A DNA stretch of 64,000 nt from the NCBI GenBank assembly GCA_903825445.1, contig CAIKAS010000006.1, positions 1 to 64,000 of the forward strand. The letters run 5' to 3'. The stretch is from an uncultured Acidobacteriia bacterium. Its GTDB lineage: Bacteria; Acidobacteriota; Terriglobia; Bryobacterales; Bryobacteraceae. The translations under genes and the position numbers were made by a program. The notes beneath the pieces were generated by a model. That model did not search any database. It was not told the origin of the DNA and saw nothing but the letters and a program-made list of their open reading frames with translations. Shown piece after piece: positions 1-64,000 of this stretch; within the stretch, counting starts at the first letter, position 1, and every line of letters starts with the position of its first letter.

Positions 1-465
1 GAGATACTTCGCGGCATCCATCAGCGCCCGATAGATATCCGTACTGCCACCAAGAGGCTTGCCTGTTATTTTCGAAACGCCCGCAATCACAGCGCCACGA
101 TCCGCCGTCAGCGGAACGCGAAGAGTAGCTTTCTTGTCGAAGGTCATCAGTGCGACAGTGTCGTCAGTATGAAGGACCGACATCGCAGCCATACCCGTCT
201 CGGCGAGTTGGCGCGCTGCAGGTTGCATGCTGCCGCTGGCATCCAGAAGCAAAACGAGGTGAATGGCCCCGGACTCGGCGCCAAAATTCGCGACAGCTTG
301 CGGCTGAGCTTCATCCACAATGGTGAAGTCTTCGGATTGGAGGCCGGATACCACCCGACCGTTTTCCTCGACCAGCGCCTCAGCACGAACCAGTGTGGTT
401 CCAGAGCGAAATGTCTGTGCGAGTATGACGGATGACAGCAGACCGATGGCGATCAGAAGTCTCAT
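1..465 (-). CDS. VWA-domain secreted protein, C-terminus cut by window edge
   Basis: The reading frame opens with ATG at 465 and runs off the left edge without a stop (155 codons visible). Residues 1-17 form a signal peptide (MRLLIAIGLLSSVILAQ). A short beta-rich stretch with 'SGLQSEDFTIVDEAQPQ' follows, typical of the acidobacterial VWFA-related family. Then comes the von Willebrand A domain with a MIDAS motif DASGSM around residue 70 and the downstream 'GGSTDIYRAL' segment. The protein is probably exported and binds a divalent metal in the VWA fold; its partner is unknown. It is divergent from the TPR gene at 596. The family call is secure, the exact role is not. Confidence 0.85.
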   Translation of the reverse strand, partial: MRLLIAIGLLSSVILAQTFRSGTTLVRAEALVEENGRVVSGLQSEDFTIVDEAQPQAVANFGAESGAIHLVLLLDASGSMQPAARQLAETGMAAMSVLHTDDTVALMTFDKKATLRVPLTADRGAVIAGVSKITGKPLGGSTDIYRALMDAAKYL

Positions 466-595
466 AATTTGAGTAAAAACGCGCGGCAGTCTTTAGTATA
501 GTGAAGCGGCAGTTCGGACCCTAAGTTGCATCCGGCGACTGGGTCTGGTATAACTCCACGGTATATTACTGACTGACCAGCGATCTTCCCTGAAT

Positions 596-1261
596 ATGGC
601 AACCACTAAGAAAACACCCTCCGCACCGGCGACGCAGCCGGATAAAACGCGTTCGGCAAAGGCGGCGGCCGTTCGGGAGATGCCCAAAGCCAGCCCGGCG
701 CCGGTAAAATCGGCTGCGGAACTGAAGGCTGCCGCCGCTCTTGAAGCCGCCGCGACACAAGCACGCGCGGCACTGCAAACACAAATGAAGCAGTGGGAGC
801 AGGCCGTACAGCTATTCTCGCAAAAGAAGTTTGCACAGGCACAGACAAGGTTTAACGAAGCGGCCGGCGGACCAGCGGCGCATATTGCGGACAAGGCCCG
901 ATCCTACGCGCAAATCTGTGCCCGCAAGGCGAATGGCGCGGAAGTCAACCTGGATACAGCGGATGACCATTTTAACTATGGCGTGGAGCGACTGAACGCT
1001 CGGGATATGGACGTGGCGCGGAAACACCTGGATCGCGCACTGGCCATGCAACCCGACGGCGAGCATATTCTGTTCACGCTGGCGCTCTGTTGCGGACTGG
1101 CAGGAGACGGCAACGCAGCGTGCGAAAACCTGAAACGTGCAATCGCGCTGGAACCCAGGAACAGAATCCTGGCGAGACAGGACCCGGAATTCAACGCACT
1201 TTCGCAGCAGATACCCGGGCTGCGTGCCCTGCTTTCAGCGGAAACTCCGGATAACTACTAG
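596..1261 (+). CDS. TPR-like repeat protein with Ala/Lys-rich N-terminus
   Basis: 221 residues. The first ~60 residues are low-complexity Ala/Pro/Lys and probably disordered. Residues ~60-110 form an amphipathic helix pair ('AVQLFSQKKFAQAQTRFNEAA'), and residues ~120-190 hold at least two TPR-like units ('FNYGVERLNARDMDVARKHLDRALAMQPD', 'ALCCGLAGDGNAACENLKRAIALEP'). There is no signal peptide or membrane segment, so it is likely cytoplasmic and protein-binding. It lies 27 bases upstream of yvcK in the same direction and may be co-transcribed with yvcK-glmU. The fold is clear; the specific function is unknown. Confidence 0.75.
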   Translation: MATTKKTPSAPATQPDKTRSAKAAAVREMPKASPAPVKSAAELKAAAALEAAATQARAALQTQMKQWEQAVQLFSQKKFAQAQTRFNEAAGGPAAHIADKARSYAQICARKANGAEVNLDTADDHFNYGVERLNARDMDVARKHLDRALAMQPDGEHILFTLALCCGLAGDGNAACENLKRAIALEPRNRILARQDPEFNALSQQIPGLRALLSAETPDNY

Positions 1262-1288
1262 GCCGGGCGTGCGCAACCCCAACACATC

Positions 1289-2356
1289 GTGACTGACGCA
1301 CTTCGGGTGGTATCCATTGGCGGTGGCACCGGGCTTTCAGCCGTTCTCTCGGGATTGAAGCGGTACGCTCGCCCTGAAAAGGCCGGGGACGCGTGGCTGG
1401 ACATAACAGCCGTGGTCACGGTTACCGATGATGGCGGAAGTTCTGGCCGCCTGCGGCGCGAATTCGATGTGCTGCCGCCTGGCGACATACGCAACTGCAT
1501 GGTGGCTCTTGCGGAAGACGGAGCATTCCTTTCAAGGTTGTTCCAATATCGCTTCGATTCCGGACGCGGACTAAAGGGGCACAGCTTCGGGAATCTATTC
1601 TTGACCGCACTGACGCACATTACCGGCGATTTTCCAGACGCAGTGCGGCAATCGGCCGAAGTACTGAAAATCGCGGGCCGGATTTTCCCTTCCACTGCGG
1701 CAAACGTCTCCCTTTTGGCGGTGCTGGAGAACGGCGCCGTTGTGCGCGGCGAGTCGCGCATCGGAAGGAGCAAGCAAAGGATCCGTACTGTCAGCCTGGA
1801 ACCGCGCAACGCAAAGCCACTCCCGGAAACACTGGAAGCGATTGCCAATGCGGACCTGATAACGATCGGACCAGGATCGCTGTTCACAAGTCTGATCCCA
1901 AATCTGCTGGTCACTGGTATACCCAGGGCAATCCGGGAATCAAAAGCACTGAAAGCGTGTTTCGTGAACCTTATGTCACAACCGGGAGAAACCACCGACT
2001 TTACTGCAGAGGATCATCTGGCTGCCTTGTTAGAACACGGAGGCGCGGGATTGATCGACTGCGCGGTGGTGAATGTTTCGAACGTTTCTTCGACCGTGAG
2101 ACGCAGATACGCGGCCGAGGCGGCGGCTCCCGTCGGTTACGACCGTAACGCGATTCGCGCTATGGGAATCGAGGTGGTGGAGGCTGAACTTCTTGGTAAA
2201 CCGTGGAAAGGGAAGGAGCGCCGAAGCAAGGCGCGGCACGATGGCGCAGCAATCGCCGCCGTGGCTATGACGCTGGCAAGACGCGGCCGCGAGAGACGAG
2301 AAGGAATGCCGGCTGCCACCCGTAAAAAAGCAGCCGTACGTCAAACTAAGAAGTGA
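1289..2356 (+). CDS. yvcK: YvcK/GlnK-type gluconeogenesis factor (CofD-like fold)
   Basis: The N-terminus shows the family nucleotide-sugar binding signature 'SIGGGTGLSAVLSGLK', followed by 'VTDDGGSSGRLR' and 'PPGDIRNCMVALAE', all typical of YvcK. YvcK proteins bind UDP-GlcNAc and tune carbon flow into cell-wall precursors; the fold is that of CofD (2-phospho-L-lactate transferase). The start is GTG at 1289, which gives the usual N-terminus. A basic tail of about 40 residues (RRGRERREGMPAATRKKAA) extends past the usual family end. The gene ends one base before glmU, whose product makes UDP-GlcNAc, so ligand-maker and putative ligand-sensor sit in one operon. Confidence 0.92.
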   Translation: MTDALRVVSIGGGTGLSAVLSGLKRYARPEKAGDAWLDITAVVTVTDDGGSSGRLRREFDVLPPGDIRNCMVALAEDGAFLSRLFQYRFDSGRGLKGHSFGNLFLTALTHITGDFPDAVRQSAEVLKIAGRIFPSTAANVSLLAVLENGAVVRGESRIGRSKQRIRTVSLEPRNAKPLPETLEAIANADLITIGPGSLFTSLIPNLLVTGIPRAIRESKALKACFVNLMSQPGETTDFTAEDHLAALLEHGGAGLIDCAVVNVSNVSSTVRRRYAAEAAAPVGYDRNAIRAMGIEVVEAELLGKPWKGKERRSKARHDGAAIAAVAMTLARRGRERREGMPAATRKKAAVRQTKK

Positions 2357-2357
2357 C

Positions 2358-3734
2358 ATGTCGAACGACGTTACGGTTGTAATCCTCGCAGCGGGTCAGG
2401 GCACCCGCATGAAGTCCCGGATGGCAAAGGTACTGCATCGGGCCGGCGGCAGAGCGCTGGTCGAGCATGCCATCTTTGCTGCCCTGGGCGTAGCGCCACC
2501 GGAGCGAATCTTCGTTGTGGTGGGGCATCAGGCAGACGCGGTGCGCGAAGTAGCAGAGGCGGCGGGAGTCCACACCTTCGAACAAAAAGAGCAACTGGGC
2601 ACTGGCCACGCGATGATGTGCGGCGAGGCAGCCCTCGCCGGCCTGGGTGGCCACATGGTGGTGACGGTGGGGGATTGCCCTCTGATTCGCGCCGAAACGC
2701 TCCAGTCGCTCGTGGAACGCCAGAGGAAGAGCGCGGCGGCAGCAGTTGTGCTGACTGCCGATGTGGCAGACTCAACGGGTTATGGCCGCATCATCCGAGA
2801 CCAGAACGGCGCCATTGAGGCCATCGTCGAGCACAAGGCTGCGACCGACGCGCAGCGCAAGGTGAAGGAGATCAACTCCGGGATCTATTGCTTCGACTCG
2901 GCGGAATTCTGGCGGCACATCCGAATGGTACGACCGGATAATCCGGCCAACGAGTACTATCTGACGGATGTGATCGGCATACTGAACGGTGCAGGACTGC
3001 GGGTGGCAGCGACAAAGATCGCGGATCCCGGAGAACTGCTGGGCATCAATGACCGTGTGCAACTCGCCGAAGCCGACCGCATTCTGCGCGACCGCAAGAC
3101 GCGTCAACTTATGCTCTCCGGGGTGACCATTGAGAAACCGGAAACCGTATCGATCGATCTGGACGTGCGGATCGGCATGGATACTGTGATTGGGCCATTC
3201 GCACGCATCACTGGTGACACGGTGATTGGCGAAGACTGCAAGGTGGGTACCTGCGCCATCCTGCACGACGCGGTACTGGAGAATGGTGCGGAGGTGTTTC
3301 CGTTTTCGATGGTATCGGCTTCGAAAGTGGGGGCTGGTGCGCATGTGGGTCCCTATGCCCGCCTGCGAATGGGCGCGGAACTGGGTGAGGGCGCGCATGT
3401 GGGCAATTTCGTTGAACTTAAGAAAACGCTGCTCGGCGCTGGTTCGAAATCGATGCACCTGGCGTATTTGGGCGATTCGCAGATCGGATCGAAAGTGAAC
3501 GTCGGGGCGGGTACGATCACCTGCAATTACGACGGTAAGAAGAAGCACGCGACCGTGATCGGCGATGGCGTGTTTGTTGGCAGCAATTCGACGCTGGTGG
3601 CTCCGCTGGCGCTGGAGGATGGTGCGTTTATTGCCGCCGGCAGCGTGATTACCGACGATGTACCGGAAGGCGCACTGGCGCTGGGTCGGGCACGACAAGT
3701 GGTCAAGAAGGATTGGAAACGGAAGGAAACGTAA
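2358..3734 (+). CDS. glmU: Bifunctional UDP-N-acetylglucosamine pyrophosphorylase / glucosamine-1-phosphate N-acetyltransferase
   Basis: 458 residues, the usual GlmU length. The N-terminal uridyltransferase domain has the nucleotide-binding motif 'LAAGQGTRMKSRMAKVLH' (residues ~10-27), 'QLGTGHA' and 'GDCPLI'. The C-terminal half (~250-450) is a left-handed beta-helix of hexapeptide repeats with the acetyltransferase region 'VGNFVELKKTLLGAGSK' and 'GAGTITCNYDGKKKH'. It makes UDP-GlcNAc in two steps for peptidoglycan and surface glycans in the cytoplasm. The start codon follows the yvcK stop almost directly, and the downstream O-antigen ligase gene begins 11 bases after its stop. Confidence 0.96.
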   Translation: MSNDVTVVILAAGQGTRMKSRMAKVLHRAGGRALVEHAIFAALGVAPPERIFVVVGHQADAVREVAEAAGVHTFEQKEQLGTGHAMMCGEAALAGLGGHMVVTVGDCPLIRAETLQSLVERQRKSAAAAVVLTADVADSTGYGRIIRDQNGAIEAIVEHKAATDAQRKVKEINSGIYCFDSAEFWRHIRMVRPDNPANEYYLTDVIGILNGAGLRVAATKIADPGELLGINDRVQLAEADRILRDRKTRQLMLSGVTIEKPETVSIDLDVRIGMDTVIGPFARITGDTVIGEDCKVGTCAILHDAVLENGAEVFPFSMVSASKVGAGAHVGPYARLRMGAELGEGAHVGNFVELKKTLLGAGSKSMHLAYLGDSQIGSKVNVGAGTITCNYDGKKKHATVIGDGVFVGSNSTLVAPLALEDGAFIAAGSVITDDVPEGALALGRARQVVKKDWKRKET

Positions 3735-3745
3735 GACAAGTGGAA

Positions 3746-5053
3746 ATGCCCGCCTCCCATCCGGACACCAATTCCACGAGTCCACGGCTCCGCTGGTTCG
3801 CACAGTTGTGTGAATGGCTTTTCCTTGCATGGATCGCTACGCTGCCGGTGATGCAGGTATTTCAGTTGCGTGTCGCCCATCGTTATACGGTTCAGATCGC
3901 GGATTTTTTGTTTGTGGGGGTTGTAGTTTTCTCGCTGCTGGCGATCGGTTGCGGTGCCCGACAATGGATCTCGGTTTCGTGGCATTGGCCGCTTCTGGCA
4001 TATTCGGGGGCCTTGATGGCATCGACGCTGGCATCGGGGCATCTGCATCAGAATATTCTCAAACTCGTGGGAGATCTTTATCTGGTGTCAGCCGCAGCAC
4101 TGACCGTGCACTACGTCACGAGTATTGAGGGCCTTCGGCGTACCACAATTGCCTGGTTGGCGGGCACAACTGTTACTGCGGCGGCCTCGGTCGCCGGCGT
4201 CGCCGCATTTTACGAAGGCGCCACCTCGCCGGCAAAGAATCCCTTTCTGTTCCAATTCGGAGGGCTGCCGCCTGGGCATTATCCCAGAATTCGCGCACTC
4301 TTTCTGAACGCGAATATGATGTGTGGATTCGCCATTATCTCAACAGCTCTGGTAGTGGCGATGCGGCAAGCGGGCTGGATTCCGAAGCCTATCTTCCTTC
4401 CGCTACTGACATCTACGATTGCCGCTGCGGCGTTTTCGCTTTCTCCGGGGTTGGGTGGTCTGTTCCTGCTGTGGGCGTTCTGGCGTTCAGGGGTACCGGA
4501 AGAACGAAATGCCCTAAGGCTGCGTAGAACTGCGGGTGTTCTGGCTGCGATCGCGTTTCTCGCGGTTTCCACGATTTCACCGCCGCCATTTCGGTCGTTA
4601 CCCGCTGCAATTCTACATCTGGAGCCCTCGGGACGCCTCCAGACATGGGCCGGGGCGTGGCACTCCTTCCTGAGGTCTCCGTGGTTCGGAATCGGACTGG
4701 AAGGAGAAGCCGCGCGCGTGCGATACGTCCCGGCGAGCGGTGCCATACATGTTCTGACCGATGCCCATAACACCTGGTTAAGCATCCTGGCGCATCAGGG
4801 AGTGGCAGGACTGATGGCCTTCCTGTGGGTAGTGCTCCATCTGGCACTGCGATTTCAGCGATCCATGGCGCCGGGCGACAGTATGGCAAGATTTCGGACT
4901 GGTCTCGAACTCGCAATGATATGCGGGTTTCTCTTTCCGGCCTTCACTGGATCTTATGAAAATACCCGATATGTTTGGGCGATTATGGGGCTGGTAGCCG
5001 CAGCGCAGAACCTGAGTGAGGGGAACGAGAGTCGGGTCGTTATAGCCGGTTAA
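3746..5053 (+). CDS. O-antigen ligase / Wzy-type polymerase family membrane protein
   Basis: About 435 residues with roughly ten hydrophobic segments. The Wzy_C-type core lies in the C-terminal half: '[26 protein letters not shown]' and '[21 protein letters not shown]', the periplasmic loop with the conserved His-Asn. Such proteins transfer or polymerise glycans from undecaprenyl carriers at the periplasmic face. I chose ATG 3746; an in-frame TTG at 3713 would overlap glmU but is less likely. The 3' end overlaps the convergent larB by 14 bases. Substrate and ligase-versus-polymerase choice cannot be told from sequence. Confidence 0.85.
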
Positions 5054-5786
5054 TCAGACTTGCCACATAGCCGGCCCCAAAGCCGTTATCGATGTTCACG
5101 ACCGTCACGTTACTAGCACAGCTGTTCAGCATCCCCAGGAGCGCGGCGACGCCGTGGAAGCTGGCACCGTAACCGACGCTGGTGGGGACCGCGATTACGG
5201 GCGAGGAAACCAGTCCGCCTACGGCACTGGGCAGCGCACCTTCCATGCCGGCGCAAACGATTACGACGCGCGCGGCTTCGAGACGCTGCCGGTGATGGAT
5301 CAGTCGGTGTATTCCGGCAACGCCAATGTCGTGAATGGCGTCGACCTCATTCCCCATCACTTCGGCCGTCACCTGCGCTTCCTCGGCCACCGGGATATCG
5401 CTGGTGCCGGCGCAGACCACGGCAATTTTACCTTTGCCCTGCATCGTGCGATTGCGCCATAGCCTGATCGCACCGGACATTGGGAAATGCTCGCCATCGG
5501 GAAACTCTTCGAGCACCCGCCTGGCGGCTTCGTCAGTCGCGCGCGTGATCAGCACGTTTTCCGAACGCGCACGAATTGCGCCGGCAATGACGACGATCTG
5601 GTCTGGCGTCTTACCCAGACCGAAAATGACTTCCGGCATGCCGTGGCGAATTGCCCGGTGATGGTCCACTTTGGCGAAACCGAGGTCTTCGAAAGGCAGG
5701 TGACGGACGCGTTCCAGTGCGTCGTCGATGCCTGTGGCTCCAGTGCGCACGTCTTCGAGGAGGGCGCGGAGTTGGTCTTCGCTCAT
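5040..5786 (-). CDS. larB: LarB, pyridinium-3,5-biscarboxylic acid mononucleotide synthase
   Basis: 248 residues, the family's usual length. The N-terminal ~85 residues carry '[29 protein letters not shown]', and the C-terminal PurE-like domain carries '[16 protein letters not shown]', '[19 protein letters not shown]', 'VGYGASFHG' and the closing '[19 protein letters not shown]'. LarB carboxylates and hydrolyses nicotinic acid adenine dinucleotide as the first step to the nickel-pincer cofactor of lactate racemase and related enzymes. The partners larC, larE and larA are absent from this window. It is convergent with the O-antigen ligase gene and divergent from mqnP. Confidence 0.92.
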
Positions 5787-5851
5787 CTATTTCCAACATA
5801 GCAGGTGGGATGGAAAACAGAAGACGCGGGATAAACTGGAACTTCCCGCCC

Positions 5852-6736
5852 ATGTTCCTGAAACGCCTCAAAATGACGCTCGAAATGATTCGCTTCGAGC
5901 ACTCGGTGTTTGCCCTGCCTTTCGCTCTGACCGGCGCGCTGCTGGCATTTCGCGAAAGTGGCTTTGAAGTGGACCGGAAGGGCTGGATCGTTTTTTGGAT
6001 TGTGGTGGCAATGGTAGGGGCGCGGTCGGCGGCGATGGCGTTTAACCGGCTGGTGGATGCGGAGATCGACGCTCAAAATCCGCGGACGAAGACTCGCCAT
6101 ATTCCCGCCGGATTACTATCGCGGGGGTTCTGCTGGGGATTTACCATCGCCAGCAGTGGCATTTTCCTGACTGCCGCGTGGGAGCTGAATCCGCTCTGTT
6201 TCTATCTGTCGCCGTTGGCGCTTGGCGTCGTATTCGCGTATTCATTTACCAAGCGATTCACCCATCTTTCGCATGTTGTGCTGGGATTCGCGCTCGGGAT
6301 TGCGCCGGCTGCGGCATGGATTGCGGTGCGGGCATCGCTCGATCCCCGGATCCTTTGGCTCACGGCGGCGGTAACTGCATGGACAGCAGGATTCGATGTG
6401 ATCTATTCCTGCCAGGATTTCGAGTTCGACAGGGATTCCGACCTGTTCAGCGTGCCGAAGGTCTTCGGCATCGCCAAAGCGCTGCTGATTGCAAAAATCC
6501 TGCACCTCGGTATGATCGTGTCGCTGCTGATGCTGATATACCAACTGCATCTGGGCGCACTGTCCCTGGTGGGGGTAGCGGCAGTCACGGGACTCCTGAT
6601 TTATGAACACGGTCTTGTGAAGCCAACCGACCTTTCGCGCGTGAACGCCGCGTTTTTCACCATGAATGGCTGGGTCAGCGTGCTATTCTTCGTGTTTTGG
6701 GCCGCCGATATTTTCCTGATTCGTCAACCGCTGTAA
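5852..6736 (+). CDS. mqnP: MqnP, UbiA-family prenyltransferase of futalosine menaquinone pathway
   Basis: 294 residues from ATG 5852, which gives the expected start 'MFLKRLKMTLEMIRFEHS'. The protein has about eight TM helices. The two Asp-rich prenyl-diphosphate/Mg sites are present: 'NRLVDAEIDAQNPRTKTRHIPAG' near residue 60 and 'YSCQDFEFDRDSDLFSVP' near residue 190. It prenylates 1,4-dihydroxy-6-naphthoate at the membrane. mqnE follows after 9 bases, which supports MqnP rather than another UbiA homologue. An in-frame ATG at 5810 would add 14 residues that do not resemble the family. Confidence 0.92.
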   Translation: MFLKRLKMTLEMIRFEHSVFALPFALTGALLAFRESGFEVDRKGWIVFWIVVAMVGARSAAMAFNRLVDAEIDAQNPRTKTRHIPAGLLSRGFCWGFTIASSGIFLTAAWELNPLCFYLSPLALGVVFAYSFTKRFTHLSHVVLGFALGIAPAAAWIAVRASLDPRILWLTAAVTAWTAGFDVIYSCQDFEFDRDSDLFSVPKVFGIAKALLIAKILHLGMIVSLLMLIYQLHLGALSLVGVAAVTGLLIYEHGLVKPTDLSRVNAAFFTMNGWVSVLFFVFWAADIFLIRQPL

Positions 6737-6745
6737 ATAAAGCCT

Positions 6746-7864
6746 ATGTCAGTCATTTTTGAAGATCGCAACCTGTTACCGATTCGCGAAAAAGTTGAAT
6801 CGGGTAAGCGCCTGTCGTACGACGACGGACTGGCGCTTTATCGTTCAGGCGACGTGCTGGCGCTTGGTTATCTGGCCAACATCGTCCGCGAACGCAAGCA
6901 TGGCGACGTAACGTACTTTAACGTCAATCGGCATATCAATCCAACCGACGTCTGCGTAGCCCAGTGCCGCCTCTGCGCGTTCGGCAAGCAAAAGCGGGAC
7001 CCGAATTCCTACACGATGTCCCTCGAACAGGTTTGGGAGACGGCGGGACGCGGCTGGAAAGAAGCTATCACGGAGTTTCACATCGTGGGCGGCCTGCATC
7101 CGGAGCTCAGTCTCGACTGGTTCTGTCAGATGCTGCGCGGCCTGAAGGAGCGCTATCCGCAAATTCATCTGAAGGCTTTCACGATGGTGGAAATCGGCTA
7201 TTTCGCGCGGCGCGAAAAGATCACGATCCGAGAAGTGCTGACGCGCCTGCGCGATGCCGGCATGGACTCGCTGCCGGGTGGCGGAGCGGAAGTATTCAGT
7301 GAGCGTGTACGTCGCATCATCTGCGACCACAAGCTGACCGGCGACGAATGGCTTAATACCGCGCGCACTGCTCATGAAATGGGGCTGCACTCGAACTGCA
7401 CGATGCTTTACGGGCATATCGAGAATGAAGAAGATCGCGTGGACCATCTGGTGCGACTGCGCGCCCTGCAGGACGAGACGGACGGATTCGTCACGTTCAT
7501 CCCACTAGCGTTCCATCCCGAGAACACTGCGCTTTCGCATGTATCCAAGACGACGGGCTTCGACGATTTGAAGAACATCGCAGTGGCGCGGCTGATGCTG
7601 GACAACATTCCGCACATCAAGGCGTATTGGGTGATGATGACGCCGTCAATTGCACAGATCGCGATGCGCTTTGGGGCGGATGACATCGACGGGACCGTCG
7701 TGGAAGAGAAGATCTATCACGATGCGGGGTCGACGGTGGCACAGTCGCTGCGGCGCACGGATCTGCTCAGGCTGATCCGACTGGCCGGACGGACTCCGGT
7801 GGAGCGGGACACGCTTTACAGGCCCGTACAGCGGACGGAAACGGCATTTACGGTACTGGTGTAG
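6746..7864 (+). CDS. mqnE: MqnE, aminodeoxyfutalosine synthase (radical SAM)
   Basis: 372 residues. The radical SAM cluster motif is at C70-C74-C77 ('DVCVAQCRLCAFGKQKRD'), with 'EFHIVGGLHPEL', 'LPGGGAEVF' and 'HSNCTMLYGHIE' as in MqnE. The enzyme joins SAM to 3-[(1-carboxyvinyl)oxy]benzoate to form aminodeoxyfutalosine, the second step of the alternative menaquinone route. mqnP is directly upstream and mqnD lies at 49803-50648; mqnA, mqnB and mqnC were not seen. The stop is separated from the convergent YHYH gene by 9 bases, without an obvious terminator. Confidence 0.95.
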   Translation: MSVIFEDRNLLPIREKVESGKRLSYDDGLALYRSGDVLALGYLANIVRERKHGDVTYFNVNRHINPTDVCVAQCRLCAFGKQKRDPNSYTMSLEQVWETAGRGWKEAITEFHIVGGLHPELSLDWFCQMLRGLKERYPQIHLKAFTMVEIGYFARREKITIREVLTRLRDAGMDSLPGGGAEVFSERVRRIICDHKLTGDEWLNTARTAHEMGLHSNCTMLYGHIENEEDRVDHLVRLRALQDETDGFVTFIPLAFHPENTALSHVSKTTGFDDLKNIAVARLMLDNIPHIKAYWVMMTPSIAQIAMRFGADDIDGTVVEEKIYHDAGSTVAQSLRRTDLLRLIRLAGRTPVERDTLYRPVQRTETAFTVLV

Positions 7865-7873
7865 TCCTGCTCC

Positions 7874-9799
7874 CTACTTCACCACCAAAAGGCCTCGGTA
7901 CATTCCCATGCCGCAGGCGAATTTCAATTCCTTCGCGGACGTGGCGGGAAGCGACACAAGCACGGTCTTGCCCGGTGGCAGATCGCGCGTGATGCCGAGA
8001 TCGGGGAAGACGATCTTGCTCGCACAGTTCGGCTGGGAGTCGCGGGTAACAGCGAGCGTGGTCGCTTTGCCAGCCGGAATTTCGATGCGCGCAGGAGTAA
8101 ATCCCGCCGGACCAACGCTCACGCGGATGGCCGATTTCGGAATCGCAGTGGTGGTGGCGGGAGTTGCGCCCGGAGCTACGCGTAAGACGAACGGGATCAC
8201 CTGCACTTCGCCATTTACCTGGAATTGCGCCCAAAGCTTGTAAAGGCCTGCGCGCGGGAAGGCCACTGGCACTTCGAGGACGTCGGGCGGTGGCGTGTTG
8301 CCCTGGATTGTCGGGTGCCGGTGCGGGACGCCCGATTCGGACTGAGCTGGGGTGGCGGCATCGATTGGGTGCGCGTGGATGAAACTACTCATGCCGTCGC
8401 CGATCAGTACGAAGTGTCCCCAGGCTCCGAGCCATGGTTGCAGACCGGCAGTCGAGTTTAGGCGAAAACGCAGAAGTTCGTCGACACCCGCGTGCAGCGT
8501 AGCGGAAGCGGTGAGTTCAGCTACGAGGCCCGAAAGCGCCGGTTGCGTTCGCGTGGTCGTGGAGAGTGGCTGGGCGGGCTTCGGCGTGCCCATGACCTGG
8601 AGATCAAATGCCTCAATGCGCGGACCTTCGCCTGGCAGCGTGAACTCCGCGTACAAACGGTAGTGGCCACCGTGCGGGAACGTGTGGACGACGCGATAGC
8701 TATCGCCCCACGTGCGTGCCGGGTGGATATGACTGAATTCGGACAGATCTTCGGAAACGACGATCAGATGGATCGGTTTCTCGTGCACAAATTCGAGTGC
8801 GTGCTCAGCGGTTTCAAAGCTGAAAGTCACAGGCGTTCCCGCTTGCGGCCTGGCGGAAGTCGCGCTCAATGTGAAGCCTTTAGGCTGTGCGATGCGTGCC
8901 GGAGTTATAGTTTCCGACGGCATTTTGCCGTAGAATGCGTTTGCCAGCAAATAGGGAAACGCGAGTTGGCCGTCATCATCTGTCGCGAGGAAATACGCGT
9001 ATGTGCCTTCGGGATATTCCGGAGTCACGACGAAGCGGCCGTTGAAGCGGTCGAGGTCGCCGGAACCATCCACGTATTCGTAGTCTTCGGAGAAGATACC
9101 AAGAGGATTGGTTTTGTCGATGGGCGGACCGAACTGGCCGGGCGTTAGATGCGTGCCATCCGGCCAGGTGGTGCGCTCAGTGATGGCTCGGAGACGGTAG
9201 CTGGAGCGCATGCGTTTGAGCACACCGTTGGGATTCGCCCATGGGCCGTAGATCGGGTAGCCATCAAGCGCGAAGCCGATGATGGGCGAGGGGCGGGAAC
9301 CATCCTTCAGAAGTTGCGTGAGCAAAGGCGTGATGCCTGTGTGGGAGGGATCGACGCCGAAGGGCGAATTTAGATCGTAGTGCCAGAGATTGCGGCCTTC
9401 GAACGAATCATAGCCGAGATGGTTCTCGATGGGGACGCCATTCACAAAAACGCCAATAGTTTCGGCGGGCAGGGTGGCGTGTGCGCCGATTTCGGGTTGC
9501 GGGTGGCGCGGGATGCGGATGGCGATGTCGCGAATTCCGATCCCTGGGTTGACGGGATTCGCAAGGATACCGAACTGGTAGAGCGAGATGCCGGCGGAAC
9601 GGACTTCGACGTAAGGGTCGCCGCAGGAGACGTCGTGAACATCGGGGCGAATGCGGTCGATGGTGGAGTTAGGGACGGTGGGAGTGACGGCCTTGATCCA
9701 GGAAGTGCAGACCGGCTGGGCGTGGGAGATCGCGCCCGCCATGAGAACAAGGAGGGCCGCCGAAGAACGCCGATACACGCCGATGAGGAGATTGGACAT
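7874..9799 (-). CDS. Secreted YHYH-domain protein with C-terminal cupredoxin-like domain
   Basis: 641 residues from ATG 9799; residues 1-~28 (MSNLLIGVYRRSSAALLVLM...) are a signal peptide. The first ~330 residues match the YHYH family: 'NHLGYDSFEGRNLWHYDLN', 'DPSHTGITPLL', 'IIGFALDGYPIYGP' and 'RFVVTPEYPEGTYAYFL'. Two beta domains follow, each with a metal-ligand-like His cluster ('SEFSHIHPART' and 'MSSFIHAHPID'). The last ~90 residues are a cupredoxin_1-type domain with 'NCASKIVFPDLG' and terminal 'FACGMGMYRGLLVVK', whose Cys and Met could bind copper. It is probably a periplasmic or outer-surface metal-binding protein. The in-frame extension to 9979 lacks signal-peptide sense and was left out. 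Confidence 0.8.
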   Translation of the reverse strand: MSNLLIGVYRRSSAALLVLMAGAISHAQPVCTSWIKAVTPTVPNSTIDRIRPDVHDVSCGDPYVEVRSAGISLYQFGILANPVNPGIGIRDIAIRIPRHPQPEIGAHATLPAETIGVFVNGVPIENHLGYDSFEGRNLWHYDLNSPFGVDPSHTGITPLLTQLLKDGSRPSPIIGFALDGYPIYGPWANPNGVLKRMRSSYRLRAITERTTWPDGTHLTPGQFGPPIDKTNPLGIFSEDYEYVDGSGDLDRFNGRFVVTPEYPEGTYAYFLATDDDGQLAFPYLLANAFYGKMPSETITPARIAQPKGFTLSATSARPQAGTPVTFSFETAEHALEFVHEKPIHLIVVSEDLSEFSHIHPARTWGDSYRVVHTFPHGGHYRLYAEFTLPGEGPRIEAFDLQVMGTPKPAQPLSTTTRTQPALSGLVAELTASATLHAGVDELLRFRLNSTAGLQPWLGAWGHFVLIGDGMSSFIHAHPIDAATPAQSESGVPHRHPTIQGNTPPPDVLEVPVAFPRAGLYKLWAQFQVNGEVQVIPFVLRVAPGATPATTTAIPKSAIRVSVGPAGFTPARIEIPAGKATTLAVTRDSQPNCASKIVFPDLGITRDLPPGKTVLVSLPATSAKELKFACGMGMYRGLLVVK

Positions 9800-9880
9800 C
9801 ACTCGTTGCCGGAATCTTCTATTGTGGAACGACACGAGCGGGTGAAGCATCCCTGCACCTGTTATATTCTGAAGGCGCCT

Positions 9881-10882
9881 ATGCGAATCATAGCCGGAAT
9901 AGACTTGGGCGGAACCGCCGTCAATTACACGTTCATCAACGAGCGCGAGGAGTTTTTGATTGAGGGGCTGTGCGAACATCCGGCGCGGTCAAAGGAAGGT
10001 CCGACGGTTTGCCTGCAGCAGATTGCGGACGGCCTTGCAATCGCCGCAGCCAAGGCTGGCGTGCAACTGAGCGATGTAGTATCGGCAGGACTCGACACGC
10101 CGGGGCCAGCGAGCGCCACCGGCGTGTTCAGTGCGCGAGGTTCGACGAATTTCGTGCATTCTGACTGGTCCGGATTCGATATTCGCTTTGGGCTGGAGGC
10201 GAAACTCGGCATCCCGGTCACATATCTGAACGACGGCAATGCCGGCGCGCTATGGGGACACTTTTCGATCTTCGGCGCGAGTGCGACGGCGACTTCCATT
10301 TCGGCGATCATCGGCACGGGCCTTGGTGGCGGCGTGATTGTGGAAGGCCGCGTGGTAACAGGCCGCAAGGGCTTTGGCGGTGAATTGGGGCATGTGCTGA
10401 TTCCGTACCAAAGTATTGCCGGGATTGAGGGCATTAGACCGGAGTGCAATTGCGGACGGACAGGCGATCTGGAGTCGTTGTGTTCGCTGACGGCAATTGA
10501 GAAGACGATCCTGCCTTATTTTCTGGCCAAGAATCCGGGGCATGAACTCAACAGGGCTGGCGATAAGGCCGCGAAGCTGGTGCGCGGGATGGCGGAGCGG
10601 GGCGATTCGCTGTGTTGCGAGATTTTCCGTGTGCAGGCGCATGCGTTGGGATTGTTCTTCGATGAGATGGTGAATACGTTCGACCCGGACGCGCTGATTG
10701 TGGGTGGTGGCGCAATAGAAACAGGTGCGGAGTTCCAGGCATGGTTCGTGGATGAGATTCGCGCGGGGATGCCGGGACAGAGGGTGGAACAGGCCGACAT
10801 TCCGATCGTGATCATGCCGAACGGGGATACCGCAGGGGCGAGAGGCGCGGCAATTGAGGCGCTGAAGATAGCACGACGATAG
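9881..10882 (+). CDS. ROK-family sugar kinase (glucokinase-like)
   Basis: 333 residues from ATG 9881 ('MRIIAGIDLGGTAVNYTFI', the phosphate-1 motif). 'YLNDGNAGALWGH' carries the catalytic Asp region, 'IIGTGLGGGVIVEG' is phosphate-2, and 'FGGELGHVLI' gives the zinc-ligand His. The ROK zinc signature reads 'CNCGRTGDLESLCS', so the usual third Cys is replaced by Asp. It is likely a cytoplasmic ATP-dependent glucokinase or related hexokinase; the substrate cannot be told. It is divergent from the YHYH gene (81-base gap) and convergent with recJ. Confidence 0.88.
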   Translation: MRIIAGIDLGGTAVNYTFINEREEFLIEGLCEHPARSKEGPTVCLQQIADGLAIAAAKAGVQLSDVVSAGLDTPGPASATGVFSARGSTNFVHSDWSGFDIRFGLEAKLGIPVTYLNDGNAGALWGHFSIFGASATATSISAIIGTGLGGGVIVEGRVVTGRKGFGGELGHVLIPYQSIAGIEGIRPECNCGRTGDLESLCSLTAIEKTILPYFLAKNPGHELNRAGDKAAKLVRGMAERGDSLCCEIFRVQAHALGLFFDEMVNTFDPDALIVGGGAIETGAEFQAWFVDEIRAGMPGQRVEQADIPIVIMPNGDTAGARGAAIEALKIARR

Positions 10883-10892
10883 CCGGATAAAT

Positions 10893-12656
10893 TCAGGCTT
10901 GTGCGCGGAATTCGCGGGCTGTCAGGCTCCAGCCGCCGTAATAGCCCCGCTCGATTTCGAACGCAATATCCATCGGTCCCATGGCCGCAATTTCCGGCGC
11001 GTGTTCCGCCATGTTCCAGGCTTTCATGGTCACGGTGCGTGTTCCCTGCTTCACCACCACCTTCAGATGTTTGTCTTTCCAGACCTGCGGGGGGCTGGCT
11101 AGTTGCGCACCGCGTACGGCAAACAACGGACGACGGTTGTCCATACCGAACGGTCCGAGTTGCTCTACGGCCAGCCAGAGCGCGTCGGACAGTTCCGGCA
11201 ATTGCAGGACGACATCAATTTCCACCACGGGCCGCATGTCTTCCTGCGTCAGAACACCCGCGGCGTAAGCGCGCAGCCGGTCGCGAAACTCTTCCAGCGC
11301 AGCTTCGGGCAGGGTGAGTCCTGCGGCGTGCGCGTGGCCACCGAAACGCGTGAACAGATCACGCATGCTTTCGAGCGCGTCCAACAGATGAAATGCTTCG
11401 ATGCTGCGACCGGAGCCCTGCGCCACACCATTCTCGACACCCAGCACGATCGCTGGGCGATGGAACTTATTCACCACACGGCTCGCCACAATGCCGACCA
11501 CGCCACGATGCCAGCCTGCGCCCCAGAAGACCAGCGCGGCATCGTCGCTGGTGACGGGCGTTTCCACGCATCGAGCGAGAATGTCGCTCACAACTGAGCG
11601 CTCCGCAGTCTGGCGTTCCTGATTGAGCGCAAAGAGCTCCTGCGCGATCGTCGCGGCTTCGTCGGTGTTTTTGGTCAGAAACATGCGCACTGCCTGGCCG
11701 GCGCTATCCATGCGGCCCGATGCATTGATGGCAGGCGCGATACGGAAGCCCACTTCGCCGGCGTTGGGGACCCGATCCTTGAAACCGGCGACTTCCAGCA
11801 GAGCGCGCAAACCGGGGTTGCGTGGATCGGCCAGTCCGGCGAGACCGTGCTTGACGATGATGCGGTTTTCACCGGTCAGTGGAACGATGTCGGCAACGGT
11901 GGCGATGGCGACAAGTTTGAGAAACGATTCGAGAACGCGGTTCAGTTTCTCATTCGTCCAGCCGGTACGCGAGAGGATGGCGTGCGCGAGTTTGAAGGCC
12001 ACGCCCGCGCCACACAGATTCAGATTCGGGTAATCGCAATCCCGGCGATTAGGATTCACGATAGCCACGGCAGGGGGGAGATCGGTTTCAGGAAGGTGGT
12101 GGTCAGTGACGATGGTCTCGACACCGAGTTCGAGCCCTCGCGCGATTGCCGCAGCGGCACGGATCCCGTTATCCACGCTGACGATCAGCCGCACACCACG
12201 CTTTGCCGCCTCTTCCACGGCGGCAACTTGCATGCCGTAACCGTCATTGAGGCGATGTGGGATGTGCCAGGCGGCATTGACGCCGATCAGTTCGAGCGCC
12301 TTTTTCAGGATTACGGTGGAGGTGACGCCGTCCACGTCGTAATCGCCATGAATTTCGATCGGTTCGCGGTTTGCGATGGCGGATTCGATGCGGGCGACGG
12401 CGCGATCCATGTCACGCAGGAGGAACGGATCGTGAAGATCCTCGATACGCGGGTTCAGGAACCTCGTGGCGCTTGGAGGGTCGCGATAGCCGCGCTTCCA
12501 CAGAATGGCGGCTACAGCCGTCGGGATGGCGAGTTCGGCAGCAAGCCGGGAAATGGCAGCGCCGTCATTGCCAGGTGAAGGGAATACCCATCTACTGGCC
12601 GTTTGTTGAGAAACGGCGTCAGTGGCCGTTTGCGGGGAGACGGCGGGGGCCGGCAT
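10893..12656 (-). CDS. recJ: Single-stranded-DNA-specific exonuclease RecJ
   Basis: 587 residues. The DHH phosphoesterase motifs are clear: 'IHGDYDVDGVTSTVIL' (motif I), 'SVDNGIRAAA', 'VTDHHLPETDLP' (DHH) and 'NPNRRDCDYPNLNLCGAGVAFKLA'. DHHA1 follows with 'GRSIEAFHLLDAL' and 'RFGGHAHAAGLTL', and the C-terminal OB region with 'VEIDVVLQLPELS...LGPFGMDNRRPLF'. It degrades ssDNA 5'-3' in mismatch and recombination repair. I chose ATG 12656 because its A is shared with the TAA stop of the upstream gene (TAATG), which suggests translational coupling; longer in-frame starts are Arg-rich and unlike the family. Confidence 0.95.
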   Translation of the reverse strand: MPAPAVSPQTATDAVSQQTASRWVFPSPGNDGAAISRLAAELAIPTAVAAILWKRGYRDPPSATRFLNPRIEDLHDPFLLRDMDRAVARIESAIANREPIEIHGDYDVDGVTSTVILKKALELIGVNAAWHIPHRLNDGYGMQVAAVEEAAKRGVRLIVSVDNGIRAAAAIARGLELGVETIVTDHHLPETDLPPAVAIVNPNRRDCDYPNLNLCGAGVAFKLAHAILSRTGWTNEKLNRVLESFLKLVAIATVADIVPLTGENRIIVKHGLAGLADPRNPGLRALLEVAGFKDRVPNAGEVGFRIAPAINASGRMDSAGQAVRMFLTKNTDEAATIAQELFALNQERQTAERSVVSDILARCVETPVTSDDAALVFWGAGWHRGVVGIVASRVVNKFHRPAIVLGVENGVAQGSGRSIEAFHLLDALESMRDLFTRFGGHAHAAGLTLPEAALEEFRDRLRAYAAGVLTQEDMRPVVEIDVVLQLPELSDALWLAVEQLGPFGMDNRRPLFAVRGAQLASPPQVWKDKHLKVVVKQGTRTVTMKAWNMAEHAPEIAAMGPMDIAFEIERGYYGGWSLTAREFRAQA

Positions 12657-13150
12657 TAGTTGTTGGAGTAAAAGCCGCCGAGTCCGTCTTCGTGATCGCC
12701 GGAGTCGCCAACGGGCAGCAGGGTGGTGATCTCGTCGCAGGTTTCGAGGAATTCCTCGTACCAATCAGGCTGTAACTCGTACACGTAGAGGTGCGAGTTG
12801 TGATCGAAGGCCATTTCGAGGGAACAGGTCTCGCCGGCGTGTTTGCGCGCCCCACGGACGCGGCGTTCCAGATCGCGTTGCTCTTCACGCGTAATTGCCG
12901 CCTCTTCAATGCCTTCAAGGGCTTCCTCGACTTCAACTTCCTCGAATTCGCGCGAGGCGAAAAGGATCAGCTTCTGGCCGACTTTCTGCGCAGCTTCGAG
13001 AAACATGCGGTAATCGGGAAACCGCTCGGTATCCCAACTGATGACGGGCAGTTCTTCCAGTCCGCCGGAAAAACTGCGGAAGACGGCAAAGTCGGTGGCT
13101 GCCAGGTAGTTGAGAATTTCGCCTTTGAGAGTTTCGAGATTGAGGTCCAC
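12656..13150 (-). CDS. Conserved hypothetical acidic protein upstream of recJ
   Basis: 164 residues, strongly acidic, without signal peptide or TM segment. It starts 'MDLNLETLKGEILNYLAAT'. The middle (~85-110) is a charged helix ('EVEVEEALEGIEEAAITREEQRDLERRVRG'), and a C-terminal part with 'CSLEMAFDHNSHLYVYELQPDWYEEFLET' looks like an alpha/beta domain. I do not recognise a family. Its stop shares a base with the recJ start, so the two are made together; a role beside RecJ or simply in the same operon is possible but unproven. Confidence 0.7.
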   Translation of the reverse strand: MDLNLETLKGEILNYLAATDFAVFRSFSGGLEELPVISWDTERFPDYRMFLEAAQKVGQKLILFASREFEEVEVEEALEGIEEAAITREEQRDLERRVRGARKHAGETCSLEMAFDHNSHLYVYELQPDWYEEFLETCDEITTLLPVGDSGDHEDGLGGFYSNN

Positions 13151-13209
13151 TGTTTTTACGCTCCTGAAAGCGTGATCTGCCGTTTCGAAGACCAGAATAT
13201 CACCGAATG

Positions 13210-13234
13210 AAGTGAAAGGGCGGCAGGCCGCCCG
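13210..13234 (-). terminator. Probable intrinsic terminator after the acyltransferase gene
   Basis: Positions 13218-13233 form a perfect 7-bp GC stem (GGGCGGC / GCCGCCC) with a 2-base loop. Read on the minus strand it is followed by TTTCACTT. It lies 18 bases past the stop of the acyltransferase gene at 13252, the right place to end that transcript. The T-tract is short, so strength is uncertain. Confidence 0.55.
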
Positions 13235-13251
13235 AACGACGCTTTAAATGG

Positions 13252-14379
13252 CTAAGGAGAAAGCGGTTGTTCCGGACCCTGATTGTACCTGCGCCGCATG
13301 CCGAGAAACGGTCTCTCAATCGCGGCGTAGGTAGTCACTGAGACCAGAATCACTACCGGGAGGACAAGAACGGCCGCAGTCAGAATGATGTTTTGGTAAA
13401 CGGTCAGTGAGGGGATTTCAAAATACCAGCCTCGGTCCGCAAAAATCCAGATGACGATCAGGTGTACCAGATACATCGAATAGCTGATCCGTCCGAGAAA
13501 TTGTAATGCCACGTCGACCAGGCGGGGCAGATAGCGCGCGAAGCCCAGGTAGCTTCCAACGAAAGCCGACCAGAACAAGGCCTCCATGTCGGGCCATGCT
13601 ACTCGCCAGGCTTGTTTGGCCTGAAAGCCGCCGGAAAGATGAAATCCATAGAGGATGCCGCAGACGGCCAACAGGACGAGTGGGAAGAAGAAGCCCAGTT
13701 TTCGGGTAATGTCGTATCGGTAGAGCAGCCACGCGAGGACGGCGCCGGCCAGAAACTGGTCGACGCGGGCAAGGACGGTCCAGTAGGTTACATCGAGCAT
13801 CTCGGCGCCGAGGGCCAACGCGGCAACGCGGATCAGCCACACCAACGCCACGAGACGAAGCAGGGGCCAAAGCCTGTCTGCGTTTAGAAAGTGCCGGATT
13901 CCCGGAAACAGGAGATAGAGCTGCGTTTCCACGGAAACGCTCCAGGTGACGCCGGTCCAGGGGCCAAAGGACAGCCCGCCCGCAAGGTAACCGAACTGGA
14001 GAACCGAGGTGAAAAACCCATCGAGCCGGAACTGGGGGCGAAAGGCGTTCGCTCCGGCAATGAGAACGAAGAAGAACAACGGGAACAGGCGCAGGAAACG
14101 GTTTCGGAAGAAATCGCGATACCGGATGCCGCGCCCGAGCGAACCGTAGGTCAGGATGAATCCACTGACTACGAGAAACAGCGAAACGGCAGTGTGGCCT
14201 TCGATGACAGAGGCCAGCAGGAAACTGCGGGTGTGAATCCAGTCAGTCGGTTGCCAGGCGCGGTGCAGAACCATCCTCGGATAAAACAGATGGCAGCAAT
14301 GGTAGACGAGAATCAGCAGGGCCGCGAATGCGCGGAGATGGTCGACAGCGGGAAGATATTTTCGGTTCGGGCTTTCCAT
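13252..14379 (-). CDS. Acyltransferase 3 family membrane protein (OafA/YrhL-like)
   Basis: 375 residues with about ten TM helices. The N-terminus has 'PAVDHLRAFAALLILVYHCCHLF', the conserved helix with the essential His of acyltransferase-3 proteins. 'GHTAVSLFLVVSGFILTYGS' and 'YRDFFRNRFLRLFPLFFFVL' follow, both diagnostic, and the ending 'YAAIERPFLGMR' is also typical. Such enzymes O-acetylate surface sugars or lipids. It neighbours a methyltransferase and a Wzt-type ATPase, consistent with glycan decoration. No SGNH domain is fused. Confidence 0.92.
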   Translation of the reverse strand: MESPNRKYLPAVDHLRAFAALLILVYHCCHLFYPRMVLHRAWQPTDWIHTRSFLLASVIEGHTAVSLFLVVSGFILTYGSLGRGIRYRDFFRNRFLRLFPLFFFVLIAGANAFRPQFRLDGFFTSVLQFGYLAGGLSFGPWTGVTWSVSVETQLYLLFPGIRHFLNADRLWPLLRLVALVWLIRVAALALGAEMLDVTYWTVLARVDQFLAGAVLAWLLYRYDITRKLGFFFPLVLLAVCGILYGFHLSGGFQAKQAWRVAWPDMEALFWSAFVGSYLGFARYLPRLVDVALQFLGRISYSMYLVHLIVIWIFADRGWYFEIPSLTVYQNIILTAAVLVLPVVILVSVTTYAAIERPFLGMRRRYNQGPEQPLSP

Positions 14380-14522
14380 GCACTGCAGACGGGCCGCTTG
14401 GAGAAGAATAACACCTTCGCTATGTGCATTCGTCCCTACGAGCTACTGGCCAGGGAGGTCGGCCGCGAACGCACTTGGCGGGCCGGGCGGCTGAAATGGT
14501 AAGGTAAATTTCGAGCCATGGA

Positions 14523-15335
14523 GTGCCATTTAGAATCGTGTCCGGTGAACCGCCGGAGCCGGAGGAAGAATTGACGCTGGACGAGATTCGTCGCGGAATT
14601 GAAGAACTGGGGCCATGGTTTTATCCGTTCGATTTCGGCGATGGCTTGCGGACGACGGCCCTGGTGCCGGAGAGTGTGACCGCTATTTTCGACACTCGCC
14701 TGCAGATGGTAAATACCACTGTGATCCAGTACTTTGGCGATCGGCTGGGCGGGCTAGAATGTATCGACATCGGATGTCATGAAGGGTTTTATTCACTGGC
14801 AATGGCGCGTCTGGGCATGCGCGTGCATGGAGTGGACGGACGCGATGAAAACCTGGGTCGCGCGCGATTTGTGGCCGATGCCCTGGGCGTAACTGACGTC
14901 ACCTATCGGAAGGGACGCGTGGAAACACTGGCCGCTGATGAGGGCAGGCAGTACGATCTGACTTTGTTTTTGGGTGTCCTGTATCACGTGGAAGATCCGA
15001 TGCTTTGCCTGCGTCAGGTGGCAGATGTCACCCACGAGATGTGCGTGATTGAGACGCAGGTTGTGGATGAAGTGGAAGGCACTACGGAGTGGGGATCGCG
15101 CGACTGGAAGCGGCGGTACCAGGGAATTCTGGCGCTGATCGACGAGACGGGCGAGTTCGACGCGGGCGTCCGTGAAACAGGCATGACCCCGATGGCGACC
15201 TGCCCTTCCCCGAAGGCACTTCGATTCATGCTGCATCAGGCAGGGTTTCGACGCGTGGAGCAAGTGCCTCCGCACGAGGGAGCCTACGAGCAGCATGCGC
15301 GCGGAAAACGAGTTGTGTATGCAGCGTGGAAGTAA
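14523..15335 (+). CDS. Class I SAM-dependent methyltransferase
   Basis: 270 residues from GTG 14523; the next in-frame start is GTG 14538. The SAM site is 'LECIDIGCHEGFYSLAMARLG' (residues ~78-98, motif I), with acidic 'GVDGRDENL' after strand 2 and 'YDLTLFLGVLYHVEDPM' as motif IV/post. The N-terminal 'ELGPWFYPFDFGDG' resembles the CmoB/DUF1698-like group, but the flanking genes suggest a glycan or lipid acceptor. It has no signal peptide. It lies 42 bases upstream of the Wzt-type ATPase and may share its transcript. Confidence 0.8.
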   Translation: MPFRIVSGEPPEPEEELTLDEIRRGIEELGPWFYPFDFGDGLRTTALVPESVTAIFDTRLQMVNTTVIQYFGDRLGGLECIDIGCHEGFYSLAMARLGMRVHGVDGRDENLGRARFVADALGVTDVTYRKGRVETLAADEGRQYDLTLFLGVLYHVEDPMLCLRQVADVTHEMCVIETQVVDEVEGTTEWGSRDWKRRYQGILALIDETGEFDAGVRETGMTPMATCPSPKALRFMLHQAGFRRVEQVPPHEGAYEQHARGKRVVYAAWK

Positions 15336-15377
15336 ACGGCCAATCAACGCTTTCAGACAGCGAAGGGTACCGACGCT

Positions 15378-16709
15378 ATGAATGCCGGAGTGGCAGCGAG
15401 GGCCGGGAATGCCATCGAAGTTCGGCACGTATCGAAGTACTACACGTTATCGGATTCCCAATGGACACGACTTCGCCGCATTTTTTCTCCGGTGAATCCG
15501 GCTGCAGGCAGCGAGTCGGGGCGTCCGCACGCGGGCGACGACCTTTGCGCGCTGAATGACGTCAGCTTCGAGGTAGCTCAGGGCGAAGCGCTGGGCATCA
15601 TCGGCGCGAATGGTTCCGGTAAGAGCACGCTTTTGCAGATTGTCGCCGGGATCTTGCGTCCAACATCGGGGTCTGTGGAACTCAACGGACGATGTTCCAC
15701 CCTGCTGGAGCTCGGCTCGGGATTCGCACCGGAGTTCACGGGTCGCCAGAACGTGCACCTGAACGCCACCATCATGGGGCTCTCGCAGGAGGAGATCGAA
15801 GAGAAGTTCGACGCAATTCACCGTTTTTCCGGTATTGGCGATTTTATCGATCAGCCCATCCGGACTTACTCGACCGGCATGGTGCTGCGCCTTGCATTCG
15901 CTGTGGTGGCGCATTCGGAGCCGCGCATCCTGATCGTGGACGAGGCGCTCGCCGTAGGTGATGTGGCATTCCGACAGCGCTGCATGCGGCGCATCCATGA
16001 ATTGCGCGCAGCGGGTGTCACTATACTCTTCGTCTCGCACGATGCGGGTGATGTGAAGGCTCTGTGCGAGCGGTGCCTTTGGCTGGAACGAGGAGTCGTG
16101 CGCGGCCTTGGTGAGGCCGACGAGGTAGTGGCGCGGTACCTGGCCAGCACGCTCAACAGCAGGCAGGTTGCCGGGGCGATGACCGGAACACAGACGGGAG
16201 CGAAAGCAGACAACGTGATCGCACGCCCGGTGGCCGGCGTAGAAGTGAAAAACGAGCGGCCGCATCATGTGACCGGGTTTGCCCCGGGGACGCATCGATT
16301 TGGCAATGGCGCCGCGGAAGTAACGGACGTGAGCCTGCCGAGCGCAGGCGATGTGTTCCTGCAGACGACCGTGCACGCAAAGGACGCGATAGGGTCTCCG
16401 ATCATCGGATTCCTGGTTCGCAACGGCAAGGGAGAGAATATCTTCGGGACGAACTCAGCGCGTGAAGATCACCCGATTCCTGCAATGCTTCCGGGCGATC
16501 ATCACACTATTGCATTTCACCTGAAGATGCCGATCCTGACACCGGGACAATATTCCGTCACGGTGGCAATTGCTGATGGGCACATCGAAGAATACCAGAT
16601 GTGTGACTACATCGAAGACACGATCTCCTTTGAGGTGGCGCCGGGACCGCGTCCGGTGAGTGGTTATCTGGAACTGCACTGCGAGAACGTGGCAATGCAC
16701 CGCAACTGA
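15378..16709 (+). CDS. wzt: Polysaccharide ABC transporter ATP-binding protein, Wzt/TagH type
   Basis: 443 residues. The ABC domain spans ~10-260: Walker A 'GANGSGKS' at 76-83, 'YSTGMVLRLAFAV' as the degenerate signature typical of Wzt/TagH, Walker B 'ILIVDEAL', and H-loop 'FVSHDAG'. Residues ~290-443 are a beta-sandwich Wzt_C-like domain ('GSPIIGFLVRNGKGENIFGTN', 'LTPGQYSVTVAIADG'), which in known Wzt proteins recognises the modified glycan end before export. No Wzm permease gene lies nearby, which is odd because the pair is usually adjacent. The upstream methyltransferase could make the terminal mark that is read by the C-domain. Confidence 0.88.
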   Translation: MNAGVAARAGNAIEVRHVSKYYTLSDSQWTRLRRIFSPVNPAAGSESGRPHAGDDLCALNDVSFEVAQGEALGIIGANGSGKSTLLQIVAGILRPTSGSVELNGRCSTLLELGSGFAPEFTGRQNVHLNATIMGLSQEEIEEKFDAIHRFSGIGDFIDQPIRTYSTGMVLRLAFAVVAHSEPRILIVDEALAVGDVAFRQRCMRRIHELRAAGVTILFVSHDAGDVKALCERCLWLERGVVRGLGEADEVVARYLASTLNSRQVAGAMTGTQTGAKADNVIARPVAGVEVKNERPHHVTGFAPGTHRFGNGAAEVTDVSLPSAGDVFLQTTVHAKDAIGSPIIGFLVRNGKGENIFGTNSAREDHPIPAMLPGDHHTIAFHLKMPILTPGQYSVTVAIADGHIEEYQMCDYIEDTISFEVAPGPRPVSGYLELHCENVAMHRN

Positions 16710-16827
16710 GCGGAAGCTCGCGTTTTCTGCGCGCGACTGCCGACGCAACGCATCTCCATTCGTAAGACCTACAGCGCACCTTATCGCCGGAGCTTGTAAC
16801 GATTCCACCGGAGGTGAGTTATGCCAA

Positions 16828-18422
16828 ATGAGATCGGAAGACGCATCGCGCATGAGCTTATCGGCAATCATTTTTACAGTTTTTGCAGCAACGGCAATCG
16901 TGGCGCAGTCACCTACCGGCAGACTGCACGCAACGTTAACGGACTCTCCAGGCACCGTGATTCCGTCGGCGAAAATCAGGGTTGCCGACGGTGACGGCGA
17001 GAAAGCGGTCAGCAGCGGCGCGAATGGGACTTTCGTTCTCAACGGGCTGCACGATGGCGACTTCAAGGTACTTCCCAGGCTCCCCGGATTTATCTCGTAC
17101 GAAAAGGCGGTAACAATCACTCCGGGTGTCTCCTCGCAACTTGATATTCAACTGACTCCCGGTGGCGCCACGCAGGAGGTAAACGTCTCCGCGAAAGCGG
17201 AAACCGACACAGTGCAACCAGAACACAATGACTCAGCCACAGTGGTGAAGGACAGCGATCTCGATGCGCTGCCGGACGATCCGGACGACCTGAGCGATAT
17301 GCTGACCGCACTGGCGGACCCCAGCGCTGACGTTAACGACGCGACGCTGATGGTCAACGGCTTCGAAGGCTTCCCGTGCGGCACATTGCCGCCGAAGAAC
17401 ACGATCAAAGAAATCCACATCAGCCAGAATCCATTCTTGGAGGATTTCCACGCTGGCAGCGCAAGTCCAGACGCCGGTTACGTGGAAGATAAACCCCGAA
17501 GATCAAAGCATTGCTCGACCTGATGCAGGCAGCGACGCTCGAACGGCAACTGCCGCGTAACTCTACGCTTTCGGTCACGTTTCTTCACATCACGGGCTCG
17601 CACGTTCCCGACATCATCAACGCCAATACACCTTTGCCTGGGACTTATAATCCGGCGGATCCAACCAGCGGCATACGCCCCCTGGGGAATGCGGCGGAGG
17701 ACTTGTACGAGTCCCAATCCAACGGAATTTGCAACCAGAAGCTCACAATGCGGAAGTGGGAAGAGCGGCTGGGCAAGAAAGTTTCCGTCACCACGAACTA
17801 CACGCTGCGTTTTGCGAACAATGACGCCCAGTGGACCGGGACACCTACGAATCCTAATAACCTGACGCAGGACTATGCCCGCGCGCCTTATGGCCGGCGG
17901 CACAGCCTGAACGTGGTCGGCAGCATTCAGACGCCCCTTGGAGTGCAATTTAGCCCGATGCTAATAATGAGTTCCAGCCAGCCTTACGACATCACTACGG
18001 GAACCGATCTCAACGGCGATGCGTTCGCCACCGATTGACCGGCGTTCGCCACTGATCTTTCGCGCCCCAGTGCGGTGACTACACCCGTCGGAGCGTTCGA
18101 CACTAATCCCATGCCTGGCCAAAAACTGCTGCCGCGCGACTATCTGGTCGGCCCCGGCATGTGGAACCTCAATGCGCGGCTGGGCGGGACGTTCGGAATT
18201 GGAAGCCGTCGACCGGCAACCGCAGCCGGGGGCAGCACCGAGCGGCGGTTCAAGCTGAATTTCAATATCGACATCACTAAGGTCTTCAACCACCTGTACA
18301 CGGGCAATTCGGCGGGAAATCTTTCCTCACCGTTATTCGGGCAATCCACGGGAGTGAACAATCTGTTCCGCGAGACTTCGAACTTGCGCCGCGTGCAGTT
18401 CGGCACATCGTTCAGTTTCTAG
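16828..18422 (+). pseudogene. Decayed Oar-like TonB-dependent receptor
   Basis: The N-terminal part, from ATG 16828 after a strong GGAGGTG, has a signal peptide, a carboxypeptidase-regulatory-like domain ('GRLHATLTDSPGTVIPSAKIRV') and the plug start 'DLDALPDDPDDLSDML...PPKNTIKEIHISQNPF'. This frame ends at 17523. From about 17490 the sequence continues in another frame with the C-terminal barrel ('ERQLPRNSTLSVTF', 'SSQPYDITTGTDLNGDAFATD'). That part is broken by TGA at 18036-18038, exactly where relatives read Asp-Arg-Pro (CGA to TGA), and resumes to the terminal 'RRVQFGTSFSF'. The family is usually over 1000 residues, so a large internal piece is missing. It ends overlapping the convergent gene at 18412. 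Confidence 0.85.
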
Positions 18423-19677
18423 CAGGCACTCGGGTTTGAAGTACCAACAGTTGTCGACTGGCATTCCACTCCGCGTATGCGACCGAGCCGGCTGCGAGCG
18501 CAGTCTTCGCTTCTGGCCAATCGTGGAAGTAGGCGCGGTCGGTTGTAGTTCGATGCGCGATGTTCCACGCCGCCGTCACACCCCAGTGGTGATAGATGTG
18601 AGGAAGTCCATCGTAGATAAGTACGGTGGCCGATGGATTCCGAACGACCCAGCGATTGATGGCTTCCACGTAGGCAAAGGCTTCGTCGTCGCCCGTCAGT
18701 TCGTCGCCCTGCAGAACACGGAGAGCGTGCGCATTGAATGGCATCCATAGCGCCAGGGCAAGCCATGCGTACATTGGCCGGACACGCGATGCAGCGGCCG
18801 ATAGGGCAATCGTAGCGCAGGCCAACGGCGGGTAAAGGTAAGCGGCGTAGAGCCGTCCCGGCAAAAAGAGAAGCGTAAAAATGAAGCAGGCTGCTGCGAC
18901 AAGCCCGAACCACACACGGCGATCACGGATGAAGACCAACGGCAGCACGAGCAGCCCGCTGCCCCGAAACAACAGAAACTTTCTCGCGTAGAACGGGACC
19001 GTAGCCGTCAGCGCCTTCCAGGTAAAGCGGAAGGTGTATTCGTTGTCTTTATTCGGATTCAGTAGCAGACCCTGCAATCCGAATGAGAGGGAAACCGCGA
19101 AGAACGGCGCGAGACGCAAATATCGTCGTTCACCGAACCAGTATTCCCACGCCAGTAGCACCACCGGCAGCATTACAGCGAGTTCTTTCGACTTGTAGGC
19201 GCACCAGAACGCGAGAAAACTGAGCACCCATCTTCGGTGCGAGTACAGCAGAATACTCGCCAGCGCGAAAAAAGTGCATAACAGATCGAAAACGTACATG
19301 GGTTTCCAATACGCATCAAAAGCCGCGGCACTCAGCGTGAAGAATGCCACCCCTGCCAACGCATGCCACGCGCCGAGCGTCATCCTTCGCAATAGGAGAA
19401 ACAACAGGAGCCCGTTCAGAAGGTGAATCACAAATATCGGTGTCATATAAGGGGCGAAGTTTTCGCCGAATGCCCGGCCCATCAGGGCGAAGTAGCCGTG
19501 TCCGGTGGGGCGAAAATTATTCACCGCGAACAACGGCGTGATAAATCCCGTGGCGAATTCGGAGGCAGAAACGAAGGGTGCCCAACTGATGTTATCGAGT
19601 TCATCGTCCTGAAAAAAACCGTCGTAGGCCCGGTAGTTCAGCGCAAGAAAGACGACGACAATGGCGATCCCGGTCAT
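18412..19677 (-). CDS. Polytopic membrane protein, GT-C glycosyltransferase-like
   Basis: 421 residues with about nine to ten TM helices. The first extracytoplasmic loop carries 'DGFFQDDELDN', an acidic DDE motif in the position where GT-C enzymes (ArnT/PMT-like) hold their catalytic Asp. 'HGYFALMGRAFGENFAPYMTPIFVIHLLNGLLLF' and 'FWCAYKSKELAVMLPVVLLAWEY' resemble lipid-linked-sugar glycosyltransferases. The C-terminal ~90 residues are soluble. The acceptor is unknown; the nearby polysaccharide genes fit surface-glycan work. It is a hypothetical GT-C call based on topology and motif. Confidence 0.68.
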   Translation of the reverse strand: MTGIAIVVVFLALNYRAYDGFFQDDELDNISWAPFVSASEFATGFITPLFAVNNFRPTGHGYFALMGRAFGENFAPYMTPIFVIHLLNGLLLFLLLRRMTLGAWHALAGVAFFTLSAAAFDAYWKPMYVFDLLCTFFALASILLYSHRRWVLSFLAFWCAYKSKELAVMLPVVLLAWEYWFGERRYLRLAPFFAVSLSFGLQGLLLNPNKDNEYTFRFTWKALTATVPFYARKFLLFRGSGLLVLPLVFIRDRRVWFGLVAAACFIFTLLFLPGRLYAAYLYPPLACATIALSAAASRVRPMYAWLALALWMPFNAHALRVLQGDELTGDDEAFAYVEAINRWVVRNPSATVLIYDGLPHIYHHWGVTAAWNIAHRTTTDRAYFHDWPEAKTALAAGSVAYAEWNASRQLLVLQTRVPARN

Positions 19678-19697
19678 TAGCGGCGCAATCCATGCGG

Positions 19698-19723
19698 GCA
19701 GCGGACGTGCTGCCGTCCGCTGC
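19698..19723. repeat. Perfect 10-bp hairpin in divergent intergenic region
   Basis: GCAGCGGACG (19698-19707) pairs perfectly with CGTCCGCTGC (19714-19723) around a 6-base loop. It lies 21 bases upstream of the membrane glycosyltransferase-like gene (minus) and about 75 bases upstream of queC (plus). It has no T-tract on either side, so it is more likely a REP-like element or protein site than a terminator. Confidence 0.5.
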
Positions 19724-19775
19724 GGCGAAATGTCATGATCGGGTTCGATCTAACGATTTTACGGGATACGCTCGC

Positions 19776-19781
19776 TATAAT
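19776..19781 (+). promoter_or_regulatory. Candidate -10 element of queC
   Basis: A perfect TATAAT lies 17 bases upstream of the queC start codon. No convincing TTGACA-like -35 is seen at 16-18 bases, so the leader would be very short (about 10 bases). No preQ1-type aptamer was recognised. Confidence 0.45.
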
Positions 19782-19798
19782 CGCGGCAAAGAGTGTAA

Positions 19799-20491
19799 AT
19801 GCCCGATCCAAACAGAAAAGCCGTCTGTCTTCTCAGCGGTGGACTCGATTCCGCCACCTGCCTCGCACTAGCCCGCCGCGACGGATTCGATTGCTATGCG
19901 CTCTCGTTCGACTACGGCCAGCGCCATCTGACGGAAATAGATGCCGCGCGGCGAATTGCGGCAGCACTGGAAGCCACGGCGCATCGCGTGGCGAAGATCG
20001 ATCTGCGCGTATTCGGGCACTCCGCGCTCACCGACGATATCGCCGTGCCGAAGGGCCGCGACGAAGCCTCCATGGGCGAAGGGATTCCGATCACTTACGT
20101 ACCTGCGCGCAATACCATTTTTCTCTCGTTTGCGCTCGCATGGGCGGAAGTTTTGGAAGCCAGCGACATCTTCATCGGCGTGAACGCGCTTGATTACTCC
20201 GGCTACCCGGATTGCCGCCCGGAGTTCATTGAAGCCTTTGAAAAGATGAGCAATCTGGCAACAAGAACCGGCGTGGAGGGAATCACGCGGATGAAAATCC
20301 ATACGCCGCTGATCCGGCTTTCGAAGGCGGAAATCGTACGGCTGGGCGCGGATCTCAGCGTGCCGTTCGGTCTCACGCACAGTTGCTACGATCCCGACGA
20401 AGCTGGTCGGCCCTGTGGCCAGTGCGATTCCTGCCTGCTGCGGGCAAAGGGTTTCCGCGAGGCCGGGCTCGTTGACGAGGCTCTCCGATAA
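19799..20491 (+). CDS. queC: 7-cyano-7-deazaguanine synthase QueC
   Basis: 230 residues. The PP-loop ATPase motif 'SGGLDS' is at 13-18, followed by '[10 protein letters not shown]' and '[15 protein letters not shown]'. The zinc ligands are C196, C206, C209 and C212 ('[17 protein letters not shown]'). It converts 7-carboxy-7-deazaguanine to preQ0 with ATP and ammonia. queE follows 3 bases downstream, giving two consecutive steps of queuosine (or other deazapurine) synthesis in one operon. queD and queF are not in the window. Confidence 0.97.
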
Positions 20492-20494
20492 CCC

Positions 20495-21169
20495 ATGCGC
20501 ATTTCCGAAATCTTTTATTCCGTGCAGGGCGAAGGCGTGCTGGCGGGCGTGCCATCCGTGTTCGTGCGCACGAGCGGCTGCAATCTGCGCTGCTCGTGGT
20601 GCGATACGCCGTACACGTCGTGGAAGCCTGAAGGCGAAACGCAGTCCGTGGATGCCATCGTGGAACGAGTGACTGCATTCTCCGCCGCTCGACATGTCGT
20701 GATTACCGGCGGTGAGCCGATGATTGCTCCGGATGTGGCCGAGTTATCCCGGCGATTCCGCGCGCGCGGTATGCACATCACTTTTGAGACAGCGGGAACC
20801 GTCTTCGCTCCGGTGGCGTGCGATCTGATGAGCATCAGCCCGAAGCTGGCGAACTCCACGCCGGAGGGAGTGTTCCGCGACCGGCACGAGGAGCTTCGCA
20901 TCCAGCCTGATGTGTTGCGGAAGCTCACGCGCGAATACGACTACCAGTTGAAGTTCGTGGTGGCGCAGTTGTCCGATCTCGCGGAACTCCAGGGCATCGC
21001 GAAGATGCTGGATGCGCCGGCGGATAAGGTCATCCTGATGCCCGAGGGTATTACGTCCGAGGCGTTAAGCGAACGCGGAGCATGGGTCGCCGAGCTATGC
21101 AAGACACACGGCTACCGGTTTGGACCGCGACTGCACGTGTATCTGTACGGCAACCGTCGTGGCGTCTGA
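20495..21169 (+). CDS. queE: 7-carboxy-7-deazaguanine synthase QueE (radical SAM)
   Basis: 224 residues. The radical SAM cysteines are C29, C33 and C36 in 'TSGCNLRCSWCDTPY', preceded by the family start 'MRISEIFYSVQGEG'. 'VVITGGEPMI' and 'ITFETAGT' are the SAM-binding stretches. It rearranges 6-carboxytetrahydropterin to 7-carboxy-7-deazaguanine. It ends 11 bases before the convergent regulator gene at 21181. Confidence 0.96.
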   Translation: MRISEIFYSVQGEGVLAGVPSVFVRTSGCNLRCSWCDTPYTSWKPEGETQSVDAIVERVTAFSAARHVVITGGEPMIAPDVAELSRRFRARGMHITFETAGTVFAPVACDLMSISPKLANSTPEGVFRDRHEELRIQPDVLRKLTREYDYQLKFVVAQLSDLAELQGIAKMLDAPADKVILMPEGITSEALSERGAWVAELCKTHGYRFGPRLHVYLYGNRRGV

Positions 21170-21180
21170 GGCGACCCCTG

Positions 21181-21465
21181 TTAAAGCGCCTCTTTGATTT
21201 TTTGCCTGTACTGCTCGAACGCCTTGCGCCCCGCAGCGGTGAGAGTCAGCAACGTCTGTGGCACCTTGCCGCGGTAGCCTTTCACCACGCTGACGTAACC
21301 CTCCTCTTCCAGACGCGATATGTGGCTGGAGAGCGTTCCTTTGTTGAGGCCGGTTTCGGTTTGCAGGTAGAGGAAGTCAGCCTTTTCGACCGCGAAAAGC
21401 AAGGCGACAACCATGAGCCTGCCTGGTTCATGAATCACGCGGTCTAGTTCCGCGATGTGACGCAT
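21181..21465 (-). CDS. Small winged-helix transcriptional regulator (MarR/HTH_27 type)
   Basis: 94 residues, essentially one winged-helix domain: 'MRHIAELDRVIHEPGRLMVVALLF' (helix 1), 'FLYLQTETGLNKGTLSSHISRLEEEGYV' (recognition helix) and 'GKVPQTLLTLTAAGRKAFEQYRQ' (wing plus helix). No ligand domain is present. It lies 8 bases downstream of the membrane-protein gene at 21474. An alternative GTG at 21477 would overlap that gene's stop by four bases (GTGA). The likely target is the dyad at 22163-22197 upstream of the pair. Confidence 0.88.
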   Translation of the reverse strand: MRHIAELDRVIHEPGRLMVVALLFAVEKADFLYLQTETGLNKGTLSSHISRLEEEGYVSVVKGYRGKVPQTLLTLTAAGRKAFEQYRQKIKEAL

Positions 21466-21473
21466 CGACGGAT

Positions 21474-22136
21474 TCACGCCACGTCCCGCGCAAGAGATTG
21501 GGTCCGACGAAGGTAGAGCCGCAGACTGATTCCCCCCGAAATCAGGAACACCGCGCCGAACAAAAGGAAAGTGAGCATACACGCGCCCGTGGCTTTCGCG
21601 GAGACGAATCCGGGAGCACCGGAGTTTCTCGCCAGCGCGCCCATCAGATCGGCGGGCAGAATGCCGATGGTCACCGAACCTATCGCCAGGACGGCGAATA
21701 CAGCCCATTTCCATGTCGCTGTTCGGGCGAACCCGCGGGCATAGGCAGCGGCAATCGGGAGACCGATGAAAGAGCACGGCAGGGACATGTCCCGGTGCGA
21801 TCGCACGACGACGAACAGGCCCAGCGCAAAAATGGCGGCGATAACGGCGGCAATCACTGAACTGAGCCGCCTGGCTGTCTCGGAGTACTCCACATAGCCG
21901 GTGCGCGGGTAAGTGATGCGCTCCTTGATCGCCTTGGTTCCGTAGTGGATGGCTGCCATCGCGACTATGAAAATCAGCCACACGCTTTTGTGCCACACGG
22001 AATCCCGGGGTGCTTGTACGATCACCCATTGAATAAGCCCATAGGCGAGCAGCATGACGCCTCCGCCCAGTTCTCCCATGCCATCGACGTTGTAATAGGC
22101 CCGGGGCCTTTTCAGAAGACTCTCTATCTGGTCCAT
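21474..22136 (-). CDS. Hypothetical membrane protein partnered with winged-helix regulator
   Basis: 220 residues with about six TM helices: two after the N-terminal soluble stretch, then pairs near 90-110, 120-145 and 165-205. The N-terminus 'MDQIESLLKRPRAYYNVDGMGELGGGVMLLAYG' is soluble then membrane-embedded. No catalytic motif is recognised. It forms a two-gene unit with the downstream regulator, a common arrangement for self-controlled membrane-stress or bilayer-sensing modules. Function unknown. Confidence 0.72.
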   Translation of the reverse strand: MDQIESLLKRPRAYYNVDGMGELGGGVMLLAYGLIQWVIVQAPRDSVWHKSVWLIFIVAMAAIHYGTKAIKERITYPRTGYVEYSETARRLSSVIAAVIAAIFALGLFVVVRSHRDMSLPCSFIGLPIAAAYARGFARTATWKWAVFAVLAIGSVTIGILPADLMGALARNSGAPGFVSAKATGACMLTFLLFGAVFLISGGISLRLYLRRTQSLARDVA

Positions 22137-22162
22137 AGCGGCACTCCGCCGTTAAATGCCTT

Positions 22163-22197
22163 ACGCCTACTAGTTTGCATTACCAACCAGTAGGCGT
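22163..22197. promoter_or_regulatory. Long imperfect palindrome, candidate operator of the winged-helix regulator
   Basis: Perfect 9-bp outer arms ACGCCTACT (22163-22171) and AGTAGGCGT (22189-22197) continue inward with AGTTTG against CCAACC, so 13 of 15 arm bases match. The element lies 26 bases upstream of the membrane-protein start at 22136. A minus-strand TTGACG overlaps its outer end, so binding would cover the promoter. The size suits a winged-helix dimer. Confidence 0.65.
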
Positions 22198-22242
22198 CAA
22201 GAGAATTCTGCCAGCATGCCGAAAGCCGCCGCCAGGCGTGAG

Positions 22243-23211
22243 CTAATACCCGGCGCGCTTATCCACCACGTTCTTCAGCGGCTGGCCATTGCGCCACCGC
22301 TTGAACTGTTCCAGGAACAGCGAAACCGCGTCATCCAGCCAGTCCTTCGTGTGATCCGCCGTGTGGTACGAAATCAGCACGTTGTCCATCCCCCAAAGCG
22401 GGCTTTCTTTCGGCAGCGGTTCCACTTCGAACACATCCAGCGCCGCGCCGCGAATCTGTTTCTCTTCGAGCGCTTTGATGATCGCCGCTTCGTCAATCAC
22501 GGGACCTCGTCCGACGTTCATCACGATCGCCGACGCCTTCATCGCGGCGAATTCCGCTGTGCTGAGCATATGCCTCGTCTGCGGCGTTAGCGGCGCCGCC
22601 GCCACCACGTAATCGCACAGCGGCAGCATTTTGTGCAGATCGGCGTTGGCAAATATCTGATCGACATCCTCGTCGCCCGCACGCGGCGAAACGTCGCGAC
22701 GCACGGCCAGCACTTTCATTCCGAACGCCTTCGCGCGGCGTGCGATTGCACGGCCAATGTCACCGTGCCCGACGATGCCCATCGTCTGCTGGCTCAGTTC
22801 CAGCACGTCGAATGTATCCCAGTGCCTGGCGGCTTTCGAACGCAGCATGCGCGGCAGATCCTTGGCGAAGTAGAGCGCCCCGCACATCACGAATTCACCC
22901 AGCGACTGGCTGAATGACCCGCGGCCATTCGTCAACGGCACAGAGCTTTCAATCAGTTCCGGGCACAGGATCGCGTCCAGGCCCGCATAGCGCCCGTGAA
23001 TCCATTCCAGCTTCGGAGCGCCCGCCAGGATATGCTTCAGTTCCTCGCGGTTCCCGGCCCATTGAAAAAGCACGCGGCTTTCGGCAAGATCCGGGCCAAT
23101 ATCGGCGGCCTTTTCGACATGCTTCAAATTGACACCCGGCCCGAGTTCATTCAGACGCTGCAGGGCAGATTCCTGGGTTCCCCCCAGGACAACTACGGTA
23201 ATTTGTTCCAC
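22243..23211 (-). CDS. D-isomer-specific 2-hydroxyacid dehydrogenase family protein
   Basis: 322 residues. The NAD-binding Rossmann motif is 'GIVGHGDIGRAIARRAKAFGM' (residues ~143-163). The catalytic set is present: Arg in 'MNVGRGPVIDEAAI', Glu in 'ALDVFEVEPLP' and His in 'ISYHTADHT' (relatives usually have SPHxA). It is a cytosolic NAD(P)-dependent 2-hydroxyacid or 2-ketoacid oxidoreductase; the substrate is not deducible. It stands alone, divergent from the gene at 23290. Confidence 0.88.
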   Translation of the reverse strand: MEQITVVVLGGTQESALQRLNELGPGVNLKHVEKAADIGPDLAESRVLFQWAGNREELKHILAGAPKLEWIHGRYAGLDAILCPELIESSVPLTNGRGSFSQSLGEFVMCGALYFAKDLPRMLRSKAARHWDTFDVLELSQQTMGIVGHGDIGRAIARRAKAFGMKVLAVRRDVSPRAGDEDVDQIFANADLHKMLPLCDYVVAAAPLTPQTRHMLSTAEFAAMKASAIVMNVGRGPVIDEAAIIKALEEKQIRGAALDVFEVEPLPKESPLWGMDNVLISYHTADHTKDWLDDAVSLFLEQFKRWRNGQPLKNVVDKRAGY

Positions 23212-23289
23212 AGAAAAAAGCTACCATAGACACAAAAATCTATTGAACCTGGGTCCCCGGTCATGCGTATGATCGAAGAGGAGGCTGCA

Positions 23290-23820
23290 ATGGAGCGTCT
23301 AAATCCTCGCCACGGCGGCATCGTTTCAGGACTGTTGTTCGCTGGCTTCGTCGTTTTCGTGGTGATGTTCGTAGCGGGCACGATCGCCTTCAAAACCGTT
23401 CGCGTGCGCAGCCTGGATGGCCCCAACGGCGCCGATGTCGCAATCGAAACGCCCGCTGGTCGTCTGAACATCCGCGCCCGTGATCATATGAGCACGGCGC
23501 TGGCCGGCATCCCTGTCTATCCCGGTTCCTACCGCGTGAAAGAATCCGGTGGAGCCAATATCGAGTGGAGTTCCAACGATGGCCGTTCGGACAAGAATAT
23601 CTACCTGGTGGACGGTGATTTTCGCACGAAGGATTCCGCGCGCAAGGTTGTCGAGTACTACCGCAGCCAACTGCCCAGCCTCATGATTATCTCGGAAAAC
23701 GATCGCTCCACACAACTCGAATACAAGCACGGCGGCATACAGCGGATCATTTCCATCGACGAAAAAGATGGCGAGACGCGCATCGGAGTTGCCTCCATCG
23801 GAGGACGTGAGTCAAACTGA
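23290..23820 (+). CDS. Hypothetical single-pass membrane protein
   Basis: 176 residues from ATG 23290, chosen because GAGGAGG lies 5-6 bases upstream. Residues ~10-35 are one TM helix ('GGIVSGLLFAGFVVFVVMFVAGTIAF'). The remaining ~140 residues are extracytoplasmic, beta-rich, with 'AGIPVYPGSYRVKESGG', 'VDGDFRTKDSARKVVEYYRSQLPSLMI' and a final beta hairpin. This resembles small acidobacterial anchored proteins with a phospholipid- or glycan-facing domain, but I recognise no named family. An inverted repeat follows its stop. Confidence 0.7.
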   Translation: MERLNPRHGGIVSGLLFAGFVVFVVMFVAGTIAFKTVRVRSLDGPNGADVAIETPAGRLNIRARDHMSTALAGIPVYPGSYRVKESGGANIEWSSNDGRSDKNIYLVDGDFRTKDSARKVVEYYRSQLPSLMIISENDRSTQLEYKHGGIQRIISIDEKDGETRIGVASIGGRESN

Positions 23821-23823
23821 AAT

Positions 23824-23847
23824 TGTGCCTGTCCTGTGACAGGCACA
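23824..23847. repeat. Perfect 10-bp hairpin between two small membrane-protein genes
   Basis: TGTGCCTGTC (23824-23833) pairs with GACAGGCACA (23838-23847) around a CTGT loop. It starts 4 bases after the upstream stop and ends 5 bases before the next start codon. No T-run follows. It could be a REP-like unit or a hairpin that limits read-through into the downstream ribosome-binding site. Confidence 0.55.
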
Positions 23848-23851
23848 TCTC

Positions 23852-24478
23852 ATGCCTGAAACGCCCGAAAAATGTACCTGCGGCGCAGTCCTCGCCGAAA
23901 ACGCACGCTTTTGTCACCGCTGCGGACGCCCCGTCTATGAACTGACCGCATTGGAGAAGGAGGAATTGGCACCCACTCCGCCTCCCGCCCCGCAAGTGGT
24001 TGTTCCTCCGCCACCGCTGCCGATCAGCTTCGGCAATCCGATTGCTTTGCGCGTGGCCTTCCTGATGTCGCTGGGCATCCTGCTGGCCTCCATGCTGCCG
24101 CTGGTGAATCTCTTCATCCTGGTCTGGTGCTTGCCTGCCGGATGGGGCGCTGTGCGCGTGTACCGGCGGCTAACCGGACAGCGCCTGACCGTATCCGCGG
24201 GGGCTCGACTGGGATTCCTCACCGGCCTGTTCGCGTTCGTGATGCTGACTGTGTTCATCACTTTCGCTATGGTGACTTCCGGGAAGGAAATCCTGAACGA
24301 GATCACGGGTCAGATGATCAAACAGGATCCGCGCATGGCGGACGTGATTAACAATCCCACCATGCTCGGCGCCGCGATGATCATGATGATGGTGATGGTC
24401 TTCACGATGGTGACTGGGATTTGCGCGGCCGGCGGTGCGCTGGGCGCCAAACTGGGAGGAGCGGAACGAAAAGGGTAG
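23852..24478 (+). CDS. Zinc-ribbon membrane protein of unknown function
   Basis: 208 residues. Residues 8-25 are a zinc ribbon with paired cysteines ('CTCGAVLAENARFCHRCGRPV'-like spacing CxC...CxxC). A Pro-rich linker ('PTPPPAPQVVVPPPPLP') and four TM helices follow (~65-90, 95-110, 125-150, 168-198). The last helices are strikingly Met-rich ('MIMMMVMVF'). The ribbon would face the cytoplasm. No enzyme motif is seen. Confidence 0.68.
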   Translation: MPETPEKCTCGAVLAENARFCHRCGRPVYELTALEKEELAPTPPPAPQVVVPPPPLPISFGNPIALRVAFLMSLGILLASMLPLVNLFILVWCLPAGWGAVRVYRRLTGQRLTVSAGARLGFLTGLFAFVMLTVFITFAMVTSGKEILNEITGQMIKQDPRMADVINNPTMLGAAMIMMMVMVFTMVTGICAAGGALGAKLGGAERKG

Positions 24479-24504
24479 GGAGGATCATCCTTGTCTGATC
24501 CTCC
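24479..24504. terminator. Bidirectional terminator-like hairpin between convergent genes
   Basis: GGAGGATCA (24479-24487) pairs perfectly with TGATCCTCC (24496-24504) around an 8-base loop. It starts right after the stop of the zinc-ribbon gene and lies 8 bases from the sulfatase stop on the other strand. T-tracts are weak: CTACCCTTTT follows on the minus strand. Confidence 0.5.
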
Positions 24505-24512
24505 TAAAACAC

Positions 24513-26081
24513 TCATTTAGCCAAAGCTATCGGCGGCGCATCCCTCGGCGTTAAATAAAACTCAATCGCCTCATCCCGCCCCAGCCCCGCCGGCTCGGCC
24601 TCTCGCTCCGGATGCGTCGCCCGAAAACGCGCCAGCATCAGCCCCGCCAGCTTATTCACTACCTCGGGATGCTTCGCCGCCACATCAGTAAACTCACCCG
24701 GATCGTCCTTCAGGCTATAGAGCCGCCGGTAACGCCCGGGAGTGGGCCGATCGGTTTCGTACCCGTCCTGTCGCGCACGCTTACCAGAGCAAAAAATGTA
24801 TTTCCATTCCTTCGTCTTGATACACGCTTCCTCGTTCTCCAGGTATTCGCTGAAAATGTGATCGCGCGGTGCCGTCATCGCCTTGCCTTCCAAATACGGC
24901 CGCAGACTCTGCCCGTGTTGCACTGGCAGCTGCTGCAAACCCAGCATGTCGACGATCGTAGCCGACACATCCACATGTTCTGTCAGATCCGTCACCACAC
25001 CACGCCGGACCCTCCCTGGATAACGCATAATCAGCGGCACCCGCAGCGACGGTTCGTAACAGCAATGCTTCTCAAAACGACCGTGCTGGCCCAGATCATA
25101 GCCATGATCGGCCATATAAACAACAAAGGTGTCTTCTTCCAGATTCAGTCGGTGCAGTGCGTCGAGCACGTGCCCCACGTTCCGATCCAGAAATGCAACC
25201 GACGTGTAGTACGAAGCGATGATGCCGCGCTTCTCCTCGTCCGTGAGATCGCGGAAGATCAGCGGAATCTGCCATGCGTCTTCGGAACCCACACGCGGAA
25301 CGGGAAACCGCGCCGGATCGAAGCGTCCACGGTCTTCCACCGGAAAATCGTATGGCGAATGCGGTTCCTGAAAGCTGGTCCAAAGCGCGAAGGGTTTTTC
25401 CCGCGACTGGTCCCGTGAGCGTGCCTCCAGATATTCAACGGCCTGAGTTGCGATGAACGTGCCGCGCATGTCCCGGTCGTAGCGCGGGAACGGCAACTTT
25501 TCGGCATTTAACCAAATCCGCGCCGGGTCTTTAAACGGTTGCCAGGCAGGCTTCGTGCGGATCCCTGACGGCACCGGACGCGCCTTCACCCTCGCCCGCC
25601 AGTCCTTCGTGATCTCGTCCTCCGTCTTCACCACGTCGAAGCCGTGCAGCCCAGGCTCTGCAGGTCGGTTGAAATGCATCTTGCCAAAAACGGCCGTATC
25701 GTATCCGGCTTGCTTGAACTGCCGGGCCAGCGTGGGCTTGTCGGTTGCCAGCGCAGTGGTGAGCACCGTCACACCCGCCGCATGCGGCAACTGGCCCGTG
25801 AGAAAAGACTGGCGCGAAGGCGTGCACACCGGCGAATTGCAGTGGTGGGCACTGAAGCGGGTTCCCTGGCTCGCCAGGCGGTCGATATTCGGCGTGCTGG
25901 CATTGCGATTGCCGTCACAGCCCATGACATAGCCGGCATGATCGTCCGCAAGGATGAAGAGGAAATTCGGTTTGCCCTGCCCGCGCAAAGCCTGCGTCTG
26001 CGCGATCGCTGAACTCGATAGTGTCACAGGCGCGGCAGCCAGCCCCGCCATTGCCGATCGCCGTGTGATCTCCGTCGGCAT
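24513..26081 (-). CDS. Exported type I sulfatase (arylsulfatase family)
   Basis: 522 residues. The N-terminus 'EITRRSAMAGLAAAPVTLSSSAIAQ' is a Tat-like signal (RRSAM). The metal site begins with 'FLFILADDHAGYVMG' (D45, D46). C86 in 'VCTPSRQSFLTG' is the formylglycine residue (C-x-P-S-R). 'FGKMHFNRP', 'YMADHGYDLGQHGRFEKHCCYEP' and a C-terminal subdomain complete the alkaline-phosphatase fold. It hydrolyses sulfate esters, probably of polysaccharides, in the periplasm or outside. It needs a formylglycine-generating enzyme, not seen here. The TPR gene at 26085 is only 3 bases upstream on the same strand. Confidence 0.93.
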   Translation of the reverse strand: MPTEITRRSAMAGLAAAPVTLSSSAIAQTQALRGQGKPNFLFILADDHAGYVMGCDGNRNASTPNIDRLASQGTRFSAHHCNSPVCTPSRQSFLTGQLPHAAGVTVLTTALATDKPTLARQFKQAGYDTAVFGKMHFNRPAEPGLHGFDVVKTEDEITKDWRARVKARPVPSGIRTKPAWQPFKDPARIWLNAEKLPFPRYDRDMRGTFIATQAVEYLEARSRDQSREKPFALWTSFQEPHSPYDFPVEDRGRFDPARFPVPRVGSEDAWQIPLIFRDLTDEEKRGIIASYYTSVAFLDRNVGHVLDALHRLNLEEDTFVVYMADHGYDLGQHGRFEKHCCYEPSLRVPLIMRYPGRVRRGVVTDLTEHVDVSATIVDMLGLQQLPVQHGQSLRPYLEGKAMTAPRDHIFSEYLENEEACIKTKEWKYIFCSGKRARQDGYETDRPTPGRYRRLYSLKDDPGEFTDVAAKHPEVVNKLAGLMLARFRATHPEREAEPAGLGRDEAIEFYLTPRDAPPIALAK

Positions 26082-26084
26082 TAT

Positions 26085-27812
26085 CTACTTGTACTCAACT
26101 CCGGTGACTTCGCCGAATACACCGCCGGACGGATCTTTCGACGGTTTGTAGCGGACCACCACAGCGCGCGGCTTCTGCACGCCGCAGCTGAACTTCATCT
26201 CTCCACCAGTCACGCTGATGCCGTTCGGCTCGGCGATCAGCAGGACACGCACCGTGCCACTCGCCTCTTTCACCGATAGCTTGAATTGTTTGCCGCCCAG
26301 GCAATCCACGCGCGTCAGCGTCCCATTGAGCGTAACAGCATTCGCGTCATCCCACCAGTCCACTACCGGCGCGTTATCGCCCTTCTTTGTATTCTGCGCA
26401 TTCGCACGCGCTTCCATATCAGCAATTTCCTTGCGCGCCTGCGTCTTTAGACGATCGATCTCAGCTGCCTTCTCAGCAGCGTCCCGACGCTTTTCAGCGG
26501 CCTCGTCATCCAGGCGCTGCTGTTCAATCGCCCCACGGGCCCGCAGATATTCCTCCCTCTTCGCCAGATCCGTCGTGGCCTGCGACGCTGACATCCACGC
26601 TCGTCCGGCCTCGGCCCACTGCTTCTGGCCTTCATTAAGTTTCGCGTAGGAAACCCACCAATCCACATTGTGCGGGGCGAGACCCAGCGCAAGCTTCCAT
26701 TCGGCAAGGCGCTGCTTCGGATCATCGTATTTGTCGCCCAGTTCCCAGTGCGCGGGCGCGTATTTCGGGTCAAGCTTTAGCGCTTTCTCCAGCACATCGA
26801 TCGCGACATCGTAGTGTTTTTCGGACTTGGCGTACGTCGTCATCGCCACCACATTGCGCGATCCCGCCTTGTACGCTTCGGCAAAGTACTCACCTGCTTT
26901 GGCTTCGTCACCTGCGCGCAGCGCGAGGAACCCGAGTCCCTCGTTGGCCTCTGCCTGGTGTTTGCCGTTCTTCAGTAGCGCGACGTAGAGCGCTTCGGCG
27001 CCAGGACCCATCAGATCCGCACGCGCCAATTGCCCGTCGTCAGCCGTAAGAATAGCGGTATTGAAATCACGATCCGGATTCAGCGCCCGGTTCGGCGCCT
27101 GCACGGCGGTGAAAACCCCGGCCGCAAGATAAGCATCCACCTCGGCATTAAACTTCGCTGGATCTTCTCCCAGACTGCGGATCGCCCCGTTCGCATCCAT
27201 TCCGTTCGCCAGATTGTGCAGATAGATGTGCGCGCGGCCTGACGTTTCCGGTTGCGTAATCAAACGGTGCAATAGCGCCCAGTCGCGCGTACGCTCGGCC
27301 GCCGCGGCGGGTGGGGCACCCCACACCACGTGAACGGCATTCGATTGCACAGTGCTGAAGAATGTTTCGAGCGCCTGCTCAATAGCGGGCGGAATGCCGG
27401 TGAAATTCGTTTCAAGCAGGCGTTTGGTCAGTTCGCGAACCATAGCCGGCGGTAACTGGCCGCTCGCTACTGCGCACGCCATCAGGTGATCGCGGCCCAT
27501 GTTGATGCCATTGCAGTTCTGCGCGGCCATTTCGCGGGCGTCGCGAAATACAAGAATACGCAGCGGCGGATCAAGCCTCATTTCGGACTGGCCCATCACC
27601 GCCCCAAGAGCGTAGCGAAACTGCTCGAACTGGCTTAGCGCCTGCACTGACGGTGTCCGGCCGTCGTCGCTGATGGCTTCAAATGGACCCAGCCTCGCAC
27701 GGACCCACTGCTCCGCCGCAAGCGCGTTGGCGGCGCAGGAGCCGGAGAGCAGGACAACGGCAAAGGCAAATCGCCCATACGAACTCCCGCAGATAAAACT
27801 CCGCGTGCTCAT
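26085..27812 (-). CDS. Exported TPR-repeat protein
   Basis: 575 residues from ATG 27812. A signal peptide ends near residue 33 ('AFAVVLLSGSCAANALAAEQ'). The N-terminal ~230 residues have a DUF1570-like flavour ('LRILVFRDAREMAAQNCNG', 'MVRELTKRLLETNF') without a clear HExxH. Residues ~270-440 contain several TPR units ('GLGFLALRAGDEAKAGEYFAEAYKAG', 'YDVAIDVLEKALKLDPKYAPAHWELG'). A charged coiled coil ('DDEAAEKRRDAAEKAAEIDRLK') and a beta-rich C-terminal domain with Cys pairs ('RVDCLGGKQFKL', 'KFSCGVQKPRAV') follow. Function unknown; likely a periplasmic scaffold. Only 27 bases separate it from the divergent gene at 27840. Confidence 0.78.
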   Translation of the reverse strand: MSTRSFICGSSYGRFAFAVVLLSGSCAANALAAEQWVRARLGPFEAISDDGRTPSVQALSQFEQFRYALGAVMGQSEMRLDPPLRILVFRDAREMAAQNCNGINMGRDHLMACAVASGQLPPAMVRELTKRLLETNFTGIPPAIEQALETFFSTVQSNAVHVVWGAPPAAAAERTRDWALLHRLITQPETSGRAHIYLHNLANGMDANGAIRSLGEDPAKFNAEVDAYLAAGVFTAVQAPNRALNPDRDFNTAILTADDGQLARADLMGPGAEALYVALLKNGKHQAEANEGLGFLALRAGDEAKAGEYFAEAYKAGSRNVVAMTTYAKSEKHYDVAIDVLEKALKLDPKYAPAHWELGDKYDDPKQRLAEWKLALGLAPHNVDWWVSYAKLNEGQKQWAEAGRAWMSASQATTDLAKREEYLRARGAIEQQRLDDEAAEKRRDAAEKAAEIDRLKTQARKEIADMEARANAQNTKKGDNAPVVDWWDDANAVTLNGTLTRVDCLGGKQFKLSVKEASGTVRVLLIAEPNGISVTGGEMKFSCGVQKPRAVVVRYKPSKDPSGGVFGEVTGVEYK

Positions 27813-27839
27813 TGGTAAAGTATATACGGAAAGCGCATC

Positions 27840-29324
27840 ATGCTCCAGGATCTCATCCACAAGGCCCGCAGGCGTTTGCTGTTTAACGAAGTGTTGAAGC
27901 AATTCGCGCTGTCGGCGGCTCTTGCCGTCGGCGGCCTGGCCCTGCTGTTGACCTTTGGCACGCGCTATGTCGAGTGGTGGGTAGTCACGATTTTCACTAT
28001 TGGAGTCCTCGTGTGGGCGGCCGCAAAACTCCGTAGGAAGCTCCCCAGCGATTACGCGGCAGCCGTCTGGCTTGACGACAAGGCCAAACTGCATGATTCA
28101 CTCTCCACCGCGCACTATTTTGCCCGATCCCGGAGTAAATCCATCCTCTCGCCGGAAGCAGAAGCGATTCTTCTTGCTCAGCGTGGACAGGCGGAAACCG
28201 TCGCTGGCGGCGTAGATGTCGAAATCGCCGTGCCGTTCCGCTTCCCGAAAGCGCTCTACGGGCTCGCCGCGCTATTGCTGGTTTCGACAGGAATGGTAGG
28301 CGTGCGCTATTTCTACGGCCATGAGTTGAACCTGAGCGCTCCAATCACGGAAGTAATCTTCCAGGATCTCGCCGCAAACCAGCAGAAGAAAGCCGGGAAG
28401 CCAGCTAAGCTGCCGGAAAAGCAGCCCGATTACGATGAGGCTCGCTCGTTGCTTTCGAAATTAGGTCTGGGCGCGAATCTGGAAGACAAGCCGGACGACA
28501 AGCTGGACGAAGCTTTGGCCGATGCCCTCAGATCGCCGGAGAAGACGGAAGGCAGCAGCCAGGATGCCAAGCCCGACCAGAATGGGAATCAAGGCGACCC
28601 GCTCGATTCCCCGAAAGAAACGCCTAAAAGCAACGGTGCGCAGGCCGGGGATAACAGCAATAAGAAGTCCAGTGATCAATCCGATTCGCCTTCGGGCCAG
28701 GGTGGCGCAAAGGGCGACAAATCCGAAAAATCGCTGCTCTCAAAACTGAAAGACGCGATGGACGACATGATGGGTGCGCCCTCGCCATCGAACGACAAAA
28801 AGAGCGCAGGCGGCAAGCAGCAGCAATCGAAGCCATCGAGTCAGGCCCAGGCAGGGCAACAGCCCGGAGAAGCCGGCGATGACGAAAACAAACAGGCGGC
28901 TGACGGTGAAGCCAACGGCAACGCCCAGAAGGGCAACTCGCCCGGTCAGACGAGCGGGAACACCGGGAACCAGCAGGAAGGCCCCAGCGTAGCGGGTTCT
29001 GAAGATGGCCAGAAGGCCGTCAAGGCCGCTAACCAGATGAAAGCGATGGGCAAGATCAGCGAACTGATCGGCAAACGTTCCGAACAGGTGACCGGTGAAT
29101 CGATGATCGAAGTGCAGTCCGGCAACCAGAAGCTGCAGACCGCGTATAAAGACAAGAGCGCGGCGCACGGCGAGGGTTCGGGCGAAGTGAGCCGCGACGA
29201 GATTCCACTGGCGGTACAGGCCTACGTGCAGGAGTATTTCCAGCAGGTTCGCAAGCCGGAAGGCAGCACTCCGGTCAAGACAAAAAAGCCGGTTGAGCCG
29301 AAAACTGGGCCCGCCTCAAAATAA
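27840..29324 (+). CDS. Membrane-anchored protein with long disordered region
   Basis: 494 residues. Two TM helices near 24-62 and a third near 133-155 flank a soluble loop ('DYAAAVWLDDKAKLHDSLSTAHYFA'). From about 185 to 400 it is low-complexity Gly/Asn/Gln/Ser/Lys/Asp, broken by two similar short helices ('SLLSKLGLGANL' and 'SLLSKLKDAMDDMMG'). The C-terminus 'EIPLAVQAYVQEYFQQVRK' resembles the end of proteins that accompany MoxR/DUF58/VWA clusters, but none of those partners is next to it here. I do not assign a function. Confidence 0.7.
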   Translation: MLQDLIHKARRRLLFNEVLKQFALSAALAVGGLALLLTFGTRYVEWWVVTIFTIGVLVWAAAKLRRKLPSDYAAAVWLDDKAKLHDSLSTAHYFARSRSKSILSPEAEAILLAQRGQAETVAGGVDVEIAVPFRFPKALYGLAALLLVSTGMVGVRYFYGHELNLSAPITEVIFQDLAANQQKKAGKPAKLPEKQPDYDEARSLLSKLGLGANLEDKPDDKLDEALADALRSPEKTEGSSQDAKPDQNGNQGDPLDSPKETPKSNGAQAGDNSNKKSSDQSDSPSGQGGAKGDKSEKSLLSKLKDAMDDMMGAPSPSNDKKSAGGKQQQSKPSSQAQAGQQPGEAGDDENKQAADGEANGNAQKGNSPGQTSGNTGNQQEGPSVAGSEDGQKAVKAANQMKAMGKISELIGKRSEQVTGESMIEVQSGNQKLQTAYKDKSAAHGEGSGEVSRDEIPLAVQAYVQEYFQQVRKPEGSTPVKTKKPVEPKTGPASK

Positions 29325-29333
29325 ACCTGCCGC

Positions 29334-29609
29334 TTACGTCAGCAGCGACCTGATATACACCTGATACGAAATACCCCTGTCTTCCGCAATCTTCCGTGCG
29401 GCATCCAGATCGCTTCCCGCCAGCGTCACCGGAACTGGAACAAACTTCTTCTTGTAGCCCGGAGTCATCACCACGCGAGGCTGTGCCTTCTTCTTTTCAC
29501 GCAGAATGGCGCGCAGGCAGGCTTCGACTTCCGTGCGGTTCCTATCCCACCACGCTGTCTCGGCTCGTTCGCTGTTGAAAGTTGGTACAGCTATGCTCGG
29601 GAGTGGCAC
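29334..29609 (-). CDS. CopG-family antitoxin-like protein
   Basis: 91 residues from GTG 29609. The N-terminal 'FNSERAETAWWDRNRTEVEACL' matches the 'SExEEAxWW' start of CopG/BrnA-type antitoxins. The C-terminal 'VPVTLAGSDLDAARKIAEDRGISYQVYIRSLLT' matches the ribbon-helix-helix region. It would bind DNA as a dimer and neutralise a toxin, but no toxin gene adjoins it; the neighbour at 29617 is not a recognised toxin. Convergent with 27840-29324. Confidence 0.75.
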   Translation of the reverse strand: MPLPSIAVPTFNSERAETAWWDRNRTEVEACLRAILREKKKAQPRVVMTPGYKKKFVPVPVTLAGSDLDAARKIAEDRGISYQVYIRSLLT

Positions 29610-29616
29610 GAATGCT

Positions 29617-30069
29617 CTACGCCGTGGTCTGCCAGGGCTTGTGAGCGGGCGCCTGATCGCGGCCCTTCACACGGTCATACAGATATTTATTCGAAACAGT
29701 GCCCAGCGATTCGTTGTAGAGCGTAGTAAGCCCCAGAGTCTCACGCAGATCTTCCTGAAAGTTGTGGACGGCCTCCAGTTCGTGGGCCTGCGCTGGTTTG
29801 CTCTTGCCGCCGGGCGTACGGAAAAACTTCTGGTAGCCTCCGTCGGTCAGTGTGCCAATCTCATTCCCCATCACGACGCCTGCGCGTTCCACGACGCGCG
29901 GAACATCGCCCTCGCCGGGCTTCGCAACGCAAGCGATTCCGTTGCGTTCAATGCGGGTACCACCGCCAGCGGACTGGACATTAAATCCAGCAGCCCGTGC
30001 TTTGGAGAGATGATCTTCGAAACTCAGGACTTTCGTGCGTTCGCGACGGAAAAACATAGATACGGCCAT
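29617..30069 (-). CDS. Hypothetical protein between kinase and CopG-like gene
   Basis: 150 residues without signal peptide or TM segment. The N-terminus 'MAVSMFFRRERTKVLSFEDHLSKARAAGFNV' is followed by a beta-rich middle ('GGGTRIERNGIACVAKPGEGDVPRVVERAGVVMGNEIGTL') and a charged C-terminal helix ('AVHNFQEDLRETLGLTTLYNESLG'). No catalytic motif is visible. It lies 27 bases after the kinase stop and 7 bases before the CopG-like start, so the three probably share a transcript. It could be an unrecognised partner of the CopG-like protein. Confidence 0.65.
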   Translation of the reverse strand: MAVSMFFRRERTKVLSFEDHLSKARAAGFNVQSAGGGTRIERNGIACVAKPGEGDVPRVVERAGVVMGNEIGTLTDGGYQKFFRTPGGKSKPAQAHELEAVHNFQEDLRETLGLTTLYNESLGTVSNKYLYDRVKGRDQAPAHKPWQTTA

Positions 30070-30096
30070 TATAGTAAGGCTGTTCCGCCCGCCAGT

Positions 30097-32715
30097 TCAG
30101 CGGAAGTTTTCCACCAGCATGATGTCGTTTTCGTTCTGATCGATCTGCGCGTAGATGATATGCTGTCGATCCGGCGACACGCTGAATCCACCGTATCCGC
30201 TAACCGGTTTGCCTGTGGACGTAATCAGATCGATATTATTTGTCTCGAAACTGAAAAATTGAATTCGATCTTCTTCCGGGCGAGACTTAGGCACGCGAGA
30301 CACGAAATAGATTCCGTCGTTGAACGGCTGCCACCACCCAAAGTCCGTTGCGGCGGCGGGATCGGTCAGCACCGGAGTTTCCGCTCCACCATCTGGAGAG
30401 ACTTTCCAGATTTCCGAAACATTGCGTTTTTTTGTGTAATATAGCTGTTTTCCGTCGGGCGATTCCCGGGGATCGAAGCCTCCCTGATGAGTTAACTGAC
30501 TCTCCTGCCCACCTCCCGCCGACGCCCGCCAAATCTCATACCTCCCGGTCTGATCGGATGTGTAATAGACCCACTTTTCATCAGATGACCAACTGGGCAC
30601 ACTGCGAGCGTGACCATTCGCCGGACCCGTGGTGATTCGTCGCGGGGCGCCGCCACCCGCATCGATAACGAAAATATCTCCGCTTCCACCGACGCTGGCG
30701 TCAAACGCGATACGGCGGCCATCTGGTGACCAGTGAGGCGAACCAGAATGGCCCCCCTGCGAAGTCAACTGAACGGTGCCGGTGCCATCCGCGTCAGCCA
30801 CCCAGATTTCAAAACTGCCCGAACGGTCGGAAGCAAAAGCAATTTTCTTGCCGTCCGGTGAGTACTGCGGCGCATTGTCCTGCCATGTCGATGCGATCAG
30901 TTTCCTCGGCGATCCTAACGCCTTGCCCGCAGCCAAGTCTATCTGCCAGATATTCTCGTCATAGGTCGTGTGGACAAACGCCAGACGCTTGTCCGTTCGT
31001 GAGACAGCCGGATAATAGGCATTCTCGCCAGCCTCGGAGACGGGTTGCGGCGTTCCGCCCGACGCGGTGACTCTCCACAACTCCTGCGGCCTCCCGAGTC
31101 GGCGGGTGGAATACACGATCTCTCCACCATCCGGCATCCAGGCAAGGCCACCGATCGCCCGATTGTCTCCAGCTACCGTCTTTACGTCTCCGCCACTAAC
31201 CGGCACAGTATCCAGGTCGACACTCTGCGCAGTGTAGGACCGGGCGAATGCAATAGTGCTACCGTCCGGTGAAAATCTCGGCTGAAGGTCGGCGGAGGCG
31301 GCAGGCGCGGAAGTCAGCCGCTTATGCTGGCCAGTTTCTACGGTAACAAGAAAGATCCCCACCGGTGCCGTAGGGGACTCCCGACTGGCCACGGCGATAG
31401 TCTTGCCATCGGGAGAGAAATCTGGTCCCAGCGCCATGCCAAGGTCGCGCTCCGCTCCTCCCAGCGAAGGCATCACAATGAGAGTTCCGCTACGCGTGAA
31501 CGCGATATACCTGCCATCCGGAGAAAACGCTGGATTCACATCTTGTGCCGGGTCAGTGGTCAGCCGCAGCGGACTGCCCACACCGATCTGCTGCACGTAG
31601 ATGTCAATGTTACCGTCGGGGCCAGATGCTGAAAAAGCCATCAGCTTGCCGTCCGGAGAAAAAGCGGGAAAATATGCGGTGCCCGTACTGGTAATCGGCG
31701 TGACTTTGGATGGCAGCGTCTGTGTGCGGCCAAACTTCCACCACGTTCCTGCTCCCGCAACCAACAATATTGCAGCCACAGCCGCGTAAATCGGAAACCG
31801 TGAGGCACGCGGTTTTACCGGAGCAGCAGTGGTTACGGAAACGTCTGAATCCGATTCCTCCTTCGCATCCATCAGCGCGACCTTTAAATCTTCCATGTGC
31901 TGAAAGCGCCGGTCGCGGTCCTTGCGCAGGCACCGCTGCACGATCTTCTCCAGGTCGCGTGGCGTATCCTGAACAATCTCCGTGAGCGGCTTCGGTTCCT
32001 CTCGCAGGATCGCGCTCAGCGTAGAAATGGTCGAATCGCCCGAAAACGCCTTCCGCCCGGCGAGCATTTCATAAAGCACGCTACCGAAGCTAAACACATC
32101 CGACCGCCCATCCACCGGCTTGCCTTCGGCTTGTTCCGGCGACATATAAGCGATAGTTCCCACCACCGCTCCCACCTGAGTTTTGTGGTGTGCTGTCAGC
32201 GTCGCGTCCTCCGGACCGATAGCGCTGTCGGAAACTCCGGTGAGTTTCGCCAGCCCGAAATCGAGCACCTTGACCTGGCCCGATTCGGTCACCATCACGT
32301 TCGCCGGTTTCAGATCCCGGTGAACAATCCCCGCAGAATGCGCTGCGGCCAGAGCATCGGCAATCGGTATGGCGTACTTGAGAGCCTCCGAAGCGCGCAG
32401 GCCCCGGTTAGGGATCAACTGATCCAGTCCCTTGCCCGGCACATACTCCATCACGATGAAATCAATGCCGTTATCGGCGGAGATATCGTGAATTGTTACG
32501 ATGTGCGGGTGATTCAGCGCCGAAGCCGCCCTGGCTTCCTGTATGAAACGCTGCTTCCTGTCGGGGTCGGCAACCTTGTCGGCGGGCAGCACCTTGATCG
32601 CGACCATCCGATCCAGCCTCGTGTCTCGGGCCTTGTAGACTTCACCCATGCCGCCAGCGCCCAGCGCGGACACGATTTCGTAGGGTCCAAGGCGCGTTCC
32701 GGGGGCCAAAGGCAT
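30097..32715 (-). CDS. Membrane Ser/Thr protein kinase with TolB/PD40 beta-propeller
   Basis: 872 residues. Kinase domain 1-~275: glycine loop 'LGAGGMGEVYKARD', K41, 'HRDLKPAN' at 132-139, DFG at 152-154 and 'MSPEQAEG'. One TM helix lies near 308-328. The extracytoplasmic part is a series of PD40/WD40-like blades with repeated 'SPDGK/SPDGR' turns ('PAFSPDGKLMAFSASGPDG', 'PHWSPDGRRIAFDASVGGSG'). All catalytic residues are present, so it should be active. The propeller is a likely ligand or protein sensor; the target is unknown. Confidence 0.95.
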   Translation of the reverse strand: MPLAPGTRLGPYEIVSALGAGGMGEVYKARDTRLDRMVAIKVLPADKVADPDRKQRFIQEARAASALNHPHIVTIHDISADNGIDFIVMEYVPGKGLDQLIPNRGLRASEALKYAIPIADALAAAHSAGIVHRDLKPANVMVTESGQVKVLDFGLAKLTGVSDSAIGPEDATLTAHHKTQVGAVVGTIAYMSPEQAEGKPVDGRSDVFSFGSVLYEMLAGRKAFSGDSTISTLSAILREEPKPLTEIVQDTPRDLEKIVQRCLRKDRDRRFQHMEDLKVALMDAKEESDSDVSVTTAAPVKPRASRFPIYAAVAAILLVAGAGTWWKFGRTQTLPSKVTPITSTGTAYFPAFSPDGKLMAFSASGPDGNIDIYVQQIGVGSPLRLTTDPAQDVNPAFSPDGRYIAFTRSGTLIVMPSLGGAERDLGMALGPDFSPDGKTIAVASRESPTAPVGIFLVTVETGQHKRLTSAPAASADLQPRFSPDGSTIAFARSYTAQSVDLDTVPVSGGDVKTVAGDNRAIGGLAWMPDGGEIVYSTRRLGRPQELWRVTASGGTPQPVSEAGENAYYPAVSRTDKRLAFVHTTYDENIWQIDLAAGKALGSPRKLIASTWQDNAPQYSPDGKKIAFASDRSGSFEIWVADADGTGTVQLTSQGGHSGSPHWSPDGRRIAFDASVGGSGDIFVIDAGGGAPRRITTGPANGHARSVPSWSSDEKWVYYTSDQTGRYEIWRASAGGGQESQLTHQGGFDPRESPDGKQLYYTKKRNVSEIWKVSPDGGAETPVLTDPAAATDFGWWQPFNDGIYFVSRVPKSRPEEDRIQFFSFETNNIDLITSTGKPVSGYGGFSVSPDRQHIIYAQIDQNENDIMLVENFR

Positions 32716-32794
32716 CGTTTCGACAGTATATCGCGCGCCAGCAACAAACCGCCCCGCACGAGCGTCCCGCTTGCCTTACAATAGTAGATTCAGC

Positions 32795-34261
32795 ATGCGA
32801 ACACTTTTTCTCAATCCCCCCTCCTTTGAGGGCTTCGACGGAGGTGCGAGTTCCCGATGGCCTGCGTCGCGGGAAATCGAGTCTTACTGGTACCCCGTCT
32901 GGCTCTGCTATCCGGCAGGTATGTTGCCCGATAGCAAGGTCGTGGATGCGCCGTCGCAGGGAGTTTCCATCGAACAAACCGTCGAAATGGCGGCTCAGTT
33001 TGAATTGCTGGTATTGTTCACCTCAACGCCCGGTTTCGATGTCGACGTCAAGATCTCGAAAATGATGAAGGGCCGCAACCCGAATCTGAAGATCTGTTTC
33101 GTCGGGCCTCCGGTTACTGTCGAACCCGACAAGGCGCTGAACGCTACCGATGCGATCGATTTTGTAATCCGCCGCGAATTCGATTACCAGATTCGCGATT
33201 ACGCCAACGGTACGCCAATCGAACAGATTCCAGGCGCCAGCTATCGCCAAGATGGGGTGATCGTACACAATCCAGAAGGCCCGGTGATCGAAGATCTCGA
33301 TTCTCTGCCGTGGGTGACGAAGGTCTACAAGCGCGATCTCGATACGACGCGCTACAACGTTCCATTCCTGCTGAATCCATATCTTTCGTTCTACACGTCG
33401 CGGGGTTGCCCGGCGATGTGTACGTTCTGCCTGTGGCCACAGACGCTCTCCGGTCATCGCTGGAGACTGCGTTCGAGTGACGATATCGCAGCCGAAGTCG
33501 CGTATGTTCTGAAAGAACTGCCGCACATCAAGGAAATCTTCTTCGACGACGACACGTTCAACTACCGCAAAGAGCGCACCATTGAAGTTTGCTCAAAGCT
33601 GAAACCGTTGAATTTCACGTGGTCCTGCACGTCGCGCGTCACCACCGATTACGACACGCTGAAAGCCATGAAGGAAGCGGGCTGCCGTCTCCTCATCGTC
33701 GGCTACGAATCGGGGGATGCTCAGATTCTCAAGAACATCAAAAAGGGCGCGACCATCCAGATGGCCGAGCGCTTCACTGAAAACTGCCGCAAGTTGGGCC
33801 TCGTCATTCACGGCGACTTCATCGTCGGTCTGCCCGGCGAAACGCACGAAAGCATTCGCAAGACCATCGATTTTGCAAAGAAGCTCGATAACGAAACGAT
33901 CCAGGTATCGATTGCGCATCCGTACCCTGGTACGGAGTTTCATACCTATGCTCAGAACAACGGTCTGATCTCCCTGGGCAACATCGTGGACGAACGCGGC
34001 AACCAGTTGCCGAAAGTTGTTTACGAAAACCTCAACGAAGCGGAACTGATGGATTGGGTGGAGCGCTTCTACAGCGAGTATTACTTCCGCCCGAAAGTGG
34101 TCTGGCGGATGGTGCGAAAGGTGATCTTTAATTCGCACGACCGCAAGCGTCTCATGAAGGAAGCCCGCGAATACATGTCGCTTCGTCGGCGCCGGAAGAA
34201 GTTCATCGCGGAGCAGCGGGAACAGCATCAGCCAGCGGTTTCGGCGCATGCAGGCGATTAG
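32795..34261 (+). CDS. hpnJ: HpnJ, hopanoid-associated B12-binding radical SAM enzyme
   Basis: 488 residues from ATG 32795, which gives the family start 'MRTLFLNPPSFEGFDGGASSR'. The N-terminal ~150 residues are a cobalamin-binding-like domain. The radical SAM cysteines are C205, C209 and C212 in 'SRGCPAMCTFC', followed by 'EIFFDDDTFN', 'CRLLIVGYESGD' and 'GDFIVGLPGET'. In Burkholderia-type pathways HpnJ acts on the glucosaminyl bacteriohopanetetrol to give the cyclitol ether. HpnI is encoded three genes downstream. A TACAAT at 32777-32782 could be the -10 of this operon. Confidence 0.93.
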   Translation: MRTLFLNPPSFEGFDGGASSRWPASREIESYWYPVWLCYPAGMLPDSKVVDAPSQGVSIEQTVEMAAQFELLVLFTSTPGFDVDVKISKMMKGRNPNLKICFVGPPVTVEPDKALNATDAIDFVIRREFDYQIRDYANGTPIEQIPGASYRQDGVIVHNPEGPVIEDLDSLPWVTKVYKRDLDTTRYNVPFLLNPYLSFYTSRGCPAMCTFCLWPQTLSGHRWRLRSSDDIAAEVAYVLKELPHIKEIFFDDDTFNYRKERTIEVCSKLKPLNFTWSCTSRVTTDYDTLKAMKEAGCRLLIVGYESGDAQILKNIKKGATIQMAERFTENCRKLGLVIHGDFIVGLPGETHESIRKTIDFAKKLDNETIQVSIAHPYPGTEFHTYAQNNGLISLGNIVDERGNQLPKVVYENLNEAELMDWVERFYSEYYFRPKVVWRMVRKVIFNSHDRKRLMKEAREYMSLRRRRKKFIAEQREQHQPAVSAHAGD

Positions 34262-34688
34262 TCACGACACGGTCCACGCTTCGGTGGCAGATCACACAAG
34301 GCTCCGGGCGAAGACTCGCCAGTTCACCGCTATCGTGGTCGTCAGCAACGTGACAGGAAACTCCGCTCTCACTCATGGCATGAAGCTGTTGGGCGATATT
34401 GGCAACTCACCGCTGGCTCTGATTGGAGCATTGTTCCATCCCTGGGTAGCTTTGGGCGTCGCGCTGCTGGTTCTCTGGACCCTCACACAAATGGCCCTGC
34501 TGAGCTGGGCCGATCTCAGCTATGTTTTGCCCGTCACAGCAATTGGGTACGTGCTGACCGCGCTCTCCGGCAAGTTTGTCCTCGGCGAAACGGTCACAGC
34601 GACCCACTGGGCTGGAATCTTCCTGATCACCTGCGGCGTCACCCTGGTGGGGATGACTTCGCCTGTTACCCACCAGGTGCATCGATGA
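34248..34688 (+). CDS. EamA/SMR-type half-transporter A (ArnF-like) in hopanoid operon
   Basis: 146 residues with a ~27-residue soluble head and four TM helices (about 28-48, 60-85, 90-110, 118-137). 'LSWADLSYVLPVTAIGYVLTALSGKFVLGE' and 'HWAGIFLITCGVTLVG' are typical of EmrE/ArnE/ArnF drug-metabolite half-transporters. The start lies inside the hpnJ 3' end (14-base overlap) and the stop overlaps the next start by four bases. Such proteins work as dimers; the second half is probably the next gene. Sequence alone does not name the cargo; context suggests a decorated hopanoid. Confidence 0.82.
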   Translation: MQAISHDTVHASVADHTRLRAKTRQFTAIVVVSNVTGNSALTHGMKLLGDIGNSPLALIGALFHPWVALGVALLVLWTLTQMALLSWADLSYVLPVTAIGYVLTALSGKFVLGETVTATHWAGIFLITCGVTLVGMTSPVTHQVHR

Positions 34689-35047
34689 AGTGGATACTGG
34701 TCGCTATTCTCGTGGGATCCACAACCCTTGGAGACGTCGCCCGCGCGCGCGGCATGAAATCGCATGGCGAGGTCCGGGAGTTTCATCCCGGAGCCATCAG
34801 CAGTGCCCTCTTTGCACTCGCGCAAAACAAGTGGGTGATCCTCTCCACTTGCGCCATGGCTATATCGTTCTTCAGTTTCATCCGGCTCGTCTCCATCGCT
34901 CCATTGAGTTTTGCAGTACCGGTATCCGCTCTGACTTTCATACCAGAAACTATCCTCGCGCGAACTTTCCTCAAGGAGAAAGTCGATTGGCGCCGATGGG
35001 CCGGCGCTGGACTTATCCTCGGCGGCGTGATATTAATTTCCCGATGA
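34685..35047 (+). CDS. EamA/SMR-type half-transporter B (ArnE-like) in hopanoid operon
   Basis: 120 residues with four TM helices. 'MKWILVAILVGSTTLGDVARARGMK' is helix 1, and 'FSFIRLVSIAPLSFAVPVSALTFIPETILARTFLKEKVDWRRWAGAGLILGGVILI' carries the SMR-like helix 3 loop and helix 4. The start overlaps the previous stop and the stop overlaps the hpnI start, both as ATGA. It is a diverged paralogue of the preceding protein, fitting a heterodimer such as ArnE/ArnF, which flips aminoarabinose on a lipid carrier. Confidence 0.82.
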   Translation: MKWILVAILVGSTTLGDVARARGMKSHGEVREFHPGAISSALFALAQNKWVILSTCAMAISFFSFIRLVSIAPLSFAVPVSALTFIPETILARTFLKEKVDWRRWAGAGLILGGVILISR

Positions 35048-36153
35048 TGGCGTTATTTCCTGCCGCCGCGGCGATTCTGGTCGGTTGTGGTGCCATTTAC
35101 AACCTGCTCGCAATCGCCGGGGCCGTCCGCTTCAGTCGCGCACTGCCCCTTTCGCGATACCGTCCGCCCGTCTCCATTCTGAAGCCCGTGCGCGGAAGAG
35201 ATCCCGGCTTCTTCGACGCGATTTACTCGCACGCCCATCAAAGTTATCCCGAGTTTGAGATTCTCTTCGGCATCTCACAACCCGGCGACCCCGCTGTTCA
35301 GGACATTGAGCGACTCCAGCGCGGCTTTCCCTCGCTCTCAATACGCATCATCGACACCACCAACGACGCCCCCAACGGCAAAGTGGGATCGCTGGAAATC
35401 CTGGCCCGCGAGGCAAAGTTCGACATTCTGCTGGTCAATGACGGCGACATCACCGTGGAACGCGACTACCTGAAGAGCGTAGTGAGTCTGCTGAGTGATC
35501 ACAAAGTCGGTCTTGTAACCGGAATGTATCGTGCGAGAGGAGCTTCGATCGCCGCCAATGCCGAAGCGCTCGGCATTATTACGGAGTTTGTCCCGAGCGT
35601 ATTAGTCGCACGACTCCTCTCATCGGGTGGATTCGCGCTTGGCGCGACCATGGCATTCAGCAAAGAAGATCTTGCTGGAATCGGCGGTTTTGCCGCAATT
35701 CGCGACTACCTTGCCGACGATTACCAGTTGGGCGCCCGCATCGCGGCACTTGGCAAGAGAATCGCCATGTGCGATTCAGTGGTAGTCACGAATCTCGGTG
35801 CCGGCTCATGGCACGACGTGTGGAAGCATCAGGTCCGCTGGTCGCGAACCATTCGCGTGTCGCGGCCCGTCGGATACGCTGGTTATCTGGTGACACAGGC
35901 GACGCTTTGGTGCCTGCTTGCCGCGCTGACAGGACACTGGAGAATTGCTCTGGCTGGCGAGCTTGTGCGGCTCATCGCCGCCGGAACCGCGATGTGGACC
36001 ATGGGCGACTACGAAATGTCCCACCTTGCCTTCGTCCCGCTGCGAGATCTGTTCGGGTTCGCGGTCTGGTGCGGTGGAATGTTCGGCAACACCGTGGAAT
36101 GGCGTGGCATCCGGTTTCGCTTAAAACGCGACGGAAGGATAGAACCGGTCTAA
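35044..36153 (+). CDS. hpnI: HpnI, hopanoid-associated glycosyltransferase (GT2, ceramide-glucosyltransferase-like)
   Basis: 369 residues. An N-terminal TM helix leads into 'RYRPPVSILKPVRGRDPGFFDAIYSHAHQSYPEFEILFGI', as in HpnI and ceramide glucosyltransferase. 'DILLVNDGDITVERDYL' holds the DxD-like metal site, 'SSGGFALGATMAFSKEDLAGIGGF' the acceptor loop and 'DDYQLGARI...HQVRWSRTIRVSRP' the (Q/R)xxRW motif. C-terminal TM helices follow. It transfers N-acetylglucosamine to bacteriohopanetetrol in known systems. The start overlaps the previous stop (ATGA); the end overlaps the convergent RidA gene by four bases. Confidence 0.92.
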   Translation: MMALFPAAAAILVGCGAIYNLLAIAGAVRFSRALPLSRYRPPVSILKPVRGRDPGFFDAIYSHAHQSYPEFEILFGISQPGDPAVQDIERLQRGFPSLSIRIIDTTNDAPNGKVGSLEILAREAKFDILLVNDGDITVERDYLKSVVSLLSDHKVGLVTGMYRARGASIAANAEALGIITEFVPSVLVARLLSSGGFALGATMAFSKEDLAGIGGFAAIRDYLADDYQLGARIAALGKRIAMCDSVVVTNLGAGSWHDVWKHQVRWSRTIRVSRPVGYAGYLVTQATLWCLLAALTGHWRIALAGELVRLIAAGTAMWTMGDYEMSHLAFVPLRDLFGFAVWCGGMFGNTVEWRGIRFRLKRDGRIEPV

Positions 36154-36536
36154 GCAGTCTTCGGCTTGTACGCCACGCAGTCGATTTCCACCTTGATATC
36201 CGCCGCGAAGCCGCAAACGATTGTCGAACGCGCAGGTTTGGCGTTACCGAAAAACTCAATGTAGACCTCGTTCATAGCCGCGAAGTCGTTGCCGTCTTTG
36301 ATGTAAACACCCACGCGAACCACATCGGCAAGCGTGGCGCCTGCGCCTTCCAGAACCAGCTTCACGTTGTTGAGAGCTATGCGTGTCTCATGCTGAACGT
36401 CGCCGCTCGAGAGCTGATTCGTAGCCGGATCTACCGGCACTTGGCCGGAGACGAAAATAAAATCGCCTGCGCGCACGGCCGGTGAATAAGGTCCGCGCGG
36501 AGCGGGGATTCCTGGTGGACTGAGTCTTTCGATCAT
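36150..36536 (-). CDS. RidA family reactive-intermediate deaminase
   Basis: 128 residues from ATG 36536 (an in-frame TTG at 36542 is less likely). Signature segments are 'GPYSPAVRAGDFIFVSGQVP', 'LEGAGATLADVVRVGVYIKD', 'ARSTIVCGF' with the substrate Arg, and 'VEIDCVAY' with the Glu. The family hydrolyses enamine/imine intermediates released by PLP enzymes. It follows trxB directly and may be the last gene of the iron-cluster transcript. The paralogue group (RidA versus Rid2-7) is not resolved. Confidence 0.9.
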   Translation of the reverse strand: MIERLSPPGIPAPRGPYSPAVRAGDFIFVSGQVPVDPATNQLSSGDVQHETRIALNNVKLVLEGAGATLADVVRVGVYIKDGNDFAAMNEVYIEFFGNAKPARSTIVCGFAADIKVEIDCVAYKPKTA

Positions 36537-36538
36537 GA

Positions 36539-37462
36539 TCAATGTCCTTCGTGTTCGAGTAAGCGCTCGGCTTCAATAGCAGCCATGCAACCCGCACCAG
36601 CTGCCGTAATCGCCTGCCGGTAAACGCGATCCTGCACGTCGCCCGCGTGGAACACGCCGTGGATGTTCGTGCGCGCGCCGCCGTGAGAAAGCAGATAGCC
36701 ATCCGGATCCAGGTCGAGTTGGCCCTTGAAAACCTGCGTGTTTGGAATGTGGCCGATCGCGATGACCAGGCCGTCCACATCGCGCATTTGAGTCTCACCG
36801 GTGACCAGATTGCGCAGCCGAACCGAGGTGACAAGGTTCTGGCCCAGATCGAAAACCTCTTCGATGGCCGTGTTCATGATGAACTCTATCTTCGGGTTTG
36901 CCTTCGCGCGGTCCAGCATGATCTTGGAAGCGCGGAAGGTGTCGCGGCGATGCACCAGCGCCACCTTGCGGCCGAAGCGTGTCAGGAAGTTCGCTTCTTC
37001 CATGGCGGAATCGCCGCCACCCACCACCATAATTTCCTTATCGCGATAGAAGAAGCCGTCGCAGGTAGCGCAGGAACTCACCCCGTGGCCGATCAGCTTC
37101 TGTTCTGACGGCAGATCGAGCCATCGGGCCTTCGCGCCGGAAGCGATAATCAGCGTCCGGGTCTCGATCCACTCCCCTTCCACCTTGAGCCGGAACGGGC
37201 GTTTCGACAGATCGGCTTCGCTCACTTCGCCGTCCTGGTAGATGGCGCCGAAACGCTCCGCCTGTTTCTTAATGTTCTCCACCAAATCGGGGCCGTTGAT
37301 GCCTTCCGGAAAGCCCGGAAAGTTCTCGACTTCAGTGGTGAGAGAAAGCTGGCCGCCAATCTCCAAACCCTTGATCACGAGCGGTTTCAGACCGGCCCGC
37401 GCAGTGTAAACGGCAGCTGTGTTTCCGGCGCAACCGGAACCGATGATGACGACGTTATGCAT
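36539..37462 (-). CDS. trxB: Thioredoxin-disulfide reductase
   Basis: 307 residues. FAD motif 'VVIIGSGCAGNTAAVYTAR' at the N-terminus; redox-active C131-A-T-C134 in 'SSCATCDGFFYR'; NADPH motif 'VVGGGDSAMEEANFL'; 'ARTNIHGVFHAGDVQDRVYRQAITAAGAGCMAA' at the end. Standard TrxB length. It reduces thioredoxin with NADPH in the cytoplasm. It lies 21 bases after the ATPase-DtxR gene on the same strand; thioredoxin-like genes also accompany the related Campylobacter iron locus. Confidence 0.94.
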   Translation of the reverse strand: MHNVVIIGSGCAGNTAAVYTARAGLKPLVIKGLEIGGQLSLTTEVENFPGFPEGINGPDLVENIKKQAERFGAIYQDGEVSEADLSKRPFRLKVEGEWIETRTLIIASGAKARWLDLPSEQKLIGHGVSSCATCDGFFYRDKEIMVVGGGDSAMEEANFLTRFGRKVALVHRRDTFRASKIMLDRAKANPKIEFIMNTAIEEVFDLGQNLVTSVRLRNLVTGETQMRDVDGLVIAIGHIPNTQVFKGQLDLDPDGYLLSHGGARTNIHGVFHAGDVQDRVYRQAITAAGAGCMAAIEAERLLEHEGH

Positions 37463-37483
37463 GAGGTTTAATTTCTGAGCCTA

Positions 37484-38617
37484 TCAGATGCCCTTCAGAC
37501 CGCTCAGGATGCTTTGCGCTTCCATGGAATCGAGAACGCGCCTCTCCTCACAGCAAGGGCCGCGTGGAATTCGGCTGCCATGCGGGCAAGCGTCCGGATG
37601 GCCGAGGAGCGAGCACATGCGATCTGTAACTTCCGGACTGAGAATATGTTCGAACTTGCAGGCGCTGGCTTCTATTTCGTCCTCATCGTGAATTCCCAGA
37701 ACGTCGCGGAAGAGGCGCTCGGCCAGACGGTGACGCCGGATAACGTCGCGCGCGCGTGCTTCCCCCGCGGGAGTAAACTCGCCTTCGCCATTGCGGACTG
37801 CCACCAGGCCAATGCCGGCCATCGTATTGATCAGCTTGCGCCACTGCACTTCGGTGAAGCTGTGCGATTCCACGTGCCCGCCCGGTTCACCGCGCGTCCA
37901 CAAATGTTCCAGCACCTCGTCGAAGTCCTGATTCTCTTCCGCCGAGAAGACCAGCAATTCTTTGATGCGGCCATGCTCCAGATGGACGCGACGGTCGGCA
38001 AGCTTGCCTGCGTTTTCGTCGTGCGTCACCATCACGATAGTGCGGCCTTGTCCGTGCAACCGGCTTAGCAGATCAAACACAATGCGCTGATTCTCGGCGT
38101 CCAGGTTGCCAGTCGGCTCGTCCGCCAGAATGATCTTCGGATCGTTGACAAGTGCGCGGGCAATGGCAACGCGCTGCTGTTCCCCACCGGAAAGCTGTGA
38201 TGGCAGATGCATCGCGCGGTCGGCCAGGTCCACTTGGCGAAGTGCGTCGAGCGCTTCTTTCTCATCGGTCATGCTGTGGAAGAACTGGGCCAGCATCACG
38301 TTTTCAATCGCCGTGAGATGCGGCACCAAATGGAACTGCTGGAAGATGAATCCGACCGTCTCGCTCCGAAACCGGACCAGGTCGCTGCGGCGAAGCTTTG
38401 AAGTATCCGTGCCACCGATGAGCAACTGCCCGCTGGTGGCCTGATCGAGACAGCCGATAAGATTCAGCAGGGTGGTCTTGCCGGAACCGGATGGCCCCAT
38501 GATGGCGATCCATTCACCACTGTGGGCCGTGAAGTTGATATTGTCGACGGCCCGCACGGCGGTGGCACCTTCGCCGTAGGCTTTGGTTACGCCGATGAGT
38601 TCAATCAAAACGCTCAT
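37484..38617 (-). CDS. ABC transporter ATPase fused to a DtxR/MntR-like metal-sensing regulator
   Basis: 377 residues from ATG 38617, which has AGGGGTGAG upstream; an in-frame GTG at 38629 is possible. Residues 1-~220 are a MacB/LolD-type ATPase: Walker A GPSGSGKT 41-48, signature LSGGEQQ 142-148, Walker B ILADEP 163-168. Residues ~228-352 align with an entire DtxR-type repressor. They start with a helix-turn-helix-like part ('[14 protein letters not shown]', '[24 protein letters not shown]'). The dimerisation/metal domain '[19 protein letters not shown]...ACKFEHILS' follows, with H296, E300, C320, E323 and H324 at DtxR ligand positions, and the closing '[12 protein letters not shown]'. It presumably powers the two permeases upstream and senses Fe(II)/Mn(II). 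A final Cys-Cys (355-356) is extra. Confidence 0.9.
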
Positions 38618-38621
38618 TCGT

Positions 38622-39737
38622 TCACTCACCCCTCAGGATAACCGCCGGCTGAATATTCCAGATGCGCGCCGTGGCGATCGCCGTCGCCAGCGTCGAGACG
38701 AGAAGCATCACGGCGCCGACTCCGGCAAACACCAGCCAGTCCGGTTCCACGCGGAAGACCCCGCCGAAAACGTCCCGACCTATGAGTGCCGCAGCGAAGA
38801 TGCCGCCGAGATAGCCCAGCAGCGTTGCCACAACTGCCAGCGTCGCGGACTCGGAGATAAAGAATGCGGCGATGCGGCGTTCCGCGCCGCCGAGTGCCTT
38901 CATGATGCCGATTTCTTTCGAGCGCTCGATCACCATTTCGCTGAAGTTGCTGGTGACGCAAAGCGTCGTGATGGCGAGAATCAAAAACGTGAGCAAAAGC
39001 AGCGCCGCCCGCATCTTCACGATGACATTCGATTCCGTACCCGCCACGGCGCGAACAGTCCGGATATCCACGGCCGGAAAATCCGCCGCGAGATTCGCGC
39101 GGATAGCTTCCAGCCGATCACCCGGCGCCTGAATTTCAACGACGCTGGCCTCGCTGGAGATACCGGAGATCGACGCGGCGGATGCGAAGTCGACGATCAT
39201 CTCCTGGTCTTCTGATCCGCCTGTCGAGACAATGCCCGCGATCGTGCAGTTGAGTCCGCCACGACCCTGGGCGAATGTCGTCCCCACACCCAGCCGCAGC
39301 CGGGCAGCCAGGAACTCACCGGCCAGGCAACTTCCGGGTCCGATGTTTCGTTCGCCCCGAACCTGCCAGTAGGCGGGTACGGAAACGCTCTCCACTCCGG
39401 CTATCGGAAAGATCTGGCGCTCGTGCGTCGTCTCGACCGTTTTGGGGTCCAGGATTTGGCCGCTGGTTACCAGAAGCGGCGAAGCCTGAGCCCCCAGGCG
39501 TTTGGCTGCGTCGACGACCGACAACGGAACGGTGGCACCGTCCACCGGAACGGCCACCAGGTTCGCGCCGTAGTTGCGAAACTCGTCGCGAATCCGGTTG
39601 GCGACAGAAGCGTACACGCCAAACATTACGGTAGCCAGTGCGGCACCCACTGCGAGCGCTCCGAAGGCCAGCAGGAGCCGCTGCTTTCGATATTGCAAAG
39701 CGCTCAGGCTGAAACGGAGGAAGAAGCGCCAGGACAT
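38622..39737 (-). CDS. FtsX/MacB-type ABC permease, iron cluster subunit 1
   Basis: 371 residues from ATG 39737; an in-frame GTG at 39749 would overlap the upstream gene. One TM helix near 20-45, a periplasmic MacB_PCD-like domain (~50-240: 'IRDEFRNYGANLVAVPVDG', 'GSCLAGEFLAARLRLGVG'), then three TM helices with the FtsX core 'TLCVTSNFSEMVIERSKEIGIMKALGGAERRIAAFF'. It ends 4 bases before the ATPase start. Together with the next permease it would form the ABC partner of the Ftr1 permease, as in Cj1661/Cj1662. Confidence 0.9.
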   Translation of the reverse strand: MSWRFFLRFSLSALQYRKQRLLLAFGALAVGAALATVMFGVYASVANRIRDEFRNYGANLVAVPVDGATVPLSVVDAAKRLGAQASPLLVTSGQILDPKTVETTHERQIFPIAGVESVSVPAYWQVRGERNIGPGSCLAGEFLAARLRLGVGTTFAQGRGGLNCTIAGIVSTGGSEDQEMIVDFASAASISGISSEASVVEIQAPGDRLEAIRANLAADFPAVDIRTVRAVAGTESNVIVKMRAALLLLTFLILAITTLCVTSNFSEMVIERSKEIGIMKALGGAERRIAAFFISESATLAVVATLLGYLGGIFAAALIGRDVFGGVFRVEPDWLVFAGVGAVMLLVSTLATAIATARIWNIQPAVILRGE

Positions 39738-39741
39738 GGCC

Positions 39742-40989
39742 TCAGACACCCTCCCGGAGGATCACTGCAGGTTCCAGACGCAATGCCCGGCGCAGCGGTT
39801 GCGCCGCGCCGGCCAGCGCCACCAGCATCGCGGCCAGCATGATGATGAGCGGAAGTATCCACGAAATTTCAATCGCATCGTGAAAAACGGATTCGCCAAC
39901 CACACGCGCCAGCCACACTCCGGTAAATGAGCCCATAACTCCACCAACCAGACCAATCAAAGCGATCTCGGAACCAAGCAGCGTGGCCACCAGCCAGCGG
40001 GCGCCACCTATCGCCTGCATGATCGCGATTTCACCCCGGCGCTCCATCATCGTCGTAGCCGTCAGACTCCAGACGGTAAGCCCAGCCGAAAGCAGAGCGG
40101 CCAGCGTAATCAATGCCATCAAGCCGCTGATCTTGCTCAGTACCTTGCCTTCGGAATCCGCCACGCGCCGAACGGGACGCGCCTCGGTACCCGGTATTGC
40201 GGCTGCAATCTGATAAGCGATGGAGGTGACGTAATTCGTGCAGCTCCACTTCTCTAACTCCTTCGAGGTCATGTTCTTCGGATCTTTGCGTGCAAAGTCA
40301 TCTTCCGGTTTCGTAAGCGCCGCAACATCGATCCGGTCCACTACGCCCGGCTGATGAGCCAGTTGTTGCAAACGCGCCAGCGGGAGCAGAACGCGGTCGT
40401 CCGCATCGTCGCCGGATGAAACTACACCTGCAACGTGACACGGCGCGCCGAGGACGTTAATGTCTGTCCCAGCCTTCCAGTTGTTTCGGCGGGCCACTCC
40501 CGCACCAATCATGCACTGGCCCGAATCATCCGACGGCCAGTTGCCCTGCGTAACTTGCCACGACGGGTTGACTGCCCGAATACCGCTCGTTTGAGTCGTG
40601 CCGTCTGGCGCCTGATAATCGTGCGCGAACCAGACGCCCTGAACCGTCAATGGGCCATCGTGCGCCAAGAGAGATGGCGCAAAGCCGGTGATATTCAGGC
40701 CCCAGAAAATCGACTTGATCTTCGGGACCATCGTCTCATCGATAAAACTTGCTGTACCAGATGCCGATGTTGTCACGCCACCCACACCACCCGTAAGCGA
40801 AGCCGCCTGCGACGTCACAACGATGTTGGCTCCGGCCGCGCGCAGTTCCAGGTTCATCTTGTCGCCAATCGACAGCATCACGCCAAGCATGGCGGTTGCC
40901 ACCGATGTGCCGAGAGCGATCGCGGCGACGATCAGCGCCTTGCGCCGCGGCGAGCGACGAATGGAATCGCGCACGAAACGGACAATCAT
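39742..40989 (-). CDS. FtsX/MacB-type ABC permease, iron cluster subunit 2
   Basis: 415 residues, ATG 40989. N-terminal basic stretch and TM helix ('SIRRSPRRKALIVAAIALGTSVATAMLGVMLSIG'), a periplasmic domain of ~230 residues including 'CMIGAGVARRNNWKAGTDINVLGAPCHVAGVV', then the FtsX membrane core 'TVWSLTATTMMERRGEIAIMQAIGGARWLVATLLGSE' and two more TM helices. It is a paralogue of the downstream permease, so the transporter is likely a heterodimer. The FTR1 gene ends 15 bases upstream. Confidence 0.9.
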   Translation of the reverse strand: MIVRFVRDSIRRSPRRKALIVAAIALGTSVATAMLGVMLSIGDKMNLELRAAGANIVVTSQAASLTGGVGGVTTSASGTASFIDETMVPKIKSIFWGLNITGFAPSLLAHDGPLTVQGVWFAHDYQAPDGTTQTSGIRAVNPSWQVTQGNWPSDDSGQCMIGAGVARRNNWKAGTDINVLGAPCHVAGVVSSGDDADDRVLLPLARLQQLAHQPGVVDRIDVAALTKPEDDFARKDPKNMTSKELEKWSCTNYVTSIAYQIAAAIPGTEARPVRRVADSEGKVLSKISGLMALITLAALLSAGLTVWSLTATTMMERRGEIAIMQAIGGARWLVATLLGSEIALIGLVGGVMGSFTGVWLARVVGESVFHDAIEISWILPLIIMLAAMLVALAGAAQPLRRALRLEPAVILREGV

Positions 40990-41004
40990 CTGGAAACTCC
41001 CGCT

Positions 41005-42264
41005 CTATCCGGCATTGCGAAATACCTTCACTCCACGCTCAAAGGCCTCTTCATCGATCACCAAAACATCGGCGTCGATGTGCGATTTCAACGGGATCGG
41101 ATTGCAACCGCCGCCAGTACCGATGCTGGAGATCACGATATCGGAAGCGCAATTGAGGCAGATCACTTCATGGCCCTTCTGGTAGTATCCCTGAGTGCCA
41201 CAGATGGCACAAGCGTCGTACGCGACCGCAAGAGTGTGGTCGGGCTTTTCAATGACGATAAACCGCACATGCACGCCCTGGTCTTCAATCACGAAGCGGT
41301 GCAGATTGCCATCATTGACGCTGGCCACCGGAATACGGACAGCGGCATTTTCGAACACAACTGGCTTCGCGACCGACAGCGCGGTGAGTTCGCGCGTGTA
41401 AATGAACTCGGCCGTGATGAGCAGAATGAACAGGCAGGATGCCGCACCCAACGCCGTCATCCAGAGTTTTTCGCGGCGCGCGGTCCAGAGTGCTTTACGT
41501 CGGGCAGCACCCTCCAGGCCGTCGGTCTTCGGCGCCAAACGACCGCGCCACTCCAGAAGAACCATAACCGCGGCAAGGGCCAGAATTGTAATGAAGAAAA
41601 AGAATTCGTTCTTTACGATAGGGCCGATGATGGCCATTTCACTGCTGCTGCTCGGCAGAATCTGGCTCTCGGAAAGCTCATGCAGCCCGGTGATCGCAAG
41701 TTGAAAAACAACCACCATCAGGATCACGGTAGTCATGCGAAAAAACTGCTTGAGATTGATCCGGATCGTACCGCGCACAAAGCTGACCCCAAACAGGACG
41801 GCGAGACCGATTCCCAACACAGCCCCCAGGCCTTCCAGGATGCCCGAGGTATTGAGCCGAAGCGCCGCAAGCAGTAAAACCGTCTCCACGCCTTCCCGGA
41901 AGATCATCAGAAACACAAATGCGAAAACGCCCCAGCCTGCCCTCCCGCCCGCCGTCCCTTTTTGCAAACCAGTTTCAATTTCCGATTTGATGTGCGCACC
42001 GTGGCTGTTCATCCAGACCACCATGGAGAACACAAAAGCTGCGCTTACCAGGAGTACCCAGCCCTCATAAGCGTCTTCGTTGAGATCAATCTTCGCAAAG
42101 CCCCAGGCAGCGATAAAGCTAGCAATTACAGCACTCAGGAGGGCACGGTACACAGCGGGCATCAGATCCAGGCGGCCGATCCGCTTGACGTAGGCGACAG
42201 CGATGGCGATTACCAGCGCGGCTTCGACGCCTTCCCGTAGTGTGATCACGAAGGTCTGGAGCAT
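41005..42264 (-). CDS. Ftr1-family iron permease fused to DUF2318 Fe-S-like domain
   Basis: 419 residues. Two REGVE motifs at 10-14 and 123-127 are the iron-binding RExxE helices of Ftr1/EfeU. About seven TM helices occupy 1-230 and one more ~265-290. Residues ~300-400 are a DUF2318 domain with paired cysteines C352/C355, C369/C372 and C387 ('DACAICGTQGYYQKGHEVICLNC'). The same arrangement is found in Campylobacter Cj1658/Cj1660-like proteins of the P19 iron system. It is the first gene of the four-gene operon and has a dyad over its probable start site. No P19/FetP gene is adjacent. Confidence 0.93.
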   Translation of the reverse strand: MLQTFVITLREGVEAALVIAIAVAYVKRIGRLDLMPAVYRALLSAVIASFIAAWGFAKIDLNEDAYEGWVLLVSAAFVFSMVVWMNSHGAHIKSEIETGLQKGTAGGRAGWGVFAFVFLMIFREGVETVLLLAALRLNTSGILEGLGAVLGIGLAVLFGVSFVRGTIRINLKQFFRMTTVILMVVVFQLAITGLHELSESQILPSSSSEMAIIGPIVKNEFFFFITILALAAVMVLLEWRGRLAPKTDGLEGAARRKALWTARREKLWMTALGAASCLFILLITAEFIYTRELTALSVAKPVVFENAAVRIPVASVNDGNLHRFVIEDQGVHVRFIVIEKPDHTLAVAYDACAICGTQGYYQKGHEVICLNCASDIVISSIGTGGGCNPIPLKSHIDADVLVIDEEAFERGVKVFRNAG

Positions 42265-42268
42265 AGAG

Positions 42269-42293
42269 GCAACTCAGTTGCAATTCGATTGTA
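42269..42293 (-). promoter_or_regulatory. Candidate promoter and operator of the Ftr1-ABC iron operon
   Basis: On the minus strand TACAAT (plus coordinates 42288-42293) could be a -10 box. Directly downstream a dyad GCAAC-TCA-GTTGC (42269-42281) covers the expected start site, 5 bases before the Ftr1 ATG. This is a suitable place for an iron-responsive repressor. It does not match the classical DtxR/IdeR box, and no clear -35 is seen. Confidence 0.4.
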
Positions 42294-42388
42294 GCAGAGC
42301 AATGCGGACAGAATTGGTCCTGATTCAGAATTGAGCGGAAATTTGGGACTGAGGCCTTGGAAACTGAAATGCTCTGCCGACAGGCCCG

Positions 42389-44917
42389 TTACGAAGCTGC
42401 GGCCGTAATCTCCGGGGCTTCCATTTCGGCGGGAGCATGTGTTCCGCCCAACGAAACGGCCTCGGCCAACTGCATCGGAACTACCGAACTGCGGTCCTTC
42501 TTGCGCAGACGTTTGCCTTTATACATGCGTCTGTCAGCTTCAGCGAGAAGTTGTTCCGCGTCTGTACCGTCTTCGGGGAAGTTCGCAATGCCCACGCTGA
42601 TCGAGAGAGTACTCGGTTCCGGCGTCGCTTCCCCAGCCTTGCGTGCAACCGATCGCATGCGCTCCACCTTCAACTCCAGTTCCTCTTCCGTCGCGGTGGG
42701 GATCAGCATGACGAACTCGTCGCCGCCCAGTCGCGCCACGTAGTCGTTCGGTCCGCAGTGTTCACGCAATCCGTTCGCGACGATGCGCAGCACGCGGTTG
42801 CCTGCAAGGTGGCCGAAACGATCGTTCACCTGCTTGAATCCGTCCAGATCGGCGACAACCACCGCCAGCGTCGTACCCGTCCGCGCCGCTCGCGAAACCT
42901 CGTGATCGAGCGACAGGAAAAGCGATCGTGCATTCGGCAGATTCGTAAGATAGTCGGTCGTGATGGAAGTTTCCAGCAGCCGCTGACTCAGAGCATTTTC
43001 AACCGCCAGCGCCACTTTCGAACTGATCGCCTGCAGGATGCGGAGATTCTCTTTGCTAAACGCGTCGCGTTCCGCGCGATAAAGCGCCAGCACGCCAAGC
43101 ACTCCGTTCACCCCATCAAGCGGCACTGCCAGCGCCGAACGCAGCGTGCTGTATTTGGTCGGATCGTTCAGGTAACCGGCTTCCACCGAGGGATTCCCGT
43201 TCAGAATCGACTTGTTATTTTCTGCCACCCAACCGGAAAGGCCCTGGCCGACCGGTATTTCGAGAGAAGTGAATAACCGAAGATTCTCGCCGCAGACGTA
43301 TTCCGGTGTCAGCTTTTCTTCACGACGAATGTAAACTGCCAGCGTTTCGTAAGGAATAAGACGCTTCAGCCGGACTCCAACAAACGCCAGCGCTTCCTGC
43401 AAACTGAGCGCGTGCCCCAGATCCTGTGTCAGTTCGTAAAGCATCTGTGCTTCCTGCGTGGCAGCCGCAATAGTAGCCATCGGGTCGCCAGCCGGAACAC
43501 CAGCCGGGGAACCCGCCGCGGCGGGAGTCGTTGGTTCGGTCTCTGTCGATGAGGCAAATCCGGTGGCAGGCGCCAGACCGCGCTCAATCTTTACGTCCAT
43601 CGAAAGCTTGCTGCCCGTTTTTTCGCTGCCAGCACTGACGGCCATGCGCTCCAGTTCCACATAGCGGCGTTTTAGAATGTCCACCACCACCGGATCGAAA
43701 GCCTTGCCCGATTCACCCACCACGATCTTCATCGCTTCATCAAGTGGCATGGCACGGCGATACTGGCGATCTGAAGCCAGCGCATCCAGGCAATCGACCG
43801 CAGAGAGAATTCGCGCACCCACGGGAATATCCTCGCCCGCAAGTCCGTACGGATACCCGGTGCCGTCCCACTTTTCATGGTGGGCACGCACAATCGGAAC
43901 TACCGGATACGGGAACTTAACCTCTTCCAGAATCTCCGCGCCAACCAGCGGATGGATCTTCATTTTCTCGAACTCTTCCGGCGTCAGCTTACCCGGCTTC
44001 GAAATGATGTGTTCCGGAACGGCGAGCTTGCCGATGTCATGCAGCAGCGCCGCGGCCTGCAGCGCATCCAACTCGTCCGGATTCATTTTGATCTCGCGTC
44101 CGATTTCAGTCGCATACACACGCACGCGCTGCAGGTGATCGTGTGTAGTCGCATCTTTAGCTTCAATGGCGAGCGCCAGCGCTTCGATAGTTCGCAGGTG
44201 AAGACCCGCGATTTCTTCCACGTGAACCTTATCGTTCTCAAGACGGGTCAGATACGTTCTGTATTGGCGATAAACGAAGGCCACCAGGATCAGCAGTACT
44301 GTCGGAGCCTGCCAGTGAGTCCGCTTGCTGAGTTCTCCCAGAATGACAATCTGCCACGCCACCACCGCGGCCGCAAGGTGGTATTGCATCGCCCAAAAAA
44401 ACGTTCCATACCAGGTGGCGTAAATGGACTTGCCCTCAGTCAGGGCAACTACGCCCGCCACCATAACCGTATTCACGATGAAATAGACTGCGGCAGTAAG
44501 AGCGAGCAACAGAAAATTGTCTTCGCCCAGAAGCTTATTCAATGGACCGTGGAAAACTGTGTGGGAAGCGATCACGGCCAGACAAAACGAGCAGGCCGTA
44601 AATGCCACCTGAATCGCTCTGGGTCGGTTCTTTGCCTTCCAGAGACACTGGACGATAGCACCACCAAAGGCAATCGCGAGCGCCTCAGGCAGCGTGAACT
44701 TGGCAATACCGACCAATATAAACAGAAAATTGACCGACAAGGACGCTAGTTTCACCATCGGCAGGCGAACTTTCAGGCCCGATGTCAGCAGGGTAATCAG
44801 AAAGAAAAAAGCGAAAAAATAAGGATCGGGGGACTTAAAGCGTAGAAATTCCACCACCAGGCCGGTGAGCCCGGACCCGAGAATCAGAGCGATGTAGAAT
44901 TTGGCCCGTAGCGGCAT
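42389..44917 (-). CDS. Membrane HD-GYP / GAF / GGDEF cyclic-di-GMP enzyme
   Basis: 842 residues. Residues ~8-220 hold about seven TM helices (MASE-like). The HD-GYP domain spans ~240-420 with HDIGK at 293-297 and 'HHEKWDGTGYP' at 346-356. The GAF domain is ~490-645. The GGDEF domain is ~655-805 with intact 'RLGGDEF' (731-735). The inhibitory RxxD I-site is absent: residue 722 is Gly and 725 is Asp. Both the phosphodiesterase and diguanylate cyclase sites look complete, so the protein could make and break c-di-GMP under control of the membrane and GAF sensors. It is divergent from the sigma-54 activator. Confidence 0.93.
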   Translation of the reverse strand: MPLRAKFYIALILGSGLTGLVVEFLRFKSPDPYFFAFFFLITLLTSGLKVRLPMVKLASLSVNFLFILVGIAKFTLPEALAIAFGGAIVQCLWKAKNRPRAIQVAFTACSFCLAVIASHTVFHGPLNKLLGEDNFLLLALTAAVYFIVNTVMVAGVVALTEGKSIYATWYGTFFWAMQYHLAAAVVAWQIVILGELSKRTHWQAPTVLLILVAFVYRQYRTYLTRLENDKVHVEEIAGLHLRTIEALALAIEAKDATTHDHLQRVRVYATEIGREIKMNPDELDALQAAALLHDIGKLAVPEHIISKPGKLTPEEFEKMKIHPLVGAEILEEVKFPYPVVPIVRAHHEKWDGTGYPYGLAGEDIPVGARILSAVDCLDALASDRQYRRAMPLDEAMKIVVGESGKAFDPVVVDILKRRYVELERMAVSAGSEKTGSKLSMDVKIERGLAPATGFASSTETEPTTPAAAGSPAGVPAGDPMATIAAATQEAQMLYELTQDLGHALSLQEALAFVGVRLKRLIPYETLAVYIRREEKLTPEYVCGENLRLFTSLEIPVGQGLSGWVAENNKSILNGNPSVEAGYLNDPTKYSTLRSALAVPLDGVNGVLGVLALYRAERDAFSKENLRILQAISSKVALAVENALSQRLLETSITTDYLTNLPNARSLFLSLDHEVSRAARTGTTLAVVVADLDGFKQVNDRFGHLAGNRVLRIVANGLREHCGPNDYVARLGGDEFVMLIPTATEEELELKVERMRSVARKAGEATPEPSTLSISVGIANFPEDGTDAEQLLAEADRRMYKGKRLRKKDRSSVVPMQLAEAVSLGGTHAPAEMEAPEITAAAS

Positions 44918-45181
44918 ACCAGAGCACTTAAGTTGCCTCAGTTTAACACGTTCGGCGGCCTCTCGTAAGTCCTACAAAACACGTAATTGGTGGTATGCCC
45001 ATAGCCGTTAGTACCAGCAAGGTCAAAGTGAGACGGCTGACGGCAGAGGCGTTGACCCTCTTCAGCAGTTACCAAATGGCACCCGGGGGCAGGGAGAATC
45101 GCCGAATAACGCGGCATATTCCAAGCGGTAACGTTGACAAATCAATCATTTAGGAACGAATATTGAGATACAGATCTCCCC
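44918..45181. other. Divergent intergenic region with candidate plus-strand promoter
   Basis: 264 bases without a credible gene. A consensus -35 TTGACA lies at 45134-45139, with a weak GAATAT -10 about 18 bases further on, about 25 bases before the activator start. No RNA gene or long repeat was seen. No convincing -24/-12 (GG-N10-GC) element was identified by eye. Confidence 0.4.
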
Positions 45182-46315
45182 ATGAATCCCTTTCGCCGGG
45201 AAAGTGACCGACTGACGCCAACCGGAGCCGAGTCCCCGACTGCGGTACCGGCACACCATGAGCGCCTTTCAGTCGGCAGCGAATCGGATAACGCGGAATC
45301 CCTGGTAAAGCGGGAATCCACCTCGCTGCGCCCCGCAGTCCGGCACCTCTACCTGATGGGCATGTCGGCCATCATTGCTTCGCGTTCCATGCAAAGGGTG
45401 ATGGAAAAAGTGGAGAAGGTCGCCCGAACAGATTCCACAGTGCTGATCGGCGGCGAAAGCGGCGTAGGCAAGGAACTGATCGCCCGCGCCATCCATCACT
45501 ACTCGCCACGCCGCGAGAGACCGTTTGTGGATCTGAACTGCGCGGCGTTTCCGGAAAACCTGATCGAGAGCGAACTGTTCGGCTACGAAAAAGGCGCCTT
45601 CAGCGGCGCGGACAACGTCAAGCTGGGCATGTTCGAAACCGCCTCCGGTGGCACCTTGTTCCTGGACGAGATTGGCGAACTGGATACCCGAATGCAGCCA
45701 AAACTGCTTCGGGTGTTGGATGGATACCCTTACTACCGACTCGGTGGCGCACGCAAGGTTCAGTCAACCGCGCGAGTCGTGACCGCAACAAATGCGGGGC
45801 TGGAAGACGCTGTGCGGCGCGGGCGGTTCCGCTCCGATCTCTACCACCGCCTCGACGCCATTCAGTTGCATGTGCCACCATTGCGCGAACGCATCGAGGA
45901 TATCGGGCCGCTCTGTGAACTGTTTCTTCAGTCCACTGGATGCTCGCTGCGCGAAGATGCAGTGGCGCTGCTTCAGGATTATTCATGGCCGGGCAATATT
46001 CGGGAACTCCGAAATGTTCTGAACAAAGCGGTGGTCTTCGCTGAGGGGACGGAACTCACGCCCGCCGATCTTCCGGCTGACATCCGCGGTAAAACTGCAC
46101 CCACTTCCGGATACTCACTGGAACGAATCGAAGAGCAGACCATCCTCCGCGCTCTCGATCAAACCGGCGGTCATCAGCAAAAGGCGGCCGACATTCTTGG
46201 CATCTCCCGCCGCACGCTGATTCGCAAACTGAAAACCTACGGTTCGGTCCGCACCCACGGTGGTGCAAGCCATAGTGCTGGTCGGGGAAAAAGCGGACCA
46301 GGGGTAGGCTTGTAA
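45182..46315 (+). CDS. Sigma-54-dependent AAA+ transcriptional activator without receiver domain
   Basis: 377 residues. The N-terminal ~60 residues are short and without a known sensor fold. AAA+ domain ~65-300: Walker A 'GESGVGKE' 91-98, 'GAFSGA' at 138-143 (usual GAFTGA, with Thr replaced by Ser in the sigma-54 contact loop), Walker B '[10 protein letters not shown]' 158-167, and '[13 protein letters not shown]'. A Fis-type HTH closes the protein ('[22 protein letters not shown]'). Lacking a receiver domain, it is either constitutive or controlled by a partner. Targets are unknown; the pgi gene lies 92 bases downstream. Confidence 0.93.
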
Positions 46316-46407
46316 ATCCCGCGACCTCCGCTGTTGGAAAATACTAGTTGCGGCTTCGCGCGACAATCGATCCGTGCGTCCGCGCCGCACCACAGGAGAT
46401 CCGAAAC

Positions 46408-48096
46408 ATGACGCAGAATCTGCCACCCGAACTGGCATCCGCTTACGACGCAGCGGTTACCGACTGGACCACGAACGCGAAAGTCGCCCGCTTGTGGAAT
46501 CAGGATGCCAGCCTCTGGACGTCGGCGTCAGGCAAAGATTCCGAGAAGGAATGGATGGGCTGGCTCGGTATCGTCGAGGATCAAACCAAAGCGTCGGCCC
46601 GTTTCGCGGAAATTGCGGAACTGGCCCGGAAAGGCGAATTCCGCAACGTAGTGCTGTTGGGTATGGGTGGTTCGAGTCTGTGTCCGGAGGTGCTTTCGTT
46701 CACCTTCGGCCCGCAACCTGGCTTCCCGGTGATGCACGTGCTCGATTCCACCGATCCCGCACAGGTTAGCGCCATCGAGGCCGCAGCCGACCCGAAAGAC
46801 TCACTGTACATTGTGGCCAGTAAATCCGGCACTACCCTCGAGCCGAATATTTTCAAGCAGTATTTTTTCGAACGCTCCGGTCGCGATGGCTCTCGTTTCA
46901 TCGCCATCACAGACCCCGGGTCCCGGATGGAAAAGGTCGCGAAGGCAGACGGTTTCAAAGAAATCTGTTACGGGCTGCCGTCGATCGGTGGCCGTTTCTC
47001 CGCGCTTTCGAATTTCGGCATGGTGCCCGGTGCGGCCATGGGACTCGATATCCCGAGATTGCTCGCGCGGGCTTCGGAGATGGTAACTGCGTGCCGTGAA
47101 TCCGACGCCGCCACTAATCCGGGCGTATCGCTCGGCCTGTCTCTCGGCTCACTGGCGAACCAGGGACGGGATAAAGTGACGCTCGTCGCGTCACCCGCGA
47201 TTTACGATTTAGGCGCGTGGCTGGAACAACTCATCGCCGAGTCCACCGGGAAAGACGGAAAAGGCTTAATCCCCGTGGACCGCGAACCTCTCGGCCCGCC
47301 TGACGTCTATGGCCAGGACCGCGTTTTCGTTTACATCCGTTTCACTCCGCTTCCGGATGCGCACCAGGAGGCTGCAATCGCGGCGCTCGAGGCCGCCGGC
47401 CAACCCGTGATTCATATAGCAGTTCATGACCCCTACGACATCGGCGCCGAGTTCTTCCGTTGGGAAATGGCCACTGCGGTCGCCGGTTCCATCATTCACA
47501 TCAACCCTTTCAACCAGCCCGACGTGGAAGCCAGCAAGATCAAAACCCGCCAACTGACGGACGAGTATGAACTGAAGGGAAGTCTGCCCGCCGAAACTCC
47601 CATCCTCGAAGCCGATGGCCTGAAATTCTTCACCGACGATAAGAACGCGGCAAAGCTGAAAGGGGCGAACGCCGCGGAAATCCTCAAGTCGCACCTCGAC
47701 CGCATCGGCGCAGGCGATTACTTCGCCCTGCTCGCCTATATCCAAATGACGTCCGCCCACGAGGAAACTCTGGGCGCACTGCGCCTCGCCGTGCGAAATG
47801 ACAAGCGAGTGGCGACCTGTCTGGGCTTTGGCCCGCGCTTCCTGCATTCCACTGGCCAGGCGTACAAAGGCGGACCGGATTCCGGCGTTTTCCTCCAGGT
47901 CACCTGTGACGACGCCCGGGATCTCCCGATCCCGGGCCAGAAGTACACCTTCGGAGTAGTCAAAGCGGCGCAGGCAAGGGGAGACTTTGGCGTGCTTGCC
48001 GAACGCGGTCGGCGGGCCCTGCGCGTGCACCTCCCCGCGGACCTCGAAGCAGGCTTGGCGACGCTGGGGAAGGCCATACGCACGGCTCTTGCCTGA
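46408..48096 (+). CDS. pgi: Glucose-6-phosphate isomerase (PGI module of Tal-Pgi type)
   Basis: 562 residues from ATG 46408, preceded by AGGAG. SIS-fold signatures: 'VVLLGMGGSSLCPEVLSFTFG', 'LYIVASKSGTTLEPN', 'GRFSALSNFGMVPGAAMGLD' and 'EQLIAESTGKDGKGLIPV'. The C-terminal 'YIQMTSAHEETLGALRLAVR' and 'GFGPRFLHSTGQAYKGG' match the PGI half of bifunctional transaldolase/phosphoglucose isomerases rather than classic Pgi. Here it stands alone, without the transaldolase half. It interconverts glucose-6-P and fructose-6-P. Confidence 0.9.
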   Translation: MTQNLPPELASAYDAAVTDWTTNAKVARLWNQDASLWTSASGKDSEKEWMGWLGIVEDQTKASARFAEIAELARKGEFRNVVLLGMGGSSLCPEVLSFTFGPQPGFPVMHVLDSTDPAQVSAIEAAADPKDSLYIVASKSGTTLEPNIFKQYFFERSGRDGSRFIAITDPGSRMEKVAKADGFKEICYGLPSIGGRFSALSNFGMVPGAAMGLDIPRLLARASEMVTACRESDAATNPGVSLGLSLGSLANQGRDKVTLVASPAIYDLGAWLEQLIAESTGKDGKGLIPVDREPLGPPDVYGQDRVFVYIRFTPLPDAHQEAAIAALEAAGQPVIHIAVHDPYDIGAEFFRWEMATAVAGSIIHINPFNQPDVEASKIKTRQLTDEYELKGSLPAETPILEADGLKFFTDDKNAAKLKGANAAEILKSHLDRIGAGDYFALLAYIQMTSAHEETLGALRLAVRNDKRVATCLGFGPRFLHSTGQAYKGGPDSGVFLQVTCDDARDLPIPGQKYTFGVVKAAQARGDFGVLAERGRRALRVHLPADLEAGLATLGKAIRTALA

Positions 48097-48129
48097 TGCC
48101 GAACCTTCGTTTGCTACCATAAATCTGTT

Positions 48130-48339
48130 ATGGCAATTCCGAATGTTAAGCGTTTCCGCCCCTTCTGCACCACCTGCAATGAGAGCTTTTCCGTCATGGC
48201 GGTTTTACCCCGCGATGTGAACGTTGATGCCTATTTGGCTGACGTTGTGGCGCGCCACGATCACAAAGCTTTCCAGGATGCGAAGAACCTGCACACCAAG
48301 GTCCGCGTCGGTCAGCAGAAGCAGAAAAAAGCGAAGTAG
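48130..48339 (+). CDS. Small conserved hypothetical protein
   Basis: 69 residues: 'MAIPNVKRFRPFCTTCNESF' with a CxxC pair, then 'RDVNVDAYLADVVARHDHKAFQDAKNLHTKVRVG' and a Lys-rich tail ('QQKQKKAK'). The basic tail suggests nucleic-acid or ribosome contact, but I recognise no family. It lies 33 bases after pgi and is followed by palindromes and a terminator, so it is likely the last gene of that transcript. Confidence 0.6.
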   Translation: MAIPNVKRFRPFCTTCNESFSVMAVLPRDVNVDAYLADVVARHDHKAFQDAKNLHTKVRVGQQKQKKAK

Positions 48340-48354
48340 TTTTCGCTCTTCCCG

Positions 48355-48435
48355 CGCGAAATTTCGCGTGTTTACTTACCGCTCACAGGTTTCCGCCGGT
48401 CTGGCGCGTTTCATCGCAGCCAGACCGGTGCTTTT
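48355..48435 (+). terminator. Palindrome plus strong stem-loop ending the pgi transcript
   Basis: A perfect 14-base palindrome CGCGAAATTTCGCG lies at 48355-48368. Further on CCGGTCTGGC (48396-48405) pairs perfectly with GCCAGACCGG (48419-48428) around a 13-base loop and is followed by TGCTTTT, a plausible intrinsic terminator. It separates this unit from the convergent HEAT-repeat gene. Confidence 0.6.
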
Positions 48436-48469
48436 CCCTATACTTCTTCGCCCGACTTAGACCAGCGCC

Positions 48470-49765
48470 TCAGAGCCGCGCTTTGAGACTTCTCAGCGCC
48501 CGCAGGCCTTCCTGCGCCAGCGCGCTGTCAGGATCGCGGCTGAGCTTATCCAGCCACGGCACGGCAGTAGAATCCCCACTCACAGCCAGAATTCTCGCCA
48601 GTTGAATCTTCTCGTCTTTGGTCCCTGTCTCCAGCGGTTGGCGCAGAGCTGCCAGGATCGCCGGACGCCGGGCCGCTTCTATCAGGTACGCCGATGCCGT
48701 GTCCCGCCACGCCGCTGAATTCAGCGTATTCAATAAATACCGAAATGGCGCATTCTCGGCCAGATTTACGTCGCCGGTCAGTGTAATGGCAAATGCGGAA
48801 GCCAGACGCGGAGGCATCTTGTCATCGTCCTTCCACACTTTGTCGATTGCCGCGCGGTCACCCGGATCCCCAATACGTCCGAGCCCTTCCACCGCCGAAG
48901 CACGCAGTCGCTCGTCCTTCGACGCGATATAACGCTGCAAAAGGACGCGGTCCACCGGCTCTGGCATCAGCGCAATAGCATTCAGCGCCGAGCGTTCCGC
49001 CTTGCTGCCGCGCGGGCTCGCCACAATGCCCCGCAACGCCGGCAGCCCTTCCTTCGCCTGCAGCAGACCCGCTGTCTCAATCGCCACCGATTGAATCCTG
49101 TCGTCCAGATCCCGCAGCAGGTACACAATCTTCGGCCCCGCTTCCGGATCGCCGATCTTCCGGATCGCCACCAGAGCTTCATACATCACGGTGTTGTCCT
49201 TGGTTCGCAGCGCTTCCACCAGATCGGGGATAGCTGCCTTGCCGCGCAAAATGCCAACCGCACGGCACGCCCCCGCGCGAACCTCCATGCCGGTGCCGTG
49301 GCTCGCCAGTTGCCCGATGGCCTGCACTACCTCAGGCCGCACCGTTACATACCCTTCCACCACCTGATCGTTGGAATCGCTGATCTTCGCCTTAATCGAC
49401 GCCCCCACCCGTGAGATCGACGCCCCCGGTCCCTGTCGCACATAGCCCGGCAGATAAAAGTTCACCAGCCCGTCGGTCGCGCGCATCTGCATTTCCGGGT
49501 CGGGATCGTGCGTGGCAGCAATCAGCGGATCAAGCGAATCCTTACCGCCCAGTTCCGTCAGTTGCTTCACCACCTCGATTCGCGTATCGAGTGCCGGGCT
49601 GTTGAGATAAAGGGCGAGTTTGGGGATCGCCACCTGGCCATCCTTCGCCACAGTCCGAATGTCCTTTGGGGTTGCGCCCGGAGGGTTGGAACCAGAAGAA
49701 GCCGGACCTGATTGGGCCAGCAAGGGAATCGACAACAGCAGACTGATAAGGATCGGACGGCGCAT
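48470..49765 (-). CDS. Exported HEAT-repeat protein
   Basis: 431 residues with signal peptide 'MRRPILISLLLSIPLLAQ'. A short Ser/Gly/Pro linker is followed by about eight HEAT units (~45-430), for example 'DTRIEVVKQLTELGGKDSLDPLIAATHDPDPEMQMRATDGL', 'EVRAGACRAVGILRGKAAIPDLVEALRTKDNTVMYEALVAIRKIGD' and 'PWLDKLSRDPDSALAQEGLRALRSL'. Probably a periplasmic protein-binding scaffold. No enzymatic motif is seen. Confidence 0.85.
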   Translation of the reverse strand: MRRPILISLLLSIPLLAQSGPASSGSNPPGATPKDIRTVAKDGQVAIPKLALYLNSPALDTRIEVVKQLTELGGKDSLDPLIAATHDPDPEMQMRATDGLVNFYLPGYVRQGPGASISRVGASIKAKISDSNDQVVEGYVTVRPEVVQAIGQLASHGTGMEVRAGACRAVGILRGKAAIPDLVEALRTKDNTVMYEALVAIRKIGDPEAGPKIVYLLRDLDDRIQSVAIETAGLLQAKEGLPALRGIVASPRGSKAERSALNAIALMPEPVDRVLLQRYIASKDERLRASAVEGLGRIGDPGDRAAIDKVWKDDDKMPPRLASAFAITLTGDVNLAENAPFRYLLNTLNSAAWRDTASAYLIEAARRPAILAALRQPLETGTKDEKIQLARILAVSGDSTAVPWLDKLSRDPDSALAQEGLRALRSLKARL

Positions 49766-49802
49766 CTAATACGATTATGCCGCTAAAACCACTGCGAATG
49801 CG

Positions 49803-50648
49803 CTACCGAATGAATTCGACGTCCACTTTGTGCGGAATCACGCCCGCTTCAAAGCCCTTATCGAGCAGCAGCTTCACTGCCTTCGGAATATCTTCGCCCG
49901 CGTCCACCGTGTAGTGGTTTACGTACATCCCTACGAACTTCTCGGCCAGTCGCGGCTCCATGTCACGCGCGAACTGCATGGCATATTCGAGTGCCTCGGC
50001 GTGATTGTCCAGCGCATATTGGATGCTTTCCCGCATCATACGGCAGCATTCGGTCTTGATATGATCCGGCAGAGCCCTCGATAAAACGTTCCCGCCCAGT
50101 GGCAGCGGTAACCCGTAAGTCTCTTTCCACCACTTGCCCATGTCGAGCACCCGATGGAAGCCGGACTTATTGTAAGTCAGTTGCGCTTCGTGAATAATCA
50201 GACCAGCGTCCGCCCCGCCTTCCTGCACGGTCTCCAAAATCTTGTCGAACGGAACCACCACCGGAATAAAATCCGGCTCAAAAATCTTCAACGCGAGATA
50301 AGCCGTAGTCAGAAGACCCGGAATAGCGATCTTCTTGCCCTTGATTTCTTCTGGCTCCATCGGGCGAGTGGTGACCACCAGCGGTCCGTAACCGTCGCCC
50401 ACGCTCGACCCGCTGGCCATCAGCGAATACTTGTCGGCCACGTAGGGGTACGCATGGTACGAAATTGCGGTCAGGTGATAAACGCCTTCGCGCGCGCTCT
50501 TATTCAGCGTTTCGATGTCTGAAAGTACGTGCCGGAAATGGACGAACGAAGAACGGACCTTTTTAGTGGCCAGTCCATAAAACATAAATGCGTCATCGGA
50601 GTCCGGACTATGGGCGCTCACGATTTCAAAGGATTGTTGTTCCGGCAT
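49803..50648 (-). CDS. mqnD: 1,4-dihydroxy-6-naphthoate synthase MqnD (MqnA/MqnD family)
   Basis: 281 residues with a periplasmic-binding-protein fold but no signal peptide. 'SAHSPDSDDAFMFYGLATKK' is the MqnD-type start, followed by 'YHLTAISYHAYPYVADKYSLM', 'GDGYGPLVVTTRP', 'PGLLTTAYLALKIF', 'ADAGLIIHEAQLTYNKSG' and 'LPLPLGGNVLSR'. It converts cyclic dehypoxanthine futalosine to 1,4-dihydroxy-6-naphthoate, the substrate of the prenyltransferase at 5852-6736. MqnA cannot be fully excluded, but the N-terminus favours MqnD. Confidence 0.82.
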   Translation of the reverse strand: MPEQQSFEIVSAHSPDSDDAFMFYGLATKKVRSSFVHFRHVLSDIETLNKSAREGVYHLTAISYHAYPYVADKYSLMASGSSVGDGYGPLVVTTRPMEPEEIKGKKIAIPGLLTTAYLALKIFEPDFIPVVVPFDKILETVQEGGADAGLIIHEAQLTYNKSGFHRVLDMGKWWKETYGLPLPLGGNVLSRALPDHIKTECCRMMRESIQYALDNHAEALEYAMQFARDMEPRLAEKFVGMYVNHYTVDAGEDIPKAVKLLLDKGFEAGVIPHKVDVEFIR

Positions 50649-50787
50649 GGCGAGGGGGCAGAATTGTCCAGTATCTCATGCCGCCCGCGACCACCATGCC
50701 GTCACTTTTGCCGAATTCCGCCCCCATCTTTGGCGATAGCGGCTGGCAGACGCGTGGGATAGCTACTGGCGGACGCATCCCCGGGAT

Positions 50788-52365
50788 CTAAACTTCGCCG
50801 TTCTGCATACGCTCCGCCAGGTGTTCGCTCGCCCGCATCGAAAGCGCGCTGATCGTCATAGTCGGGTTCTGCCAGCCGCACGTCACAAAGCACGCGCCAT
50901 CCACCACCAGCAAATTCTTGATGTCGTGGCTCTGGTTCCATTTGTTAAGCACACTGGTCTTCGGGTTGTCGCCCATCCGGCAGGTGCCCACCTCGTGAAT
51001 GCTGTAGCCCGGCGGATAATACTTATCCGTCTTCGTAATGATGTCCCATCCCGCCGCCCTGAACAATTCTTCCGCAGTATCCGCCGCATCTTTCGCCTGG
51101 TTGATCTCGTTTGCGCTGTCGTGCACTTCGATGTGAAGCGCGGGAATCCCCCACTCGTCCTTCACCAGAGGATTGATCCGGACATGATTTTCGAAGCGCG
51201 GCACGCGTTCGCCGTAAATGCTCGCCGAAACGCAGGAGCCGGCATAGTGGTCCAGCTTCTTCTGCAGTTCTTCGCCGTATTCCGCGAAATCGTTAGCTGC
51301 GGGGCTGCCGTTGCCATTGATCATCATGCAATAGCCCTTGATGAAGTTCCGCTTCTCCTCTTTCTTCAGATTGCGGAATCGCGGAATGAACACACTCCCG
51401 CCCATCAGCCCTTCCGGAGCCTTGCCGTCGCGCGCTTCCGGCACCGACGCCAGTACTCTCACGCCGTAAATCTGGTCGTGCAGATAATGCCCCATAACGC
51501 CGCTCGAATTGGCAATCCCGGAATTCAGCAGCAGCCGTGTGCTTTCAAGCGTCCCCGCCGCCAGCACCACCACCCGCGCTTTCACATGCATCTCGCGTCG
51601 CGAATGACGGTCGATAAAATGGGCACCGTTCGCCAGGCCTGTCTTCTTATCCGTCGTAATCTCCCGGACGATAGCATTCGAAACAATCTGCAGCTTACCC
51701 GTCGCCATCGCGTCCGGCAGAAGCAGGTTGATCGAACTCGCCAGTCCGTTAACGCCCAGCGATGACCGCATCGTCGAGAGCGGAATTCCACGCGGCCCGG
51801 CGAGTTCCGTGATCTTTTTCATCACGCCGCTCGAGTTATTCATGTTCGCCTGCACCACGAAATCGCCGTCCGGAAACTGCGGCCAGCCTTCCTTGCGTCC
51901 GCTCACACGGAATATCTGTTCCACCTGGGAGTAGTAAGGCGCCACATCCGCCAGCCGGATTGGCCAGCTGTCGCCCCGCCCATCGATCTCTGCCGCATTG
52001 AATTCGAAATCGCTCAGGCGGAAAGACTGTCTCGACCAAAACAGGCTCCTCCCACCCAGCAGCCGAACCCGCACCCAGTTATACGGCGCAGCCGGATCGT
52101 GCGTGTATGGCACCTCTTTTTCGTCCACCCACTGTTCCGCATTAGCCTCATTCGCCTGGATTACATGCGAGAGCCGCCCCGGCTTATTGAATCCCCTGTA
52201 AGGCATTTCGTGCGTCGGCTTCGTGACACGGTCGCGCAAGTAGTCGGCTTCCGGGCCAGCGTTCAGCATCAGGCAGGAAATGCCTTTCTGCGTCAGAACC
52301 TTTGCCGCCATACCGCCGGAATGGCCAGATCCCACAATCAATACATCGAAATCTTTGAGTGCCAT
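50788..52365 (-). CDS. GMC-family FAD oxidoreductase, catalytic subunit
   Basis: 525 residues from ATG 52365. FAD motif '[17 protein letters not shown]' (GSGHSG at 12-17), '[24 protein letters not shown]', '[19 protein letters not shown]', and the C-terminal active-site region '[18 protein letters not shown]' (His) and '[16 protein letters not shown]' (Asn). It has no signal peptide; the adjacent upstream gene encodes its Tat-signal small subunit, so it may be exported in complex with it. Oxidises an alcohol or sugar; the substrate is unknown. The two genes are 2 bases apart. Confidence 0.9.
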
Positions 52366-52367
52366 TT

Positions 52368-53066
52368 TTATCCCTTGTAAACCGGGTCGATTGGCAACCA
52401 AACCGTTTGGCCCGCTGCGACGCCGCCTCCCACGCCACCGCGTCCGCCGCCCCGTCCGCCAGCCGCAGCCGCCGAAACAGCCCACTGCGGCGAATTCCGC
52501 GTTGCGGTTCTGATGTCGTCATGAGCGGCCGCCAGGAAATGTTTCTCCGGATCCTTCGGCGGATCGTGTACCCACGGCACCGCCGTCAGCAAAGGACGAA
52601 TGATCGCATCCACCTGCTTCGCATCGAGCTCGGCGAACGGTTTAGCGTACTTTGCCATGGCGTTCGCATTCAACGCGTCTAGCCCACCGCGATAAAGCAA
52701 TTTGCGATCAGCCGGCGATTCGCTGATGAGGAAATCGAGAAACTCAGGCGTGCCGCAATCGAGCGCTCCAGGATTACCTCGCATCGGAGGCATCAATGTT
52801 TCCGCGAGTTTTCTTAACGCGCTGAACTGTGCCGCACTGAAGAAATGCGCGCGCGTTTCAGCTACAGCATCGGGCGGTGTGACTTCGATCGTCGCCGGAC
52901 CCGTGCCGACTCCGAAACCACTGCGGCCACCTCGCCCTAAACCGGAAGCACCACGGCCGGCTGCCCCTCCGGGCGGTGCCGCCGCAGGAGGAGCAGTCTG
53001 TTGAGCAATCAGAGCGGGAACGGCAGGCGCCGTAGCCAGCGCCTGCATAAAGCGGCGACGTTTCAT
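52368..53066 (-). CDS. Gluconate 2-dehydrogenase subunit 3-like protein with Tat-type signal
   Basis: 232 residues from ATG 53066. The start '[22 protein letters not shown]' is a Tat-like signal (RRRFM). A Gly/Ala/Pro/Arg-rich linker is followed by the conserved core '[40 protein letters not shown]' and '[14 protein letters not shown]'. A second RGG-rich stretch lies near 195-215. It pairs with the GMC oxidoreductase encoded 2 bases downstream, as in membrane-linked sugar dehydrogenases. No cytochrome c subunit is seen nearby. Confidence 0.85.
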
Positions 53067-53154
53067 GACGGAGATACTATCAAACGGCATGTTTGCGTCA
53101 ACCAGCGAACCAGCGCGATAATAGTCCTTCACAGGCAAACTCCGCAGGGACCAA

Positions 53155-54468
53155 ATGACCAAACAGGAAATTCTTCTCGCTCAAAAAGAATACATCTTTC
53201 CGGCCGTATTCAACTATTTCAAAGAGCCGCTGGTCGTCTCTCACGCTAAAGACCAATACGTCTGGGATGCCGATGGCAATCAGTACCTCGATTTCTTCGG
53301 CGGCATAGTCACTGTCAGCCTCGGCCACTGCAACGAAACAGTCAACGCCCGCGTCCACGAACAGATCGACAAACTGGAGCACGTCTCCACCGTTTTCGTC
53401 AACGAGCCTCAGGTTCGCCTCGCCATGAAACTGGCGCAGATCACGCCCGATCGCGCCCTCACCAGGTCGTTCTTCACCAACTCCGGCAGCGAGGCCAACG
53501 AAACTGCCATCACTGCCGCGCGCTGCTATACAGGTTCCACCGAAATCATCGCCCTGCGCCACTCCTATCACGGCCGCACGCAGGCCACCATGGGTCTTAC
53601 CGGGCAGGCCGCGTGGAAACTTGGTCCCCCTCAGGCCGGTGTCGTCCACGCAGCCAACGCCTATTGTTACCGCTGCCCCTTCGGCCTCGAATATCCGTCC
53701 TGTGAACTGAAATGCGCGCAGGATATCGAACAGGTCATCCGCACCAGCACTTCGGGCAAGGTCGCCGCATTAATCGCCGAACCCATCCAGGGCGTCGGCG
53801 GATTCATCACTCCGCCCCAGGAATACTTCAAAATCGTCACTGATATTGTCCGCAAGTACGGTGGCCTTTTCATCGCCGACGAAGTCCAGACCGCATGGGG
53901 CCGCACCGGAAGTAAGTGGTTCGGCATCGAGCACTGGGATGTAGTGCCGGATATCATCACCAGCGCAAAGGGTCTCGGCAACGGCATGCCCATCGGTGTC
54001 ACCATCGCACGTCCGGAAGTTGCGGATGCCATGAAGGGCCTGATGATCTCCACTTTCGGCGGCAACCCGGTCGTCACCACCGCCGCGCGCGCCGTCCTCG
54101 ATTATATTGACGAACAGAATATCCTCGCCAATACCGAAGAGGTCGGTCAATACCTGAAATACGGTCTGCTGGAACTCAAAGCGAAGCACCGCCTGATCGG
54201 CGACGTTCGCGGTATGGGCCTGTTGCTCGCGATCGAACTCGTTGACGACCGCCGCACCAAGGCTCCCGCCACCGCGGCTACGCTGCAACTCATGGAACAT
54301 GCGAAACAAAACCGCATCATGATCGGACGCGGTGGACTTTCCGGCAACGTCATCCGCCTTTCACCGCCTATGAACATCAGCCGCACCGACGTGGATGAAT
54401 TCCTGCTTCGCCTCGACGCCAGTTTCACTGCCTGCGAAGCTGAAATTTTCAGCGCCGTGGCTCGATAG
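53155..54468 (+). CDS. Class III PLP aminotransferase (alanine-glyoxylate aminotransferase 2-like)
   Basis: 437 residues. 'FFTNSGSEANETAITAAR' binds the PLP phosphate, 'HSYHGRTQATMG' is typical, D242 in 'FIADEVQTAWGRTG' contacts the pyridine N, and K272 in 'TSAKGLGNGMPIG' is the Schiff-base lysine. A four-Cys cluster C171/C174/C183/C187 ('CYRCPFGLEYPSCELKC') may bind zinc. It probably transfers amino groups between alanine or an omega-amino acid and glyoxylate or pyruvate. Divergent from the GMC pair. Confidence 0.9.
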   Translation: MTKQEILLAQKEYIFPAVFNYFKEPLVVSHAKDQYVWDADGNQYLDFFGGIVTVSLGHCNETVNARVHEQIDKLEHVSTVFVNEPQVRLAMKLAQITPDRALTRSFFTNSGSEANETAITAARCYTGSTEIIALRHSYHGRTQATMGLTGQAAWKLGPPQAGVVHAANAYCYRCPFGLEYPSCELKCAQDIEQVIRTSTSGKVAALIAEPIQGVGGFITPPQEYFKIVTDIVRKYGGLFIADEVQTAWGRTGSKWFGIEHWDVVPDIITSAKGLGNGMPIGVTIARPEVADAMKGLMISTFGGNPVVTTAARAVLDYIDEQNILANTEEVGQYLKYGLLELKAKHRLIGDVRGMGLLLAIELVDDRRTKAPATAATLQLMEHAKQNRIMIGRGGLSGNVIRLSPPMNISRTDVDEFLLRLDASFTACEAEIFSAVAR

Positions 54469-54487
54469 AAGACATACAATAGAGGTC

Positions 54488-55237
54488 ATGAAGCCCCTCG
54501 TAGGCCTGTTGCTCCTCGGAAGTTGCCTGTGTGCCCAGGCCCCGGCGCCCACCATCGATTCGATGACAACGGAACTCTCCGCGGCGCGCCGAAAGCTGGT
54601 CGATTGGGCTGGTCTGACCGTCTACGGCAGCGACAATACTGAAATCGCCGCACCCAAACCCGGCGAAAATCGCGTCGTCTTCATAGGCGACAACGTCACC
54701 GCCGGCTGGGGCAAAGGCAAGACCCCGTTCTTCCCTGGCAAGCCCTGGTTCAATCGTGGCATCGCCCTCCAAACAACGCCGCAGATGCTCGTACGTTTCC
54801 GTCAGGATGTCGTCATGCTGGAGCCGAAGGTAGTAGTGATTCAGGGTGGCCTCAACGATATTGGCATGGTGATGGGCCCCGGCAGCGAAGGCACCATCTC
54901 AGACCATCTCCATTCCATGATCGATATCGCCAAGGCCCACGGCATCAAAGTCGTGCTCGCCTCTCTGACGCCCATCTGCGATTGTTACAACAGCATCGAA
55001 ACCCGGATCCGCCCCGTGGGCAAGATAGCCGCCATCAACGGAACCCTTCGCGACATCGCCGCCGAAACCGGCTCCATCTATCTCAACTATTATTCTGTCC
55101 TCGTGGACACCGCCGCCGGCACCCGCCAGATGAAAAAGGAACTAACCAATAACGGCATCGACCCCAACGACGCCGGCTACGCCCTCATGGCTCCCTTAGC
55201 CGAGAAGGCCATCGCCGACGCCCTGGCCACCAAATAG
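54488..55237 (+). CDS. SGNH/GDSL-fold secreted protein lacking catalytic residues
   Basis: 249 residues with a signal or lipoprotein peptide ('MKPLVGLLLLGSCLCAQ'). The fold matches GDSL-type esterases: 'RVVFIGDNVTAGWGKGK' (block I), 'PWFNRGIALQTTPQMLVRF' (block II), 'VVVIQGGLNDIGM' (block III, N123/D124 kept) and 'PNDAGYALMAPLAEKAI' (block V). But the nucleophile Ser is Asn69 (GDN), and the Asp-x-x-His dyad reads N222-G-I-D225. It therefore should not hydrolyse esters and may be a binding protein. Starts 19 bases after the aminotransferase stop. Confidence 0.85.
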   Translation: MKPLVGLLLLGSCLCAQAPAPTIDSMTTELSAARRKLVDWAGLTVYGSDNTEIAAPKPGENRVVFIGDNVTAGWGKGKTPFFPGKPWFNRGIALQTTPQMLVRFRQDVVMLEPKVVVIQGGLNDIGMVMGPGSEGTISDHLHSMIDIAKAHGIKVVLASLTPICDCYNSIETRIRPVGKIAAINGTLRDIAAETGSIYLNYYSVLVDTAAGTRQMKKELTNNGIDPNDAGYALMAPLAEKAIADALATK

Positions 55238-55295
55238 TTGTCTCTGCGCTTTGCGTGGCCTTTGCGAACTTTGCGTGAAATGGCCTTTTGCCGCC

Positions 55296-56858
55296 CTACT
55301 TCGGCAAACCAAACGCCCAGATCGTCCCGTCATACGTCCCCAGGTAAATCTTGCCGTTCGCAATCGATAGCCCGTTGAAGTGGTTAAACGAAGTAATCGT
55401 ATCGCCGCTCGACCACAGTTCCTTGCCCGTTTGCGCATCGAGTGCATAGATCGTCGCATGCGTCGACTGCGCGGCGCGCAGAGACGAATCGAAATTCAGC
55501 CCGCGCTCCGGCGTCGCCTGCTTCGTGAAATCGCCGCTGCCAAAGGTATAGACAACGCCATTCGCGATCACCGGTGGATAGCCGCGAAACATATCGCGCG
55601 ATACCCAGACCGGCACCAGTTCGGGTTTGCCGCCAACTTCCTGGAGCTTGAACGCGGCCACGCCGCCTTCTTTCGCCACCGGCGTGTTGACCGTAGGGAA
55701 CTTGAACTGCGAATGGGCCGGTCCCCAGAACGGCGCCAATACCCAGCGCGTTCCAGATGCATCCTCCCACGTGGAAAGAGCGCCCCAGCTTCCCTGATCC
55801 TGGAAGTCGGCATCTTCGTTACAAAACAACGGAGTCTTCGAGAGCGGCGTATGATGATCCGCCCCGCCCGGGCTCTTCGGATCCAGCAGGAACAAGCGGC
55901 ATTCCTTCCCCGACGCCACCATCAGTTCCCTGCCCTTGTAAGTGAAAATCGTCGCCGTATTGTTCGGATCCAGATCGCGCTTCCACAGCCAGTACCAATT
56001 CGGCGGCGTAAAATAATCCTTCACCTTCACGTGATCCCCGTCGATCACGAAACCCACCATGCTGTTGGCAATGATCAGATTATTCGGATCGCTCTCATCT
56101 ACGTTTCCGTCACCCGTCGTCGACCAAACGGTGCCGGTCGAATCCACCGCCGCGCCGCGCAGGCCCCACAGGCCGCCACTGCGCCCCATCCCCTGCGTCA
56201 TGTAAACGTGATGCGTCGGATCGTCCAGCTTCGTCGCCGCCATGCCGCTGCCCACTGGAGCCCATATCGTGTTGCCGATCAACTGCAGCGGAAACTTACT
56301 CTGTCCAAACCGAAACGGAGGCGTCAAATCTTCGCCATTTGCAGTATCGAGCGTGTGCAACATTCCACCGCCGTCCGTCATATAAATCGGGCGACGCCCC
56401 TGCGCGTCCGGCGGTCCGATGACCGGCGTATCCGTGCTGCCGCCAGGTCCAAGGAAGCCCAGGTGAGCTGGATCCTGATTCGCGTTATTGCCACCCCCGC
56501 CGCGCCCGGGAGGCGCTTCATAACTGAAATGCTTGCTCCACACGATCTTGCCGGTATTCGCATCGATCGCGTACAGATTGTCCGAAGCGCCCACCACATA
56601 CGCCATCTCCCTCGTCGTGCCGCTGGACCGCACGTTGTCCAGAATCAGCGCGGGAGTATACGAAAACAGCGCCCGCGTGACGTTGTCGGTCTTCAGCTTC
56701 CAGAGCAGCTTAAGGTTCTTGACGTTATCCTTCGAGAGGGTCTTCTCATCTTTCTGCCAGCCGGTGCGCATCGTGTCGCCACCGTCCGTTGTCCACTCGG
56801 CGGACCAGCCGATCCCGCAGCACAGCGCGGCAGTCGCAATATAAATAAGTTTTCTCAT
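55296..56858 (-). CDS. Exported PQQ-like beta-propeller protein 1
   Basis: 520 residues from ATG 56858; signal peptide 'MRKLIYIATAALCCGIGWSAE'. Repeated tryptophan-docking blades such as 'LYAIDANTGKIVWSKHFSYE', 'GGGMLHTLDTANGEDLTPPFRF' and 'IYALDAQTGKELWSSGDTI' define the quinoprotein propeller. No heme motif or vicinal Cys pair of alcohol dehydrogenases is seen. A short Gly-rich loop ('PPGRGGGGNN') lies near residue 120. It may be a periplasmic dehydrogenase-like or scaffold protein. It is 13 bases downstream of its paralogue at 56872. Confidence 0.85.
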   Translation of the reverse strand: MRKLIYIATAALCCGIGWSAEWTTDGGDTMRTGWQKDEKTLSKDNVKNLKLLWKLKTDNVTRALFSYTPALILDNVRSSGTTREMAYVVGASDNLYAIDANTGKIVWSKHFSYEAPPGRGGGGNNANQDPAHLGFLGPGGSTDTPVIGPPDAQGRRPIYMTDGGGMLHTLDTANGEDLTPPFRFGQSKFPLQLIGNTIWAPVGSGMAATKLDDPTHHVYMTQGMGRSGGLWGLRGAAVDSTGTVWSTTGDGNVDESDPNNLIIANSMVGFVIDGDHVKVKDYFTPPNWYWLWKRDLDPNNTATIFTYKGRELMVASGKECRLFLLDPKSPGGADHHTPLSKTPLFCNEDADFQDQGSWGALSTWEDASGTRWVLAPFWGPAHSQFKFPTVNTPVAKEGGVAAFKLQEVGGKPELVPVWVSRDMFRGYPPVIANGVVYTFGSGDFTKQATPERGLNFDSSLRAAQSTHATIYALDAQTGKELWSSGDTITSFNHFNGLSIANGKIYLGTYDGTIWAFGLPK

Positions 56859-56871
56859 GGCTTGGTCTCTC

Positions 56872-58512
56872 TTAAAAAATAATCGGAATTCCGTAAGCGT
56901 GAATCTGACTGTCGTGCGTGGCGAAAAGTACGATTGACGCGTCAATCGCCAGTCCACCCGTCGCATAGCTAGTCGCCGTGCTCCCGCTCGACCAGATCTC
57001 TTTACCCGTGGACGAATCCAGCGCGTAAAGCACCGCATTTTTCGGCGTCTTGCCCTGTCCCGTGGAAAGAGCGAACACCAGCCCGTTGGTCACTGCGGGT
57101 GCGGCGGGCGACACCATGTCGCGCGAACTCCACTGTGCCACCAGCGCAGGCTTGCCGCCGCGGTCTTCCACTTTAAAGGCCACTATGGATCCCGTCGGCG
57201 CTGCCCCGTTCGAATTCGCGAACTTGAGCGGAGACGCTCCCGATATCGACGCATAGATCCAGCGCGCATTCGCGTTGCCGGCATCTTCCCACGTCGCAAA
57301 AGCGTTCCAGATTCCGTTGACTCCGTCTGCCGCCGCAAATACCTCGCTCTGCGCCAGCGGTGTGTGATGATCTGACCCTCCAACGGAAGCCGAGTCGAGC
57401 AGGTAGATCCGCCCGTCGGTTCCGCCCGCGACAATCACATCCCTGCCGTTCCACTGAAACACTGCCGGAGTCGCTCCGGGAACTTCCGTTCCCTTCTTCA
57501 CCGCAGCTGCCGCACCCGAAGGCGTGAAGTAATCTTTCACGGTCAGCGACTTCGCATCCAGCGCCACAACAGTGTTGTTGTACTTGCCGGCCACAGCACC
57601 CTGCCCGTCTGGGATCAGGCCGTATACAGTCGCGCCATCCGTGCTCACGGCCACACCAGCCGATCCCGCAAAGCCGCTCCCGTTCGTCGGGAACGAAGTG
57701 ACTTTCTTATCCGGCGTGGAAATATCGATCGCGTACAGCGCATTCGCATTCCCGCCGCACTCCGCCTGCGTCGCCGCATAGACCACATTGTTGCTGACCG
57801 CCAGATCGCTCACGCGCGAATTGGCAGGCAGGAACTTCACCGGCGCGGTCGACTTGTTGTCGCCATCCTGCTGGCGCAACGTCTGGAGACTGCCATCCGC
57901 GCCCACGGCCCAGACGAAGGCTCCGCCGCCACGTCCACCGCCACCTCCGCCGCCTCCGCCCGCACCGCGTCCGCCCGACGCCCCGCGCCCACCAGGACCA
58001 GCATCAGGGCCAGCAGCAATCACGCCGCGACCACCAGACGCCCCGCGTCCGCCGCCCGGCGCAGCCCCTCCACCACCGCGCCCGCCAGCGCCGCTGTTCC
58101 CGTTGATCGTTGGTGCCGCCGTCATGCCCCCAGGGCACAGTGCCGTCGCAGCCGACTGCTGCGGTTTACCACCCGCGTAATCGATATGTGTCTTGAAGTA
58201 AGGCTTGCCTGTCCAGAAATCGACCGAGTAGACATCTGAATTGCCGCCCACAAACAGCAGCGCCTTAAAGCCTTTCCAGCCGATGATATTGCCCAGCAAA
58301 ACCGGCGTTCCCATTCGCTGTGCTTTCGCATCGACCTTATAGGAATAGAGCAGCTTGATGCCACCATTGGCCGCGCTCTCTCGCGAAAGCTTCACTTCTG
58401 CTTTTTGCCAGCCGTCGCGCTGTGGATTGCCGCTCGAACTCGCCCAATCCGCGCTCAAAATGTATGCCCCGGCAACCGTAATCGCCATCGCAATGAACAA
58501 AGCTTTCTTCAT
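56872..58512 (-). CDS. Exported PQQ-like beta-propeller protein 2 with RGG-rich insert
   Basis: 546 residues; signal peptide 'MKKALFIAMAITVAGAYILSA'. Same blade pattern as the downstream gene ('VYSVDFWTGKPYFKTHIDY', 'LYALDSSTGKEIWSSGSTATSY') and the shared 'GGSDHHTPLAQSEVF'. Residues ~140-198 (about 57910-58095 in DNA) are an insert of nearly pure Gly with Arg, Ala and Pro, between blades 2 and 3. The pair looks like an old tandem duplication. The function is not known; no electron-transfer motif is present. Confidence 0.85.
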   Translation of the reverse strand: MKKALFIAMAITVAGAYILSADWASSSGNPQRDGWQKAEVKLSRESAANGGIKLLYSYKVDAKAQRMGTPVLLGNIIGWKGFKALLFVGGNSDVYSVDFWTGKPYFKTHIDYAGGKPQQSAATALCPGGMTAAPTINGNSGAGGRGGGGAAPGGGRGASGGRGVIAAGPDAGPGGRGASGGRGAGGGGGGGGGRGGGAFVWAVGADGSLQTLRQQDGDNKSTAPVKFLPANSRVSDLAVSNNVVYAATQAECGGNANALYAIDISTPDKKVTSFPTNGSGFAGSAGVAVSTDGATVYGLIPDGQGAVAGKYNNTVVALDAKSLTVKDYFTPSGAAAAVKKGTEVPGATPAVFQWNGRDVIVAGGTDGRIYLLDSASVGGSDHHTPLAQSEVFAAADGVNGIWNAFATWEDAGNANARWIYASISGASPLKFANSNGAAPTGSIVAFKVEDRGGKPALVAQWSSRDMVSPAAPAVTNGLVFALSTGQGKTPKNAVLYALDSSTGKEIWSSGSTATSYATGGLAIDASIVLFATHDSQIHAYGIPIIF

Positions 58513-58660
58513 CCGAAGAACCGTCCTTATGTATGTGCGGCCGCGATGAGTTCCCGCGCGCCACTCAGAATCATACAGGAATTAGCCGACGGTGTCGATA
58601 GCCTGAGGTGTGTTTTCGCCTTTAAAATCAGGGCTTTTGAGAGAACATTGGTCGGACCAG

Positions 58661-58684
58661 TTGAACAAGCTTCAGCTTGTTCAA
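58661..58684. repeat. REP-like hairpin with TTCA loop, copy 1
   Basis: TTGAACAAGC (58661-58670) pairs perfectly with GCTTGTTCAA (58675-58684) around TTCA. It lies 16 bases past the stop of the VWA gene (minus strand). It shares the core AGCTTCAGCTTG with the hairpin at 60343-60362, while the outer arms differ but still pair. Confidence 0.55.
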
Positions 58685-58700
58685 TCCACACTAGGGCAAC

Positions 58701-59714
58701 TTACCGGTTGGGCATCGCGTAGTAACCCTTACGTACCTGCACCTTTTGATCCTTATCGTGCGTACGTAAATCGATCTTCCTGAAGGACCCGTCTTTGTTC
58801 GAATTCGTTGGCGTATAGCCGATCAAATACTGGCTCCGCATCTCTTCCTGAATCTGCTCAAAGATCGAGTCAAGCGTGTTCTTCCCACCCACCGTGAAGA
58901 GTCGGCCGCCGGTCTCTTCCGACATCTGCTTCAGGACGCTCTCTCCGCTATAGCCGACATTGAAACCGCCGTAAAACCGGCGATCCACATAGAGAATGCC
59001 GTAAATGATGGAATCGGCCTTCTGCGCCGCTTCAATTGCGGCTTTCATGCTGAGTTTGCTGCCCTCATCCTCGCCATCCGTAATCAGGATGATGGCCTTG
59101 CGTCCGCTCTCATGCGACAGCATATCGTTCGCCGCCAGGTAAACCGCATCGTAAAGCACGGTGCCTCGCTGCTTGTTCATAGTGGGTACCGGACCCGCCG
59201 TCGGACCCGAGTAACCGGTGTTCAGCTTCAAACGCCCCAACCCGCGTTGCAGGAGTTGCGGCGTGCCGGTGATGTCCTGCAGCAATTCCGAATCCGCGCC
59301 GAAGCTGATCAGAAACGCGACGTCCTTCTTCTTCAGCACACTTGAAAAGAATTGCGATCCCGCCTGGCGCTCGTTGTCGATCATGTTCGCCTGGCTCCCG
59401 GACACATCGATCAGCAGTCCCATTGTCAGCGGAATATCCGTCTCACGGCTAAAGTACTTGATGGTTTGCGCCTTGCCGTCTTCGGCCAGATCGAAATCAT
59501 TCTTCGTCAGCGAGCCCACCAACCCGTTCTGCTTGTTGTGAACCGTGCAGTAAAGGCTGACCACATCCACATCCACCTTGAGAACCTCGCCCAGGTCCTC
59601 GTCTGATTTCGACGGCGGCTGCGCTGTCACGCGCGAAGGCACCGAGGGCAGCATCAGCAGCAGAGCGATTACCGAACCTGCCGCCGTTCTCTTACAATCG
59701 GGAAAGCGCATCAT
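58701..59714 (-). CDS. VWA-domain secreted protein (VWFA-related acidobacterial family)
   Basis: 337 residues from ATG 59714; signal peptide ends near 30. The N-terminal beta part 'VDVDVVSLYCTVHNKQNGLVGSLTKNDFDLAEDGKAQTIKYF' is the family hallmark. The VWA domain has the MIDAS 'LLIDVSGSQANM' and 'ILITDGEDEGSKLS'. The C-terminal 'EEMRSQYLIGYTPTNSNKDGSFRKIDL' and 'VQVRKGYYA' complete the family pattern. Paralogous to the partial gene at the window start. Exported; partner unknown. Divergent from the glycosylase gene. Confidence 0.92.
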   Translation of the reverse strand: MMRFPDCKRTAAGSVIALLLMLPSVPSRVTAQPPSKSDEDLGEVLKVDVDVVSLYCTVHNKQNGLVGSLTKNDFDLAEDGKAQTIKYFSRETDIPLTMGLLIDVSGSQANMIDNERQAGSQFFSSVLKKKDVAFLISFGADSELLQDITGTPQLLQRGLGRLKLNTGYSGPTAGPVPTMNKQRGTVLYDAVYLAANDMLSHESGRKAIILITDGEDEGSKLSMKAAIEAAQKADSIIYGILYVDRRFYGGFNVGYSGESVLKQMSEETGGRLFTVGGKNTLDSIFEQIQEEMRSQYLIGYTPTNSNKDGSFRKIDLRTHDKDQKVQVRKGYYAMPNR

Positions 59715-59755
59715 TCTAAAAAAGTGACGTGCGCGGAAATGAGTGTGTTTCACGA

Positions 59756-60343
59756 ATGTCCACCGCCCTTCGGCATTTAAAAAAGGATCCCGTCCTCGCC
59801 AACATCATTCGCCGCGCCGGACCCTACAAAATCACCTACGGCGAACCAATCTTCGAGGAACTCGTAAGATCCATTGTCTACCAACAATTGAGCGGGCGGG
59901 TAGCCAGTGTGATTTACGGCCGTCTCCGCGCCGCCCTCGGCGATGGACCTGTCACCCCCCAGGGAATCCTCAAACTCCGCACGGACCGCATGCGCCGCCT
60001 CGGCCTCTCGGGCCAGAAGACCCTCTATATACGCGAACTCGCCAAACACACAAAGAAGGGTTCCGTAGTTTTTGAAAAGCTTCCGGAGATGGACGACCAG
60101 ACCGTCATCGAGCACTTAACCCAAGTCAAAGGCATCGGCGTCTGGACCGCCCACATGTTCCTGATCTTCTCCCTGCGCCGCCCCGATGTCTTGCCCGTGG
60201 GCGACTACGGTATCAGGATGGCAATACAGAAAGCATGGAATCTGCCCGAACTACCGAATCCCCAGGAAATAGAGAAAATCGCCGCCCGCTGGCGCCCCTG
60301 GGCCTCCGTCGCAAGCTGGTATCTCTGGCGCAGCCTCGAGTAG
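59756..60343 (+). CDS. DNA-3-methyladenine glycosylase family protein (AlkA-like, HhH-GPD)
   Basis: 195 residues. 'FEELVRSIVYQQLSGRVASVIYGRL' starts the HhH-GPD fold; the helix-hairpin-helix is 'LTQVKGIGVWTAHMFLIFSL' and the catalytic Asp is D150 in 'DVLPVGDYGIRMAI'. The C-terminal 'ARWRPWASVASWYLWRSLE' is typical. Short for AlkA, lacking the N-terminal TBP-like domain, like the Mag1-type minimal enzymes. It excises alkylated purines. Its stop codon touches the REP-like hairpin. Confidence 0.92.
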   Translation: MSTALRHLKKDPVLANIIRRAGPYKITYGEPIFEELVRSIVYQQLSGRVASVIYGRLRAALGDGPVTPQGILKLRTDRMRRLGLSGQKTLYIRELAKHTKKGSVVFEKLPEMDDQTVIEHLTQVKGIGVWTAHMFLIFSLRRPDVLPVGDYGIRMAIQKAWNLPELPNPQEIEKIAARWRPWASVASWYLWRSLE

Positions 60344-60362
60344 GGCGAGCTTCAGCTTGCCC
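60343..60362. repeat. REP-like hairpin with TTCA loop, copy 2
   Basis: GGGCGAGC (60343-60350) pairs with GCTTGCCC (60355-60362) around TTCA, with one G-U pair. It shares the central AGCTTCAGCTTG with 58661-58684. It begins at the last base of the glycosylase stop and precedes the toxin-antitoxin pair. Confidence 0.5.
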
Positions 60363-60421
60363 CCGCCCAGTTGCTGCTAAAATGGCATTTGGCAGGTGGG
60401 TGCTCCCACTTTATGGACCCA

Positions 60422-60703
60422 ATGCAGACTACAACCGTAACCCTCGACAAAGCAGGCAGGGTCGTGATCCCGAAGCCGCTGCGGGACGCGCTCAACCTGG
60501 AGCCCGGCGACTCCATGGAACTGGAGTCTGAAGGCCAGAGCGTCACTTTGCGGCCGATAAGATCCGCGTCGCCACTCAGGAAAAAGAGCGGTGTCTGGGT
60601 CTTCCACGGCAGTGGAAAGATCGGTGCGGTCGTGACGAACCGGGTATTGGACGACATCCGTTCGCAACGTGATCGCGGCAATCGCGGGCGCTATAACCGA
60701 TGA
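60422..60703 (+). CDS. AbrB/MazE-type antitoxin (VapB)
   Basis: 93 residues from ATG 60422 (an ATG at 60413 is also in frame). The SpoVT/AbrB swapped-hairpin motif is 'TVTLDKAGRVVIPKPLRDALNLEPGDSMELES'. The C-terminal ~40 residues ('KSGVWVFHGSGKIGAVVTNRVLDDIRSQRD') are the toxin-binding tail typical of VapB. Its last four bases overlap the toxin start (ATGA), so the two are translated together. It should repress its own promoter and neutralise the PIN toxin. Confidence 0.9.
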   Translation: MQTTTVTLDKAGRVVIPKPLRDALNLEPGDSMELESEGQSVTLRPIRSASPLRKKSGVWVFHGSGKIGAVVTNRVLDDIRSQRDRGNRGRYNR

Positions 60704-61125
60704 AGGCCTTCCTCGACACCTCGGTGCTCGTCGCGACATTCTACGCCACCCACGAACATCATGAGTCCAGTTTCAATCTGTTCTTGTCGCTCGACAAGAG
60801 GACCGGTTGCACTGCCGCGCACTGCCTCACCGAAATTTACGCAACTCTGACCGGAATGCCCGGCAAGGACCGCGTAACCGGAGACGAGGCGCTACTGTTC
60901 CTCGGCAACGTGCGAGACCGATTGACGATTGTGGCACTGGAGCCGGAGGAATGCTTCGACGCGATTGACGCCGCAAACGGGGTCGGCGTCCTCGGCGGTG
61001 GAATCTACGACGCCTTGATCGGCCATTCCGCACTCAAAGTGAGAGCACAAATCATCTACACCTGGAACATGAAACACTTCAAGCGCCTCGTTCCGGACGT
61101 GGCATCCCGCGTGAGAACTCCATAG
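60700..61125 (+). CDS. vapC: PIN-domain ribonuclease toxin (VapC)
   Basis: 141 residues. The acidic catalytic set is D6 ('MKAFLDTSVL'), E45 ('HCLTEIYATL') and D104 ('GGGIYDALIGHSAL'), with a possible fourth in the C-terminal 'IYTWNMKHFKRL'. It cleaves RNA (tRNA or rRNA in characterised VapCs). All catalytic residues are present. Coupled to the AbrB-type antitoxin by a four-base overlap. Confidence 0.92.
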   Translation: MKAFLDTSVLVATFYATHEHHESSFNLFLSLDKRTGCTAAHCLTEIYATLTGMPGKDRVTGDEALLFLGNVRDRLTIVALEPEECFDAIDAANGVGVLGGGIYDALIGHSALKVRAQIIYTWNMKHFKRLVPDVASRVRTP

Positions 61126-61378
61126 CGTCGCACTTCGGCGAAAATACCGGCAGGCAGCGCACGGCGGATGTATCCCGCTATGGAAAAAACGCCGCTCACC
61201 ACGTGCGCGACGATCCACTCAAACCACCTGAAATGAGCACCTTGCAGATATAATTAGGCTCAATATTCAAGACTACCCTTTTAGATGTTCGTCTCGGGTC
61301 AAAAGCCAGCCAAAGTCTCCGCCATCCCTTGCTACAATAAAGAATACTCCCCAATCCGATGTACTTAAGGGTATTTAG
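61126..61378 (+). other. Leader region of the siroheme reductase gene
   Basis: 253 bases without a credible coding region. A TACAAT at 61333-61338, about 40 bases before the start codon, is a possible -10; no matching -35 is clear. An AAGGG ribosome-binding site lies at 61367-61371. No riboswitch was recognised by eye. Confidence 0.4.
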
Positions 61379-63646
61379 ATGAGACCAAGCAATTCCCAGT
61401 GGAAAGCCCAGCTAGGCGATAGCGTCCCCGCCAACCTAACCGCCGAGATCGACGTCTTCGAAAACGAAATCGCCCTCCGTATGCAAGGCAAGATCGAGGA
61501 TCGCGTTTTCGCCGAGACCAGGCTTCGCCGTGGTGCCTACGGCCAGCGTTATGACAACGGCCAGCGTTCCGACGGCACCACCACGCGCACCATCAAATAT
61601 CCGTCTGAAAACACCAAAGGCCCCAATACGCTCTGGGATGCACCCGGCATGCAGCGCATCAAGATCCCCTATGGTGGTCTCAATGCCGCGCAACTCGAAG
61701 TCCTCGCCGATCTCGCAGAAGAATACTCCGACGGCATCGCCCACATCACCACCCGTCAGGATGTTCAACTCCACTTCATCCATATCGAAGACACTCCTGC
61801 CCTCATGCGCCGCCTGGCTGCCGCCGGAATCACCACGCGCGAAGCCTGCGGTAATTCCGTCCGCAACGTGACTGGTTGCCCGATCGCCGGCGTCTGCACC
61901 GATCAGACTTTCGACGTCACGCCCTACGCCAAAGCCATCACATATTTCATGTTGGGCCACCCGGACGCTCAGACCTTTGGGCGCAAGTTCAAAATCTCCT
62001 TCTCCGGCTGCAAAGAAAACGCCTGCGCCCTCGCCCGCCTGCACGATTTCGGCGCCATTGCCGCCGTCAAAACAATCGACGGCAAGCAGAAGCGCGGCTT
62101 TGAACTCTGGGTCGGCGGCGGCCTCGGCCCCGTTCCGCAGCAGGCAAGGCTTTACGACGAATTTGTTCCTGAAGAAGAAATCCTGCCCATCGCCCAGGCC
62201 ATTGCCCGCGTCTTCGCGCGCCTTGGCGAAAAGAAGAACCGCAACACCGCCCGCCTGAAGTTCCTTATCAGCAAGCTCGGCATCGAAGAATTCCGCAAGC
62301 TGGTTAAAGCCGAGCGTGAAATCCTCCCTTACGATTCACGCTGGACCGATTTCCTCAAAGACGTCCCCAACTATAAGGAAGAGCCGCTCAAACCGGCGCA
62401 GTTGCTCCAAATTGGCGCGGCGCGTACGGATGACTTTAATCAGTGGCACAAGAACAACGTCTATCGCCAGCGGCAGGAAGGTTACGCCACCGTCACCATC
62501 GCGCTCCCGCTCGGTGATCTCACCGCCACTCAGCTCCGCGCCATCGCCGACATCTCCCGCAAGTACATGAAGGAGACCGTCCGCAGCACCGTCGAACAAA
62601 ATCTCGTATTGCGCTGGATCAGTGAAGCCGATCTCCCCGCCGTCCATGCCGATCTGAAGGCCGCCGGCCTCGCCGCTCCGCTCGCCGGAACTATCGTCGA
62701 CGTTTCCTCCTGCCCCGGCACCGATACTTGCAAACTCGGCATCGCTTCCTCCCGTGGGCTCGCCGGAGAACTTCGCACACGCCTCGCAGCAAAGAATGCC
62801 GAACTCGATGAGACCATCGGTGGCCTGCGCATCAAGGTCAGCGGCTGCTTCAACTCCTGCGGCCAGCATCACGTGGCCGACCTCGGCTTCTATGGCGTCA
62901 GCCGTAACAAGAACGGCTACACCGTCCCGCACTTCCAGGTTCTGCTCGGCGGTGAGTGGGGCAATAACGCCGGCACCTACGGCCTTGCCATCGGCGCAGT
63001 TCCGTCAAAGCGAATTCCCGAAACCGTCGACCGCATCACCACACGCTTCCGCGTTGAACGCCTCACTGACGAATCTTTCCAGGCCTTCGTCAAACGCATC
63101 GGCAAAGCTGAGTGCAAGAAGATGATCGACGAATTCACCGCAGTTCCCACTCACGACGAAGACGCCTCCTATTACAGCGATTGGGGCGATCCCCGTGAGT
63201 TCTCCATCGGCGATATCGGCGTCGGCGAATGCGCTGGCGAAGTCGTCTACCCCATCGATTTCGAACTGGTCGCCTGCGAGCGTGAAGCTTTTGAAGCGCA
63301 GCTGCAGCTCGAAGCCGGTCAGATAGATAAAGCCGCTCAAATGGCTTACGAGGCCATGTTGCATGGCGCGAAGGCTCTCCTGAAATTCCGCTACCAACTC
63401 GCGCCCGATGATCCCTCCAGGATCGTCGAAGACTTCCGCGTCAACTTCTTCGATACCGAAATCTTCTTCGATCCCTTCGTTCGCGGCAAATTCGCGCAGG
63501 ACTTTTTTAACGCGCACGAGGAAGCCGGCCAGCCCCGCACTACGGAAAGAGCACACCAGCTGATTGAGCAGGCGCAGTTGTTTATCGAGGCCTGCTACAG
63601 TTGCCACGCCCGCATGACGGCGACGCCCGCCAAGGTGACCGCGTAA
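61379..63646 (+). CDS. Nitrite/sulfite reductase (siroheme, ferredoxin type) with extra C-terminal domain
   Basis: 755 residues. Two ferredoxin-like plus reductase repeats: first half 'QRIKIPYGGLNAAQLEVLADLAEEY', 'HITTRQDVQLHFI', 'VRNVTGCPIAGVC'; second half ends with the siroheme/4Fe-4S ligands 'CPGTDTCKLG' and 'SGCFNSCGQHH'. The catalytic part ends near 590. About 150 more residues follow: a linker 'DWGDPREFSIGDIGVGECAGEVV' and an alpha-helical HEPN-like domain ('DKAAQMAYEAMLHGAKALLKFRYQ', final 'CYSCHARM'). It reduces nitrite or sulfite with ferredoxin; which one is not settled. The next gene overlaps its stop by one base (TAATG). Confidence 0.9.
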   Translation: MRPSNSQWKAQLGDSVPANLTAEIDVFENEIALRMQGKIEDRVFAETRLRRGAYGQRYDNGQRSDGTTTRTIKYPSENTKGPNTLWDAPGMQRIKIPYGGLNAAQLEVLADLAEEYSDGIAHITTRQDVQLHFIHIEDTPALMRRLAAAGITTREACGNSVRNVTGCPIAGVCTDQTFDVTPYAKAITYFMLGHPDAQTFGRKFKISFSGCKENACALARLHDFGAIAAVKTIDGKQKRGFELWVGGGLGPVPQQARLYDEFVPEEEILPIAQAIARVFARLGEKKNRNTARLKFLISKLGIEEFRKLVKAEREILPYDSRWTDFLKDVPNYKEEPLKPAQLLQIGAARTDDFNQWHKNNVYRQRQEGYATVTIALPLGDLTATQLRAIADISRKYMKETVRSTVEQNLVLRWISEADLPAVHADLKAAGLAAPLAGTIVDVSSCPGTDTCKLGIASSRGLAGELRTRLAAKNAELDETIGGLRIKVSGCFNSCGQHHVADLGFYGVSRNKNGYTVPHFQVLLGGEWGNNAGTYGLAIGAVPSKRIPETVDRITTRFRVERLTDESFQAFVKRIGKAECKKMIDEFTAVPTHDEDASYYSDWGDPREFSIGDIGVGECAGEVVYPIDFELVACEREAFEAQLQLEAGQIDKAAQMAYEAMLHGAKALLKFRYQLAPDDPSRIVEDFRVNFFDTEIFFDPFVRGKFAQDFFNAHEEAGQPRTTERAHQLIEQAQLFIEACYSCHARMTATPAKVTA

Positions 63647-64000
63647 TGAACTCCGCTTCCGTGCATCACATTAACGTCAAGGTTCTCGTCGCCGAGGGCG
63701 TCTCCGTCGATCTTGAAGCCGCTGTGGGCGTCTTCCACCAGTGGATCAAGAATACGGTCTGTCCCGAAATACTCATCGATGTCGCCGAATACCGCCACGT
63801 CCCGGCCGGTCCCGGCATTCTGCTGATTGGGCATGAGGCCAACTACAGCTTCGACGAACGCGAGAATCGTCTCGGCCTGCTTTACAACCGCAAGACCACT
63901 CTCGATGGAACCTTCCAGTCGCGCCTCGCCCAGGCTCATCAGGCCGCGCTCACTGCCTGCGACCTGCTCGAAAAGGATCCTGCGTTCGACGGCAAACTGA
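63646..64000 (+). CDS. Hypothetical protein coupled to the siroheme reductase, cut by window edge
   Basis: 118 codons visible, ATG overlapping the reductase stop (TAATG). The visible part reads 'MNSASVHHINVKVLVAEGVSVDLEAAVGVFHQWIKN', 'VCPEILIDVAEYRHVPAGPGILLIGHEANYSFDE' and 'ENRLGLLYNRKTTLDG'. No signal peptide or TM helix. I do not recognise the family; tight coupling suggests a partner or assembly factor of the reductase. Confidence 0.75.
   Translation, partial: MNSASVHHINVKVLVAEGVSVDLEAAVGVFHQWIKNTVCPEILIDVAEYRHVPAGPGILLIGHEANYSFDERENRLGLLYNRKTTLDGTFQSRLAQAHQAALTACDLLEKDPAFDGKL

Follow-up and report, generated by a model that had tools for sequence, protein, structure and literature searches.

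What would a DtxR-type metal sensor do at the end of an ABC transporter ATPase? The window analysed here, a stretch of 64,000 nucleotides from a contig of an uncultured Acidobacteriia bacterium (CAIKAS010000006.1), raises this question through one gene of its minus strand. The gene, its domains and its neighbours are the following.

36150..36542, minus strand: RidA-like gene (a name that we assign from its sequence), overlapping the oxidoreductase gene; relatives found at fused loci.
36539..37462, minus strand: pyridine-nucleotide-disulphide oxidoreductase, directly downstream of the fused gene (PF07992, E 3.6e-47); we take it to be thioredoxin-reductase-like (TrxB-like).
37484..38617, minus strand: FetD-type ABC ATPase and putative DtxR-like sensor domain in one open reading frame, 377 amino acids.
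37550..37615, minus strand: Cys motif C335-x8-C344-P-H-G-x2-I-P-x-G-x-C355-C356, conserved in the alignment of relatives.
37550..37942, minus strand: DtxR-like domain, residues 226-356, predicted as helix 1, no helix 2, helix 3, wing and dimerisation/metal region (AlphaFold2, Foldseek, HMMER).
37562..37774, minus strand: PF02742 metal-binding/dimerisation stretch with His296, Glu300, Cys320, Glu323 and His324 (Pfam and own-genome search).
37952..38617, minus strand: ATPase domain, residues 1-222, with Walker A, LSGGE signature and Walker B (PF00005).
38622..39749, minus strand: permease 2, FetC-like, FtsX/MacB type (PF02687, E 3e-16; 29.8% to FetC).
39742..40989, minus strand: permease 1, FetB-like, FtsX/MacB type (PF02687, E 5.3e-14; 37.2% to FetB over 425 columns).
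41005..42264, minus strand: FTR1 iron permease fused to an FtrD-like (DUF2318) domain, corresponding to FetM and FetA in a single chain (PF03239, PF10080).

The fused gene starts with an ATG at 38617, with a possible alternative GTG start at 38629, and stops at 37484; 4 bases separate its start from the stop of permease 2. The original prediction, made from the sequence alone and naming no strand, had placed the ATPase and the DtxR-like part in one frame. This was confirmed by Pfam matches to both domains (ABC_tran, PF00005, E 3.7e-36; Fe_dep_repr_C, PF02742, E 1.1e-25 with all 70 profile positions covered) and by many fused relatives. A profile search of the own genome recovers 37562-37774 at E 4.7e-26 as a stretch free of stops, and the ATPase motifs are invariant across the window protein and 13 aligned fused relatives, whose full-length identity to it is 49-56%. 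Since intact fusions are numerous among the relatives, a sequencing error or a chance join of two genes is ruled out.

The proposed search for the same architecture across Acidobacteriota was positive. Of 199 sampled genomes of the phylum, at least 15 carry the fusion, own genome included, a count that is a lower bound with the 30 best loci fetched. In all 15 fused genomes the genes for FTR1-FtrD, permease 1, permease 2 and ATPase-DtxR follow one another in that order. Scanning named genome contigs with the domain alone gave at least 594 stretches, of which 546 were confirmed and the best 80 kept. These comprise 65 intact fusions, 2 broken ones (L065 and L079, cut by masked sequence or by the end of a contig), and 13 free-standing proteins. 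A complete FTR1-FtrD gene and two permease genes lie upstream at 55 of the 65 intact loci; at the remaining 10 the contig ends after 0 to 3.2 kb of upstream sequence. Of the best 80 loci 67 are fused, and among these the only one titled outside Acidobacteriota is L128 ("Betaproteobacteria"), which is probably a mislabelled bin, as the ATPase tree groups it with acidobacterial rows. For family-wide comparisons we pooled the 15 phylum-genome fusions, window included, with the 65 intact loci and thinned them at 85% identity to 54 domains; the two sources overlap (L116 and L015 are probably identical), and L008 and L017 (near copies), L058, L064, and the broken L065 and L079 are absent from this set. 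Ligands were counted in 42 of the fused domains and in the 13 free-standing ones.

One genus (10 genomes, L018 to L027) has a close FetD-type ATPase without the DtxR-like domain. At the 3 of its 10 loci whose surroundings were read (L047, L051 and L180), this unfused ATPase stands beside FTR1-FtrD and two permeases, hence the domain is dispensable in that genus. In a quick tree of the ATPase part, rooted at its midpoint and with 21 of its 43 inner branches open, L018, representing the genus, falls inside the starred fused set, a position that reads as one loss of the domain. The fused/unfused label changes 4 times on this tree, at least 2 of the changes being forced by starred branches, and shuffled labels also need 4; therefore the tree does not tell the number of gains.

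The setting of the fused gene is a Fet-type iron system, with FetM and FetA as one chain, an assignment made because all five parts match the Fet proteins of the E. coli plasmid fet cluster and stand in the FetM-A-B-C-D order. The window ATPase is 57.7% identical to FetD over 215 amino acids. The FTR1-FtrD protein matches PF03239 (E 4.4e-35) and PF10080 (E 1.2e-28), its two parts being 32.1% identical to FetM and 46.4% to FetA, respectively. The FTR1 part carries two REGVE motifs, which fit what we take to be the permease motif of the FTR1 type (REGxE). The FtrD part carries CAIC-x13-CLNC-x14-C, which satisfies the DUF2318 motif given in an earlier study, CxxC-x13-CxxC-x14,15-C (PMC6083913). 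The Fet systems of Campylobacter jejuni and E. coli thus share with the window the FTR1 permease, the DUF2318/FtrD protein, the two FtsX-like permeases, the ATPase, and their order. The window differs from them in the FetM-FetA chain, in the DtxR-like domain of its FetD (the E. coli plasmid FetD has 231 amino acids and no such domain), and in the lack of FetP/P19, a periplasmic iron protein. As none of the 15 fused genomes has a PF10634 match at E <= 0.001, we call this a P19-less Fet-type system and not a full fetMP system. The periplasmic FetE/FetF thioredoxins are not beside FetD at the window locus, where the next genes are the TrxB- and RidA-like ones; a relative of the former occupies the same position at 9 of the 65 fused loci.

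Disruption of fetA, fetB, fetC or fetD impairs the iron-limited growth of C. jejuni, according to a study that also proposes that FetABCD serves the redox side of iron transport (PMC10783030). FeoB was found in 2 of 15 fused genomes versus 150 of 184 other genomes of the phylum (152 of 199 overall), genomes that are not independent of one another. The 10 genomes of the unfused genus are likewise without FeoB, so that this scarcity informs on the Fet system and not on the DtxR-like domain. It suggests that, for organisms with the fusion, Fet is a principal route by which iron enters.

The fold of the C-terminal region had been predicted to be that of DtxR, and the structural models agree. AlphaFold2, run on the isolated domain with 57 aligned sequences, gave a model with a pLDDT of 93.5 and a pTM of 0.87. 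When this model was compared with the PDB by Foldseek, there were 65 matches at E <= 0.001, the 50 listed all being repressors of the DtxR/IdeR/MntR type (top match 7b24_A, E 2.7e-7, TM 0.71 on the query). A HMMER profile of 13 fused domains gave its best match among IdeR/DtxR entries at E 1.6e-22 (7b24), and reached MntR at 3.2e-6. PF02742 is present in 54 of 54 fused domains. The predicted structure therefore supports a DtxR-derived fold, and the domain shares with IdeR, DtxR and MntR the dimer region and the positions of the primary metal site. It differs from them in its unmatched helix-turn-helix (HTH) model and in having no SH3 or FeoA domain.

All seven candidate ligands of the original prediction (His296, Glu300, Cys320, Glu323, His324, Asp231 and Glu234) are present at the positions given. 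Glu300, Cys320, Glu323 and His324 do not vary in any of the 42 fused or 13 free-standing domains, and position 296 is His in 37 of the 42 (Gln in 4, Tyr in 1) and in all 13. The assignment of Asp231 and Glu234 as the MntR-type N-terminal pair fared less well: both residues exist, but the register is off by one, and Glu234 and Glu237 align instead when the helix is compared with MntR, whose ligands we took, in letters and numbering, to be Asp8 and Glu11. Asp231 is Asp in only 11 of the 42 fused domains, and the pair was replaced. Position 234 is Glu in 31, His in 9 and Asp in 2 of the 42, and Glu in all 13 free-standing domains; position 237 is Glu in 40 of the 42 (Gln in 2) and again in all 13. 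Glu234 and Glu237 are thus likely counterparts of the MntR pair, judging from the alignment. Together these counts support a conserved metal site of the DtxR/MntR kind. We presume that Cys320 occupies the position of DtxR Cys102 and MntR Glu99, Cys being the DtxR/IdeR type and Glu the MntR type, and the Cys therefore points to iron. The HTH-bearing DtxR encoded elsewhere in the own genome (L001, contig C45) has Glu at this position.

The DtxR fold, the metal site and the iron operon together fit a regulatory domain like that of MetN. In MetN and ModC, a C-terminal domain of the ATPase subunit binds the imported substrate in the cytosol and stops the ATPase, as summarized in a published account (PMC10710835). 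On this precedent we propose, with moderate confidence, that the FetD ATPase joined to the metal-sensing and dimerising half of a DtxR protein provides Fe(II)-dependent feedback on iron import by the Fet system. The FtsX/MacB-type FetBC pair and the ATPase would drive or support iron entry through FTR1-FtrD. Rising cytosolic Fe(II) would fill the site formed by Glu234, Glu237, His296, Cys320, Glu323 and His324, with Glu300 nearby, and the filled site would alter the pose of the paired sensor domains beneath the ATPase dimer. The altered pose would most likely slow ATP hydrolysis and iron uptake, as happens with methionine in MetN and molybdate in ModC. Paired DtxR domains placed below the ATPase pair would be suited to such control. 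Three elements of the proposal are ones that we infer: that iron and not manganese binds, that the ATPase is the regulated target, and that the sign is inhibition. The inhibition of iron uptake could be indirect. The window protein resembles MetN (its C2 domain) and ModC in having an extra C-terminal domain on the ATPase subunit. It differs in that its fold is unrelated and DtxR-derived, its proposed ligand is a cytosolic metal ion, its ABC unit is of the FtsX/MacB type, and the inhibition is in its case a proposal.

The strongest rival gives the domain a chemical task: the ligands and Cys335, Cys344, Cys355 and Cys356 would receive cytosolic iron or sense the redox state, as an iron acceptor or as a redox or Fe-S site. 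Every one of the 42 fused and 13 free-standing domains has these four further Cys, FetABCD has been proposed for the redox side of iron transport (PMC10783030), and the next gene in the window is thioredoxin-reductase-like; the four Cys could bind a cluster or some other metal. However, an archaeal DtxR that bears an HTH (the second gene of L131) has the same four-Cys motif, which may therefore be inherited and is not specific to the fusion, and both the DtxR ligands and the dimer region are preserved, as they are in sensors. We regard this reading as unlikely. The archaeal protein also led us to reject the motif as a mark of the kind that does not bind DNA.

The direction of a metal effect is less constrained. 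DtxR proteins dimerise through the PF02742 region and ABC ATPases function as dimers, so the domain might merely hold the ATPase pair together; ABC units of the FtsX/MacB type are mostly mechanical or exporting, so that either direction is conceivable, and the domain might switch the unit on with metal, for example if the unit protects against excess iron. Mere dimerisation would not need such strict conservation of ligands, and the need of C. jejuni for its fet genes under iron limitation (PMC10783030) also speaks against this rival. Activation or simple dimerisation is therefore distinctly improbable, and feedback inhibition remains the reading that we prefer.

The other half of the domain has fared differently from the metal site. 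It had been read as part of a whole DtxR repressor, a reading now rejected on the HTH: PF01325 has no match at E <= 1 in the window protein, and the domain model passes from helix 1 (226-242) through a loop to helix 3 (256-268), HTH helix 2 being gone. At E <= 0.1, PF01325 gives two weak matches among the 54 fused domains (best E 0.024), none among the 13 free-standing proteins, and one (E 0.009) among 30 proteins of a feoB-associated group described below, versus 28 of 28 ordinary repressors (best E 2e-21). These 28 controls consist of 26 drawn from the 30 top-scoring PF02742 loci (L163 is left out, as are L166 to L168, which have wrong or cut frames), together with L001 and the second gene of L131; drawn from the best-scoring matches, they lean towards typical repressors.

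In the helix 2-3 stretch, the mean pairwise identity is 0.27 in fused domains (n=54), 0.28 in free-standing ones (n=13) and 0.28 in the feoB group (n=30), and 0.46 in ordinary repressors (n=28). The corresponding values for the metal/dimer stretch are 0.70, 0.73, 0.69 and 0.65. A conserved metal/dimer stretch with a variable helix 2-3 is what is expected if sensing is kept and DNA binding lost. The mean net charge of helix 2-3 is -0.9 in fused, -1.0 in free-standing and -3.6 in feoB-group proteins, and +1.1 in ordinary ones. Its median length is 30, 28 and 28 residues, respectively, and 31 in ordinary repressors. A shortened HTH as a family-wide mark was thus rejected (30 versus 31), and with so small a difference in length, the loss of helix 2 is a statement about the window's model. 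A His-rich insert pattern occurs in 35 of 65 fused loci, and the alignment places the insert in the wing. Cys-rich inserts are visible in some aligned rows (L070, L080, L082).

The DNA-binding half of the fused domains is thus eroded, and DNA binding is unlikely. The membrane-tethered repressor that the original prediction had also considered finds no support, given the eroded HTH and the His-rich insert in the wing. A related arrangement exists in Chlamydia, where YtgC-YtgR (CT069) joins a permease to a DtxR part that is cleaved off and represses; its finders noted permease-repressor fusions in 11 phyla (PMC5599777). Given that precedent, and as helix 3 and the wing are still predicted and the helix 2-3 stretch is near full length in relatives, the fused domain might bind DNA, tethered or after proteolytic release, and repress the operon at high iron, yet this is very improbable in view of the nearly absent PF01325, the helix 2 missing from the window model, the net negative and variable helix 2-3 stretch, the insert in the wing, and, as the sole inverted repeat in the upstream region 42200-42460, a 13-mer that is 77% complementary with a 24-base spacer. 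No sigma-70-type promoter was matched upstream of the operon. The window protein and YtgC-YtgR both fuse a DtxR-family domain to a subunit of a metal ABC system; YtgR is attached to a permease and binds DNA after cleavage, while in the window the partner is the ATPase and the HTH model is unmatched.

The claim that no described transporter has this arrangement consequently holds in part. It stands for the ATPase, as open-licence papers gave us no account of an ATPase joined to DtxR, nor of transporters regulated by DtxR domains, and it falls for permeases, given YtgC-YtgR. Regulatory C-terminal domains of ABC ATPases are known; the present one would be made from a retired repressor.

The 13 free-standing proteins among the best 80 loci show the same eroded HTH, ligands and Cys motif as the fused domains. 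They are not joined to an ATPase: all 13 carry PF02742 together with FeoA, and they mostly pair with feoB. The feoB gene lies directly upstream at 6 of the 13 loci (FeoB_N was confirmed by Pfam for five, and the sixth, L126, by a separate feoB search). No feoB was found in the stretch read at the other 7, 6 of which are titled Nitrospirae. We searched 9 of the 13 host genomes, in 8 of which the sister protein is the only PF02742 protein found and in 8 of which it has the only FeoA domain found (the ninth has one further weak match), absences that are soft because these genomes are mostly metagenome bins. In 8 of the 9 feoB was found, in two of these on another contig.

G205, the source genome of L126, is titled Deltaproteobacteria; in its phylum group of 148 genomes, 50 have a match at E <= 1e-25, and the weaker matches may be ordinary repressors. 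At 27 of the 30 best loci of this feoB group, feoB lies upstream on the same strand (about 1.4 kb upstream were fetched). The three exceptions are L194, which lies at the edge of its contig, L209, with a feoB-like sequence downstream, and L191, with no feoB in 1464 bases. All 30 carry PF02742 and FeoA; two genes are shared with the 13 free-standing proteins (L181 and L182 are L077 and L126). A third layout combines an N-terminal membrane helix (recognised by eye) with PF02742 and a pair of FeoA stretches; it immediately precedes feoB at 4 of 4 acidobacterial loci examined, with PF01325 in 0 of these 4. Hence, eroded DtxR-like sensors of this kind are linked in different ways to two iron importers that are unrelated to each other.

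FeoA alone is no sign of work at a transporter, because ordinary DNA-binding DtxR repressors carry it too. The HTH-bearing DtxR of the own genome (L001) has FeoA, and a Porphyromonas gingivalis MntR with two FeoA domains binds DNA (PMC4805248). FeoA sometimes has an additional domain, as one account mentions (PMC8749426), and a survey of FeoA excluded DtxR-FeoA proteins by hand (PMC8980893).

Taken together, these layouts raise the wider, tentative possibility, to which we give slightly less than even chances, of a class of retired DtxR proteins that have given up DNA binding and serve as plug-in cytosolic iron gauges for unrelated importers. The class would jointly comprise the FetD ATPase fusion of Acidobacteriota; the FeoA-joined proteins in feoB operons of Deltaproteobacteria, a Thermodesulfovibrionia genome, Zixibacteria, Saganbacteria and an archaeon; and the membrane-anchored proteins with two FeoA stretches just upstream of feoB in other Acidobacteriota. 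If so, iron would control transport directly at the protein level, and genes that look like those of iron-dependent repressors would encode subunits of transporters. Feedback control of iron import is commonly viewed as mainly transcriptional (Fur, DtxR); a sensor borne by the ATPase would act instantly. This would explain why the metal site is kept and the grip on DNA lost across many acidobacterial families. It makes testable the control and role of the Fet ABC unit, and also what FeoA does for FeoB, since the sister family physically joins the same sensor to FeoA.

The pairing with feoB may extend further. A 2004 study lists a Geobacter operon "feoB1 - R" with a Fur site (PMC545781), and its R is possibly a DtxR-FeoA protein of the sister family. 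In at least 48 genomes, from rows picked by eye with no denominator, feoB and PF02742 lie within 3 kb on one strand.

In the DtxR-like domain of the fused ATPase-DtxR proteins, the wing carries a His-rich insert, PHPPxxHxHKxxVNPCH, in L015-L017, L069, L072, and other relatives. A pattern search matched it in 35 of the 65 intact fused loci (among the best 80 loci kept), and it is a possible extra metal site. In some relatives (L070, L080, and L082), a Cys-containing insert, e.g., CPLVDTPDCC, separates the ATPase and DtxR parts.

The operon of the window continues behind the fused gene with two genes whose names are presumptive:
36150-37462, minus strand, TrxB-like and RidA-like genes
A TrxB relative occupies the equivalent position in 9 of the 65 fused loci, and a reducing role is therefore possible in this branch. 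The acidobacterial-type operon is also present on L128, a contig titled Betaproteobacteria, which is probably a mislabelled metagenome bin. One genus of the same class (L018-L027, together with L047, L051, and L180) has a close FetD-type ATPase devoid of the DtxR domain, probably as a result of domain loss. FeoB was not found in this genus, and in L180 about 4 kb lie between the ATPase and the second permease.

Besides the free-standing sister family, there are four DtxR-FeoA proteins with an N-terminal helix, judged by eye, that would make them membrane-anchored. Each matches PF02742 and has two FeoA stretches:
L174, 5717-6763, minus strand, DtxR-FeoA protein with apparent N-terminal membrane helix
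L175, 2348-3388, plus strand, the same
L176, 6642-7847, minus strand, the same
L177, 6002-7054, minus strand, the same
The DtxR HTH model, PF01325, did not match any of the four. All four genes are immediately followed in 3' by feoB, and those of L174 and L175 adjoin a divergent gene encoding an ordinary DtxR-type repressor. In L131, the feoB-linked DtxR-FeoA gene is immediately followed by that of an archaeal DtxR with an intact HTH (7645-8067), and the two proteins have a Cys motif in common. Finally, in L103 (4057-7633) the DtxR-FeoA gene comes not after feoB but after genes for a permease that looks FtsX-like on visual inspection, for an ABC ATPase, and for a membrane protein.
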